A program made the translations under genes and the position numbers. 64,000 nt of DNA from Impatiens glandulifera (taxonomy: Eukaryota > Streptophyta > Magnoliopsida > Ericales > Balsaminaceae): contig NC_061862.1 in NCBI RefSeq assembly GCF_907164915.1, positions 120,989,533 through 121,053,532 of the forward strand, written 5' to 3'. The notes under the pieces were generated by a model. It saw only the letters and a program-made list of their open reading frames with translations, ran no database searches and was not told where the DNA came from. Shown piece after piece: positions 1-64,000 of this stretch. Numbering within the stretch: position 1 is the stretch's first letter; the number at the start of each line of letters is the position of its first letter.

Positions 1-192
1 CCCTGCCTCACCTTGAGAATAGAGGGAAGTCTTTTATCCCCATATCGATGTGGAGGAAAAATCATATTATTTGGGGAACTAGAGTAGGTAAAACATTAAT
101 TATTATGGAATTATCCGTATTTGGAAGAGTAGGTGAATGTACCCCTGACATCTCTCTTAGGAGGAGAAACATGAAGCTCGAGAGCTGAGGGA
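1..192. other. Unassigned left edge
   Basis: I recognise no gene here. The last bases before the LTR at 193 are purine-rich (GAGAGCTGAGGGA). They could be a polypurine tract, but the LTR is followed by a primer binding site at 9854, so its orientation stays unclear. Confidence 0.3.
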
Positions 193-674
193 TGTTGGAA
201 TTATTTCCAATATTTGGGTACATATATTATTTAGTAAGTGTGTAATAGTTGTTATTATATAAATATTAAAGCCCAATTAAAGTGATCTATTAAAGTATCA
301 AGATTATGGAATTATTTAGACATCTATAATAAATATAGGGATAAATGGATATATTATGGTTAGGTTCTCAACCCATATAGATAGTCTTCCTATTATGTTT
401 CTCTCATCAGACAATATGTTTATGATCATCTCCTAAGAACAATCAAGAAGGAATATCGATAGAGGGTTGAAAGACTTAAACTTACCCACATCATTCATTA
501 CCGATCCAGGTCCATATCTAGAACTAGAAGATCCAAGATCAAAGAGCACTATAAAAAAAGATTTAATACTGACGGCAAATGCCGACGAAAAAAAATCAGT
601 CAGTATATAGAACAACATTGCCGACCAAAGCGATAGTGGTAGGTATTTGGGGATTAATAACGACGACTTAAAAA

Positions 675-1174
675 NNNNNNNNNNNNNNNNNNNNNNNNNN
701 NNNNNNNNNNNNNNNNNNNNNNNNNNNNNNNNNNNNNNNNNNNNNNNNNNNNNNNNNNNNNNNNNNNNNNNNNNNNNNNNNNNNNNNNNNNNNNNNNNNN
801 NNNNNNNNNNNNNNNNNNNNNNNNNNNNNNNNNNNNNNNNNNNNNNNNNNNNNNNNNNNNNNNNNNNNNNNNNNNNNNNNNNNNNNNNNNNNNNNNNNNN
901 NNNNNNNNNNNNNNNNNNNNNNNNNNNNNNNNNNNNNNNNNNNNNNNNNNNNNNNNNNNNNNNNNNNNNNNNNNNNNNNNNNNNNNNNNNNNNNNNNNNN
1001 NNNNNNNNNNNNNNNNNNNNNNNNNNNNNNNNNNNNNNNNNNNNNNNNNNNNNNNNNNNNNNNNNNNNNNNNNNNNNNNNNNNNNNNNNNNNNNNNNNNN
1101 NNNNNNNNNNNNNNNNNNNNNNNNNNNNNNNNNNNNNNNNNNNNNNNNNNNNNNNNNNNNNNNNNNNNNNNNNN
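675..1174. other. Assembly gap (500 N)
   Basis: A run of exactly 500 N inside the left part of the CACTA element. The ORF that reads across it has no meaning. Confidence 1.
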
Positions 1175-1318
1175 GAATGAGTTAAATATTTATAAAGCGT
1201 TTATCAAAAGCTCATTACATTAGTGGCCTCACCTTATAGGAAGGGAAATTTGACGAAATGACCCTAAAGAGGAGCCTAATTACGGATGGTGAGGGCTGAT
1301 AATTTTAATAGCGCTGGT

Positions 1319-4300
1319 TAGGGGTGAGCAAACGGGTAAACCCAACCCATATTCAACCCAAATTAAATTTACCCAACTCATAATTCAACCCATATTATTT
1401 ACTAATATGGGTTGGGTATGGGTTGGGTTGAGTATGGGTTGGGTAACCCAAATTATTTTATTTTTATTTTTTATTTAACATGTATTTGACTCATTTAACA
1501 TATTTTTATTAGTTTAACACGTTTTCACGTTTTGACATTTTTAATACGTTTTTCACACGTTTAAAACGTTTTTGGCACATTTAACACATTTTGACACGTT
1601 GAACACGTTTTTCATGTTTTTGGCATGTTTAACACGTTTTTAACACGTTTAACACGTTTTTGACGTGTTTGACACGTTTTTTCACGTTTTCGACGCGTTT
1701 AACACATTTTGACACATTTTTGGCACGTTTAACACGTTTTAACACGTTTAACACATTTTGACACGTTTAACATATTTTCACATTTTTGACACGTTTCACA
1801 CGTTTTTCACGTTTTTGGCACGTTTTGACACGTTTAACACGTTTTCCACGTTTTTGACACGTTTTGACACGTTTAACACGTTTTTGGCACGTTTAACACG
1901 TTTTTGGCACGTTTAACACATTTTGACACGTTTTTCATGTTTTTGGCATGTTTAACACGTTTTTAACACGTTTAACACGTTTTTGACGTGTTTGACACGT
2001 TTGACACGTTTTGACACGTTTTTTTTCATGTTTTCGACGTGTTTAACACATTTTGACACATTTTTGGCACGTTTAACACGTTTTGACACGTTTAACATAT
2101 TTTTCACATTTTTGACACGTTTCACACGTTTTTCACGTTTTTGTCACGTTTTGACACGTTTAACACGTTTTCCACGTTTTTGACACGTTTTGACACGTTT
2201 AACACGTTTTCGACACGTTTAATACGTTTTTCACATTATTGACACGTTTCACACGTTTTTACATTTTTGGCACGTTTAACACGTTTTGACACGTTTAACT
2301 CGTTTTGAGACGTTTAACACGTTTTGACACGTTTAACACGTTTTTGACACGTTTTTCACGTTTTCGACATGTTTAATACGTTTTCGACACGTTTAATACG
2401 TTTTTCACACATTCAACACGTTTAACACATTTGACACGTTGGACACTATTTTCATATTTTGACATGTTTAACACATTTTTAACACGTATGACACATTTTT
2501 CACGATTACGACACATTTAACACTTTTGACACATTTTTCACGTTTTTGGCACGTTTAACACGTTTTGACATGTTTAACATGTTTTTCACGTTTTTCACAT
2601 TATTAACACGTTTAACACGTTTGTAACATGTTTAACACGTTTGTAACATGTTTAACATGTTTTCACACGTTTTTCACGTTTTTGGCACGTTTAACACGTT
2701 TTGACACATATTCCACGTTTTTGGCACGTTTAACACGTTTTCCTCGTTTTGGCACATTTTGATACATTTAACACGTTTTGACACGTTTAACATTTTTTTC
2801 ACATTTTTGACATGTTTAATACGTTTTCACATGTTTAATGTCAAACGTGTGAAAAACATATTAAACGTGTCAAAAATGCCAAAAATGTGTTAAACGTGAC
2901 AAAACGTGTTAAAACTTATCAAAATGTGTTAACGTGCAAAAAAATATGTTAAACATGTCAAAATATGTTAAATGTGTAAAACGTGTTAAAATGTCAAAAA
3001 CGTGTTAAACGTGCCAAAAACGTGTTAAACGTGCTAAAAACGTGATAAACGTGTTAAACATGTTACAAACGTATTAAATATGTTACAAACATGTTAAACT
3101 TGTTAAGAATGTGAAAAATGTGAAAAACATGTTATATTTGTCAAAAACGTATTAAACGTACCAAAATGTGAAAATGTGTCAAATATGTCAAAAATATAAA
3201 AAACATATTGAATGTGTGAAACACGTGTTAAATGTGTGAAAAACGTGTGAAAATGTGTTAAACATATCAAAAACGTGTTATAATGTTAAAAACGTGTTAA
3301 ACGTGCCAAAAACGTGAAAACCGTGTTAAACTTATAAAAAATGTGTTAACGTGTTAGTTATGTTAAAAACGTGTTAAACGTGCCAAAAAGGTAAAAAAGA
3401 AACGTGTTATATTTGTCAAAAACGCGTTAAATGTATTAAACATGTCAAAAACGTGTTAAACCTGACAAAAACGTGTTATTAGTACGAAAACGTGTTAAAC
3501 ATGTCAAAAACTTATTAAACGTGCCAAAAACGTAAAAACGTGTTAAACGTGTGAAAAACATGTTTTAATTGTGAAAGCGCGATAAAAATATTAAAAACGT
3601 GTTAAACGTGTGAAAAACGTGTTAAACATATCAAAAACGTGTTAAAATGTCAAAAACGAGTAAAACTGCCTAAAACGTGAAAAACGTGTTAAATATGTTT
3701 AAAACGTGTTACACATGCCACAAACGTGAAAATCGTGTTAAACTTATAAAAAAACGTGTTAACGTGTTAGATATGTTAAAAACGTGTTAAACGTGCCAAA
3801 AACGTAAAAAAAGTGTTAAACTTGTCAAAAACGCGTTAAACGTATTAAACATGTCAAAAACGTGTTTAACGTGACAAAAACGTGAAAGACGTGTTATTAG
3901 TGTGAAAATGTGTTAAACATGTCAAAAACGTGTTAAACGTGTCAAAAACGTGTCAAAAACGTGAAAACGTGTCAAAAATGTGAAAACGTGTGAAAAACGT
4001 GTTAAACGTATGAAAAACGTGTTAAACGTGTGAAAAAACGTGTTAAATGTGTGAAAAACGTGTTAAACGTGTGAAAAACATGTTATAAATGAAACGTGTT
4101 AAAAATATTAAAAACGTGTTAGACGTGTGCAAAACGTGTTAAACGTATGAAAAATATGTTAAACATGTCAAAAACGTGTTCGACTTAAAGTTGGAAGATG
4201 ATTAGTTTATATTGGATTAATAATAGAGAATTAAACTAAATTTATATAATTTGGGTAATTTGGGTAACCCTAACCCAACCCAAATTAAACCCAACCCAAA

Positions 4301-4390
4301 TTTAACTCAACCCATACTCAATCCAACCCATACTAACCAACCCAAATTAATATTTTGGGTTTGGGTAAACCCATATTATGCTCACCCCTA
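1319..4390. mobile_element. hAT-type foldback element, 3.07 kb
   Basis: A perfect 8 bp target duplication GCGCTGGT flanks it (1311-1318 and 4391-4398), diagnostic of hAT-type insertion. The ends are TAGGGGTGAGCA and its inverse TGCTCACCCCTA, each followed by about 130 bp of AACCCAACCCA/TGGGTTGGGT subterminal repeats. Nearly all of the rest is two arrays of an ACACGTTT-type repeat in opposite orientation meeting near 2840, close to the exact middle of the element. There is no transposase ORF, so it is non-autonomous. Its transcript could fold into a hairpin of about 1.5 kb per arm. Confidence 0.88.
1490..4185. repeat. Inverted pair of ACACGTTT/AAACGTGT tandem arrays
   Basis: From about 1490 to 2838 the top strand repeats GACACGTTTAACACGTTTTT with variants (GGCACG, TTCACG). 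From about 2842 to 4185 the complementary form AAACGTGTTAAA dominates. A higher-order duplication of roughly 335 bp is visible: the block near 1605-1680 recurs near 1935-2005. Short ORFs here (for example 1983-2183) are repeat artefacts. Confidence 0.9.
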
Positions 4391-4647
4391 GCGCTGGTGA
4401 CCCCCATTTTTTTTTGACAAAAATGTCCCTATTGCGTCACGCACCCTCCAGTTACGTGACGCACCCGAGGGCATTGTAAAAAGTCCACAATGCCCTTACT
4501 ATATAATTAAAAAAATTCCAGTTTTCCCATTTCTTTTCATTTCTTTCTTTCTTGTTCTCTTTATTCACTTCCCTTTCTCCTCCTTCTCTCTAAAAAGGAC
4601 AACCACCGACGATCCCCGACGAAGACGGCGGAATCCCAACGAAGGAG

Positions 4648-5778
4648 ATGTCTCTTTCTGCTACTGGTATTCTTCCTCCTTCCTTTATTTCTCTCTTTCG
4701 ACGCTTTGTTTGTTAGGGTTTAGTGATTAGGGAATGAGTAAGTGAATGCCCACCGTTGCGGCGGAATCTGGGTGCGTAATGCAGTTGTGTAACGCAGTTG
4801 CGTCACGTAGTTACGTTACGCATCTGCGTAACGCACCCCAGACCATTTATAACTATTACTTGCATTTCATTGTTACGGTGTCTCTGGATTGATACTATCA
4901 TTTTTTTCAATTGCAGCTGAAGTATTTGCTGACGTATTTGTTATGTACAATGGAGAGTGGCAAATTGCAGCCAATGGTACCATGTCTTTCTCTGCACAAT
5001 CATGCAAAACTATGGATATACCCCAATGTACTACATTTGCTGAATTAGTTAATATAATTTATGAGACGATTAACGTGCAAAAGTCTGCATATGATTTAGT
5101 GATTAAAGTCATGTATGATCCTTCTGCAAAACTTCCCCCTGTTGTTATTGAGGGAGATAAAGATGTGGGCATGTATTTATCAGGTTGATATCGGGTCGAA
5201 TTTCGTCATCTTCGTCACCACTTTGTGTCTCATTAGTAGAGAAGTACCCAAGTCAAGATAGTACACTACCAATCATTACTCAAAAAACTATACCTGGCGT
5301 TGTTTCTCGAGTTGTTTCTCAACAGATTTTATTTGAAAGTGAAAATGAAGGAGGAGGAGAAGAAGATGAACGGGCTCATCATGAACTGATTAATTATGAA
5401 CGAGTTATTGACTTTAATTATGAACGGGTTAGTGACTTCCAAGCTACTACTAGTCCAGCATCAGCAATTGCACGCACGCCGCACCGGTCAATACCTACAC
5501 CATCTAGTGCAAGAGCGTCAATGGGTATACCATCTAGTGCAAGAGGGTCAATGAGTACACCATCTAGTGCAAGAGGGTCAATGGGTACACCATCTAGTGC
5601 AAGAGCGTCAATGGGTACACCATCTAGTGCAAGACCATCAATGGGTACACCATCGACAGACCCGACAGACGTCTCACCGACAGACCCTTCATTTGCATTG
5701 GCGTTAACTAGTGAAATAAAAATAAATGTGACGCATCGTATCCTACTTGACGCATCCGAGTTGACGCATCCGACTTGA
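4648..5778 (+). pseudogene. MURA-like transposase, N-terminal part only
   Basis: The probable start is ATG 4648, in a short first exon (4648-4666) with a GT donor. After a 250 bp intron ending TTTCAATTGCAG, exon 2 starts at 4917. The joined protein begins MSLSATAEVF and continues VFVMYNGEW. The PB1-like N-terminal region of plant MULE transposases follows, with TFAELVNIIYE and a DKDVGMYL segment. A small indel near 5181 shifts the frame; the second frame continues GRISSSSSPLCVSLVEK, an acidic stretch, and a Ser-rich tandem repeat, and stops at 5778. The zinc-binding, DDE transposase and SWIM domains are all missing, so this copy cannot mobilise itself. A TATA-like stretch lies near 4500, followed by a pyrimidine-rich leader. 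Confidence 0.7.
5500..5655 (+). repeat. 30 bp coding minisatellite (PSSARxSMGT)
   Basis: About five copies of a 30 bp unit encode PSSARGSMGT-type decapeptides inside the MURA-like fragment. The unit is a multiple of three, so the reverse strand also stays open and gives a shadow ORF. Confidence 0.85.
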
Positions 5779-5870
5779 CGCATCCATCTTGTCGCATCCA
5801 TCTTGACGCATCCGACTTGACGCATCCATCTTGACGTATCCATCTTGACGCATCCTACGTGATGCATCCT
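5755..5870. repeat. 18 bp GACGCATCC repeat
   Basis: Six or so units of the type TTGACGCATCCATC or TTGACGCATCCGAC sit just after the MURA-like ORF. Related GCGTCACGCACC and GTTACGCATCTGCGTAACG motifs recur near both MULE ends (4430-4480, 4780-4840, 6270). Confidence 0.75.
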
Positions 5871-5957
5871 ACCAAACAAACAACCTGCATTCAACGAATC
5901 AGGGCGAATCAATGAGGAACGTTCTATAAAGGAAATCAACACAAACTGTATAAGAAA

Positions 5958-6188
5958 TCAAAACAAACAATCACGAAATAAACACAAAATATAAACGAAT
6001 ATAGTGGAATGGTCGAATGAAATGTCAATTTGTTCAAAATCCTCCGCGCTGTGCAAACTCGTCTCCGTTGGAAGTTCTTCGCAGCTATAGGCCATTGAAT
6101 ATGGTGGAATGGTCGACGGTGCCTCTTCGATTGGTTCTTCGGCAATGAAAAAGAAGAGAAAGTCTTCTTCGCCACCATTAGGGTTCAC
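5958..6188 (-). CDS. Small unknown ORF near right MULE end
   Basis: A 76-codon ORF begins MNPNGGEEDFLFFF, with its start about 210 bp inside the right MULE terminus and a pyrimidine-rich CTCTCTCATCC leader upstream. An overlapping frame starts MVAKKTFSSF. The product is acidic, with no motif I recognise. The position suggests the 5' end of a leftward gene driven from the right inverted repeat, cut off or spliced further left. It could equally be chance. Confidence 0.2.
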   Translation of the reverse strand: MNPNGGEEDFLFFFIAEEPIEEAPSTIPPYSMAYSCEELPTETSLHSAEDFEQIDISFDHSTIFVYILCLFRDCLF

Positions 6189-6397
6189 GGCGGAGAAGAC
6201 GGGGAAGACATGGATGAGAGAGAAAATGAATTGAAAATGAAAAAAAAAATTATGACTTTATAGGGTTTAGGGTGCGTCACGCAGGGGTATAATGGTCATT
6301 AAAAAATTTGGGGGTCACCAGCGCTATTAAAATTAAAATTATCAGCCCTCACCATCGGCTATTGACCCCTCTTTAGGGTCATTTCCTCAAATTTCCC

Positions 6398-7008
6398 TAT
6401 AAGAGTGCATTTGTGGAAGTTGCATCGGCCATATCAAAGTTTGAGCTAGTGACTGTTTGTGTTAGTGCTGCACAGGTTAGTTGAAGGAGAAAATGGATTT
6501 GCATTTGCATATACAATTCTTGATTTATATCTGTATTCTTATTCATCAGTTGTTAAATATCATTGGGAAAATGCTCGTAGTCAACTACCGCAAAATGTAA
6601 GGGTGATTGGATAAGAGAGGCATTATAGCTATCTATTTTCAAATTATTTGGGTCATTAACGCTCTTCTTATCGCAGATTATTGCTTGCTTAAGATATGTA
6701 TATTGTTTATTATATATTTTTATTGTGTACTTATGATATTTTCATTTTCAGATTTTTTTTTTTGGATGATTAAGAGTTGCTGAAGGTTGCTATATAGATT
6801 GGAGTTTTGACAATCTTCTAGCAAGTAAGGTTAGTGAAGTTATGATCTTGTGAAAGTATACAATTCAATTACATGTTCTTTAATTCTTTAATTATTTTGC
6901 TGATTTTTCGTCCCTTTTCTTTGTTTCAGATTTTGGATGTTGAACGAGTTCCTAAATTAACACTCTATCATTCTTGAAGATGGAAGCATTCAGATAGATG
7001 GAGAAGAT
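6398..7008 (+). pseudogene. AIH: Agmatine deiminase gene fragment captured by CACTA
   Basis: Exon pieces in order match plant agmatine deiminase, which hydrolyses agmatine to N-carbamoylputrescine in polyamine synthesis. They are FVEVASAISKFELVTVCVSAAQ-like (about 6404-6470), WENARSQLPQNVRVIG (6553-6610), GCYIDWSFDNLLASK (6785-6830) and ILDVERVPK followed, after a frameshift, by SIILEDGSIQIDGE (6930-7005). Introns between them keep recognisable GT and AG sites. The exon carrying the NDSWFRDTGP region and the C-terminal half with the catalytic cysteine are missing, and stops and a frameshift are present, so the copy is non-functional. It ends where ALIX-like sequence begins at about 7008. Confidence 0.8.
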
Positions 7009-8171
7009 ATGATTTCCTATGCTACAAGGTGTTTTTTTGTCTTGGTTTACTAATACTAGGCCTAAGTCAAGTACACTTACCAAAAACTTGCGTGACAGAC
7101 TAAATAGATTTGTTTGAAATTTGAAGCAAGCTTCAGAAAGTGATGTCCGCATTGAGCAATCAATTAGATATAATTTAACTCTTATGTTTCTTAACAAGCA
7201 TTCGGTAAGTATTTAAATTTTATAGTTGGAGCTTCTTCAATTTATGTCTTGACCTTCAAATTCAGTTTGAAAGGATCAGTATATGTCTTTCGTATTGATA
7301 GTGGAGAAATATCATACTAACATGCTCACCTAGGGTAGCTCAAGTGGTAAAAGTCTTGATCTAAGTGGTTGAAGTCTTAAGTTCGGGATGGAGTCACAAT
7401 GGTGTGATGTTGTGCTAGTCTTCTCCAAGAAAAAACGTTGGTCTAAAAAATTAATACTAACATGACTAAATTGATGTTTTCAGATTGAATTTGCCCTTCC
7501 TACATTGTCGAGGTCCATTATGTGACTATATTTAAATAAAGATGCTGTGATTGTGGCCTTAAAGCAAATCTTAGTAGGTTAAATTTATTCCATATTTTTA
7601 GTGCACAAAATACAGTATTAATATTTTTCTAATTTGGACATTCATTTGATAGTAACGATGGATGGAGTAAATGAGAAGTGCCATGAAGATCTATTGATAC
7701 AATCATTAGTTTCCTAATATAATTTATCAACATCGTAGTTTTGCTGAATCGTCCTTCAGAATCTTAGAATTCATGTTCTAGAGTTTAACTTCCTCGGAAC
7801 TTATAAGTTGGGAAACTCATAATAATTGCAGTTTGTTACTTCTCTACAAATATAAAAATAAAATCAATTATGATTCATTTAACTCAGGGATCTTGTTATT
7901 TTTACAAGTAGTAATTATCCAAATTAAACATATGAGTTTCAATTATTGTAAGTTGTTAAATGTGACCTTCTTATTTGATGGAAATAGTGCTAACAATTAA
8001 AATTATATTTGGTATTTTTCTTTTGTTTTTCCTGTATTGAATAGTCATTCTCTATTTTGACTATTTCTTTCAATTTTTACTACTTTCCATTCTTATTGTA
8101 CAGGTAATCGGAGAATCTTGCTGCCCATCGAACAGGAATTGAAAGACATACTTAAAAAAATGAAGAGAAAA
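7009..8171 (+). pseudogene. ALIX/BRO1-like gene fragment captured by CACTA
   Basis: Successive exons match the central V-domain region of plant ALIX homologues, adaptors of the ESCRT/endosomal sorting pathway. Exon 7059-7204 reads RPKSSTLTKNLRDRLNRF, then an in-frame stop, then NLKQASESDVRIEQSIRYN. Exon 7484 to about 7576 reads IEFALPTLSRSIM and a KDAVIVALKQ segment. Exon 8110-8171 reads ENLAAHRTGIEDILKKMKRK. Donor GTAAGT (7205), acceptor TTTTCAG (7483) and donor GTATGT (8172) are intact, but stops within exons rule out a working protein. It joins the agmatine deiminase fragment near 7008 in the same orientation. Confidence 0.78.
7325..7453 (+). mobile_element. tRNA-derived SINE
   Basis: A perfect 11 bp duplication ATACTAACATG flanks it (7314-7324 and 7454-7464). 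Inside are an RNA polymerase III box A-like TAGCTCAAGTGG (7336-7347) and a box B-like AGTTCGGGATGG (7380-7391). The body is about 129 bp and ends in a short A-rich tail. It lies in an intron of the captured ALIX-like fragment. Confidence 0.8.
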
Positions 8172-9189
8172 GTATGTTTATTACACATTTCTCCATGACC
8201 CTATTTTTCTTAATTGGAGCGCTATATGTGATTACATTCTCTGTTCTTTCTCCATTCGTTCTAATGAAGATCATTTGATAATAGTTGTTTAAAATCACCT
8301 AATTATTTAGATTTAGTTCAAGTTAAGCTAAATTTTTACTTATTTCTTATGTTATAAATGAATTAAGTCTAGACTTTATTCAGAGCGTCTAAAAGACAAA
8401 TTAGAATTGTAAATATACTTTTAGTATTTTTCGAGTACTTAGAGTTTAGACAACATTTATAACACTAAATTTTTTGTTTTATCAAATACATTTTTTTGTT
8501 GAAGGGTTTAAGTGTAATACCTTATATCTTTCTTTCAGGAATACCAATATTTTTGTAGCTATAAATTGGAAACTGAGTAAGAGCAATTATTTTTAGTTTA
8601 CCGCTTGCATCTCTCTTTATTTCTAATCTGCGCACTAGAAAGTTACTATTATCATTATCATTTTATATTTTTAATATTCTAATCTATGTTGTTGTTAGTT
8701 ACAAGTTGCAAATTTTAATTGCTTAGTTTTTAACTATTTTCTACGTCACAAATTTTAATTTCTTGGCATATAGTTGATCTTTGTAGTTCAGAATCGAGTA
8801 AATAGAATGATCCAATAGTTGTGAAATATTTGTGCATATTTCACTTTTGTTTTTGGTTCAGGTGGACGAAGTAGATTATGTTGGTGTGCTTTAAGGAGGA
8901 TTCATTTGAATTGCGAAATGGAACTAATAAATTTTCTCTTGAAAGTTTCTCATTTTTCTTGCCTGAAATTGGTCATTTTGTTAAAACTATTAAACAATTT
9001 CAATTTATTTTTGTTGTAAAGAAATATTTATGACATAATTACTTATAAAACAGTTTATTAACACTTTAAAACTAAATATTTTATAATATTCGATGTTTAG
9101 TTTATGTTTTAAGAATATCATTTATTTATTTTTAATATTTTATAAAAAAAAATAACATTACAAATAGGTTACTCAATGTTGAGGGTAAG
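8172..9189. other. AT-rich CACTA interior, no further exon recognised
   Basis: This may continue the captured ALIX-like intron sequence. Short acceptor-like sites (TTTCAG near 8539, GGTTCAG near 8861) precede open stretches such as VDEVDYVGVL, but I cannot tie them to the ALIX family. Confidence 0.3.
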
Positions 9190-9545
9190 AGTGGTCGCCA
9201 TAAAACATTCTATGACGACGGTAAAAGTTGTCGTCATAGATCATTCTATGGTGACGGTAAGAGTGGTTGCCATAGAGTATTTTTGCAATGGTTAGAGTGG
9301 TCGTTATAGAGTCTTCTATGGCGACGGTAAAAGTGGTCATTATAGAGTCTTGTATGGCAACGGTGAGAGTAGTCGTTATAGAGTCTTCTATGGCGATAAT
9401 AAAAGTGGTCGTTATAGAGTCCTTTATGGCGACGGTAAGAGTAGTCATTATAGAGTCCTCTATGGTGACAGTAATAGTGGGCGTTATAGTCATCTATGGC
9501 GACAGTAAAATTGGTCGTTATAGACTCCTCTATGGCGACGGCACT
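9190..9545. repeat. 36 bp subterminal repeat of the CACTA element, 10 copies
   Basis: Ten consecutive units of 36 bp (type AGTGGTCGTTATAGAGTC + TTCTATGGCGACGGTAAA) lie 155 bp inside the right CACTA end. Subterminal repeats of this kind bind the element's own DNA-binding protein in CACTA transposons. The unit length is a multiple of three, so several frames stay open on both strands; those ORFs are artefacts. Confidence 0.85.
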
Positions 9546-9853
9546 AAAATGGTCATTATATGTGTTTTTGAGCAATAACGACAAGTGCAATGTCGAATAC
9601 TAATGACCGCTTTCTCACCTTCCCTTATTATTTATAACGACGATTTATATACAAATACCGATGACTTTTATCGTCGTTATTGAGCTTATTTTTACTAGTG
9701 GAAGATCCGAAGAACGAAAAATAACTTAATGAATCGTTCTTCATTTCAAATTCAGGTATATTTCCGCAACTATATAATATATCAATTTATGGACATAGAG
9801 TATTATGATTATAGTACTAAAGAATAAAAATTTTGATTAAAGAATCTAACAAG

Positions 9854-9865
9854 TGGTATCAGAGC
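9854..9865 (+). other. Primer binding site (initiator tRNA-Met)
   Basis: TGGTATCAGAGC, two bases after the LTR end at 9851, is the standard plant LTR-retrotransposon primer site complementary to the 3' end of initiator tRNA-Met. It fixes the right LTR boundary and shows that the interrupted LTR is a 5' LTR. Confidence 0.85.
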
Positions 9866-11157
9866 TTTCTCTATATCGATCTATTGAGATTTAGGCTTAT
9901 AAATTTTTGAAGAATATAAACATACATTTTTTTTATATGTTTTTGATCTGATTTAGCTAAAACGGATAATGAATTAATGAATTGGAAATAACAACATTTG
10001 ATGTATATATTAATCTAAACTTTTGGATTAGATTAAAATAAAAGAGCAAAAACATCAAATATTTAAACGATTTTACATATTCATTTTGTGTAAAGAATTA
10101 TGATTAAAGAACGATTAACTTTCTTAGATTATTTCTTTTTAAGAAATTTATGATTTAATTAATATTATATATATATATATATTTATATTGATGTGAAGAT
10201 ATATATATATATATTCATAATTACTTATAAATTTAAAAATTCATAATAATTATGATTTCTATTAAATTTGTAAATCATTAATTAAGGAATTTAATTTTTT
10301 AAGAATAATAATTAATAATTATTATAATTTAATAATTAGAAATTATAGTGACTGAATTGTTGAAATTATAATTAATTAAATAAATATTAAAGTAAATAAT
10401 TATCTCTCCAAAATAACTCATTAATATATTCTTTGAAACATTAAAGACTTTGGAAATAAAAAAATTTATATGAAGTTGTTTTAAAGAAATTAATATATAA
10501 TTAAATAATTAATATATATATATATATAGATAGATATAGATAAGGATAAAGATAAACTTAATTTTAGAATTAAAAAATTAATTAAAACCATATGATATAT
10601 TTATACTAAGACATTCAATTTTTATAACTTATTTAAGATATTAATTATTTATAATAATTAATGTATATGTCATAAAAGAAATTAAAGATAATGTTAAGAT
10701 ATAAAAAATAAAATAAAGATTATGTATATAATTATTAATAAAGAAGTTTTTGAAGAGTATATATATATATATATATATATGAAATACAGATTTATATATA
10801 TATGAAATACAGATTTATATATAAATAATTAAAAAATTAAGAAAATAAAAATTTATTGAAAAATGAAGAAAAAGTAAAGAATATAGAGAAAGAAAATAAA
10901 TAAACAAAACATTCATTTTTATATATTTATTAATAATAATTTATAATTAAAAATAAATAAAGAATTTTAATAACTCTTTGTTATATTTATCAAGAATAAA
11001 AAAATCAATTAATCTAATAATTGATAAATTTAGAATTTTAATCCTTATCCGTATATAATTAACTATTTAATTGTTTTTTATTATATATATTACTCATTTA
11101 TATATTTACATATTTCAAGCTTTATGTATATATTGTTTTGATTGATATTAAGAAATA
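9866..11157. other. AT-rich stretch after the primer site
   Basis: No gag or pol and no convincing ORF. (TA)n runs lie at about 10168-10220, 10513-10530 and 10757-10780. A short duplicated GAAATACAGATTTATATA is at 10780-10825. Confidence 0.6.
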
Positions 11158-11760
11158 CTAGCATGTATCCCGTGCATTTGCACGAGTAATAATATAAAAA
11201 ATCGTGAAAAAAATATTACGTTAAAAATTTTATGGGCGGGTCAAATCCACAATCCGACCCAAGTATTCATTTACTCTCACATATATCCAAATTAACCACA
11301 GCTTTCGACCCGGTAATCCGGACAATTTAAAAATTAAACATCATTATATATATATAGATTACTCTCACATATATCCAAATTAACCACAACTCTCGACCCG
11401 ACAATCCGAACACTTTAAAAATTAAGCATCATTATAAATATATAGATTAGTTAAAAAGTTGAACTTATATTGTTAAAATGTCACGCGTTTATCAAATTTT
11501 GGGTTGAATTTAAAATATGAAGTGTTATTAGTATAGTTGGTTAAAAGGTTGTACTTTTTCTGTTAGGTTGCAAGTTCGAACCATATCTATAGCATTTTTA
11601 ATTTTATTTTTAACTTTTTTAAGTTTATGGGCGGGTCAACCCACAATCCGACCCAAGTATCCATTTACTCTCACATATATCCAAATTAACCACAGCTCTC
11701 GACCCGGCAATCCGAACACTTTAAAAATTAAGCATCATTATATATATATATATAGATAGA
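11158..11760 (-). mobile_element. Short non-autonomous Helitron
   Basis: Read on the minus strand it starts TCTATCTATATATATA at 11760, after an A. It ends CTAG at 11158, followed by T, with the hairpin GTGCAAATGCAC just before the terminus. Insertion between A and T without duplication, a TC start, and a CTAG end with a subterminal hairpin are the Helitron hallmarks. There is no Rep/helicase ORF. Inside, a roughly 140 bp segment starting near TGGGCGGGTCAA recurs two and a half times (11222-11358, 11359-11452 partial, 11618-11755). A related copy is at 19440-19800. Confidence 0.75.
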
Positions 11761-13115
11761 TTTGGGTGATGAGTAAAATCACAATGATTTGTTTTGTGTA
11801 ATACGCATATGGAGTTTATACAATTTTGATACATAAAACAACATTCATTCAGATTTTTAGTATTAATAACATATTAAAATTTGGTACAATTTTAGGCCCA
11901 CTTAAATTTGTAATTATGCGGTTGTTAATCGGCCCAAAGGAAGATTAATAATTGGTCGGATTACAAATTTAAATAATATACAAATTATTAATTTATAAAA
12001 CATATTTATTTTATAAGATTAAGACGGTTGTGTTTGTAACTATGCAGTTATTAATCTCACAAAAAAAGTTTAATAATTGATCGAGTTACACACTTAAAGT
12101 ATGTGCATAAATTATTAATTTATTAAATCAATTAATTGAATCAACATCCTACCAAGTAGGCTCTCTTGTGTACATTAATATATTTTATAAATTAAGAAGG
12201 TAGTGGTGTATGTATTTCATGTAGTTATTTAATCGGTCCTAAGGAAGATAAATAATTAGTTAGAATAATATTATACACATGTGATAATAAATATGTAACA
12301 ATTATTCGGTGTGGCATGTGAATAATTGGACTATCCAAAGATAACCAATTATTTGACAAGACTTATTGTTAATATTTTATTACTACAAAAGAGTACTGTT
12401 TGCAAGTTAATATTTAATGTCTAAAGATTGAATATTAATAATGTGTTTGATATCTTATGATGAGGCGTACCATTATTTTGAATTTATATGATTATTAAAT
12501 TTTTGTGAGTATGTTTGTTCATTTGTTTTGTTATTTAATTAAGTTAACACTTTTGTTTATACGGTTTTCTTATCAACATCCTAAGTTTATTTTATATGAT
12601 AAAATTTTAAGACGTATTTAGAATTTGTTATTTTTAAAATTATATCTAAAAAGATTGAAATTTCTAAGGTATTATTAGAATAAAGATATCATAATAAATA
12701 CACCATAATATATGTTTTTTGTTGTTTCAAAATTAAATGCATTAAAGTTAGAGTTACAATAATGTATTCTCATTCATCTAATATGAAATTTCTTATTCAC
12801 ACTTATGTTAATTGATGTAAATTCAAGTTGTATAAAAGGAGACTTAGTTTCTATATGAACTCACACCATATTGTGTGTAAGAAAATAAAATATTGAAACA
12901 AAAGTAACATAAATAGTGTTCATTTAGCAAATACTTTAAAAGATAATAAAGTAATGAAGTTGTAGGAATTGCAGATGTTACACGTAAAAGAAAATTACTA
13001 AAGAAAGTGGTGCATAAAAGATTACATATTACAATTTTTTTTTATTCTAAGAGTAATGTATTATTTATTTTTATAATAATAAATAAATCAAAAAGAATTT
13101 CTCGATCAGCATAAT
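11761..13115. other. Intergenic, with degenerate repeats
   Basis: No gene. Four diverged copies of a motif like GCGGTTGTTAATCGGCCCAA + GGAAGATTAATAATTGG occur near 11920, 12040, 12220 and 12300, spaced about 90-180 bp apart. This looks like an old tandem duplication within retroelement leader sequence, but I cannot name the family. Confidence 0.45.
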
Positions 13116-14357
13116 TGTAACGACATAAAGATCGTCACGAGACTCGACATTTAGTATAAAAATATCTGGAAGGAACCTGTAGGGTTGGTAAATATTACTT
13201 GTAAAAGAAATGAAACTTTTTTGTTCCTTTCATATCTCTTCACTCTTATCTTATAATTTTCTCAAGAAGAAAATTAAACATTCAAACTTCCCATTAGTTA
13301 TACTTCTAATGGCCTTACAATTTTCTACATCATAACATAGTGAGATTGACTATTTCTTACAAAATTTAATCCCAAAATATATTTACTTCTAGTTGTCAAT
13401 TACTATGACAATTACCAAAATAATTTACTTGACGTATTCTACAGGTTTATAAGCCTTGCCAAGCACAAAATCACCTCACGATCACTTATCTTCGACAACA
13501 CTTTAAACATCAGAATGCGATTTAGCATCCTCACCTACATCAAAAGTTGAACTATTAGCCTAATGCTAAGTAAGAGATGTAAAATACATCTATATACTTA
13601 CGTATAATGAATCTTGATAACATCTTGTTATTTACTTTACTTTTTACTTAACATAGGTTAAGGGGTTTTAACAAAAGTAGGAAATACATAATATAACGTG
13701 CATCCGACTAGTGGAAGAAACATAACATGCATCCACAACAGTTTCTTAGTGGAAGAAACATAACATGCATCCACTAAGTGGAAGAAACCTAACATGTATC
13801 AATTAAATCTTACCTGCACTTAATGGTTTTACGCATACTAATATATCTCGTCTTTCTTCACATTACATAACCACAACATAAGAATCACATAACGTTAAAA
13901 CTACTTTCCACTTACCTCGACCAAATCAAACTTAGTACTCTTGAATGTAGAGCCCTAAAGACCAAATGTATACACATCCACTTACCTGAAATTCCCTTAG
14001 CGATGTTGGGTGCTTCCTCCCGTTGTACTCACTTTGTAGACATCAACTTTGAAGAAGATAGAAAAAAATTCAATTGAAATGAAGATGGAGAGGGTTGTTG
14101 GTTGAAGAAAAAGAAAAGTAGATGATAAGATAATCCTAATAAAAGAGAGAAAAATGAGTGAAAGACCATGCACCCATGTTCCTTTGCATGATTTCCAAGT
14201 GGCACATAAATATTGCCACCCCCTAATTCCTACTTAATATTAGTATTCAACCCCCCTTTTATCCCAACTTTAAATTTTACTCCAAAATCTTAATTCCTCA
14301 TTCACAATTTAATAATACTAATTCACAATTTAATAATACTAAATCTTGGTTATTACA
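13116..14357 (-). repeat. 3' LTR of Ty3/gypsy element
   Basis: On the minus strand it starts TGTAATAACCAAGATTTAG at 14357 and ends GTCGTTACA at 13116, giving TG...CA ends and a length of 1242 bp. It follows the integrase end of the pol fragment, with a polypurine-like AAGATGGGTAGAA immediately upstream, so it is a 3' LTR. Three copies of a roughly 45 bp segment containing GTGGAAGAAACATAACATGC lie at 13690-13800. Confidence 0.8.
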
Positions 14358-16492
14358 TTCTACCCATCTTAAATAAAATTTTGTCCCCAAAATTACTTAC
14401 TCGAAAAGTTCTGGATACTTTTCCATCATATCTTGTTGTCGTTCCCACGTTGCTTCGTTAATGCCATGATTCTTTCATAAGACTTTTACTAGAGGAATTG
14501 AATTGTTGCGTAAGAATTTAATAGAAGATTCTAAAATTTGTACCGGTTTTTCCTCATAACTCAAAGCTGGTTGAACATCAATATTTCTTGGTTCCACAAC
14601 ATGAGTCGGATCACACATACATTTACATAACATGGACACATGGAAGACATTATGGACTCCTTCCATTGACACAGGCAATTGAAGTTTGTAGGTCGCAGCA
14701 CCAATCCTTTCTAAAATTACAAACGGTCCTACGAACCTTGGATTCAACTTTCCCTTTATGCCAAAACGCATGACACACTTAAATGGTGATATTTTTAAGA
14801 ATACTTCATCTCCAATAGTAAACTCTAGATTCCTTCTTCTTTTATCCGCATAGCTCTTTTGGCGACTTTGTGTTGTTTGTATTATTTGCTTAATAATTGC
14901 AACCTTTTCTTCTAACTGTTGTATAATCTTTGATCCAACTAGCTTGGCTTCTCCAACTTCATCCCAATACAAAGGCGACTTGCACCTTCTACTATATAAT
15001 GCCTCATATGGAGCCATTCCAATCGTAGTTTGATAGCTATTGTTATAAGCAAAATCCACCAATGGTAGATACCGATTCAACGAGCCTTGAAATTCTAATA
15101 CACATGCTCTCAACATGTCTTCTAATATCTAAATTGTCCGCTCCGATTGCCCATCAGTCCGAGGATGGAATGTCGTGCTAAAAGTCAATTTCGTACGCAT
15201 AACATTTTGCAGACTCTTCTAAAATCTAGAAGTAAATCTAAGATCCCGATCCGATACGATTGTAACATGAATCCAATGAAGCTTGATGATCTATTGAAAA
15301 TATAAATCTGCCAACTGACTCATTGTGTAAGTCATTTTTACAGGCAAGAAATGAGTCGACTTCTTCAATCAATCAACTATCACCCAAATATTATCATGGC
15401 CCTTGGTTGTTCTTGGTAAACCTACCACAAAATCCATTCCAATATTCTCCCATTTCCATTCTGGAATCGGTAAGGGCTATAAATTTCCACGTACCCTTTG
15501 GTGTTCTTCTTTTACTTGTTGGCAAACTTGGCATGATGCAACATATTTTTCCAATTCATTTTTCATATTCGTACACCAATAAAGTTGTTTCAAATCTCGG
15601 CACATCTTGGTATTGCCCGGATGTACAGAGAAAAAAGAAGAATGCGCCTCTACTAAAATTAACTTCATTAATTCTTCATCCTTTGGAACATACCATCTTT
15701 GTCTAAATTTTAAAACTCCATCATTTGAGTATGTGAAGTCAATTGAATTATCACTCATATTTTCAAGTATACTATTCTTCTCCTCGGAATCTTTTTGTTG
15801 AGCTTCTTTAATCTGATCCATAATGGTCGATCGTAGAGATAGTTTTACAAGTACAACCGGCAACTCTGAAACGATTTTGAGTTCAAATATTTGTATCTCT
15901 TTCCTTAAAGACAATGACATACAAGAAACCATATAATTCATTGTTTTTGACATCCTACTTAGAGCATCTTCCACGACATTTGCTTTACCTGGATGATACT
16001 TTATCTCGAAGTCATAATCCTTCACAAATTCTAGCCAACGTCTTTGTCTCATGATTAATTCCTTCTATGTAAATACATATTTAAAACTTTTGTGATCCGA
16101 GAATATTTCATATTGTCCCCCATACAAGTAGTGCCTCCATATTTTTAATGCATACACCACTGTCGCCAACTCTAAATCGTGTGTGGGGTAGTTTTGTCCA
16201 TATTTTTTCAATTGCCTAGAAGCATAAGCAACCACCCTTCCCTCCTACATCAGTACACATCCTAATCCAATCTTGGAAGCATCGCAATAAATACTAAATC
16301 TTACGTTCTACATTGGAAGTATTAAAAGAGGAGACGTGGTTAACCTTTGCTTTAAAGTTTGAAAATTTTCTTCACATCTCGTTGTCCACTCATACCTCAC
16401 TTCTTTCTTTGTCAAATTAGTTAGAGGCTGGGCAACCGTTGAAAATCCTTCAATAAATCTTCTGTAATAACCAGCTAGACCCATAAAACTTC
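14358..16492 (-). pseudogene. Ty3/gypsy pol fragment (RT end, RNase H, integrase)
   Basis: Read leftward from 16492, the RT tail [19 protein letters not shown] comes first. RNase H ([20 protein letters not shown]) follows, ending LEFVKDYDFEIKYHPGK. The integrase H2C2 zinc region (VHPGNTKMCRDLKQLYW, CQVCQQ) comes next, then the core end FHPRTDGQSERT, and finally the C-terminal GPFVILERIG domain (ORF 14475-15116). Stops interrupt it between RNase H and the LEFVKDY segment (TAG near 16066) and within integrase (near 15130), and most of the integrase core is degraded. Gag, protease and the RT core are absent. It is cut abruptly at 16492 by an oppositely oriented LTR. Confidence 0.85.
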
Positions 16493-17195
16493 GTATTTAA
16501 GAGGGGTAGAATGTAATAACCAAGATTTAGTATTATTAAATTGTGAATGAGGAATTAAGATTTTGGAGTAAAAGTTAAAGTTGGAATTAGGGGTTGGCAA
16601 TATTTATGTTCCACTTGGTAATCATACAAAGAAAGATGGGTGCATGGTCTTTCACCCATTTCTCTCTCTTTTGTTAGGATATCTTATCATATACTTTTCT
16701 TACTCTTCAACCAACAACACTTTCCATCTTTATTTCAATTGAATTTCTTTCTATCTTCTTCAAAGTAGAAGTCTACAAAGTGAGTTACAACGGGAGGAAG
16801 CACCCAACATCGCTAAGGGAATTTCAGGTAGGTGGATGTATATACATTTGGTCTTTAAGGCTCTACATTCAAGAGTACTAATGTTGATTTGGTCGAGGTA
16901 AGTGGCAAATAATTTTAACGTTAGGTGATTCTTATGTTGTGGCTATGTAATGTGAAGAAAGACAAGATATATTAGTATGCGTAAAAACATTAAGTGTGGG
17001 TAAGAATTAGTTGATGCATGTTAGGTTTCTTCCACTTAGAGGATGGATGTTATGTTACTTCCACTAAGAAACTTAGTGGATGCATGTTATGTTTCTTCCT
17101 CTAGTCGGATGCACGTTATGTTATGTATTGCCTACTTTTGCTAAAACCCCTTAACCTATGTTAAGTAAAAAGTAAAGTAAATAACAAGATGTTAT
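16493..17195 (+). repeat. Inverted partial LTR of the same gypsy family
   Basis: It begins TATTTAAGAGGGGTAGAA and then TGTAATAACCAAGATTTAG at 16512. That is the same polypurine tract and LTR start as at 14357, but on the opposite strand. Homology to the LTR at 13116-14357 runs about 685 bp to 17195, where an unrelated repeat starts. The right end of the LTR is missing. Confidence 0.85.
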
Positions 17196-17588
17196 TAGGC
17201 CCTGAATCGCCCTCCGTGGATGAATCCTTAGGTTTTCCATAGGTTTTCTCACTAATGTTTGCTTTACTCAATTCGACATTCTCAACATTCGAATACTCAT
17301 TTAGGCATGATCTTAGGCCCTAAATCACCCTTTGTGGACGAACCTTTAGGTTTTCTCTCCAATGTTTGATTTACTCAAGCCGACAATCCCTCCGTGGATG
17401 AGCCCTTATATTTTTATCACTAATGTTTGCGTTATTCAAGCCTACATTCCCTCGGTGGATGAGCCCTTAGGGTTTATCATAAATGTTTTTGTTACTTAAG
17501 CCGACATTCTCGCTTCCGTTTCATCTATCAATATTAGGCACTGAATCACCCTTCGTGGATGAACCCATAGGTTTTCTCACTAATGTTT
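17196..17588. repeat. Tandem array A (CCGTGGATGAGCCCTTAGG type)
   Basis: About five diverged units of 65-115 bp share TTAGGCCCTGAATCACCCT, CGTGGATGAACCCTTAGG, CTCACTAATGTTT and AAGCCGACATTC segments. There is no coding potential. It abuts the truncated inverted LTR. Confidence 0.7.
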
Positions 17589-17599
17589 CAATAAAATAG

Positions 17600-18190
17600 A
17601 AACACACATATTTAATTCAAATTTGCACTCATATATACTAGCATCACACTATCCCTTCAAACACATATAATTCAAATTTTCTCTCACATATACTACCATC
17701 ACAATATCTCTTCAAACATGTATAATTCATTCAAATTTGCACCCACATATACAACCTTCACACTATCCCCTCAAACACATATAATTCACTCAAATTTGTA
17801 CTCATATATACCACCATCACACATTCTCTCAAACACATATAATTCATTTAGCCCACATTATCAAAATCACATTATCCTCTCAAACACATAATTCGTTCAA
17901 ATTTGCCCACATATACCACAATCACACTATCGTCTCAAACACATATAATTTATTTAAATTTGTACCCATGTATACCACCATCACACTATCCCCTCAAACA
18001 CAAATAATATATTTAAATTTTTACTCACATATACAACTATCATACTATCCCTTTAAATACATATAATATATTCAAATTTGCACTCACATATACTACCATT
18101 ACACTATCTTCTCAAACATTTATTCACATTTATACCCACATATACCACCATCACATTATCCCTTCAAATAAATATAATTCACTCAAATTA
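17600..18190. repeat. Tandem array B (about 60 bp unit)
   Basis: About ten units of the pattern ATTTGCACTCACATATAC, CACCATCACACTATCCCC, TCAAACACATATAATTCA. Divergence between units is modest. Confidence 0.8.
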
Positions 18191-18399
18191 TCATTTACAA
18201 GTATTCAAATTATAATCTCAAAGTGGAAAATATTCAATTTAACCATTAGACTACTTGTGATTGATGAGTTTTATTTATAATTATATATATATATATTTTG
18301 TAACCTAATAAATATCTCAATTTTGATTTTTCTTTATAAAATTCACAAATAACAATCATTCTTTATTAATAAGCTAAAAATATTTTATAACTATAAAAA

Positions 18400-19435
18400 A
18401 TACTTTCACACGTCTCTTATCTCTTGACAAACCAATCACTAATATCAATCACACTATCACATGCCTCTCTTATCTCTCAGGAAACCAATCACTGTCCTGA
18501 ATCGACTTATTATCCTTTGACAAACTAACCACAAATTCCAATGTTACTGGTCTCTTATTCATCGGTAAACCAATTACCAATCATAATCGATCTCTCATCT
18601 CTTAACCTCACACGTTCACACTTACATTCCTCTAATCCTTCGGCAAACCAACCACCAATCTCAATCACCTCTAATCTCGTGACTTTACAATTCATTGTTA
18701 CCGACATTTTTATCCTTTGGCAAATCAACCACTAATCCTAATGTTACCGGCTTCTTATTCCTCGGAAAACCAACTACGAATCCAAATAACACTTTCACAC
18801 GCCTCTTATTCCTTGGCATCTTAACCACCAATCTCAATCACACTTTTACACACCTCTTATCCCTCGAAAAACTAACCACGAATCTCAATCAACCTTTAAT
18901 TTTGTCACCTCACAATCCTTTATTATCGGTCTCTTATCCAATGGTAAACCACATCTCAATCACACTTTCACAAGTCTCTTATCCCTCGACATACTAATCA
19001 TCAATCTCAATCACACTTTCACACGCCTCTTATCCATCGGTAAACCAACCATTAATTCCAATCATATTTTCACACACGACTTATCCCTCGACAAACCAAC
19101 CACCAATTTCAATCATATTTTCAAATGCCTCTTATTCCTTGAAAAACTAATCACGAATCTCAATCATAGTTTCAAACGCCTCTTGTCCCTTTAGCAAACC
19201 AACCACCAATCTCAATTAACTTATAATCTCGTGATCTCACGATCTTTTGTTATTGACCTCTTATCTCTCGACAAACCACATCCAAATCACACTTTCACAC
19301 GTCTCTTATCTTTAGGAAAACAAACCACCAATCTCAATCGATATTTTACCTCGTGACCTCACACTTTAGTCAATAAAATATTTGATTCATATTTTTTAAC
19401 CACTCTCAATTGCTACCGGTCTATTATCCCTCGGT
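18400..19435. repeat. Tandem array C (CTCTTATCCCTCGGCAAACC type)
   Basis: Many diverged units of roughly 55-65 bp contain CTCTTATCCCTCGGCAAACC, AACCACCAATCTCAATC and ACACTTTCACACGC. Some units are extended by TCTCGTGACCTCACA. ORFs at 18541-18997 are repeat artefacts. Confidence 0.8.
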
Positions 19436-19439
19436 CCAC

Positions 19440-19800
19440 ATCCTAATCACACATAGTTAAAGAGTTGTACTTATTTTGTTAGGTTATAAGTTCAAAACAT
19501 ATATATAATATTTTTATTTTTATTTTTAACCGTTTGGAGTTTATGGACTGGTCAACCCACGATCCGACCTAAATATCCATTACTCTCACATATATGTACA
19601 AATTAGCTACAATTCTCGACTCGACAAAGAAAACAGATTCAAATTAAGCATTATTTATTATTATTATATATATATATATTAGTTAGTTATAAAGTTAAAT
19701 TATTTATCAAATTTAAATTTAGTGTTAAATTTAAAATATAAAGTAGTATTAACTTAATTGATTAAATGGTTATATATTGAGGTTACAAGTTAATAACTAT
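19440..19800. mobile_element. Diverged relative of the 11.2 kb Helitron
   Basis: Segments match the element at 11158-11760: GTTATAAGTTCAAAACATAT, a GTCAACCCACGATCCGACC block, ACTCTCACATATAT and TTAAGCATTATTT, then a (TA)n run and TTAGTTAGTTATAAAGTT. I see no clean TC start or CTAG/hairpin end, so boundaries are approximate. Confidence 0.5.
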
Positions 19801-20200
19801 GTTAATTAATTTTCGAATAAATTATTAAATATTAATTTAAGTATATACTTTATATATTAGACCTAATAATTTAGATATTTAGTAAAATACAAACTTTGTT
19901 TTTAAAAATATGTTAATAATGAATTGAGTATTTTTAAAAATAGAAATTTAAATATATAATGATAAAATAGTTAAAAAAAAAAAGTATTTTAAAATTTTAA
20001 TTAATAAATAGATAAATAATTAATAAAATAATAAATGAAATAATATATTTTTTTAATTATAGTTGGATTAGAAAAATTAAGGCAAAATCATTTTATAAAT
20101 CTTTGTTTTTCTTTTTCTTTTATTTTTTTGGATAAATCTGTATTTCTATTGTTTAATTTAATTGTCTGAAGCTTGACCTGACCTGATCAGAATTCTTTAA
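19801..20200. other. AT-rich upstream region of the 20.7 kb gene
   Basis: No gene seen. Poly-A and poly-T tracts and AT-rich sequence lead into the GAGAGAGA-rich stretch at 20240-20255, upstream of the membrane-protein gene. Confidence 0.5.
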
Positions 20201-20550
20201 TCGTTTCAAATTTCAACCCATTCTTTCTCTGTCGGTCGAGAAGAGAGAGAGAGATGCTCTTTACAGTTTCAGTCCCACTTCCTCAACAATGGCAAACAAC
20301 ATCAAAATCCATTTCCAGTTCGGAGTTTTTTATAATAATGGTGACTAATTAATTACACTTTCTACTAATATTACTACTTGTAAATATTAATGTCCAAGAA
20401 CTTGCTTTACGACCTTCTCGGTGGGTTCCCAAAGCCCTCGTGCGTCCATCCTCTCTCCATCTCTCTCTAACTTTGATTATTCGGCGAGGAAGTTCTTAAA
20501 TAAATATTTCATTCAATTTGACCGGCTTCGATCTATTCCTCACTATCCAG

Positions 20551-20632
20551 GTACACCCATCGCGTTTTCATTTTCCTGTTTTTATCTCTTTTGGTGAATA
20601 TGTGATTATTCTTGTTTATTTTGAATCTGTAG
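20551..20632 (+). other. Probable 5' UTR intron
   Basis: CCAG|GTACACCC at 20550/20551 and TTTGAATCTGTAG ending at 20632 make a short intron of about 82 bp. It sits 98 bp before the start codon at 20731. Confidence 0.5.
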
Positions 20633-20730
20633 GGGGGTCAGTATAGACGAAAATTAATGTTCTTCATTCTATTTAATCCGGAATAAGAAACCCTATCAGC
20701 GAGATTTAGTTTCATTTAACTATTGATTAA

Positions 20731-22766
20731 ATGGATCAACTACCTGGAAGAGAACATGAGTTTCTTGTGGATCTTGAGAGTGATGGGGGTTTGAGTGATA
20801 ATGAATTCACCAAAGTTTGCAGTGAATATTCTAGTTTTGATGAATCAGTGAAGGGTGAAATTGGGATTCATCTGAAGAAGTTGGGTGATGAGGAGGAAGA
20901 AGAGGAGGAGAAGATGAAGAAGAAGAACAAGGAGAAACGTAAAAGCATGAGTTCTGCTAATTATAATAAACCTCCTAGACGACCACCCAGATATCCAAAA
21001 ACAGCTTTATCACTTGATGCTGCTGACCAGAGGCTAATAAAGGAGATCTCTCGTATTGCCATGATAAAACATGCTAGGGATGAGAGAATGAAGGCATTGA
21101 AGAAGATGAAGGCTGCCAAGGCATCATCATCATCATCATCAACTGGAAACTTGTTTGCCATGATAACCACCCTCCTCTTCTGTCTTGTTCTCATTTTTCA
21201 AGGTAATTTCTTTAACATTTTATTTGTGTAATCTTCTTCTTGTTTATGTTTTTGTATTTGACTCTGGCTGAATTTAGTTTTCAAACATTTATGCATTTGA
21301 AAACAGATCCAGATATAAAACTATAGAGCTTGTTTGATGTAGGGTTATTTGAAAGAAAAAAACTTGTTTGTTTAAAAAAATTATTATTTTAGGTTATTCA
21401 AGTCCAATGACTAAAATATTCTTTATCCTGTAAAATTAATGTAGATAAAATTTAAGTATTTTGGTTGATGATTTGATTCATGGTGAGATAGTATTGAAGT
21501 ATTTTGATTCAATCTTATTAACTCTTAATCAAATAACCTTATTTTCAAATGGGGCCAGTATTTCCCTATGAACATTAATGTTCAATCATTCAATGATATT
21601 TGTGTTCTTATGGGGTTTATCTGCTTTATTGACATGCCATGAAACTATTTTTGATATTGACCAAGTTTAAAACCACCAAGCCCATGGTTTAGTTGATGTG
21701 AAGTAATAACTTAAAAATAATAAGTGTAGGTAGAGTGCCAATAATTGACCAATTTGTAATTTTCTCAAATTTCATGTATGATTTTGACAAAACTAAACAT
21801 CATGTCTTGATTTGAACATCTCATCAAATTCTAGGTTACACCATACCTATTTAAGTTCACAAGGTTACACGTCTGCTTGAATTGGATTATGAATCAATTA
21901 TTATGTTTGGAAGAACTATTATAATTGTAACTTTTGACAAATGAAATGGAAATGGAGTGAAAAATAAGGTGTATATGAACTTTTTTGCAAAAAAACAGAA
22001 GTATATCACATTGAAATCACACATTTCATACCAAACATATCTAGATCTGGAACTAGAAATTGATTGACAGTCTCTACCAAATCCAGATACAAAAGTATTC
22101 CTAATTAAACCAAATGATGAAATAACATGTTTTCTTTGTTCTTCATTGTTTTCATCAGGTATGTCAAGTAGTAAAAGACTCACAATAAACATCCAGAGTC
22201 CCCATCCATCATGGGCAGCCGAAAACCATATTGTCTCAGTTAATGATACAAGTAACACATCCTCAACGATCAGTAATGCCACTCCCTCTGGATCTCTCGA
22301 GTATGTTATTGATCCTCTTTAAAAACTAGTATTTTGTCATCATATCTCTCACAATCACGGTCCATTAGAAATCGACAAAGTTCAAAGTAAATTTTATCAG
22401 CTTGGTATAAGATTTTTTCTGGATCTTAATCCAGATTTTTGTTGCTATTTTGGTATCATAATCCAGAAGATCATGCTCACACTTTGTGTAATTTTTTTGT
22501 TTCATTTTATTTAGCGAATTGGATCATTATTAGATTTTAGATCATAGCAACCTGAAAGGTAAACAAACAGACAAAAAATATTTGGAGAGGATGAATCCTT
22601 TTATTAAAATAAGAAAGAAACAAATGTTTTTATCATACACATGAATCCTCAGAATTTTATCTTTTTACCAATTTTTTACAGTTGAAATTTCTATCAAATC
22701 TGTAGTTCTCTGAAGCGGAGTTTGACCTTGGAGCCCCAAGAGGATGATAAAAGATCTGTAGGATGA
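20731..22766 (+). CDS. Small single-pass membrane protein, three exons
   Basis: Exons are 20731-21202, 22159-22300 and 22706-22766, all with GT-AG borders and matching phases (1, then 2). They total 675 bp and encode 224 residues ending KRSVG. Residues 1-60 are acidic with an E run. Residues 60-71 are Lys-rich, and 80-90 are Pro/Arg-rich (KPPRRPPRYPK). Residues 94-130 (SLDAADQRLIKEISRIAM and RMKALKKMKAAK) form a conserved helical block. Residues 141-157 (LFAMITTLLFCLVLIFQ) are one membrane segment, followed by a Ser/Thr-rich tail. I recall a plant-specific uncharacterised membrane protein family with this SLDAADQ...MKALKKMKAAK...LFAMI layout; its function is unknown. The 956 bp first intron may hold a MITE. 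If intron 1 is retained, translation stops at 21231. Confidence 0.82.
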
Positions 22767-23279
22767 AAGAAACGTTATAATGGTGGTCAAAGATTATGGA
22801 ATAGTTGATAACTCAACATGGCAGGTAAAATATTAGTTTGTTGAAGGTGTCTTTTAGATGGCAAGTGAACCACCATTGTCAGATTATTACCGAACTTGGA
22901 AGAATAACTGTTAATCATATAGATGTTAGTTGTTGAGAGTGATGAGTCTATGTTCATACTCGAAATTGACAGTTATTTTTGTTTTTGTCTAGTCACTTCA
23001 AAATAAAACCCGACTAAAAAATAAAAAAGAAAAGACAGTTGGTAGCCCATTTATTTAATCCATCACATGGTTTAGATCTGTTCTCTTATTCTTTAAAAGA
23101 GTCCTTTCTCTTTATTAATAAGCAATAATATATTTTTTTAATCAGAACATTAAGATTTAAGAGATGGTTGATGGATGAATTCCCAAACTAACTGTAAACT
23201 AACTGTTTGAGATTCATTTTTTCAATATATCTAAACTAACCATTTACTTTTTAAACTCACGTTTGATTTTTTTTAACTC

Positions 23280-23335
<56 letters not shown>

Positions 23336-23804
23336 TATTGTTTTTATAAATTTGATCATTTATATTTTAATATATCAATTTAAATTATTATTATAAATAT
23401 TTAATGATTTATATTTAAATATTAAAATTTATTATTGTATTATATTTTCACATAATTTATTATTATTATTTTAGTGTAGTATAAATTTTGATTGGGAGTG
23501 TCCTTCCATAACAAATTTTGATAGTGTTGTCTTTTCAAATTAATATTTCTGATTAATAGTTTAGACTAACTTTTGTATGTGTATTGTTTTTTTTTTTTAT
23601 AAATAATTTTTATTATGAAAACTTTAGTCAAATTTTATTTTATTGTTTGGTCTTTTCACAATAAATTTTAATTATGAATAATTTAGTCAAACTTATTATT
23701 AGGTTCAAATAAACTCTACAAAATAAAACTACAAAATAAAACGTATTCAAACTGAGAGATAATCTACAAAAGACCATGATTTGTGGTGCACACTAGACTT
23801 AGCA

Positions 23805-23845
<41 letters not shown>

Positions 23846-24298
23846 TAATGTATTATTAAGTTATTATTAATATTATAATGTTTTAAATTTATTAATATTT
23901 ACTAATTATGTATGAAAAGGATGAAGTAAATATTTATTATTATATTAAAAAATAATTAATTAAATTAAAAATAACGATTTAAATAGTAATAATATAATAT
24001 AAATAATTGAATTTATAAAAATAATAATTTAAATATTAATATTAAAATATAAATCGAATTTATAAAAATAAAAATTTAAATTAATATATTAAAATATAAA
24101 TTATCAAATTTATTAAAATAATAATTTAAATTGATATATTAAAATATAAAATAGTCAAATTTATAAAAACAATAATATAAATGAGTTAAAAAAAAACCGA
24201 GTTTGAACAGTTGGTTTGTGAATGATTGAACAAGCACGGTTATTGGAAAAATGAATCCCAAACATGGTTAGTTTGAGAATTAATCCATCGTTGAGACT
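22767..24298. other. AT-rich intergenic region with (TA)n runs
   Basis: It contains the 3' flank of the membrane-protein gene, a (TA)n run at about 23282-23331 and another at about 23809-23840. Between 23850 and 24180 there are repeated AATATAAATxATTGAATTTATAAA-like AT-rich segments. No gene seen. Confidence 0.6.
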
Positions 24299-24715
24299 AG
24301 GGTGTAAATGACTTGAGTCGAGTATCATACTACTCAACTCGAATTGCATTGTAAATATTCAATCAAATACTAATACTTAAACTCGAACTCGGCTCTATTA
24401 CAATTTGAGCTACTCGAAAATTCGAAAATTAAATTTTATTAATTAAAACTAAATTTATCACTGTAAGCACTGAAAATTTACACTCCAATTTAAAATATTA
24501 AAATAATAATTCTTAAATAATAAAATCAAAATAATTTACCTCATGGACAAAAATATATTTAAAACATTTAATTACGATTAATTATTATGCTAGTTAATCA
24601 AATTAATTAGGGCAAATTACATGAACGATCCTCTAATTACTCTGATCGCTCACTTTTAGCCATCAAATTAATTTTTCAAACAAATCGTCTTTCAACTTTT
24701 AGAAAGGTCACAAAT

Positions 24716-25188
24716 TAGGGATGAAAATGGGGCAGTTTGGGACGAGGAATGCATTTATCATTCCTACCCCGTTTTAATTTCGGGGATTTTTTTAATACCA
24801 TCTCAGTCCCGTTCGATTTTTTTCGGTTTCGGGGAATCCCGCGGGGCACCGTTGATATTTTTTTAAATAAATAATAATTATACAATAAAATTATATAAAT
24901 GAATTTTTTAATATAATTTATATTATAATATATTAAAATTTTATATTATTATAAAGAAATAACCTTACAAATCTTATAAAATATAGTAAATAAATAATTA
25001 TATTGGTGATTTAATATATTTAATTATATTTATGGTGTTTGAGGCAGAATCAGCGTGAAATTGGAGCGGGTCGTGGCTGGGACACAAATACCATCCCCGC
25101 CCATCCCCGTTCGGTTTCGGGGAAAAATCATCCCAAACGGGGCAATTCGGTTCGGTATTTATGGGGCGGTTTCAAATTGCCATCCTTA
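24716..25188. mobile_element. Non-autonomous hAT element, 473 bp
   Basis: The ends are TAGGGATGAAAATGGGGC on the left and TAAGGATGGCAATTTGAA on the inverted right. The 8 bp flanks are TCACAAAT (24708-24715) and TCACCAAT (25189-25196), with 7 of 8 identical. Subterminal zones are rich in TTTCGGGGA and CCCCGCCCATCCCCG, unusually GC-rich for this region. No ORF. Confidence 0.75.
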
Positions 25189-25249
25189 TCACCAATGACC
25201 CTCGCATAAACTTTTTGGTTAAACATAACGGCTGAAAGCTTAAAATATT

Positions 25250-25686
25250 ATTATTTTTATAAATTATCTTTAATCTTATTTTTTAAATATATGTATATAA
25301 TTATTGAATTGCTTATATATAAAATTATATATAAATTATTATTAATTTTTATATTTATATAATTATTAAATCTTTTATAATATATATATATATTATTTAT
25401 TTTTATCTATATCTATATAAAATAAAGTTTAAAATACTTTATATAATATATATAATTTTTACATATTATCTTTAATTATTAATTTATATATAATATTTAT
25501 ATTATATATATTTTAAAAAATAATTTGAGTTTTAAAAGTAATTGTGTAGTTGGAAGGTTACCATTACTTTGAACCCTCAAATTATTTTTTAAAATATATA
25601 TTATATAAATTTATATGTAAATATATATATATATATATAATTATTGATTAAAGATAATATATATAAATTATTTTTAAACTTTGTTT

Positions 25687-25719
<33 letters not shown>

Positions 25720-25800
25720 ATATATATATAAAGAGATTTAATAATTGAATAAATATAAAAATTAATGATTAAAGATATATTTTTATATATATATAAATAT
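25250..25800. repeat. Long AT-rich inverted repeat (hairpin)
   Basis: Two arms of about 250-270 bp are complementary around a loop near 25525-25570. For example, TTTTAAAAAATAATTTGAG near 25510 pairs with CTCAAATTATTTTTTAAAA near 25578. AATTATTAAATCTTTTATA pairs with TATATAAAGAGATTTAATAATT near 25730. It is probably a foldback MITE. I found no target duplication. Confidence 0.7.
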
Positions 25801-26319
25801 AAAAAGAAGATTAAAGCTAAAAGGGTGAAATATATCAATTTTTGTCATATTTATTTTAAAATTTTGTGTGTTTGAAATAATCAAAATTAAAGCTAAAAGA
25901 GTGAAAAAAAAATCAATTTTAAACCAACCTTATGGTTTAAAAAAAAAAATCATAATCTGGTATGGCCAAAATAAAGAGGATTGGCTGCTGTAGGAGCCGC
26001 GTCCATCATATGAATGTTATATCTTTATCTTACGCTCAAGGCGCGCCCACATAATCTGCTGTAGCGGAGGAAGCACGCACTCACAAGACAACTGATAAGT
26101 AGACGTTCGTCTCCTTAAACGTTGATCGAACGCTAGGATTTGATAGAGTGTTGATGGAACTCAAACAAAACGCCCAAACGCATGCGAAACGATGTTGTGT
26201 TGGTCTCCGATCTTCGTCATCATTGCAACGTCGAGCATATAAGCTTGAAGATCTGTCTTTGATTTTTCTAACTTGGAACTCGTCCGTTAGTCCACAATTT
26301 TGGCTCATTTAAAGCCTGA

Positions 26320-28490
26320 AATGACCACCCTATGATGGTGATCATTTCTCCCTATCAAAATAAGGATTACTCACACTTATTCCGACGACTTTATCCAAGA
26401 ACAACCAAAAGCCATTAATGGTTTTTGGCCGATTTAGACCACTAGACGCCTCCAACCGATTTAAGAATGCTATAAATAGTTTCCCTAAGTAATTTCGAAT
26501 AATGAGAATCCAATCTACACCTTCAAAGCGGAAGATTTTAGAAATCGGCCATTGAAGCTCAAAGCTTCTAGATTTTTCAAAAAATTGTTTGAGACCTTAA
26601 AGCTTGGATCCAGATATTCTAACAGCTTCCCTAAGGTTCAATGAGTGTTCTTCAATACTTATTATGATTCAAATCACCCTCTAATTCATATTTATTGTAT
26701 GAATTTAAAATTTTTATATTTCATATTGCAAAAACGTGTATACTTGATGTTCATAGTGTTTTATGGATCTAAATCATTCCTAGGGTCATTTAAGAACTAT
26801 CTAGATATGATAGAACCGATCAATCGATCTAAATAACAAAATTCCAAATTTGAATTTTCAAAATAAATAAAAAAAACGGGTTAATTATGTTGAATCACAG
26901 CCCATGAAGCTTCTCAACATGATTGTGATGATGTTGGGCAACTGTTTGGATCATGTTTAATCCATCCCGATCATGTTTGATAAAAATAAAATTTTCAAAA
27001 ATAAATTGAAAATTTTGAGTTCTTGAATTGGTCAAAACAAACAACAAGTGTTCTTGTTTTAGTACCAATCAAATATATGTAGAAGAAAGCTATTGGATAA
27101 ATCCTTACACTTCAAAACTATTTTAAAATAAAAAACTAGATTTATGATAAAAAACTGTTTTGAAAAAATTGATCCTCATAAAAGTCGATTGTTACATTGA
27201 GATGATGATCAACATATTTTCGGGATATTTTTGAAACTACCTAAACTCTTAGATCAAAGAATCAGAGCTAAAAAATAAATTTAAAAACATGTACTTTGGT
27301 GTTCTTGAGGACCGAGTTTTGTTAGTCTAGGACCGATGATCCTCGGTCCGGACCGAACTTTAGGACCGAGAAAATCGACCTAGGACCAAGAGGTCCGACT
27401 AATGTTCTTGAGCTATGACCGAGAGGTACGACCAATGTTCTTTAGCTAGGACCGAGAGATTTATACACCTCGACCGAGAAACGTAGCCCTAGGCTAACCC
27501 ATGACTGATAGGTTTTTACACTTAAACTGGTAAGATCAGTCAATGACTGAGAGTCCTTAACACCTCGACCGAAGGACTTTGGTCCTTAAACTGAAGATCC
27601 CGAACCTAGACCGAGAGATTCTAAACCCAAACCGAGGGTCTTTGGACCCCGACTAACAAAAACGGCCCTAAGCCTTAGGACTTTGGTCCTAAGGCCTGTT
27701 TGGTTCCACTTTCCAAAATCTAAAATTATTTTTGTAATTTTGGGACTCTAAATCTTTTTCTAAAAATCCTAAAAAATTAGAAAATGCATTTTAAATATTT
27801 TGGGATATTTCTATAAATTTTTTTTTGACAAAGGCTCATTGGGTGTTTATTTATAAATCCTAATGTCTTTAAAAATGACTGATATTTTTTAGGTATTTCC
27901 ACAATATTTGTCATCCGCAACAGGTACCAACATTTTAAATATTATTCTTTCAATATTTTAAATAACGTTAAAACCTAGAAGCATGACTAGGACTAGAATA
28001 ATGATCGGTTAAAACATGAACACTATACAACCGATTTTCAAAATCCAATTTTATAAGTAGATACCGTTTTTAAAACGGGTACAGAGAATATAGTGCGAAA
28101 GTCTTTTCTCGAGTATCACCAAACTACGAACTAAAAGAAAACTATGGTCAATTATGCCAACTTTTATTGATTTTTGAATAATCAATTACCGACTTAGTTT
28201 CAAAATAAATAATCTTTCAAATTAATTAGGTTTAATTAATTTAAACTAAAGAAGTTTCTAAAAATCAAACTGCGATTTGGTTATCATAAATTCACAGATT
28301 ATTTAAAATTGAACCCTAATTATGTTTAAATAATTTCAAAAATCTGTTAGGAATGAGTGACATCTTTTAAAAATAATGTTTTATTTTAAAAGAAAATTAC
28401 TGACACATAAACTGATGTTAAATTTCTCGAACTTCGAGTTTTTCAACGGGTTCCACGCAAGGGGGTTTTATTCAGGGGTTACAACCACTA
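26320..28490 (-). mobile_element. LTR-retrotransposon remnant, non-coding
   Basis: Positions about 28050-28490, read on the minus strand, match 40940-41290 on the plus strand over roughly 350-400 bp, including TATTTTTAAAAGATGTCAC and AGATTATTTATTTTGAA. In the second copy this leader-like sequence precedes a gypsy protease. The rest has no ORF. 27300-27680 repeats short GACCGAGAG-type motifs. A plus-strand TATA-like CTATAAATAG lies at about 26470, so orientation of the left part is unsure. Confidence 0.45.
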
Positions 28491-28829
28491 AATAATATCT
28501 CAAACATAATGTAATATATATTTCACAAACTACACAAAAATAATGACAATGTTATTTAATAATAAGATATATATAAATATCATCACGTAATTTAAAGATA
28601 ACCATTCAATCACAATTATCTAATTTAGAAATTACAAACAAAATTGAATATTTAGAAGATGTTCATCACAAATATTAAAAATTTAGCAATATGATACAGT
28701 GACCACACAGTGATTTTCAAATTCTATAAGATTCGAAATATAAAATAGTGAAGACAAAGAAGAAGATGCCCCGTTAATAGTAGAATTTAAAAAATTGATG
28801 TTTCAAAGTCTATTTGATGGAGAAAGAAT

Positions 28830-29040
28830 TTGAAAAATAGAGGAGGGAGAAGATAGAGAACAGTTTGACCATTAAGGAAGGAGGTGACAGAGGGGTTTGA
28901 CCATTTAGGAATGGAAGGATAATAGAGAGAGGAGTTTGACCGTTTGGGAATGGAAGTAGAAGAGAGAGAGAGAGTCGTTTAATCGGTTGAGAATGGAAAG
29001 AGAAGAGAGAAAGTGAGTTTGAGAATGGAAGTAGTGGGCG
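28830..29040. repeat. About 48 bp minisatellite (GTTTGACCATTTAGGAATGG)
   Basis: Four or five diverged units share GAGTTTGACCGTTTGGGAATGG and purine-rich AGAGAGAG segments. The leftward ORF here (28810-29046) with its repeated LPFxNGQTPLS is an artefact of the repeat. Confidence 0.7.
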
Positions 29041-29489
29041 ACGCAATTGAATTATGTTTATATATATAACGAGCTACTTACGAGCTACTCGAACAACAAA
29101 TATAAAGCTTGAACTCGAGCTCGGGCAAACCAAGTTTGATTCGAGTTTTGACCGAGCTACTCACGAGTAGTTTAACTTGTTTACACCCTTAGTTAGAGGC
29201 TCTAATCTAGTTCGTGCTAGTATAATTTGAGTGTGTTTGATAACTCAAGTTATCACTTAATTGGTTATTTCAATTAAATTAATTTAAATATTGTTATGTA
29301 CAATTATTTAAATTCTAATATCTATATATATAATAATACTTATTCTAAAACTTTGGAGGTTACAATACCATCTAACAAATTTCTTAATTTTTCTTTTTTA
29401 ATTATTTTTTCATTTTTTCTCTTCTATTATATATATATAATATTATAATAATACTAATTTATCTTTTCTAATTATTTATTTTTCATTTT

Positions 29490-29525
<36 letters not shown>

Positions 29526-29531
<6 letters not shown>

Positions 29532-29705
29532 TCGGTGGTGGGCTATGTCGACCCGGTCTGACACACCCACAACCCGTTTTTGGGTCGCCACGACATGACA
29601 CAATGATTTTTGACAGACTGTGGGTCGGCATGGTAACATTTCATGGTCCGTGTTGGGCTTTATTTTTTTGGCTCGTCGACCTGGCACATCACGACACAGC
29701 TCGAC
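29526..29705. repeat. GC-rich GGGTCG/GTCGTG motif cluster
   Basis: It follows a (TA)n run (29495-29529). The cluster repeats GACCCG, GGGTCG and ACGACA motifs like those in hAT subterminal regions. A similar inverted-looking cluster is at 39900-40110. No ends or target duplication identified. Confidence 0.35.
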
Positions 29706-30540
29706 CCGTCAATGAAAAAAAGACAAAAAACGTTATAAACATTATAAATCGTATGTTTCTCTTCATTTTCAAATCACTTATTCTTTTCTCAATTATCTTT
29801 TCTCGTTCATTTCATTAATCTTTACTCTCAAATTTTTACTCTCAATTCTTATTTCTCACTTGATCTCTACTCTCAATATTCATTTTTTACTCAAATTAGA
29901 TCTTCGGCTACCGAATTCTCTATTCCCCTATTCCGGACCAATCATAATACGGTATTATTATTAAATTAAACTTTGTGTTGAAATGAAGAGAAAGAAACCT
30001 GAACCCGAATATAATTATGGTTCCACTTGATTCATGTAAAATCAAATTTGAAAAGCAAATCACAAAGGAAGGAAAGAAGTATTTCATATCAGACGCGCTA
30101 TTCATTGAACCTTGCTTCAATTCATTCCACTACTCACTATAAATATTTAATGCCTTTAAATTACATGTAAATCCACCTACTCATTCATGCTAAACCAAAA
30201 CCTATAAAACAATACAAAATAAAATATATTAATTATTTTACTCTCTATTTAATTATATATTATATAAATATATATATAACAATATATTTATAAAGTTATT
30301 TGTGATATATTTAAATTAATTTTATGAATTATTTTATAATTTATATAATTAGATATTTAATATATATATATATATATTATATATAAGCACATTTAAAAAA
30401 ATTATGTAAGATATTTATATAAATGTGTAAAACAAAATATTTTAAAATTTATTTGTAAGATATTTAAATGAATTTATTTTAATTATTATATATTTTATAT
30501 AATTATATTATATATATATATATATATATAAAATAACAAG
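29706..30540. other. Intergenic, nothing recognised
   Basis: Pyrimidine-rich TTCTCAATTCTTATTTCTC-type sequence at 29770-29900, then AT-rich DNA with (TA)n runs near 30360 and 30510. A 66-codon leftward ORF at 29920-30120 has no recognisable features. Confidence 0.5.
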
Positions 30541-31114
30541 TTCTAAAATTTCTATAATATATTTAAATTCATTTGTAAAATAAAATAATTTAAAATTTAT
30601 TTGTAAGATATTTAAAAGAAAAATATTTTATATTTTATATAATTATATATTAAATATATATAAATGTTCATGTAAAACCACTAACACATTTATGTTATGT
30701 AAAAACATTTATACGTTCATGTAAAAATATTTATTTTTTCATGTACGTCGCAAAAGAATAAAAAAATGAACAAGCGTTACTTGGTGAAGATTCCCTCACT
30801 AGGTATTTACAACGCTCAAAGTAGTGAAACAAACACTATTTCGTGAAGCTTGCTTCACTAGGTATTTGCAGCACTCAAAGGAGTGAAACAAGCACTACCT
30901 GATTATGATTGCTTCAATAAGTATTTACAACGCTAATAGGAGTGAAACAAACTTCACTAGATATTTACATTTGTAAGATATTTAAATAAATTTAATTTAA
31001 TTACTTTATATTTTATATGATTATATATTAAATATATATATATATATATTTAATATATAATCATATAAAATTTAAAATGATTAAAAATATATATATATAT
31101 ATATATAATATATA

Positions 31115-31175
<61 letters not shown>

Positions 31176-31435
31176 ATATATATATATATATATTATATAT
31201 ATATATTAAACAATATGTTCAAAAATTTTTGAAATATATTTAAATAAATTTGTAAAATAAAATATTTTAAAATTTATTGTAAGATATTTAAATAAATTTA
31301 TTTTAAATACTTTATATTTTATATAATTATATATTAAATATTTATACATATTCATGTAAAATCACTAACACATTTATGTAAAAACATTTATACGTTCGTG
31401 TAAAACATTTATGCGTTCATGTAAGTCTTCAAAAG

Positions 31436-32580
31436 TGTTAGAAAAATTAAGTAAGTTAATTTTAACCCGGCCAAAGAACTTAATCAGTCTCAACTTTCAT
31501 GTGCAGGTACAGCTCAAGTCGTAACAGACCGGTTGAAGTTCTTGTTTCAACAAACCGGTCATGATCAAGAAACATCATCCGGCCGGTTGAACCCCTCTAA
31601 CCGGATCGGCTGAAAGAAAAAAGCGTCATTATCCGGCTGGCTCAAAACATCGAGGATCATAAAGCTAAAACGGAAAACTATGTCAAATGATGAATATGTG
31701 AAAATGACGTAATATGATATCTCTTGGAAACATGCAAAAAGAAATATCCGGATCAAAAGCATGCAACGAAAGCAATGATGACTACTTATCTAAGTTTGTA
31801 AGCAACATCAGATTCAGGCGGCCGGCCTAATGAATGTCTGCCAAATGTCCAAAATGACAAGGCGTGCACGCAAACTCTCTGAACCGGCATGGTTTCCAGC
31901 GATCAATCTCTTGGAGAGAGAAAAGATGATCGTTGTCATCCCTTCACTAGAAAAGGAAGTCGAAGCGTCTTCAAATAAACGGAGAGCAACAATGAAAAAG
32001 AAATCTTACGCGTGACCTTGAATAGTGATTGAAATTCCGAAAATTGTCTGTATTCTGTGTATTTACAAATCTGTAAAAGTGTATTATAAATACCGTGTGA
32101 GTATTATAAAGTGAACGGCGAGCAGTAAATAAGACTCAATCTTATTGTGTTGGTGAATATTCCTTAGTGAATATCCTTCTCACGGTTTGAGAAGAAGGGG
32201 TGACGTATGAGAGTTTGCTCCGAACAACCATAAAAATCTTTGTCTAGTGTTCTTCGTCTTTACTTTTCCGGCTTACTATCATCAACCGAACCGGAACACC
32301 TAAATACTCAACTAAACTAATTCATAACTTCTTTAACTGAACCGATTCTCTCCTTAAACCGAGTCCTTCTAAACACCTTCCAAACTTAATTGTGTGTATT
32401 GCTTTAGATTGAAATAGACATTTCCGCACCTAAACCTGGTTCAGGAGTCTGTGAAAATCTGTGTAGTGTTAAGAACGGTTCTAGTCTTTAACCGGATTAG
32501 TTCCAATTTGTGTGTGTTGTGTTGTAAGTGATAACCGATTAGCCGGACCTCGGTCCCTATCGGCCATCCCAATCCTAACA
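31436..32580 (+). mobile_element. Solo LTR, 1145 bp
   Basis: It starts TGTTAGAAAAATTAAG and ends CCCAATCCTAACA, with inverted TGTTAG/CTAACA tips. A perfect 5 bp duplication AAAAG flanks it (31431-31435, 32581-32585). The TATA-like TATTATAAATACC near 32083 sets the plus orientation. No internal region remains, so the element was reduced by LTR-LTR recombination. Small ORFs inside (31565-32015) carry no recognisable domain. Confidence 0.88.
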
Positions 32581-32676
32581 AAAAGAATAAAAAATGAAAC
32601 AAGCGCTACCTGGTGAGGCTTACTTCACTAAATATTTGCAGCGCTGATAAAAGTGAAGACATACTTCACTTGGTAT

Positions 32677-33290
32677 CAGCAAGTATATGAGCATCCCGGA
32701 CGCGAACTGTCTTCTATGCATAGGAAATTGAAGAAAACCATAGATCACCTATTCGGGAGCTGCTGTATTGTTTCAGAGCTTTGGGACAAATTCTATAAAA
32801 GCCTGAAGTTGATTAGTTTTCCGAGCGAATAGAATGAAATCAAAGAAGCAGTACTACTCAAAGCCAAGGGAAATAGATTTACAACAAGCGTGTTCAAGTG
32901 CGGCTTTGGAGCAGTGATATACAACATTTGGCAAGAACGGAATACAAGGGTATATGACAGAACCCGCAGAAGCGTTGACGAGTTATGGAAATATATTGTA
33001 TTGGATTGCAGCGCCCTCGCGAGAGCGTGGAGAGGAATTCCAAGCACGGAACAGAACTGGAATATCTGCAGGAACTGGAGTTTACCGTTTTTTAAAGTCA
33101 CTAGAATTGAAAGCATTGTAAACAGATAATTCATTTAACGTTTTTAGCTTTTTAGCTTTTATTCAGAATGTTACGACTTCAAATCATTATAGGCTTGTCT
33201 AGAATGATCTCTTAAACTCGGTGGTTTTTTTTTTTTCCGTTTTTGGAATTTTTAATGAAATGACGTTAAGTCGTTTTTCCAAAAAAAAAA
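32677..33290 (+). mobile_element. 5'-truncated LINE, 3' end of ORF2 plus tail
   Basis: The reading frame gives the RT zinc-binding region typical of plant L1-like LINE ORF2 ends: CLLCIGKLKKTIDHLFGSCC, an in-frame TAG near 32831, then FGAVIYNIWQERNTRVYDRT, stopping at 33127. A 3' tail AATGAAATGACGTTAAGTCG leads to a run of A ending at 33290. The flanks are ACTTCACTTGGTAT (32663-32676) and ACTTCACGAGGTAT (33290-33303), a 14 bp duplication with two mismatches. It is inserted in a unit of the 450 bp repeat. Confidence 0.82.
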
Positions 33291-34113
33291 CTTCACGAGG
33301 TATTTAAATTTGTAAGATATTTAAATGAATTTACTTTCATTAATTTTGTATTTTATATGATTATATATATACAAACATGTTCAAAAATTTCTGTAATATA
33401 TTTAAATAAATTTGTAAAACAAAATATTTTAAAATTTATTTATAAGATATTTAAATAATTTATTTTTAAATATTTTAGTATTTTATAAAATTATATATTA
33501 AAATATGATAAATGTTCATGTAAAACTACTAACACATTTAGTAAAAATATTTATACTTAATGTAAAACCATTAATGTTTTCATGTAAGTCCGCAAAGAAT
33601 AAAAAAATGAACAAGCATACCTTGGTGAGGTTTGCTTCACTAGGTATTTACAGCGCTCAAAGGAGTGAAACAAACACTACTTGGTGAAGCAAACTTGCTT
33701 CATAGGTATTTACAACGCCTCAAGGAATGAAACAAGCGTTGCCTCGTGATGCTTGCTTCACTAAATATTTAGTGTGCTGATAGAAGTGAATCAAACCTTC
33801 ACTAGGGTATTTATATTTGTGAAGATATATGTAAATGGCAATATACTTTAATATTTTTTACAAATAACATATTTTTTTAGCAAGTAATTACTTATGTCAT
33901 GATATAGATATATAATACATACATGTTCAAAAGTTTTAAAATATATTAAATAATTTTTAAAATAAAATATTTTACAAATCTTATTTGTAAGATATTTTAA
34001 AAGAAATTTAATTTAAATATCCTTACAAATAAATTTTAGAAAGATTTTATTTGGACAAAATTTAGTTAAATATATTTTAAAACATTTGAACATGTTTATT
34101 ATATCTATATATC

Positions 34114-34147
<34 letters not shown>

Positions 34148-34450
34148 TACATAAGTAATGATTGCTAGAAAGAATATTTTGTTTACAAATTTATTTAAAT
34201 ATATTACAGAAATGTTTGAACATGTTGGTAGTTATATATATATAATCTATAGTATATAGATATATATAGTTATTTATAATATCATAATAAAATATAAAAT
34301 AATTAAGTATATTCATTTAAATATATCTTATAAATATAATACCTAGTGAAGTTTGATTCACTTCTATCAGCGCTGCAAATATTTAGTGAACAAGCATGAC
34401 GAGGCAACGCTTGTTTCATTCCTTTGAGCGCTGTAAAGTACCTACTAAAT

Positions 34451-34952
34451 TAAAAAATTGTTTAACAATATGAAATTCAACATATATAATATAAAGAAAT
34501 GTGTTAAATTAATAATACCATTAATTGTTTTTGTTGATCAATATTTTTATTTTATTTTTATTTTACAGTAAAAAAATTTTGAATTCGATTTAGTTGATAA
34601 AATTTGTAATTTTTTTAATAAAAAAATTCAATACAACTAATATTTTATCAACTATTTGTAAACCTGCATGTCATTAAAGTTTTTCGAATTATAATCAGAA
34701 TGGAAATTCATTTTAAAACATAAATATGATCCACTTTTTATCGAGTTTATCCTCCCATGAATTTAAAGTTTTTAAAATACTTGGTAGATATTCCACTATT
34801 ATATGTATAACTTATGTTTTAGATCATAGAATATCTAATAACATCTTGTTTAATAACCATTATACATAAATATAGGTAAAATTATTACATCAAATTTAAT
34901 TACTAATGATAAATATAAAAAAATTTAACATTCAAATTTTGTACTTATATAA
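34451..34952. other. AT-rich, nothing recognised
   Basis: No ORF, repeat end or promoter I can support between the inverted repeat unit and the assembly gap. Confidence 0.5.
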
Positions 34953-35052
34953 NNNNNNNNNNNNNNNNNNNNNNNNNNNNNNNNNNNNNNNNNNNNNNNN
35001 NNNNNNNNNNNNNNNNNNNNNNNNNNNNNNNNNNNNNNNNNNNNNNNNNNNN
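34953..35052. other. Assembly gap (100 N)
   Basis: Exactly 100 N, which often denotes a gap of unknown size. Confidence 1.
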
Positions 35053-35304
35053 TTTTTTCATATAGTTTGTTGGGATGTATCATTTGGGAGATTCTCTGTG
35101 ATGGAAAACTTGTACAATGAAGATCAACTGGTGGAAAACATATTCAGTTACCACGAATGCTTGGTAACTCAAGTAGAAACTACCGATCAAATGAAGATCA
35201 TTCGTGTACACTGCTGGTGGGAAGCGCCAACTGTGGGAGATTCCCTGGGATGGAAAACATCTCAAGAGATAACTCAACAGGTGTATGACCCCAGTTATGC
35301 GTGA
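35053..35304 (+). CDS. Unknown partial ORF after the gap
   Basis: An open frame runs from the gap edge to a stop at 35302-35304 and contains MENLYNEDQLVENIFSYHE and HCWWEAPTVGDSLGWKTS. Two imperfect copies of a roughly 140 bp segment (TGGGAGATTCTCTGTGATGG and TGGGAGATTCCCTGGGATGG) are visible. I do not recognise the product. It could be a 3' exon of a transposon gene or chance. Confidence 0.25.
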   Translation, partial: FFHIVCWDVSFGRFSVMENLYNEDQLVENIFSYHECLVTQVETTDQMKIIRVHCWWEAPTVGDSLGWKTSQEITQQVYDPSYA

Positions 35305-35639
35305 GAGATCCGCTGTGGTTGCTTCAATGGAGATGCCTTGAAGCTGGAGATGCAGATGAATATTGTTAAAATGTACAAATGTTTATGAAACGGGGAAATG
35401 TTTATGAAACTTGTAATGAAAATTTGTACGTCGAATTATAATAATTATTTGTTATTTATATTTTCATGCACATGTCATTAAACATTAATAAAATAACGAA
35501 TTTGTTAGAAATAATAAAGTATTATCATATCTACTCTTCTGGCTAAGTATACGTTGCCCATAAGTCATATCATTGCCATAATTTTAAATGTAAGTTTTGG
35601 TCCGATTCGCTGTGTAACGATTATAAATAAAAATTAAAT

Positions 35640-36370
35640 GTGATTAACGGATAGAAATTGAAAAATTGTTTGTAGCGAAGATTTATTCGCGGCGTGTATT
35701 TTCCTCCCACATTCATTCATCATTTTGGTCTTCACATACAAGCGTTGGTGTACTTACATCAGGTGTAAAGTGTCTTCTCATGTAAGGGTTGTGTGTTTCA
35801 CATGTACGTCCACTTAGAATTCATTCAAGCGAAGATTTATTCGCTTCAAATTAGTTCCTCATAATTTGCAATTTTCACTGAACACGAATATATGTTCGCT
35901 TCATTTCATCTATAATTAGATGAATTCATGTGTTTAAAAATTGAAAAAAAAAACATAATTTGCAACTTTATTAAAATATAATATTTATTAATTTTTGTGA
36001 TATGACAACAAAACTGCACACTGTTCCGATTTGATATGTCATGACAGGCTTAATACAGTAATCCATAGATATGAAATGATTTCTTTATAGGGTTTTATAC
36101 GAAAACACACTTCTTTTTTCAATGATGAAATATAATTTCAATACATTTTCGTTCAATGTGGTCGACCTCAAATATGAATATCAAGCGAATAGTATTTCGT
36201 TTCGTAACAATGTTGTGTTTAATATAGAAACTTACAGGCGAATGATTCTTCGTTTTTAAATTCATTAGAGTATGACATGAAAGTGTCAACAATAATATGT
36301 AACTTCAAAGATTGGATGCGACATCATCTTCGTTTTCAAGGGTTTTACAGGCGAAGAAATGTCCGTTCGA
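35640..36370. repeat. Scattered GCGAA...TTCGC palindromes
   Basis: GCGAAGATTTATTCGC occurs near 35677 and AGCGAAGATTTATTCGCT near 35828. Related forms are GAATATATGTTCGC (35886), GCGAATAGTATTTCG (36184) and GCGAATGATTCTTCG (36238). They lie downstream of the DUF7745 ORF, and a similar palindrome array lies upstream of it. Short ORFs here are not supported. Confidence 0.6.
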
Positions 36371-36795
36371 TTTACTGATTAGATACTGTGTAAGGAAGCG
36401 AACAACCAATCGATGGATCAATCTAAGGGGTTTACATGAACAGATCAGTTGTTTTACATTATACTTTGAATTGATCATGACATCCAAATTGCAATCAAAG
36501 AATCAAACATAACGACAATGAGTCGATTTATATCACTCCAGAATAAACTAACTACATAATGTAAAATATAACTTCAGACTATAATCAAACATAACTTCAT
36601 AATATTGTTGAATACACAAAAACATTCCATAATCCGTTTACATAAGTACTGCACAGATTAACCAACAATATAGCTGTTCAACAATACAAATGAAGCTCTA
36701 GTCTGATTCATGAGAGGATGACTCGTCTATCGGTCCTGTCAGCGACACGACCTCATGTTCGATGACGGGTGGAATGTATAGCTGAATGGCTTCGT

Positions 36796-37863
36796 TCACA
36801 GCATTGATCCATCGGTTGGGGATGAAACCGTCAAAGAATTTTCAATTATTGATGCGTACTCAAAGTAAAGATGGTGAGGAGTAAACATGAAGTCCTCCGG
36901 AGGATTGTGTCCATTTGAAGGTAGGGGATTCCGTAGGCCAAATTGTCTGTATATGACAGTTGTGCAGTAGGAGGTAGTTCCCTGAAGGCCCAACAAAATG
37001 ATGAATGGAGAACCCCTCATCTCGTACATCATTTCAGTAAACAGATACCACGGAACAATGAACCTAATTGGGTGAATATCCGAAATAAAATTCGGAGGCA
37101 CGAGTCCATTGACCCTTTGCACTTGTAGATTGGCAAAGGAAGTGTATGGAATTGAAGGACGGGGCAACCAATGCAACTTGTCTAACAACCAGAGGTATAG
37201 AACCAAAGGTGATCCACGGCGAGAATAGTTGTTTTCCTCGGGAACAAATTCGTTAAGACCAATTAATGTCTCAGCAAGTACCAGGCTAGCCAGGTTTGGG
37301 GCGTTTCCCATCAGTGCAGGAACTACCTGCAGGATCCTTTCCGAAGGTCGGCGTCCTGCAGCCGGACATAAAAAAAAATGAGCCAGAACCACAAGCATGA
37401 TCAGTTTGCTTTGTGTGTGGTTGATGGTCCTCTCAGCTCCCTGGACACGCCAAATGTACTCGTCTATGTTTGTCATATTCAGAAATCCATGTTGGAGGGT
37501 AAACAAAAGAGCATCAAACATTGTACATCCATAGAAGCTGTCGCAAATGTGGGCGGCCATATGAGGATCTTGATGGACAGGCAAGATCAGGAGTGCAAGA
37601 CTACCACACCTAAGGATTGAAGCAAAGTCCTCTATCGTCGGGCATATGTGCATTTCCCCAATAACAAAAGAACGAGAGTCCGTATTCCATCTGCTTTGCA
37701 TGTGGGCCATCAGTCCGTCGTTAACGTTTATTCGTAATAGAGGAAGAATCTCATCTACATGATAGACACTAAAAGGGACAGGGTCATCGTTGATCAGACT
37801 TAAGTATCGCTCCAGTTGTTGCTGCGATAAAACAAGCATGTCTGGGTCAATCTCTACATCCAT
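36796..37863 (-). CDS. DUF7745 / plant-mobile-domain-like protein
   Basis: An uninterrupted 355-codon ORF from ATG 37863 to TGA 36796. The order of motifs fits DUF7745 proteins of the plant mobile domain group: LLRINVNDGLMAHMQSRWN, then RSFVIGEMHICPTIEDFASI at about residues 64-83. Next are LVLAETLIGLNEF, a GSPLVLYLWLLDKLHW segment, and LGLQGTTSYCTTVIYRQFG near the end. Such proteins are mostly linked to transposable elements; some plant-mobile-domain proteins act in silencing, but the role here is unknown. A pyrimidine-rich CTCTCACTCTCACT stretch lies 60-115 bp upstream on the coding strand. The ORF is shorter than many family members (450+ residues), so N-terminal exons could be missing. 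A Ulp1-like fragment lies 0.9 kb upstream on the same strand. Confidence 0.7.
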   Translation of the reverse strand: MDVEIDPDMLVLSQQQLERYLSLINDDPVPFSVYHVDEILPLLRINVNDGLMAHMQSRWNTDSRSFVIGEMHICPTIEDFASILRCGSLALLILPVHQDPHMAAHICDSFYGCTMFDALLFTLQHGFLNMTNIDEYIWRVQGAERTINHTQSKLIMLVVLAHFFLCPAAGRRPSERILQVVPALMGNAPNLASLVLAETLIGLNEFVPEENNYSRRGSPLVLYLWLLDKLHWLPRPSIPYTSFANLQVQRVNGLVPPNFISDIHPIRFIVPWYLFTEMMYEMRGSPFIILLGLQGTTSYCTTVIYRQFGLRNPLPSNGHNPPEDFMFTPHHLYFEYASIIENSLTVSSPTDGSML

Positions 37864-38049
37864 CTTATGAGTTTTACACTAAATGACTGAAGGAAAGACA
37901 ACGGTAGATAGAGATTTGGGAAGGAGTGAGAGTGTAATGTGAGAGTGAGAGTGAGAGTGATGGTATGAGAGTGATGATCTTGATACAGCAGTAGTTGAAG
38001 TAATAAATGAGTTTTCATTCTTGAATTGACATCAATACATACCACAGGT

Positions 38050-38575
38050 AGGGGCATTACATGTTGCGAGGATATCTTCGTTTATGAATTGGCAAACATA
38101 TAGTGAAGAAGATATCTTCGTCTCGGATATTAAAAATATGGATTGAACCAAAAAATAACATAAGAAGATATCTTCGTTTAAGATTTTGAAAATGTATAGT
38201 TGCGAGGATATCTTCGTTTATGAATTGGCAAACATATAGTGAAGAAGATATCTTCGTCTCGGATATTAAAAATATGGATTGCACCAAAAAATAACATAAG
38301 AAGATATCTTCGTTTAGGATTTTGAAAATGTATAGTTGCGAGGATATCTTCGTTTATGAATTTAAAAACATATAGTGAAGAAGATATCTTCGTCTCGGAT
38401 TTCCAAAATATGGATTGAACCAAAAATGAACATAAGAAGATATCTTCGTTTATGAATTTCAAAATTTTCAGTTAAGAAGATATTACGGTTGCAAGTTTTT
38501 CAGTTTCATGATGTTGACAATATATCTTCGTTTAAGAATATTAAAACACACAGTTAAGAAAATATCCTCGTTTAT
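38050..38575. repeat. Array of GAAGATATCTTC palindromes (about 136 bp units)
   Basis: Ten or more copies of GAAGATATCTTCGT or GAGGATATCTTCGTT, spaced 35-55 bp apart, are arranged in higher-order units of about 136 bp repeated at least twice. GAAGATATCTTC is a perfect 12 bp palindrome. The array lies between the Ulp1-like fragment and the DUF7745 ORF, upstream of the latter's start. Leftward ORFs in it are repeat artefacts. Confidence 0.85.
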
Positions 38576-38791
38576 GATTTTAAAAAAATCGGTACAAGAA
38601 GACACATCAAACATTAATACATTATAACTCCATACATTAACATCTGAATTGCAGTCCATACATTAAAATCTGAATTGCATTATAATTTATAATTCACTAT
38701 CAAACATCCATACATTAAAAAAATGTGAATTGACCTGTGTAAACATAAGAATTACTGTACAAGTATAATTCCGTATAAGACATACGAATAC

Positions 38792-39208
38792 CTAATATCT
38801 TGATCTAATTGCAGTCTTTAACTTGAACCTATTGACATTGTGCTCAGACATAAGAATTCTGTATAAATATTTTATCCTCAACGTACTCAAAGCTTCTTCG
38901 GCCTTAAAAGAACAAGAGAAAGTATAAGAACATCTAAAATTGTTCAATGTCATCTACTAAAATATGGTATAACACTTACATTATTTTCGTTGATGTCAAT
39001 AGACCAATTCTTCGCCGTTCCTCTATATGTTTCCATATGTCTCATTAAGTATACACCACAGTCTGTCTTGTTTGTTTTGTCTTGCCAGTCCAGCTTTGGG
39101 GCCGTTATCCTGTATTTTTAACCTTGGCAGCCATTCTTTCCATGCCTTGACTTAACAAGAATTTCACAAAACAATCGAGTTGTTTACTCAAAGTGACATA
39201 CTTGTCCA
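38792..39208 (-). pseudogene. Ulp1-like cysteine protease, C-terminal part
   Basis: Two exons are visible: 38980 to the gap at 39209, and 38792-38902, with an intron 38903-38979 (donor GTAAGT, acceptor TTTTAAG). The product reads DKYVTLSKQLDCFVKFLLSQ, then LDWQDKTNKTDCGVYLMRH, METYRG, and ends LRIKYLYRILMSEHNVNRFK before TAG. The DCG motif marks the catalytic cysteine of C48 (SUMO-protease-like) peptidases, which occur often in plant transposons. One base is missing near 39122 and shifts the frame, unless it is an assembly error. The His and Asp of the triad would lie inside the gap. Confidence 0.72.
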
Positions 39209-39708
39209 NNNNNNNNNNNNNNNNNNNNNNNNNNNNNNNNNNNNNNNNNNNNNNNNNNNNNNNNNNNNNNNNNNNNNNNNNNNNNNNNNNNNNNNNNNNN
39301 NNNNNNNNNNNNNNNNNNNNNNNNNNNNNNNNNNNNNNNNNNNNNNNNNNNNNNNNNNNNNNNNNNNNNNNNNNNNNNNNNNNNNNNNNNNNNNNNNNNN
39401 NNNNNNNNNNNNNNNNNNNNNNNNNNNNNNNNNNNNNNNNNNNNNNNNNNNNNNNNNNNNNNNNNNNNNNNNNNNNNNNNNNNNNNNNNNNNNNNNNNNN
39501 NNNNNNNNNNNNNNNNNNNNNNNNNNNNNNNNNNNNNNNNNNNNNNNNNNNNNNNNNNNNNNNNNNNNNNNNNNNNNNNNNNNNNNNNNNNNNNNNNNNN
39601 NNNNNNNNNNNNNNNNNNNNNNNNNNNNNNNNNNNNNNNNNNNNNNNNNNNNNNNNNNNNNNNNNNNNNNNNNNNNNNNNNNNNNNNNNNNNNNNNNNNN
39701 NNNNNNNN
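39209..39708. other. Assembly gap (500 N)
   Basis: 500 N that hide the N-terminal and central exons of the Ulp1-like gene. ORFs spanning it have no meaning. Confidence 1.
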
Positions 39709-40379
39709 AGAAACTAAAGGCACACTCGATACCGATTCCAAAAAGGGTGTAAGAGACAACAACTGATACTAGAACACGCCAAATTTAATATAAGGTATGT
39801 TAGAACTACGTGAGGGTCTGATTCTTACAAATTTGAGGTACGCAAATTTATAAGATACGTAGGCAACTCGAAAGTGTGTGACCCTAATTTTTTTTAAAAT
39901 TAATTTTTCATAAGCCTTACAAGGACCTAATGCACAGCCCAACACGACATGACCTGTTGGCACAACACGACACAACACAACATGGACCAACATATTAGGC
40001 TGAGCCGAGATATTTTACTGTTAGGCACGATACAGACATAACACACGAGGCACAACACGACATGTATCACTATTTGACAAGTCGAGATGGGTTGGACCGG
40101 CTGGTGCCGTTCTCTCTATATACAATTCTTTTCATCGTTAATTTTATATAAAAATATTTTTATCTTTCTCCTCTCGTATTTATATATTTTTTCCAACTAA
40201 TCATATAAAATATATTTTTTTTATTAATAATTTTTATATTTATAAATTTAATATATAATTTAATTTATATAAATATATAACACTATAATGTATATAAAAA
40301 AAGTTCTTATAAATGCTAATATTAATTTCTCTTCTCTATTTTTCTTTTCTCTTATATAATATATATTATATATAATTTC
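39709..40379. other. Retroelement 3' UTR-like and hAT-like scraps
   Basis: 39780-39890 contains AACTACGTGAGGGTCTGATT and GATACGTAGGCAACTCGA, phrases I associate with the 3' untranslated part of Tat-type gypsy elements. 39900-40110 repeats ACACGACA and GGCACAACACGACA motifs like hAT subterminal sequence. The rest is AT-rich. No gene. Confidence 0.35.
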
Positions 40380-40570
<191 letters not shown>

Positions 40571-40934
40571 GACAAAGACCTACATCTTATAAATTGAATA
40601 ATCTAAAATTTTAGAAATATATAACAAGCTCTAACACAGCTAATTGAGTTTTTCTTTTTATTAATTTTTTTTTCTAATTAATATTTTTTTTCTCTAATAA
40701 CCCCTTTTTCTATATATAATAAAGTGAATAATAATAACTAATTTCTCTTATATATTTATTATATTAATTTTTTTATGTCTCTTAATTAATTTATTTATCT
40801 CTCATTCTATATACATATTATATATTCTCATTAATTATTAATTTTATTTTTATTATATATATTTTTCTCTTTAATCATATAAAATATATATGGTCCCATC
40901 AATTATTCATATATATAAATTTATAAATATAATA

Positions 40935-41290
40935 GTAACCCCGAAAAAACCCCCACATTTTGAGTATGTTTCCAGTGAAAAGTACGAGGCTCGAGAAGTT
41001 TAACTTCGGTTTGTGTGTCATAAATTTTCTTTTAAATAAATATTATTTTTAAAAGACATCACTTATTCTTGACAGCCTTTTAAAATTAATTAAAGTAATT
41101 AGTTTTGGGAGTTCAATTTTAAATAATCTGGGGATTTATCAAATTACAATTTGATTTAAAAATCTATTAGTTTAAATTAATTAAACAAAATTAATTTAAA
41201 AGATTATTTATTTTGAAGCTGAGTCGCCAACTGGTTTTTGAAATCAATAAAAGTTATAATGCGTATAAAATCGTATTGACTAGTATTTTT
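40935..41290 (+). repeat. LTR/leader-like segment shared with 28.1-28.5 kb
   Basis: Matches 28100-28490 in inverted orientation. It starts GTAACCCCGAAAAAACCCCC and contains GAGTCGCCAACTGGTTTTTG. It lies just left of the gypsy protease, so gag is missing between this leader and pol. Confidence 0.6.
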
Positions 41291-41315
41291 TTTAGTTCAT
41301 ATTTAAACAGTCCTC

Positions 41316-43890
41316 AATGAGTTAAGAAAGGTCAATTTCTCTACCAACACCACTCTTAAAGAACTAGTAGGGATCATATCCGCTAGTTCGCAACACAACA
41401 TGATCAACATTCAAGACAAGGATCTTCCATCAACCGAATCAAACAATGATAAAGCCCTTTACATTTTTATACAAATGAAGGGAAAGACTGTTTTGATGGT
41501 CTTAATAGACAATGAATCCGCTCTCAACAGATGTTCTTGGCGGACTCTTGAGAAGATTGGAGTATCCCGAGACAGGATCAAACCATCTAACCTGTGTGTT
41601 AGAGGTTTTGACAGCTCTCGCCATGAGATAATGGGTTGCCTCAAGTACACCGCCCGAGTGGCCGGCATACCATTCCAAGTTGACTTTTGTGTCATCAACA
41701 TGCAGTCTTCCTTTAACTTGATCTTAGGAAGACCATGACTGCATCAAGCCAAGGATTTAACGTCTACTCTACACCAAAACCTCAGGTTCATCTCCAACGA
41801 TCAAGTTATCACAATCAATGGCGTAACTCACACCACAACTGTCATTGGGCCTACCCATATTCACATCCTTAAGGTTAAACTAAGCAGATTTGAGATATGT
41901 CTAATCGTCTCAGAAGGTAAGGACTCATCCAAACCAACTTACTTTAGTATGTTTAGCCTCTCCTCCATTAGAATGATGCACAAAATTGGATAGTTCCCTA
42001 ACATGGGTTTAGGTCGAACGCCAATAGCATGCCATCATCCCACAACCCTGTTGTAACATGGATTGCCACGGTCTAAGATATGTCCATATAGGATTCGAAG
42101 AAATCCTCTAGGAGAGAATATCCAAACGACGCATAGGTGTTCCACCAACCTTGAATGAATAGTTCATCTACGAGGGATAAAGCACTCTATGTTTTGAATT
42201 TTCTGAACCCTTTACCAATTTAGATTTATAGAGACTTTTACTAGGTCTCAAATATTTTTCAGATTGTCCTCATAATCCTAACCCTTCTGTTTGTATGATT
42301 AGGAAAAGAACGGACTATTGGCGGGACGCCCTGGAAAACTTGGCTCGGATTCCCAAGACTTCTTATTCAGCTCAAGAAGCTAGCTCTTCCGATCATCAAA
42401 GAACTGACTTCTTTTCAACAGTCGATACCGTGATCGACAAAAATAGAACTCTTTCTCCTCTCATGTGTAGAGAGACGTTAAATACTATACATTGTAAGAA
42501 ACTTAAGAACATTAATATTGTTAGATCACCTTTTCTTACATGTAATAAACCCATCGATGTAACACAAGAAGTAGACTTCAAATCTATGAGTAAAAATGAT
42601 ATTTTATTTTACTCTAACTTAAACTTCGAAACAAAACAGTTCTTCGAAACTGAGGATGGGATTGTCTCCTCCGCGAAAAAGACAATTAAAATTATTTTAA
42701 ACACAGTCGATGATCCTCAGATCATACTAATCGACCAAAGTTTAAACCCACGAGAACGTCTGGAGATAGTTGAGCTAATGAAAGTCAACAAAAACGTCTT
42801 CGCCTAGTCATATAAGAACATGCCATGCATTGATCCAAAAATCACACGATATCACATTCCTCTATATCCTGACGATAAGCCAGTAAAGAAAAAGCTCATA
42901 CGGATGAAAGAGGAAGTCGTGAATAAAATACGAGAAAAAGTCTAAAAGCAACTTGAATATGGAATATCCTACCTAGATAGCTAACGTAATTCTTGTCCTA
43001 AAGAAATATGGGAAACTACGCGTGTGTGTAGATTATCGGGATCTGAATAAGGTCAGCCCTAAAGATCACTTCCCGCTACCACACATCGACATATTAGTTG
43101 ACCATGTTGCCGGTCATGAACTATTTTTATTCAGGAATGGATTTTTAAGATACAACCAAATCCTATGGCCCCGCAAGACAAGGAAAACACCACATTTATA
43201 ATAGAAATATGCACCTTCTATTATACGGTCATGCCTCTCGGTCTTAAGAATGCGGGAGCCACCTATCAAAGGGCAACCACCACGATCCTTCATGACATGA
43301 TCCACAAGGAAGTGGAAGTATATGTCGACGATATGATTGTCAAATCAAAGGATCGAAAAGGACATGTCCCAAACCTTGAGAAATTCCTACAACGAATTAG
43401 GAAAATTTCAACTAGGACTCAACCTAAAGAAACGTACATTTAGAGTCACAACTAGTAAAATACTAACTTCTTTATCACATAAAGGGGCATTGACGCTGAT
43501 CCCTTTAAGATAGAAATAATCACAGATATCCATAGATTTTTCAGTAAAATCTAATACATTAGCCGATTCATCAACAAGCTTACTATGACATACGATCCGT
43601 TGTTTAAGCTGCTGAAGAAAGACCTAAAGTTTGTATGGGATAAAGACTGTCAACAAGTATTTGACTAAATCAAGGATTATTTAAAATCCCCTCTCATATT
43701 TATGCCGCCCAAAATTGGCATTCTCTCATCCTATATCTTACTGTAACAGACACATCCATGAGAAGCCTGTTGGTTCAAAAAAACAAGGACAAACTCAAAA
43801 TGGCTGGGTCACTAAAAGATTGATACACTAGCTAGGTCATCAGTAAGAGGATGACTGCGTGTGAACTTAATTACACTCTAAATGAGAAAA
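41316..43890 (+). pseudogene. Gypsy protease, RT and start of RNase H
   Basis: The protease ORF 41400-41738 contains VLIDNESALN, where an active protease has D-[ST]-G or D-N-G; the Gly is replaced by Glu. It runs to INMQSSFNLILGRP, where a TGA stands at the expected Trp. ORF 42295-42807 is the linker ending IVELMKVNKNVFA. RT follows with LRVCVDYRDLNKVSPKDHFP and the catalytic VYVDDMIVKS (near 43320), broken by frameshifts (near 43140) and stops. RNase H starts with VTDTSMRSLLVQ and ISKRMTACELNYT, and is cut at 43890 by the Copia-type element. Confidence 0.85.
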
Positions 43891-45320
43891 TAATAAGATC
43901 GATGTAATCAATAGAGACGGGGTCTAACTATTAATGATAACTTCTGGAAAACGGTTTGATAGAAATCCTATTAGAGATTAATATCACTTTCTATTCTTCA
44001 CAAACCCTTGCAAACTCTTGAAGCGATTCAAGTGCGGAAACGTTTGCTCAGGTTTGAAGCTAAGAACCAATGAGAGAAGGAAAGACAAAATGAAAAAGAC
44101 ACAGCAAGTTGTTTATGGATGTTTAGAGCAAACTCTCCTATGTGACTCCTTCTTCCAACCATCGGAAAGATTCACTATACTTCTTTGAATCAAATACAGT
44201 TTACTGGCTAGCTAACTGTTGAACAGAATAGGCTCTGTTCAACTTACAATACGATTAAGATTATTTCTCAGCTACACAGATTTTGATTCTCTCTTGAACT
44301 TGAAAATGTACAAATCAGAAAGTACTAGAGTATGAGATTGATAGTAAGTAGGGCTTGTGAAATCAGTAAGTCTGGTACGCTTGTAAAAATTTGTTACACT
44401 ATTTGGTATGTCGACCGTTGTCCTTGAGGATCTATATATAGAAGAAAGACACCAACGGTCGAATCTTCTAGATGGACACGTGGCAAGCGACCATTGGAAA
44501 GCCTCCATAGTACAAGAGTACAATAGGCTCTATGCACAAGGATCGTGGCCGTACCGAACTGGTAGTGTGCTGGATATTCTTCTGGAAATGTCCTTTACTA
44601 AACAAGTAGTTAGAGGAATATTCACGTACATGGCATTCATTCATTGGATACAAATAGCTGGCATACCGGTCTTCACAAATGAGTGGAGCAGGAGTAGCGT
44701 ACAACTAATTGATCGTGGGTAGACGGATGCTAACTTCAAGCAGCTGCTGAAGCGAGGCATTAGACGTGCTCCAATATACTACAAAGTCTAAGGAAGTTAG
44801 ACGGCAACGTCTAATAGCGAGATCCATTAGACCACCAAGTCTAATGGAGTTAGACTACATGTCTAACTACGTATCTGTTAGACTACACGTCTAACTATGT
44901 ATCTGTTAGACTGCACGTCTAACTACGTATCTGTTAGACTGCACGTTTAACTACGTATCTGTTAGACTGTACGTCTAACTACGTATTTGTTAGACTGCAC
45001 GTATAACTACATATCTGTTAGACTTCATGTCTAACTACGTATCTGTTAGACTGCACGTCTAACTACGTATCTGTTAGACTGCACGTCTAACTACGTATTT
45101 GTTAGACTGCACGTTTAACTACGTATCTGTTAGACTGTGTATCTGTTAGACTGCATGTCTAACTAGCAATACGTCTAATTAGCCTATTTCAAACCAAGTC
45201 TATCTTAATATATTTTTGATGCACCTGCACAAAAACAATTAGACGACTTAGCTTCATTCTTATCAAAGTTTTACTAATACATCATTAAAATAATGTCAGT
45301 CAAAATAATTTGACCCAACA
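43891..45320 (-). repeat. 3' LTR of the Copia-type element
   Basis: On the minus strand it begins TGTTGGGTCAAATTATTTTG at 45320, right after the polypurine-like CCAAAAGTGGGAAAT. Length is 1430 bp. A TATA-like CTATATATAGATCC lies at 44428-44441. Upstream of it, in U3, is an array of about 28 bp hairpin repeats. The other end has decayed from TGATAGGATC to TAATAAGATC. Confidence 0.85.
44849..45164. repeat. 28 bp hairpin repeat array in 3' LTR
   Basis: About eleven units of GTTAGACTGCACGTCTAAC + TACGTATCT. Each unit contains GTTAGAC and its inverse GTCTAAC around a 5 nt TGCAC loop. The array lies in U3, upstream of the LTR TATA box. Confidence 0.9.
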
Positions 45321-45493
45321 ATTTCCCACTTTTGGATGATGTTAAAACTTTGCACAATTAATAAGATAAGATAATCACCCATCAAATTAAAATAAGAATG
45401 ACATTAGTTCACAAACTTCAAGTGTAAGTTCCAAAAACCAAATTCAAAAACCAAGTTCAGAAACCAACAAAAGATAATTTAAAAGAAAAGAGA

Positions 45494-48400
45494 TTATTGT
45501 CCTTCCCTTTTAACGTTTGGATTAACGAATCCTTCACCAGTCACGAGATTACGAACTTGAGGAAGGAGAGCACGACCACTATTGGGAGCACGACCACCCC
45601 TTCCACCACCTCGGTCACCACCGCGACCTCCACCTCCTTTGGTTGGTCTGCAACCTCCTTCCTCAACGACTTTTATTTTTGTTTTGGTTCCTGTCGAAGC
45701 ACCTCCTCTTAAGCTACTACTTCTAGAACTGCTGCCACCTCCTCTTGATCTACCTTCCCCCTTTTTAACATTATCAACATCAATGGCAATAAGGCTTTTC
45801 TCTTTCTCAGCGGCAGCTTCAACATTTTCCATGGCCTGAATTGATCTTGTAAAGGAGTCAGCTTGTTCCATACGTTCAACGTCGGCTTTGTTCATGCAAT
45901 TGGTCATCCTAACCATTTGAGTTTGTACAAGATTCATTCCAGATATAATTTCTTGATGAAGATTCAGGTTGAATTCCCTTTCTTCCTCAAACTTTTCATA
46001 CTGTCTTTTGAAGAAGTTCTTTTCAAATTTGGAATAGGTAGTGTTGACAATGTTGATTTCACAAGTGTTTCTTTTTATGGTCTTATCCAATTCTTAGTGA
46101 GTTGCAAGAAAAGAAGAAAATTCTTTCTTGTTTGAAATATTACTCTTCTCAAGTTTTAACATTCTGGACTGCATATCCAGCATATTCTTTTGAAGATAAT
46201 GCATCATTTCTGACATAGAGATTAACAACTTTCCACTTTCATGAGGGGTTTCTTCAGCAGATGACATCTCAGGAGGGCTAGCTGGAGTAGTTCTAATGAG
46301 ACTAACATGAGTATGAGCCTACACAGAGTGCTTTAGTTCATCTACCTCAGATTCATTCCTGGACTTCTCTTGATCTTTGAGAATGTCTTCACAAACCTTA
46401 CGAATCTGTTCAGAAGGTCCTTCGGAATGAACAGGTAGATCAACAACTCTTTCAAAATATTCGCTGATATTATTTCAGGAGAGGATCGAGGAGACGGTGA
46501 TCAGGGAATGAAGCATTATGATAACGGTAGACCTTGTGACGAATTATCATTGTTGTCTTGTTCCCCCTCAGCGGAAGGACTCTTATCAGATTCGTCTTCT
46601 TTCGAGGGTTCCCCCTCAGATTGTGCTTCAATAGGCTTTTCAACCTTTGTCTCTTTCTTTGAAGATTTTTCTACCTCTAGACCATGAGTTTCAAATACTT
46701 CTGATTCCTGTAGAATATGCGGTTGAATGAATTCAGCATTATTCTCCTCTTCTTTCATGATTGGATCAGGTTGAACGGGATCTAGAGTCTGATCAATACG
46801 GGGCTAAGCTAGAAGGAATTTTTCTTCAACAGAAACATTCCTTAGTTTAATAAGTTGAGCAGAAGCTTGCTTTTCTTCTTGTAAAACCAAATTATTATCC
46901 TCAAATATTTGTATCGGCTCGTCTTCATCTGATGGATTATAAAACAGATTCAACTCTGAGCAGTTGGCACCGTGAACAAATCCGAGAATATTTGAGCTAT
47001 AGTTTTGCATGATTTGGTCAATTCTTTTTAATGTCTTTTCTTCTGCAGCAACATTTCATTCCATTGGATTGAAATTTTCTTTTCTTGCTTCGAGCACAGG
47101 AAAAAGAGTCCAACCTCTGATATTGGCTTCTACCAGTTCTTTCCTCTTGAGAGCTTCATAGACCTTAGAGGTGTTAGCCTACTTCAGAACCCGTTTCTTC
47201 ACGTTAACCAGCTTCAACCACTTTTCGCTGACACCTTTTCCATTAATATTTTGATCATATCTATTGGCCATTCTGTTCATAACTCATGTATCGAAGATGT
47301 TAATTTCCGTAACTTCTTTCGCATTGGCTAGATTCATCATTAGATTGACAATGTAAGTTGCTTCAGAAACTTCCTCATCAGATTCGTTTTCAATAGCCTT
47401 TCCCTTTCCAATACCCTCAACGGGTTTAGGAATTGGCCTTGGTTCACCGATAGATATGCCATCAACTCTCTTGGTGGCTCTCATGATTTCGTGAGGTGTT
47501 AAGAGCTTGGAAAAATGCCCGGATAAGACGTTAGACTAGATTCCTTTTCCCGTGACAACGTACTTTTCTTGAACACTTTTAGATACTAGTGGCTCGACAT
47601 TTGGCAGAATGGGAGCATGTTCAGACGTTACTACAACAACAGGGGTAGGAATAGCACCCTACTCTGTTTTGTCAGTAACAATAGCTTCAACAGCTATAGG
47701 ATCATTTGGGCGGACAGGAGACTAAATTTTGTCAATACTTTCAACATTTTGACCAACTAGCTCAACAGTTGGCCCGATAGTATGTTTCAACACAAGAACA
47801 GAAGCAGATACAAGTTGTTCCAACATAGGAATACTAAAATTATGCACTTCGGCCAGAGAAGGAGGAGGAGTTACCTTCGAGGAAGGTTTGGATGATTTTG
47901 ACGCCTTAGGCGCCTTTAACTTTTCATCTTTTGAAACGGAAGACTTTGCCAACTTTTTCAACTGGCTGGCGGATGGAGAAAGCGGAGACATCGGGATGGC
48001 TGAAAGTGAAGAGGGACCTTGATTTGCTCTAGAGTCAACCACTCCAGAATTTTTCTTCGAAGAACTCTTTTGAATATTAGAACTAGCCTCCAATTCATTA
48101 ATAGTTCTTGCTTTTTTAGCCCATGTAGAGAGAATAGAGGTTGTTGGTTGCTTGGAACGAGTAACAGATTTGCCACCCGTCTATTGGATATATGCACCAA
48201 AGAAGGACTCCTTTGAGCTCTTCATTCTTGTGAGGGTGTTGGCAACGATAAAGATGTTGAACACACAGCTAGTGTGAATATCCTCTCCTTCTCCCATAGG
48301 AACCTCCAAATGTTTCATAAATTGACTGAGATGGGAAGCGAATCTCACACTCTCCTTGTTCTTAGAATCAATCGACCCACACAGATTAGAAAAGAGTGTC

Positions 48401-48927
48401 GAAGCCCAGTTGACTTGAATTCCCTTTGAGATGGTCGTCATATAGTCGAATCAATCCTGACTACAGAGATGAAATGAACATGCTATTCATTGAAGAGCCT
48501 TTGCAACAATGTCGTTCAAAAGAATGAAATGGGGTTTGAGAACTTTTTTACTCTCATTTAGCTTGATTTCCGAACCGTCGGCCGAAAAAGCAGTCTTCAT
48601 TTCCGAGATGGTTTCCGCTGGAAGATGAAGATTAAAAGTGTGGCCCTCCGATGGAAGTTCAAAGAACTCCGAATAAGACGCCTCATCAAAAGATATAATT
48701 GTTTCTTTCACTGTTGTAGAGATGAAATCACCAACCTTGGTCGCCGATTTAAAGAACTCCCGAACTTCCTTCTCGTGGAAAATAAACGGGCCGCCGAGAT
48801 ACTTTTCGAGGCCGGAATACTTTAAGGATCGGAACATGTCCACCACTTCCTGTTGATTGAAAGCATACACCAATGCGAAGTCTACCTACAAAGTGCAGTG
48901 ACCAAGGGTAATCTTTTTGTTATCCAT
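45494..48927 (-). pseudogene. Extra ORF of the Copia-type element, RGG-box protein
   Basis: About 1,140 codons, mostly in one frame, starting MDNKKITLGHCTL at ATG 48927. The N-terminal part (VVDMFRSLKYSGLEKYLGGP, FELPSEG, TFSADGSEIK, FILLNDIVAKA) resembles proteins I recall from Lamiales genomes, some auto-named dystroglycan-like. A second globular stretch (VNWASTLFSNLCGSI) follows, then a long acidic, Ser/Lys-rich disordered region, a coiled-coil-like segment near 46000, and a C-terminal RGG box (GGGGRGGDRGGGRGGRAP). About a dozen in-frame stops, mostly TAG, and a frameshift near 46490 break it. It belongs to no pol domain. A role in RNA binding is inferred from the RGG box only. Confidence 0.6.
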
Positions 48928-49043
48928 TTGAGGGAAGATGAACAAACTCAAGATGAACAATATTCTTAAGAGATAAATTTAGAGAAAGCTAGGGTTCTAG
49001 AGAGATTTGTGAGCATAAAGGTTTCAATCGCATGAAATATGTC

Positions 49044-49051
49044 CTTAAATA
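49044..49051 (-). promoter_or_regulatory. TATA-like box before the extra ORF
   Basis: TATTTAAG in the context GTCTATTTAAGGAC lies about 117 bp upstream of ATG 48927 on the coding strand. An AACCCTAGCTTTCTCT leader lies between. This looks like a plant core promoter plus 5' UTR inside a retroelement, so the extra ORF may have its own transcript. Confidence 0.45.
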
Positions 49052-50050
49052 GACTTCGAAGAGTCACATGGCTTAATCGTCACTTTTTATAAAGGTAGGA
49101 CCCACTAATTAATGTTTGACGTCTTTTCTTGCAGAAAGTCATCATTAATTTAGGTGTGTATCAGTCTCTCTCTTTTAACTAGAAAGACACATGTCTTCAT
49201 GTTATTTGAAAGTGACTGTTTTAATGTTTGACCGGGAGAGTTAGATGACACCGCATAGAGGACAACTGTCCTTGATCATTTCTTTGAAAAAGAAGCGTCT
49301 AATAGTACACGTAGTTAGACATTTTTCTTACTTCTACAATCCATATGATCTAAGCGTCTATTAGACGCAGACGTCTAATCACATGTCTTATAGATGTCTA
49401 AATGTCTATTAGACGTTGACGTCTAATTAAGCATGAGCAACACATATTAGACGTGTGTTTGGTTAGACATGAGCGTCCAATTGCTCTTGTCTTATAAACG
49501 TCTAAACGTCTATTAGACTTCAACGTCTAACTGCGCAGCCGCGCAGGTTATTAACCAAGACAATTTAACTTAGAGGCAGAGAGTGTGTAAGTAAGAATAC
49601 GTCTAAGTACTTGCTTTTTCTTTTAGACGACCTCGTCTAATAGACCGATTAAAGCTTTAGTCTGTGTGCATCTTTATTTATACAATAAATTTCCCTCTCA
49701 ATTTATGCATATAGAAAAAGATTAAATAAATATTTTGAGGTCCTTAAGACCAAAAATATTTTAAGACAGAAAACACTTAGTCCTTAGAAGTGGCAAGTGC
49801 CACTGTTGATCTTCTAGAGCATGTACTCATAAGAGTATGCTCCAAGCTTCCTTCCTACAGCTTCCCTGTATCACCTACACAAGAAAATATTTACAAACTT
49901 TGATACCCACATTCACTTGGGTCCTCAATCAATCAGTCCCTTAGGAATCCATATTTGAGTTATTTTTATGGATTTCCCATTTTGTTTTGTGATTAATGCG
50001 TATGATTTTGACTTAGCAGACGTCTTTCTTCTAGCCACTGATTCCTTAGC
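49052..50050. other. Spacer between gag and extra ORF with TAGACGTCTA motifs
   Basis: 49290-49680 contains a dozen or so TTAGACGTCTAA-type motifs (CGTCTATTAGACGCAGACGTC and similar), related to the LTR hairpin array but not in strict tandem. 49720-50050 may encode the degraded gag C-terminal tail (IWIPKGLID). No other gene seen. Confidence 0.6.
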
Positions 50051-51710
50051 TTAAAAGGATGATTTTCTTTTAAAACTCCTTGACATTGAGTCAAGTTTTA
50101 GATAGCCAAACTTGCTACTTGCATCTAACTTATTTTTCAGCCAGTTAACAGACGGTGGAACATAAGTTATTTCATCTTTTAAAGCTAACTCCTCATGGAT
50201 TGGATCAGTTTCAGTATCAGTTAGACTCCCTTTGACAAAGCTTATTGGCTTAAGCTTGTCAGTTGCTGAGTTTAACTTTTTATAGGACTGGTTTGGGTCA
50301 TTAGTATCAAATCCTAAAATGAATTTGGATCCAACAAATTTCAACAGACTAATCTGATATTTGACAGTTTCTCCAGACCTTGCCCAAGCACTAACAATAT
50401 AGTTTAACCTTTTGTTTTCAGAAGAGAGAATTTATATCTGTTCTTTGAGCATCTCATTCTCAGATGAGATCTCGACCTTGCCATTTTCAAGAATGTTTAA
50501 TTCTAGAGTTTGAGATAAAATAGGTTGAGACACTTCAGAGGAAGATTTTATTTCATTCTAGGATTCTGATAACTTTATGTACTCTATGACCATGTCATTT
50601 AGTGCAGCTACCAATTCTTCCCTTGAAAATTTTTCAGAAGAGAAGTCAAATACCTCAGATTCCTGAGCTTCTTCTTCTTCCCTTGTCATGAAGCAAGCAA
50701 CCTCGTCATCATCACTATCGCTAGACGATGAATCAGAATCACTATAGTTCTGTTTGTTCTTCCCATCGCTTGCCAAGAGAGCCTTCAGCTCCTTTTCTTC
50801 GTTTTCTTTTTCTCATTGCGCTTCAGCTTTCGACATTCCGATTGGTCATGAACTAAAATACCACAGTTAAAACACTTAACATTAGCTTTAAATTTCTTAT
50901 TGTCATTGGTATTTGAGGAGATTGAGTTAGAATTTCTCTTCTTCATGAAGTTATCAAACTTCTTCACGAGGAGAGACATAACATCGCTACTAAGCTGTTG
51001 GGCAGCTGTCTTCACATCAGGGGAAACCGGTGACTCTTTTGCAGTCACCAAGACTTTGGTAATGATGTTGGATGAGGGTTGATATTCTTCAATCCTTGAA
51101 TTCAGCTCGAACTCATAAGTCTTGAGATCAGGAAACATATCGAAGAGCCCGATCTTGTTGAGGTCTTTGGATTCCTTCAATGCCATTGTTTTTATGTCCC
51201 ACTCCCTTGGTAAAGATCGCATGACCTTGATAGCAATCTCCCTGTTGCTGTAGGTCTTGCCAAGAATGGATAGAGTGGAGATAACCTTGCTGAACTTTGC
51301 GTCAAACTCAGTCATTGTTTCTCTAGGACACATTTTGAAGTTGTCGAACTACTAAGTGGCAACCATGATTTTTTCTCTTTGGTTTGCTCATTGCCCTCAC
51401 ACAGTTGAGTGAGTCTGTCCTAGATCTCCTTGGCAGTTTCACACTCGATGATGTAGTTGAACATGCTGTCATCAAGAGATCTATACTGGACGTCAAATAC
51501 CATGTTGTTGAGGTTGTTTCTCCTCTTATCTTCGCTGGTCCATTCAGATTTCTCCTTTTTGATCTTGATGGGACCATCTGTGATAACACTCCACATGTCA
51601 TCAAGAAGAAAGAAAAGATGAGCACAGACTCTCTTTTTCCACACAATATAGTTTTCTTTTGAGAACGTTGGGATTACGATAGCATTAACATCTTTGGATA
51701 TGATCGACAT
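50051..51710 (-). pseudogene. Copia-type gag with zinc knuckle
   Basis: It starts MSIISKDVNAIVIPTFSKEN at 51710, 44 bp after the primer site, as usual for Copia elements. The Copia gag (UBN2-like) domain follows, with NYIVWKKRVCAHL, and ETMTEFDAKFSKVISTL and MRSLPREWD further on. The intact CCHC knuckle CFNCGILVHDQSEC sits at about residue 290. Then come an acidic Ser/Asp tract and the tail FVGSKFILGF. Two adjacent TAG codons near 51350 and a frameshift near 50800 break it. No protease follows. Confidence 0.82.
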
Positions 51711-51740
51711 TCTTGGAGATAGCTTGAGAATAGAAACAGG

Positions 51741-51752
51741 ACTCTAATACCA
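51741..51752 (-). other. Primer binding site of the Copia-type element
   Basis: TGGTATTAGAGT on the minus strand, two bases after the LTR end, is a one-substitution form of the initiator tRNA-Met site and supports minus orientation. Confidence 0.8.
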
Positions 51753-52498
51753 ATTGATAGGATCAGTGTAATAAATAGAGACGAGGGTCTAACTATTGAT
51801 GACAACTTTTAGAAAACGGTTTGATAGAAGTCCTGTTATGGATTAATATCACTTTTTATTCTTCACAAACCCTTGCAAACTCTTGAAGCGATTCAAGTGC
51901 GGAAACGTTTGCTCAGGTTTGAAGCTAAGAACCAATGAGAGAAGGAAAAACAGAATGAACAAGACATAGCAAGTTGTTTATGGATGTTCGGAGCAAACTC
52001 TCCTACGTCACCCTTCTTCCAACCACCGGAAGGATTCACTATACTTCTTTGAATCAAATACAATTTACTGGCTTCCTAACTATTTAACAGAACAAGCTTT
52101 ATTCAACTTACAATATGATTAAGATTATTTCTCAGCTAGACATATTTTGATTCCCTCTTAAACTTGAAGATGTACAGATCAAAAAGTGCAGGAGTATGAG
52201 ATTGATAGCAGGTAAAGCTTATGAAATAGTACACTCGTAAAACTTGTTGTTCACTGATAAGGCTGGTATGTCGATCGTTGTCCTTAAGGATCTATATATA
52301 GAAGACAGACACCCACGGTCGAATCTTCTAGATGGACACGTGGAAAGCGCCCATTGGAAAGCCTCCATAGTACAAGAGTACATCAGTCTATGTGCACAAG
52401 GATCGTGGCCGTACTGAACTGGTAGTGCGCTGGATATTCTTTTGGAACTGTCCTTTACTGAACAAGTAGTGGGAGGAATATTCGCGTACGTGGCATTT

Positions 52499-54780
52499 TG
52501 TTAGGGTCTCCAAATTAAGGCCTCGGTCCTAGAATAATTCCTGCAACCTTTCTCGGCACCCGTTCTCGGTCATATTGTGCACATTGGCCATATTTCTATT
52601 TTGTTGTATTAATATTTTGTTTTGCTTTCCTTTTCTATTTTACAAACCGAATTCTATTATTTTCTATTAGTTGTTGTAACCAAATATTCTGGGGCAAGAC
52701 ATCACCTATATAAGGCTGGTCTTTCTTCCCCAAGGACCCATGAATAGAATAATGAAGATATGAACTTCGCCCCCATTCGTCTATTATTATTTACTATGGA
52801 CTGTTTGGTATAGACCAACAGTATTTCTCTTCGCACCCTTGGTTCTTCAATCCCTCATCCCTAATTCTCTACTAAAATTCTTCCGTTTCTCTTTGATTGT
52901 AGAATTTCCAACTGATCCTAGAGATCAAGAACTTGATTCTTGAGATCAAGAACCCATAATCACACCTTACGAAACAAGTCGTAACATTCTTGGTATTAGA
53001 GCAAGACGATACTCGAATGAAAGAAATCCGATAGCAAATAAAGATGGATGCTCTTAAGACCCTACTCGATGGCCTGACACAACAATATGCCTCCGTGCAA
53101 GCGTCCTTGCAGCAACACATGACCGAACAAGCTGCTTTGCACAATGCCTTTCAGCAAAATATGGACAGAAGGTATGCTGCTGGAAAAAGCTTGACAACCA
53201 TTGAAAGAGGTGCGTTTAATAATGGCCAAGATCCCCGCACCCGACCCTATGTTAATGCTTATTACTACTTTCCTCCAACCCGGCTCACAAATGTTAATAT
53301 TCCTGAATTTGATGGGACTGATTTGGATGGCTGAATCTTATTTGCCGAGCACGTCTTTAGGGTGGGCAAGACGAATGATGCCACAAATCTGGACATTGTC
53401 CGTACTCATTTCTCAAAAGAGGCAAGAACGTGGCATGAATCATATTTGGAGAATCGCAACCATATGGAAGCCTTGACATAACATGTATTCAAGAAAGATC
53501 TCTTGCTGCGATTCGGTCGCAGACCCTTGTACAACGCTGAACCGACGTTGCTGCCCAAACCATGCAATGTTAACACGGCCTAGCCAAGCAGCAAATCCAG
53601 ATTATTCATGGACTCGAGTAATCATCAAGAACCCATTCAAGAACCTCCTAAGAAAATGTTTTAGATGATCCACTTTTGCTGCATGAGGCGGGCAGCGAAC
53701 CTGCCATTTCTTTGCAAGCATAGACCCTTTCTTATGAGAAGCAAGACACAACCACAGTCTTGAATAATATGCATCAGACGCAGGTCAACATAATGCAAGA
53801 CGACCAGCTGGACAAGACCTTGGAAAAATATAATGTTACTGCCTCGATACCAATAAAGAGTAAGAACAAATGCCAAATTGTTTCACTTGATTTGGAAGAC
53901 ACTCCTGAAAATTTCCAGCAAATAATCAAAGGGCTCAACCAGCAACCCAACAATCGACCACCAGCCAGGAAGGTAGTTAGAAGACATGGCTATGTTGTTG
54001 CACATGTGTTGCTAATTTGGATAAAGGACTGGGCTTGGTTATTTGAAGACATTCTAGAGTATGTCCAGAAGAAAAATGGTCCTTTTGCTGCACCTGGCGT
54101 GTTGGGCCGAAGGAAGGACTGATTTAGAGCGGGAAGACCGAAGGCTTTTAAGAAATGTGGTCCTAGACTCCGACACTTGCTGGAATTGCTGAAGTCCGAC
54201 CGAATTCTTTGAAATTTTGAGCATGCGCATTAGAGGCTCGGCATACCACGGTCTTTTTCGTCGAGGGCAACGAATTTTGAAAGGGGGGATAATGTTAGGG
54301 TCTCCAAATTAAGGCCTCGATCCTAGAATAATTCCAGCAACCTTTTGCGGCACCCGTTCTCGGTCCTATTGTGCACATGTGTCATATTTCTATTTTGTTG
54401 TATTAATATTTTGTTTTGCTTTCCTTTTCTGTTTTACAAACCGAATTCTGTTATTTTCTAGTAGTTGTTATAACCGAATATTCTGGGGCAAGATATCACC
54501 TATATAAGGCTGGTCTTTCTTCCTCAAGGACCCATGAATGGAATAATGAAGATATGAACTTCGCCCCCATTTGTCTATAATTATTTACTATGGACTTTTT
54601 GTATAGACCAACAGTATATCAGTTCGCACCCTTGGTTATTCTATCCCCTCATCCCTAATTCTCTACTAAAATCCTTCCACTGCTCTTTGATTCTAGAATT
54701 TTCACCCGGTCCTAGAGATCAAGAACTTGATTCTTGAGATCAAGAACCCATAATCACACTTTACGAAACAAGTCGTAACA
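52499..54780 (+). mobile_element. Small LTR element with gag fragment only (TR-GAG/LARD-like)
   Basis: Both LTRs are 488 bp (52499-52986 and 54293-54780), starting TGTTAGGGTCTCCAAATTAA and ending CAAGTCGTAACA. The primer site TGGTATTAGAGC is at 52991 and the polypurine tract AAAGGGGGGATAA ends at 54292. The 5 bp flanks are CATTT and CATTC. The interior is 1.3 kb and holds only gag-like sequence. It is inserted in the 5' LTR of the surrounding Copia-type element. The close LTR match suggests a fairly young insertion. Confidence 0.9.
53044..54121 (+). pseudogene. Gypsy-type gag fragment in the small LTR element
   Basis: From ATG 53044 it reads MDALKTLLDGLTQQYASVQA, a Gln-rich coiled-coil-like stretch, then NVNIPEFDGTDLDG followed by TGA at an expected Trp. 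It continues FAEHVFRVGKTND and SKEARTWHESYLENRNHMEA, the retrotransposon gag core. A second open stretch (53760-54119) ends VLGRRKD. The gag core contains stops, and there is no zinc knuckle, protease or pol. Confidence 0.7.
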
Positions 54781-54994
54781 CATTCATTTATTGGATACAA
54801 ATAGCTGACGTACCGGTCTACACAAATGATATGAGCAGGATTAGCGCACAGCTAGTTGATCGTGGGTAGACGAATTCTAACTTCAAGCAGCTAATGAAGC
54901 GAGGCGTTAGACATACTCCATTAGACTTCTAAGTCTAAGGAAGTTAGACTCCAACGTCTAATAGCGAGATTCATTAAACCACCAAGTCTAATGG

Positions 54995-55349
54995 TGTTAG
55001 AATGCACATCTAACTACGTATCTATTAGACTGCACGTCTAACTGCGTATTTGTTAGACTGCACGTCTAACTGCGTATTTGTTAGACTGCACGTCTAACTA
55101 CGTATTTGTTAGACACGTCTAACTGCGTATTTGTTAGATTGCACGTCTGACTGCGTATTTGTTAGATTGCAAGTCTAAAAGCGTATCTGTTAGACTGTAC
55201 GTCTAACTGTGTATCTATTAGACTGCACGTCTAACTGCGTATCTGTTAGACTGCACGTCCAAATGTGTATCTGTTAGACTGCACGTCTAGTTGCGTATCT
55301 ATTAGACTGCACGTCTAACTGCGTATCTGTTAGACTGCATGTCTAACTA
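54995..55349. repeat. 28 bp hairpin repeat array in 5' LTR
   Basis: Same unit as in the other LTR, about twelve or thirteen copies, here mostly with GCGTATTTG or GCGTATCT between hairpins. Unit sequence and copy number differ from the partner LTR, so the arrays changed after insertion. Confidence 0.9.
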
Positions 55350-55505
55350 GCAACACGTCTAATTAGCCTGTTTCAAACCAAGTCTAACTTAGCATATTTT
55401 TGATGCATCTGCACAAAAACAATTAGACGGCTTAACTTTATTTTTAATCAACGTTTTACTAATACATCATTAAAATAACGTTAGTCAAAATAATTTGACC
55501 CAATA

Positions 55506-57160
55506 GAAAATATGTTGGGCCTTATCATGCATGGGTCACCAAAAGATTGATACTCTACATGCAAGCCCATCCCATCAAGTTGGTATCAAGACTAGACCCA
55601 ATCCACTTCTTGTTCCAACAAACTATTATGTCATCAAGTCTAGACAAAAGGATGATGATGTTATCTAAATACGAAATAGCCTACACGATACAAAAGTCTA
55701 TTAAAGGAAGCGTTGTTACGAAATTTCTTGCTGACCAATCCATCATTGTTGAATTAGAAGACGAGCTCGAGTTCCCCGATGAGGAAATTATGAGTATAAC
55801 ATCAGACACATGAAAACTGATGTTTGACGGAGCTTCTGGAATGCAGGGTTACGAAATTGGGATTTTGTTAGTTAACTCAAAAGGGACATACAACCCAATA
55901 TCCATAAAACTTGAATATCCCATCACCAATAACAAGGGCGAATATGAATCCTGCCTCTTGGGTCTTAAATTGGAATATGAAAAGGAGAAACAAAGTTAGA
56001 AGTTGTTGGTGACTCTAACTTGGTTATATCCCAAGACAATGGTACGTGACAAGTGAAAAGGGAAAACATGAAACCCTACCACACCCATTTGACCAAACTA
56101 ATTAGCAAATACAATCAAGTATTATTGGTTCACGCTCCAAGAAGCCAAAACCACTTTGCGGATGCCCTGGCTACTTTGGTAGCTATGACTCAAATTCCCG
56201 ATGGAATTAAGTTAAACCTCTAAAAATCCGACAAACGCAACAACATGCTTTTGAATCAGGATCAATCATTTTCTATAAGAATGTTGTTAAACCCTGGTAT
56301 TATACTCTCTAGAAGTACATTGAGTATGGAAAATATCCTTCACATTTCCGAGTTAAGGAATGATGGGCTTTGCTTCAGTATTCCACCAACTATGTGTGGA
56401 TCGCTAATAGACGTTATCGTCAATCTTTCGACAGTCAAAACATGCTCTAAATACATAATTCTAAATCCTAGAGGATCATGGAAGAAGTAAAAGTAGGGAC
56501 ATGCAATCCATGCATGAATGGAATGCCTTCAGCCAAGAAAATACTCTATTTCAGATATTATTGGCAAAACCTTGACTAAGAATGTGTAAGTTATGTAAGG
56601 AGTTGTCATCAGTGCCAAATATATGTTAACTTGAAGCATACACCGACCTCGCTCCTTTACAACATGAAATCCCCTTGTACCTTCTCTACATTTGTGTGCT
56701 TGAAGCGGCAAACAAAAATCTGATTTGGATCAACAAGAAGATGACCAGAACGTATAAGGACTGACATGAGAAGCTCTCATACGCCTTATTGAGATATCGT
56801 ACAACCGCTTGAACCTCAACGAATGAAACTCCTAGTCTCTAGTTTACGATATGGACACCGTACAACCCATCAAAATCAAGATTCCAACCCTAAGAATACT
56901 TTTAGAGAGCCACGTTATTGAAGAAGACTAGCTCAAATCCCGACATGACCAACTAATGTTAATGGAGGAAAAAAGGTTAAACGCTCTATGTAAACTCAAG
57001 CCTACAAAAAATGCATGTTAGACACCTTCAATAGGAAGGTAAAACCTAGAAACCTCAAAGAAGGTGATCTAGTTCTTAAAAGAACACGAGAACTCCTAGA
57101 CCCTAGGGGCAAGTTTCGACTCCAATGGGAATGACCTTCCTACTTAATAAATTTCTCTCT
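55506..57160 (+). pseudogene. Gypsy RNase H, second RNase H and integrase
   Basis: It resumes with CWAL, then LYMQAHPIKLVSRLDPIHFL and IQKSIKGSVVTKFLADQ. The second RNase H-like domain follows: KLMFDGASGMQGYEIGILLV, PITNNKGEYESCLLGLKL, and HAPRSQNHFADALATLVAM with frame breaks. Integrase keeps part of the zinc finger (SCHQCQIYVN) and the C-terminal end (VKPRNLKEGDLVLKRTREL), but most of the DDE core is deleted. Many stops. It ends near 57150 at a GPY-like motif. Confidence 0.8.
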
Positions 57161-58554
57161 AAAGGTTATTTGAAATTTATTAATTATTAAGAAATAATAA
57201 TTCTAAAAAATAATATAAATTATATTTTAGTATTGTTATTTAAAATTATTAATTATAGTAATGATATATTTTTTATATAAAATGTTATGTTATTATTGTT
57301 AAATAAAAATAAAAATTAATATTATTATTTGTAAAAATGAAAACAAAATTATTATTATTATTGAGAGACTACTATATACTCAATGTGAAGTGTGCTTCAC
57401 ATGAGAGCTAAGGTATGCTAACATGAATAGCAGATATATCCGGAAATGGCACATTGAAATACATCTGAATATCGAATACCAAATAAAGCAAGTCCTTCTC
57501 TTCTGAAATTCGAGAAATAGGTTCATGCCATCACATAAGGAGGCTTTTTTCATTCGTTCTTTCTATTTAGAGGTAACAATTATAACCTCTCTTGGCCCTA
57601 AAAGAATAAAGAGAAAATAGGCCATCGAACTTGAACGAAATAAAGAAGTTGTCAAAATTTATTCAAGAAAAACCTCTCGTTAGTGGATTTATAGTGGATG
57701 AGCCTTTTTTGGTGGTTTGAAGTTGTAGATGCAGTTGCATAATTCGAGCCCGAGATTGGGAGGTAAACATGTGCTCCAAAGAATGCCCCCTTCTCTCACA
57801 TAAGGGCGGTGAATAAAGTTGTGCTCGGAGATCCAACAACTTGAGAGTTAAGACTAGTTCTTAAAGTGTAGACAACAACCAATTAAGGGGAGTCATTGAT
57901 CTTGTGGGCACACACATAAAGGCATGATTAGTTCCATAAATCTCACTGCACTGGCCAAAGTAAATAGTTAGTCTATCAAGATGAAACTAGTAAATCTAGG
58001 ACTTCAGGCCCCCTTTTAGGCTAATTTTATGCATGCCATTTGTCGCCCCACGTTAGAACTCTCTTTAAATGGCTTATTTATGGTTAAACCCCTTTTATTT
58101 AACACCAATTTAATAGTAAGCTTCATCGTCAACTTCTGGACGGGTTCGAGAGTTTGGTTCGACTAAGACTGGCCTCATCGGGTTCTAACATGAAAAGAGA
58201 CCGACACCAGTCTAGAAAATATTTGTGTTTGAGTTAGAAACGGGTAGAGCTTAATTTTTTCTGAATCTATTTATAATTTTTTATAAACACTCAATTCAAA
58301 TTATGATTGGTTGGAACATAGGCTAAGAAGTCTTTTGGTTATAGAAAATTCGGTCTAGCACTAAGACTATTAATTATTAAAAAAGAAAAAAAAATTATAT
58401 TAGGAGCATCAAATTAAAATTAAAGGGAGTATAATTTCTTTTATAGAGTAAGAAACTTTCACTATTAATATTTTGTTATGTAAAATTTTAAGTGTGTCAA
58501 AAAGTCAACAAACTATAAATATAATCATATGTATTCATTCATTGAATATTTATT
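57161..58554. other. No gene recognised
   Basis: AT-rich sequence with ATTATTATT runs near 57350, followed by mixed-composition DNA that may be the 3' UTR or LTR of the decayed gypsy element. I found no partner LTR, ORF or repeat ends. Confidence 0.45.
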
Positions 58555-59645
58555 GGGAAGAATGTCAATTTTACACACCAAGTTGTAAGAAGGTGTCAAA
58601 TTTACTTTTTAAGTATTAAAATTTCATTTATATGTATGAACTTGTCAAAACGTGTCAAATATATTTAAAATAAAAGAAATGTTAAACGGCGTTAATATTG
58701 TTGCCACATGTAATATCCACATATTTTTATTTTTTTTTAAATTGACATTACTTTAATTATTTTTTATTCAAACAAAACATTAAAATCTTTTCTTATTTAT
58801 TTTCTCTCTCTTTACCTTCACAACTGACCATTTTCTTTAAATATTTCTCTCTTCATTTCTCCATCTATGAGTAATTTTATTATTATTAATAATATTTAAT
58901 TGATTAATTATAAAAATTGTTCTAAAAAGTAATGAGTTATTAAGACTTCGCCACAGCGCTGGCAATTTAGGATTCGACCAACAAAGATTTCACCACAACA
59001 TTGAAAATTTAGGATTCGATTAATGAATGTTTGAACCAATGACGATGATAGTGTAAGGTTTAACTGAGAAAGACTTGGATTTGGGGGTTATGTCTAGGAG
59101 CTGATAAAGTTTAACAGGGTGAGTATTATGAAAACTAAAATTAAAACAAGTCGGTTAAGGGAGATTTACCTTGATTCAGCATTATCCGTTAATGGCGACA
59201 ATGATTTAGGGTTCGACTTATGAAGATTTTGGCCACAACGTCTATGATTTAGGAATCAACCAACAAAAACTTCCACCAACGAAGATGACTGTTTAAAGTT
59301 CAGTTAGGGAGCACTTGGAGGTTGGAAGAAGGTAAAAATCCGAAAGAACTTGGGTTAATCAAAGAGAGAAAAGTTAGAAAAAAATAGAGAGTTGTGGAAG
59401 GATGAGAGAGAAAGTAAAAATAAGTTTTATTTGAATGGAAAATTAATGAAAAGTAATGTCAATTTAAAAAATAAAATAGGTGGATATTAAATGTGGCCAA
59501 ATTTTTGACAGCGTTTAATATTTCTGTTATTTTAAACATATTTGACATTTTTTGACAAGTTCATACATATAAATAGAATTTTGATACTTAATAAGTAAAT
59601 TTGACATCTTCCTACAACTTGGTGTGTAAAATTGATATTCTTCCC
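58555..59645. mobile_element. Non-autonomous MULE, 1091 bp
   Basis: A perfect 10 bp duplication AATATTTATT flanks it (58545-58554, 59646-59655). Terminal inverted repeats of at least 190 bp start GGGAAGAATGTCAATTTTAC on the left and GGGAAGAATATCAATTTTAC on the inverted right, and continue through TATATGTATGAACTTGTCAA. The interior repeats TTTAGGATTCGACCAACAAA-like phrases three times (58967, 59005, 59208) and has no ORF. Long repeats and a 10 bp duplication fit a Mutator-like MITE. Confidence 0.9.
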
Positions 59646-59655
59646 AATATTTATT

Positions 59656-61000
59656 AGGTCTAACTTATTTAAATTACTATGATCTTTTGCTATAAATATA
59701 ATCACGTATTCATTCATTGTCTATTTATTAGGTCTAACTTATTTAAATCACTAAGATCTTTTCTATTCAATGACGACACTAATCTCCATCAATACATTGT
59801 CTCTATTTTTGGTGTTCCACCATCAGTAGTGACCATAAACCTTTTCTTTTCGCGGCTATAACAAAAGGATCGTTTCCTTAAGTGGCAATTCAATGTTTAA
59901 CTAGATTCCTTTGGAAAACAATGGAAAATTTCATCAATCTTTATGATGACAAATTTAATGACTCTATAAGAACAATCATGGAGGTGATTATACACCACAA
60001 TAAATCAAATGAGAATGACAGTTTATTATTTCAAATGGGATTTTTTGAATTACTAGTTACTGTTAGCATCATCACATTTTATGTAGACGCCTGCACCATC
60101 AAAATGGGTGTGAACTTCAAAGCAAGATTCAATATTTTGAAGGGATCAATTTTCATAGCGACTTTATGAATTACATAAATTTTATCAACAATGTAAAACA
60201 GTCCAAAGTTGCAACTTCATCGTAAACAATTGTTCTGTTAGAAGCTTCATTCATCTTAAAGAGGAAACTTCACCACCTTTTCCGAGAGAGCCATCCTATC
60301 AACCTCTCTCCCGGCAGACCAGACCCGACCCAAAATCGGATATTTATGAAGGGTCGTATGCAACTTTTTTCTTTTTAACTTTTTAAAAAAAAAATTAAAA
60401 TATAAAATTTAATTAAAAATAACTTAGTTTAATCTCTTTATTAGCATAGCGACATAAGTTTAGTGTTCAAACTTTAGTCAGTCTCCCAGGTCTTTTATCT
60501 TTGCAATTTTCACTATCTGTACTTTCTTCAATTGAAAAAAAAAAATTATACTTCAATATTATTTCAACCATTAAATAACTAGGGCCCAAGAAAATACACA
60601 TAAATAATGATCCTGCTGGCACCATCTCATTAGAAACAATGCCATTTTTTCTATCAAGCCTTCTCTTGTACCATTACCTTATTTATTGAAGTATTTTGTT
60701 TGTGCATCAATCTTTTTCATTTTCTCATTTCAACTTTTCCACTTTATGCAGTTTCATTTCTTTGCTAGAAGATTTAATAGATGCAATATTTTGATATTTT
60801 TATACAAGCTCATATTTAAAGAACATGATAACCAATAAATATTTGCGAAGAAAGTTTATATATTCGCGGTGTTTCATTAAGATTTAGTCAAAATATTTGT
60901 GAAATTTGTATTTATATAAAATGCAATATTACTCAGATTAGTTGTCATTCAAGTATTTATATAATAATTTCATGAGAAAGATAATAGAATGGCAAAACAT
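59656..61000. other. No supported gene; short tandem duplication
   Basis: AGGTCTAACTTATTTAAAT and ATTCATTCATT recur about 80 bp apart at 59656-59760; part of the unit also lies left of the MULE. A 95-codon ORF at 59882-60169 (WKTMENFINLYDDKFNDSIR) has no family I recognise. 60260-60345 is relatively GC-rich (CCCGACCCAAAATCGGA) without a clear role. The rest is AT-rich. Confidence 0.4.
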
Positions 61001-61041
61001 AAGCAAATAACTCAAAATTCATCTAGCTAAACACACAACTC

Positions 61042-61575
61042 CTAAAGAAAAATAGTGACATTATATCCCACCACAGCATCCATTTGATCCATTGAGTATG
61101 TCTTAGCTAAACAATATCCACGTGCCATCCTAAAAACACCTGTACCACCAACGATTGGCATCTCTCGGATCTCACTCATAACTGGATTCCTACCAACCAC
61201 ACTGAACGAGCTACCATTATAAGATTCTTGAATAAAGTGAAATGTAAGAGTCATCAAGAGACTAAACTCGTTATGCTGCGAAGCCATGGCATATAGTCCT
61301 TGTGCACGGCCCACAAGGGTTGAGTTTAAACTAGGCGTGGATGTGAGAGCATTATCCATGACAAAAACCGACCCAAACATGCTAGTAATTGGGTTAAGCC
61401 CAGTTACATTAGAAGACTGACCAGCAACTTGAACTGCACTACGATTAGAGCCACCCACAATATCGTGCAGATAGAATTCGACATGCAAAATTTTAGCTTT
61501 TTTTGCCACTGAGAAATTAGAGACAAATAAAATTGTAATTAGGATAAAAATGTGCATGTTAGTAGTGGTAGCCAT
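61042..61575 (-). CDS. Dirigent protein
   Basis: An intact, intronless 177-codon ORF. Residues 1-24 are a hydrophobic signal peptide (IFILITILFVSNFSVA), so the product enters the secretory path and the cell wall. The rest is one dirigent domain, an eight-stranded beta-barrel that guides coupling of phenoxy radicals in lignan or lignin-related chemistry. Diagnostic stretches are VEFYLHDIVGG (32-42), FGSVFVMDNALT (67-78), VGRAQGLYAMAS (88-99) and IVGGTGVFRMARGYCLAKT (141-159). There are five N-glycosylation sequons (N44, N56, N84, N120, N172). The length is typical of the family. The substrate cannot be read from this sequence. I chose the ATG by the signal peptide and the TATA box 66-75 bp upstream. 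Confidence 0.95.
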   Translation of the reverse strand: MATTTNMHIFILITILFVSNFSVAKKAKILHVEFYLHDIVGGSNRSAVQVAGQSSNVTGLNPITSMFGSVFVMDNALTSTPSLNSTLVGRAQGLYAMASQHNEFSLLMTLTFHFIQESYNGSSFSVVGRNPVMSEIREMPIVGGTGVFRMARGYCLAKTYSMDQMDAVVGYNVTIFL

Positions 61576-61640
61576 ATCAAGTACTAGCCCCTTTTGATTG
61601 AGCTTTTTGTTATTATGTTGCAGATGCTAGTTAACAAACA

Positions 61641-61650
61641 CTTTATATAG
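61641..61650 (-). promoter_or_regulatory. TATA box of the dirigent gene
   Basis: CTATATAAAG on the coding strand lies 66-75 bp upstream of ATG 61575, a normal distance for a plant core promoter with a short leader. Confidence 0.75.
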
Positions 61651-61659
61651 AGAGCACAA

Positions 61660-62329
61660 AAGAGTTATTAAGAAGAAAAGTAAGCCTCAATTGACCAAAT
61701 AGACAATAATCATTTTCTAAGTTGGATATGAGCTTCTTCTAGACAAGTGATGGATGCAAGTAAGATAACAATAAATGCAGATATGTTTATGAAAATTTGA
61801 CTATACTAAGCCTCCAATGTTATAACTACATATGTCTCTGACTTCTACAAAGCTCAACACTTGTCAATGCATGGAATAAATACTCTTTCTTCATTTCTTT
61901 TCTGTTTCAAAGGCATGATTTGAATGCAACTATAAAGAATATTATATATTCAAAGTTGCAGATTTCACACGGCTAAGACATATTTCCTTATTACTGCTTT
62001 TTTATTTGAACATTTGATCATTTTATATTATTTACTCCGCCTAACACAGTCAATAATAAATTTAACACTGATATTTTCAATACTAGTTTACAATTTAAAC
62101 TCTCATTTTCTACTTTTCACAATTTTTTAAAATGATTGTAATTATTAAAAATTATGAATCTTAGTCTAAAAGAAACTCCCCTCCCTTATATTTGTTGCAC
62201 TTAATAGGCATGTGACAAGGTGATATTCTAGATTGTATTTTCCAACAGGTCTAGATGTTGTTATTGAGGTAAAAAAACAAATGATATAGAAGAAAAATAA
62301 TAGAGTATAATGAAATGATTGACGTGCAA
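61660..62329. other. Upstream flank of the dirigent gene
   Basis: No gene or repeat recognised. It likely contains upstream regulatory sequence of the dirigent gene, but I can name no specific element. Confidence 0.4.
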
Positions 62330-62970
62330 AATAATTTGATTATGCCTGTCTAGAGAGCAGAAGTATGCCGTGAAGAAATGAAATTTCTGCACAGAAACTA
62401 TGACAAGCATTGGAGGACAATTTTCTGAAGAAGAGTTGTTATTGTGAGATCCTTATGAAAAAACGTTTATTCCGGTTTGATTATCAGTCATGTACCATCA
62501 TTAATGAACACATCACTATATTTAATCAATTAGTAGCAGATCTTTTAAATCATTATGTGAAATTGAAGGATGAAGATTTGTATTTGATATTGTTATTATC
62601 ATTTCCTGATAAATGTGAACGTTTAAAAACAACGTTACTTCATTGAAAGGGAAATGTATCTTTTGATTTTGTAAGTTCTTCTTTATATAGTCACAATTGA
62701 GAAAGAAAGACAAAACAAAAAATAAAATAGTTATAGTAGATGAAACATTGGTGGTCAGGGGTCATCACAAAAATAAATCAAAAGAGGGAGGAGGAAGATA
62801 AAATGTGAGTTGCCAAAGTTGAATTTCATTGTGTCGTGAGAAAAGACATTGGAAGAATAATTCCCCAAAGTTAAAGAATGAAGACAAAGATTCTTAAGAT
62901 GCAAATGTTGCAGAAAACAAAGTAATGCAAATCCAAAATTCTCTTTGTCGATGTCACACACAACATCATA
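62330..62970 (+). pseudogene. Copia gag remnant
   Basis: The reading frame gives MKKRLFRFDYQSCTIINEHI, then FNQLVADLLNHYVKLKDEDL and LLSFPDKCERLKTTLLH, the UBN2-type gag of Copia elements. A zinc-knuckle region decayed by stops follows (CREKRHWKNNSPKLKNEDKD, where active copies have C at the third position). It stops at 62970, where a LINE tail in opposite orientation begins. No LTRs seen nearby. Confidence 0.75.
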
Positions 62971-64000
62971 TTTTTTTTTGGGAAAACGGTTTAACACCAT
63001 TTCATTAAAAGGCCTAAAAGTGGGAGGGTTGAATAATCAAAATTAGACAAACCCTAGTTTGGATTGTAAGATGACAAACAAAAGACCCAAAATTTTCTGA
63101 ATGGTGGCAGTCAAATCAAATTACAAAACACGGATTATAATGAACAAAGACTACAATCTAACTATCCCAACCTATGTTGTCTCCATATCTGCCTTTTGAC
63201 CATATTGCCTTCTTCCACGTCTCATTCTTCTTGTGTTCTTCATGAAGGGAGATTGATTTGAAGCTGATGATGATGTTTTTCTGCTCTTATTTTTTAATCT
63301 TCCTCTATATGATCTCATACTAACATAATAAAATGCATTCTTCTTCAGGATTTCAGGGCTTTTATCACTACTTTTCTCAATTTCAGTTTTACGTATTTGA
63401 GGATCAACAACCTTGGTTTCCTTTGTGTTTTTCTTCTCGGTTGTATCTTTAATTTCATCTTCTGCCTCTTCATCTTCATTGTCTTTAGGTTCATCTTCTT
63501 CAGTATCCCCCATTTTATCAATTTCGTTGATTTCTTCATTATTTGCTTCTACCTTGCTTTCTTCTTCTACATCATTACTTTCTTCCTTCTCTGATTCTTC
63601 CTTGATTTCTTCCTTTGTATTTTTTCCTTGCTGATTTTCTTTAACTTCCCCAATATTCTCTTTGATTCTTGATTCTTCTATTTCAATTTTATGCTTTTCT
63701 TCTTCTTGGGCTTTAAGGATTTTATGCTATTTCTTAACTGTTTTTTCACATTTAGTGCTAGCATGTTGAAAAGTATCACAGAAAACACACCTATCTGGCC
63801 TCCAATAATATGAGATTTCCATGATTGTAGACTTTTCTTTCCTGTCAACTACTGTTATATTCTTTGGCACCGTACTTCGAGGATGCACTTCAATTCTTAT
63901 TCTAGCAAAGGTAAGTTGTTCTCCTCCTTTTGTAATTGGGTCCATGTATAATGGTTTTCCAAATAAACTTGCAAAGTGACTTAAAGCTTCTGCATTGTAC
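62971..64000 (-). mobile_element. LINE, 3' tail plus ORF1, running off the window
   Basis: The poly-A tail (T run 62971-62979 on the plus strand) is preceded on the minus strand by AATGAAATGGTGTTAAACCG, the same 3' terminal phrase as the LINE at 33.3 kb. Upstream comes ORF1 with DUF4283/zf-CCHC-like sequence. ORF2 (endonuclease and RT) is not present between ORF1 and the tail, so this copy is internally deleted or a half-LINE form. The 5' end is beyond the window. Confidence 0.65.
63172..64000 (-). pseudogene. LINE ORF1 (zf-CCHC protein), partial
   Basis: Entering from the right edge, it contains YMDPITKGGEQLTFARIRIE and a CCHC-type knuckle CVFCDTFQHASTKC, as in the DUF4283/zf-CCHC_4 region of plant L1-like ORF1 proteins that bind RNA. 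A TAG at 63727 interrupts it. A long Glu/Lys-rich region follows, then a basic tail ending MRRGRRQYGQKADMETT at 63172. Confidence 0.65.

What the first reader, a model, noticed from the sequence alone, without database searches (positions are those of the whole stretch)
45494..48927. Copia-type element without pol but with a long RGG-box extra ORF
The element has a perfect target duplication, gag, and then a roughly 1,140-codon ORF that is neither pol nor env. The ORF has two globular regions, a disordered acidic middle, and a C-terminal RGG box. It is in the sense orientation and preceded by a plant-like TATA box and leader. It may be a host-derived or lineage-specific gene carried by the element, perhaps aiding RNA packaging or handling. 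This is my best candidate for an under-described system in the window.
Basis: partly seen in the sequence, partly recalled or inferred. Interest (0 to 1): 0.75.

Follow-up and report, generated by a model that had tools for sequence, protein, structure and literature searches.

The report
Pol-less retrotransposon keeping an RGG gene
An old, decayed jumping element in a balsam genome belongs to a large family in which no enzyme genes were seen but which keeps, under selection, its coat gene and a second gene of unknown function with a promoter-like stretch of its own, which may help show what such extra genes in plant retroelements do.

Summary
The element is real: minus strand of an Impatiens glandulifera chromosome, 43891-55505, perfect 5-bp GAAAA duplication, 1.4-kb LTRs 88% identical, Copia gag, no room for pol. 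The "1,140-codon ORF" is not open in this copy: codon 14 is a stop, 12 of 1,100 later in-frame codons are stops, and the frame changes once. As a family trait the ORF (ORF2) is real: at least 195 distinct places in the genome; besides L033, 3 of the 45 best long matches have no stop in the match (open frames 1,101-1,127); dN/dS is 0.20 between two younger elements against 1.27-1.28 in shifted frames. LTR/primer-site and purine-tract junctions match the published Sirevirus (SIRE) signature; two other SIRE traits were not met. ORF2 sits in the slot of the SIRE "env-like" extra ORF, behind a conserved TATA box, leader and palindromes shared with the LTRs. It has no membrane segment and ends in an RGG box. 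Best reading: a SIRE-derived non-autonomous family that lost pol, keeps gag and the extra ORF, and borrows enzymes in trans; RNA handling by ORF2 is inferred only. No partner, no homologue outside Impatiens and no usable fold were found. New variant of a known kind.

The parts
43886..43890 (.). target-site duplication GAAAA, one side
   Evidence: read by eye
43891..45320 (-). 3' LTR; 13 palindromes TTAGAC-N0to8-GTCTAA (up to 1 mismatch), none in 40 shuffles
45321..45493 (-). linker after ORF2 with a degenerate terminal purine tract AAAAGTGGGAAAT directly before the LTR start TGTTGGG
45494..48927 (-). ORF2 region (broken): conserved N-terminal part about 48885-48184, second conserved part about 47535-47000, acidic part about 46803-46519, frame change between 46519 and 46474, C-terminal part and RGG box to 45497
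49043..49051 (-). internal TATA-like box TATTTAAGG; TCTAT[A/T]TAAGGA in 6 of 6 aligned copies, TATA pattern in 16 of 20 others
49361..49640 (.). cluster of five 18-bp palindromes TTAGAC-N6-GTCTAA (one with a mismatch) upstream of the TATA-like box; none in window gag, ORF2 or linker
49916..51710 (-). gag region (broken here; open 598-codon ORF in the younger element L033); lower end placed by alignment to L033, approximate
51741..51756 (-). 5' LTR end CA, spacer ATTGG and primer site TATTAGAGT
51755..52498 (-). 5' LTR, part nearest gag
52499..54780 (.). nested insertion with 489-bp terminal direct repeats, splitting the 5' LTR; not part of the family
54781..55505 (-). 5' LTR, outer part
55506..55510 (.). 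target-site duplication GAAAA, other side
   Evidence: read by eye

Best explanation
The region is a dead copy (LTR divergence 0.13) of a large family of non-autonomous Copia retrotransposons descended from the SIRE/Sirevirus lineage. The family lacks pol but keeps two genes: gag, and ORF2, which takes the place of that lineage's 3' sense extra ORF (called env-like or eORF-3'F elsewhere). Shown: layout, cis signals, coding constraint on both genes, conserved promoter-like sequence, recurrence. Inferred: the LTR promoter makes genomic RNA and Gag; a separate internal promoter, sharing its palindromic boxes with the LTR, makes an ORF2 mRNA; ORF2, a protein without membrane segments and with an acidic stretch and an RGG tail, binds element RNA or Gag-RNA complexes and helps packaging, transport or escape from silencing; protease, reverse transcriptase and integrase come in trans from an autonomous SIRE element that recognises the kept primer site, purine tract and LTR ends.
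For: Structure: in L033 and L035 the order LTR-gag-about 1 kb-ORF2-LTR uses up the sequence; 10 of the 11 stop-free spacer pieces of 45 codons or more in these two were scanned and hold no Pfam family above cut-off. Of 20 older copies, 18 keep spacer next to ORF2 and 13 have a gag match upstream in sense. 38 of 150 gag places have an ORF2 N-terminus downstream within 30 kb, 37 of them within 1.93 kb; 23 of 45 best ORF2 places have a listed gag place 0.98-2.15 kb upstream. Constraint: ORF2 dN/dS of L033 against L035 is 0.20 over 1,019 codons, shifted frames 1.28 and 1.27; these two against the 21 older copies (42 pairs) 0.31, shifted 0.94 and 1.15; gag 0.26 against 0.87 and 0.86. Besides L033, three of the 45 ORF2 matches have no stop in the match. 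SIRE signals: CA/ATTGG/TATCAGAGC exactly in L014, L022, L024 and with one change (TATTAGAGC) in L011, L027, L033, L035; AGGGGGAA-AT/TG in L009, L014, L015, L016, L021, L026, against the published CA/ATTGG/TATCAGAGC and AGGGGGAG-AT/TG (PMC2829016 passages). Palindromes in the 3' LTR and just upstream of ORF2: window 13 and 5, L033 46 and 4, L035 28 and 4; 0 in gag and ORF2 of all three; ENV-bearing Sireviruses are published with boxes in these two places. TATA and leader conserved. No membrane segment.
Against: No pol-bearing partner found: none of 150 RVT_2 places lies within 15 kb of 150 gag places, and the 73 best gag matches have open frames of only 588-644 codons; these lists are the best-scored few of more than 10,000 candidates each, so they exclude little. 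L034 has an open gag but no ORF2 match in the 10 kb read. Seven of 20 older copies show no gag match in sense; in L014, L018, L019 and L020 the last part of gag is missing and in L027 the spacer. No reverse-transcriptase query was run against the copies; pol absence rests on layout and the Pfam scans. Extra purine tracts, a SIRE hallmark, are absent from the linker, and L033 gag has one zinc knuckle where SIRE gags are described with several. The palindrome core is not the published CGG-CCG. SIRE lineage is defined by reverse transcriptase, absent here. In the acidic part dN/dS 0.41 stands against 0.64 and 0.58 in shifted frames, weak evidence. RNA binding rests on the RGG box alone; both structure models are unusable (mean pLDDT 31.9 and 37.1). 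No transcript data.
Confidence: 0.7

Rival explanations
1. ORF2 is a host gene captured by this element (transduction), with its promoter, and merely carried along.
For: It has a gene-like TATA box and leader and no relative among known families above cut-off.
Against: At least 195 distinct places in the genome (150 + 45 without overlap); divergence between element lineages is deep and under constraint; upstream boxes are those of the LTR; no cellular homologue in three protein searches, whose sensitivity is limited to shared 5-residue words.
Confidence: 0.12
2. ORF2 is a true envelope-like membrane protein.
For: It sits in the env-like slot of SIRE elements, with boxes upstream as in ENV-bearing Sireviruses.
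Against: Highest 19-residue hydropathy is 1.01 in the L033 ORF2, and 1.06 and 1.48 in two N-terminal pieces of other copies, below the usual 1.6 (threshold recalled); RGG tail. No signal-peptide test was made.
Confidence: 0.04
3. The reading frame is chance or decayed junk in a repeat, open in some copies only because they are young.
For: The window copy is broken in both genes; 41 of the 45 best ORF2 matches carry at least one stop; among the 21 older copies the middle part (0.59 against 0.63 and 0.80) and the acidic part (0.61 against 0.51 and 0.82) hardly differ from shifted frames.
Against: dN/dS 0.20 at synonymous divergence 0.51 between two younger elements, about 1.3 in shifted frames; window in-frame stops 12 of 1,100 against 52 of 1,095 and 109 of 1,100.
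Confidence: 0.02
4. The family is one half of a two-part retroelement: a partner encodes pol and depends on ORF2 made here, so the relation is mutual, not parasitic.
For: Two non-enzymatic genes are kept under selection where no enzyme gene was seen; no pol-bearing member with the same LTR was seen in what was read.
Against: Partner unknown; gag and ORF2 could be selected in cis only; the gag-bearing L034 shows no ORF2 in the stretch read.
Confidence: 0.1

Closest known systems
SIRE lineage / Sirevirus genus of Ty1/copia elements with a 3' sense extra ORF (SIRE1, ToRTL1, Inga and others)
   Same: LTR/primer-site junction CA-ATTGG-TATCAGAGC, purine tract followed by AT/TG, inverted repeat around it, palindromic boxes in the LTR and just upstream of the extra ORF, extra ORF in sense next to the 3' LTR (PMC2829016 and PMC6317226 passages)
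   Different: no pol; no extra purine tracts in the linker; one zinc knuckle found; palindrome TTAGAC-GTCTAA, not CGG-CCG; ORF2 has no membrane segment, whereas SIRE env-like proteins are described with transmembrane and coiled-coil domains (PMC3414828 passages)
RLC_Giselle of barley, a Copia family without reverse transcriptase and integrase thought to be moved by RLC_Inga
   Same: gag kept, reverse transcriptase and integrase lost, trans-mobilisation proposed (PMC5738225 passages)
   Different: no second gene is mentioned for Giselle in the passages seen; here ORF2 is kept under selection
TR-GAG elements (terminal-repeat retrotransposons with only gag)
   Same: LTRs plus gag, no pol (name seen in a search listing; definition recalled)
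   Different: here there is a second, larger constrained ORF with a promoter-like stretch of its own
Athila-type sense extra ORF with Pfam PF20167 (Transposase_32), as in sunflower Athila 14
   Same: sense 3' extra ORF (PMC11728184 passages); the window N-terminal piece has a sub-threshold PF20167 match, E 0.22
   Different: none of the 150 best PF20167 places in this genome coincides with the 195 ORF2 places, nearest 10.5 kb; Athila is Ty3/gypsy
Retand elements with antisense TRP28 ORFs
   Same: long extra coding region next to the 3' LTR, some members non-autonomous (PMC11963269 abstract)
   Different: antisense and Ty3/gypsy

Membership tests
SIRE lineage / Sirevirus | reverse transcriptase phylogeny within the SIRE clade | not testable with these tools
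   no pol in the copies read
SIRE lineage / Sirevirus | 5' LTR/primer-site junction CA-ATTGG-TATCAGAGC | tested here: met
   exact in L014, L022, L024; one change in L011, L027, L033, L035; other variants in L020, L026 and the window; the pattern found the junction in 10 of 24 sequences, several of the rest lacking gag and that stretch
SIRE lineage / Sirevirus | purine octamer ten bases before the 3' LTR followed by AT/TG | tested here: met
   AGGGGGAA-AT/TG in 6 of 24 sequences (L009, L014, L015, L016, L021, L026; final G to A as published for ToRTL1 and Tnd-1); altered in others, among them L033, L035 and the window
SIRE lineage / Sirevirus | inverted repeat around the purine tract | tested here: met
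   L033 and L035: TTCATCAAAA before the tract and TTTTGATGA inside the LTR, read by eye; other copies not checked
SIRE lineage / Sirevirus | several purine tracts in the linker near the 3' LTR | tested here: not met
   no second copy found in the linker; the other AGGGGGA copies near it lie inside ORF2
SIRE lineage / Sirevirus | palindromic boxes in the LTR and upstream of the ENV-like gene | tested here: met
   placement met in window, L033, L035; core sequence differs from the published CGG-CCG
SIRE lineage / Sirevirus | several zinc knuckles in gag | tested here: not met
   one CCHC stretch in L033 gag; feature taken from PMC3414828 passages
Non-autonomous pol-less Copia elements | LTRs and target duplication with no protease, integrase or reverse transcriptase | tested here: met
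   layout of window, L033 and L035 leaves no room; no pol family in gag or in 10 of 11 spacer pieces; target duplication checked in the window only
PF20167 Transposase_32 | score above the Pfam cut-off of 45 bits | tested here: not met
   11.8 bits for the window piece; 1 of 7 aligned members matches at E 1 or better
Retroviral-type envelope | membrane-spanning segment | tested here: not met
   hydropathy scan of one ORF2 and two N-terminal pieces

The most novel reading that the evidence does not exclude
The family is the non-enzymatic half of a two-part retroelement. It supplies Gag and an RNA-binding ORF2 from two coordinated promoters (LTR and internal, with the same palindromic boxes), while a separate element supplies all enzymes. 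The so-called env-like ORF of SIRE elements would then be an RNA-handling factor needed in cis or shared in trans, not an envelope.
Probability: 0.15. Interest if true: 0.8.

Novelty: new variant of a known kind. Interest (0 to 1): 0.5.

Why it matters
The function of the extra sense ORF of SIRE elements is called unproven, controversial or speculative in the passages seen (PMC2829016, PMC3414828, PMC6317226), and an internal promoter for it was proposed but not conclusively identified. Here pol is gone and this ORF is kept under selection behind a conserved TATA-plus-leader stretch next to LTR-type palindromes. So it is worth something to the element apart from its own enzymes, and the promoter idea can be tested with transcript ends in one species.

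Tried and rejected
Protein searches outside the species: three searches returned 6, 3 and 3 proteins, all from Impatiens glandulifera; the method needs shared 5-residue words, so distant relatives are not excluded. Pfam on ORF2 pieces: nothing above cut-off. NCBIfam: none for the L033 ORF2. Solved structures: none. Structure prediction: both models below confidence, so no fold search was made. Pol partner: RVT_2 search and two gag searches gave none; the lists are capped. Host capture, envelope and junk readings: see rivals. L034, also fetched, has gag but no ORF2 match, so it could not enter the ORF2 tests. Pol remnants: 10 of 11 spacer pieces of L033 and L035 and 10 of 28 stop-free pieces from L034 and from the copies without sense gag (28 listed) showed no pol family; L028 upstream holds a Copia gag piece on the other strand.

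Papers: PMC2829016, PMC3599292, PMC3414828, PMC4093653, PMC5738225, PMC6317226, PMC11728184: passages found by term; PMC7264820: abstract and one section; PMC11963269: abstract; all others search listing only. Print was searched; none of these listings showed by title or abstract start a pol-less SIRE element with a constrained extra ORF, but I opened only the papers named.
Full report
What was claimed and what is there. The window lies in a 654-Mb assembly whose contig lengths C2, C4, C6 and C9 equal those under Impatiens glandulifera proteins, so I take it to be that balsam, of Ericales. The element is on the minus strand. Self-comparison gives two LTRs; reading the ends sets the element at 43891-55505 between two GAAAA copies. 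The 5' LTR is split by a nested insert at 52499-54780. The LTRs differ by K2P 0.129, about 5 million years at a recalled rate of 1.3e-8. L033 and L035 give 0.034 (over 1,159 aligned bases, its 5' LTR being cut by the end of the stretch) and 0.043, and are called younger here.

The ORF is broken here. 45494-48927 is not a multiple of three; codon 14 is a stop; frame 0 carries the coding signal to 46519, frame 2 from 46474 to the RGG tail. Along the coding frame as defined by the window, 12 of 1,100 codons are stops, against 52 of 1,095 and 109 of 1,100 in the other two frames; 6-17 in-frame stops are seen in the 20 older copies, 1 in L033 and 4 in L035.

The ORF is real as a family trait. Its first 132-residue piece matches 150 places at 71% identity or more (150 scored of 17,189 candidates). 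The 1,025-codon open stretch of L033 matches 45 places nearly end to end (45 scored of 16,816). The two lists share no place, so at least 195 exist. Of the 45, four have no stop in the match: L033 itself, whose N-terminus lies in another frame, and three with open frames of 1,127, 1,101 and 1,127 codons; 41 carry stops. I single out none of them.

Selection. Pairwise NG86 on ungapped codons: L033 against L035 dN 0.099, dS 0.507, ratio 0.20 over 1,019 codons; shifted frames 1.28 and 1.27. By part (shifted frames in brackets): N-terminus 0.13 (1.56, 1.90), middle 0.24 (1.21, 0.94), acidic 0.41 (0.64, 0.58), C-terminus 0.16 (1.35, 1.82). These two against the window and 20 older copies (42 pairs): 0.31 (0.94, 1.15), with synonymous sites near saturation, so that no value came out for the N- and C-termini. 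Among the window and 20 older copies (210 pairs): 0.49 (0.68, 0.87) overall and 0.28 (0.91, 1.09) in the N-terminus, as expected if neutral decay after insertion is added; there the middle (0.59 against 0.63, 0.80) and the acidic part (0.61 against 0.51, 0.82) hardly separate from shifted frames (all). gag, L033 against L035: 0.26 (0.87, 0.86).

Recombination. Between L033 and L035 blocks of 100 columns are 0.87-0.98 identical in gag, 0.80-0.98 in the spacer, 0.88-0.92 in the first 300 bases of ORF2 and 0.75-0.93, mostly 0.78-0.90, in the rest. Synonymous divergence is 0.14 in gag but 0.51 in ORF2. The simplest reading is that older ORF2 lineages were brought together with one recent gag by template switching; I ran no formal test.

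Pol. In L033 and L035 the order LTR, gag (598 codons in L033), about 1 kb, ORF2, 0.2 kb, LTR uses up the sequence, and 10 of their 11 spacer pieces show no pol family. The Pfam scan of L033 gag shows gag and zinc knuckle but no protease. That gag ends just where a protease would begin is recalled from other Copia elements, not tested. Of the 20 older copies, 13 have a gag match in sense, 7 (L012, L013, L015, L016, L017, L021, L028) none in the stretch read; 18 keep spacer next to ORF2. In L014, L018, L019 and L020 the last part of gag is missing. L034, chosen by its open gag, has no ORF2 match: its spacer stops and other DNA follows. The 73 best gag matches have open frames of 588-644 codons, so no long gag-pol fusion is among them. 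A partner was not found; the available lists are too short to exclude one.

Lineage signals. The junctions fit the published Sirevirus signature: the CA-ATTGG-TATCAGAGC junction and the purine octamer followed by AT/TG. Palindromes TTAGAC-N-GTCTAA occur 13, 46 and 28 times in the 3' LTR of window, L033 and L035, 5, 4 and 4 times between gag and ORF2, and not in gag, in ORF2 or, in the window, in the linker (linkers of L033 and L035 not counted); shuffle means are 0.33 or less in each region. Sireviruses with an ENV gene are published with boxes in just these two places. Against membership: no extra purine tracts in the linker, and one zinc knuckle in L033 gag. I therefore call the family SIRE-like or SIRE-derived and do not file it in the genus.

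Promoter. Between the palindromes and the ATG six aligned copies share TCTAT(A/T)TAAGGA and a CT-rich leader with AGAA(C/T)CCTAG; 16 of 20 older copies match the TATA pattern, L022, L024, L027 and L028 do not. In the window LTR the tandem array likewise precedes a TATATATA box; the same pattern was not found in the L033 LTR.

Protein. By eye and composition ORF2 has a conserved N-terminal part of about 230 residues, a Ser/Thr/Pro-rich stretch, a second conserved part, an acidic stretch, a further charged part and an RGG tail. No membrane segment. No named domain; a PF20167 match of the window piece is far below cut-off (E 0.22). Models are unusable. The same ORF appears in I. glandulifera annotation as several uncharacterized proteins and under names such as 'ankycorbin-like', 'titin-like' and even 'geraniol 8-hydroxylase-like'.

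Mechanism. Shown: structure, cis signals, coding constraint, conserved promoter-like sequence, recurrence. Inferred: trans supply of enzymes, separate ORF2 mRNA, RNA binding by ORF2 and its role in packaging, transport or escape from silencing. I put about 0.9 on a non-autonomous gag-plus-extra-ORF family, 0.8 on SIRE descent, 0.6 on the internal promoter and 0.35 on an RNA-handling role. On checking, I lowered the overall confidence from 0.72 to 0.70 because L034 had been given too little weight.

Novelty. Extra sense ORFs are common in SIRE elements (74%, in 19 groups with little or no mutual similarity, PMC6317226 passages) and a Copia family with gag but without reverse transcriptase and integrase, moved in trans, is proposed in barley (RLC_Giselle). 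Keeping the extra ORF under selection while pol is gone, with a visible internal promoter candidate, is the new variant.

Noticed in passing
52499-54780: Nested insertion in the 5' LTR with 489-bp direct repeats 92.6% identical and short plus-strand pieces reading like a gag (by eye); looks like a small LTR element on the plus strand.
   Followed up: partly
43165-43443: Plus-strand 92-codon ORF that reads like a Ty3/gypsy reverse transcriptase fragment (by eye, recalled motif), so the element sits in or beside another retroelement.
   Followed up: no
P0009 (database protein): A protein annotated as geraniol 8-hydroxylase-like is a cytochrome P450 fused to the N-terminal part of ORF2, probably a gene model that runs out of this retroelement.
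   Followed up: partly
L033, L035: ORF2 is far more diverged (dS 0.51) than gag (dS 0.14) between two elements, a sign of module exchange between element lineages.
   Followed up: partly
L034:1-10000: Element with an open 599-codon gag frame whose spacer breaks off into unrelated DNA with no ORF2 match; a gag-only member, a truncation or an insertion.
   Followed up: partly
44849-45165: LTR tandem array carrying the palindrome; its size varies between elements (13 to 46 palindromes in three LTRs).
   Followed up: partly
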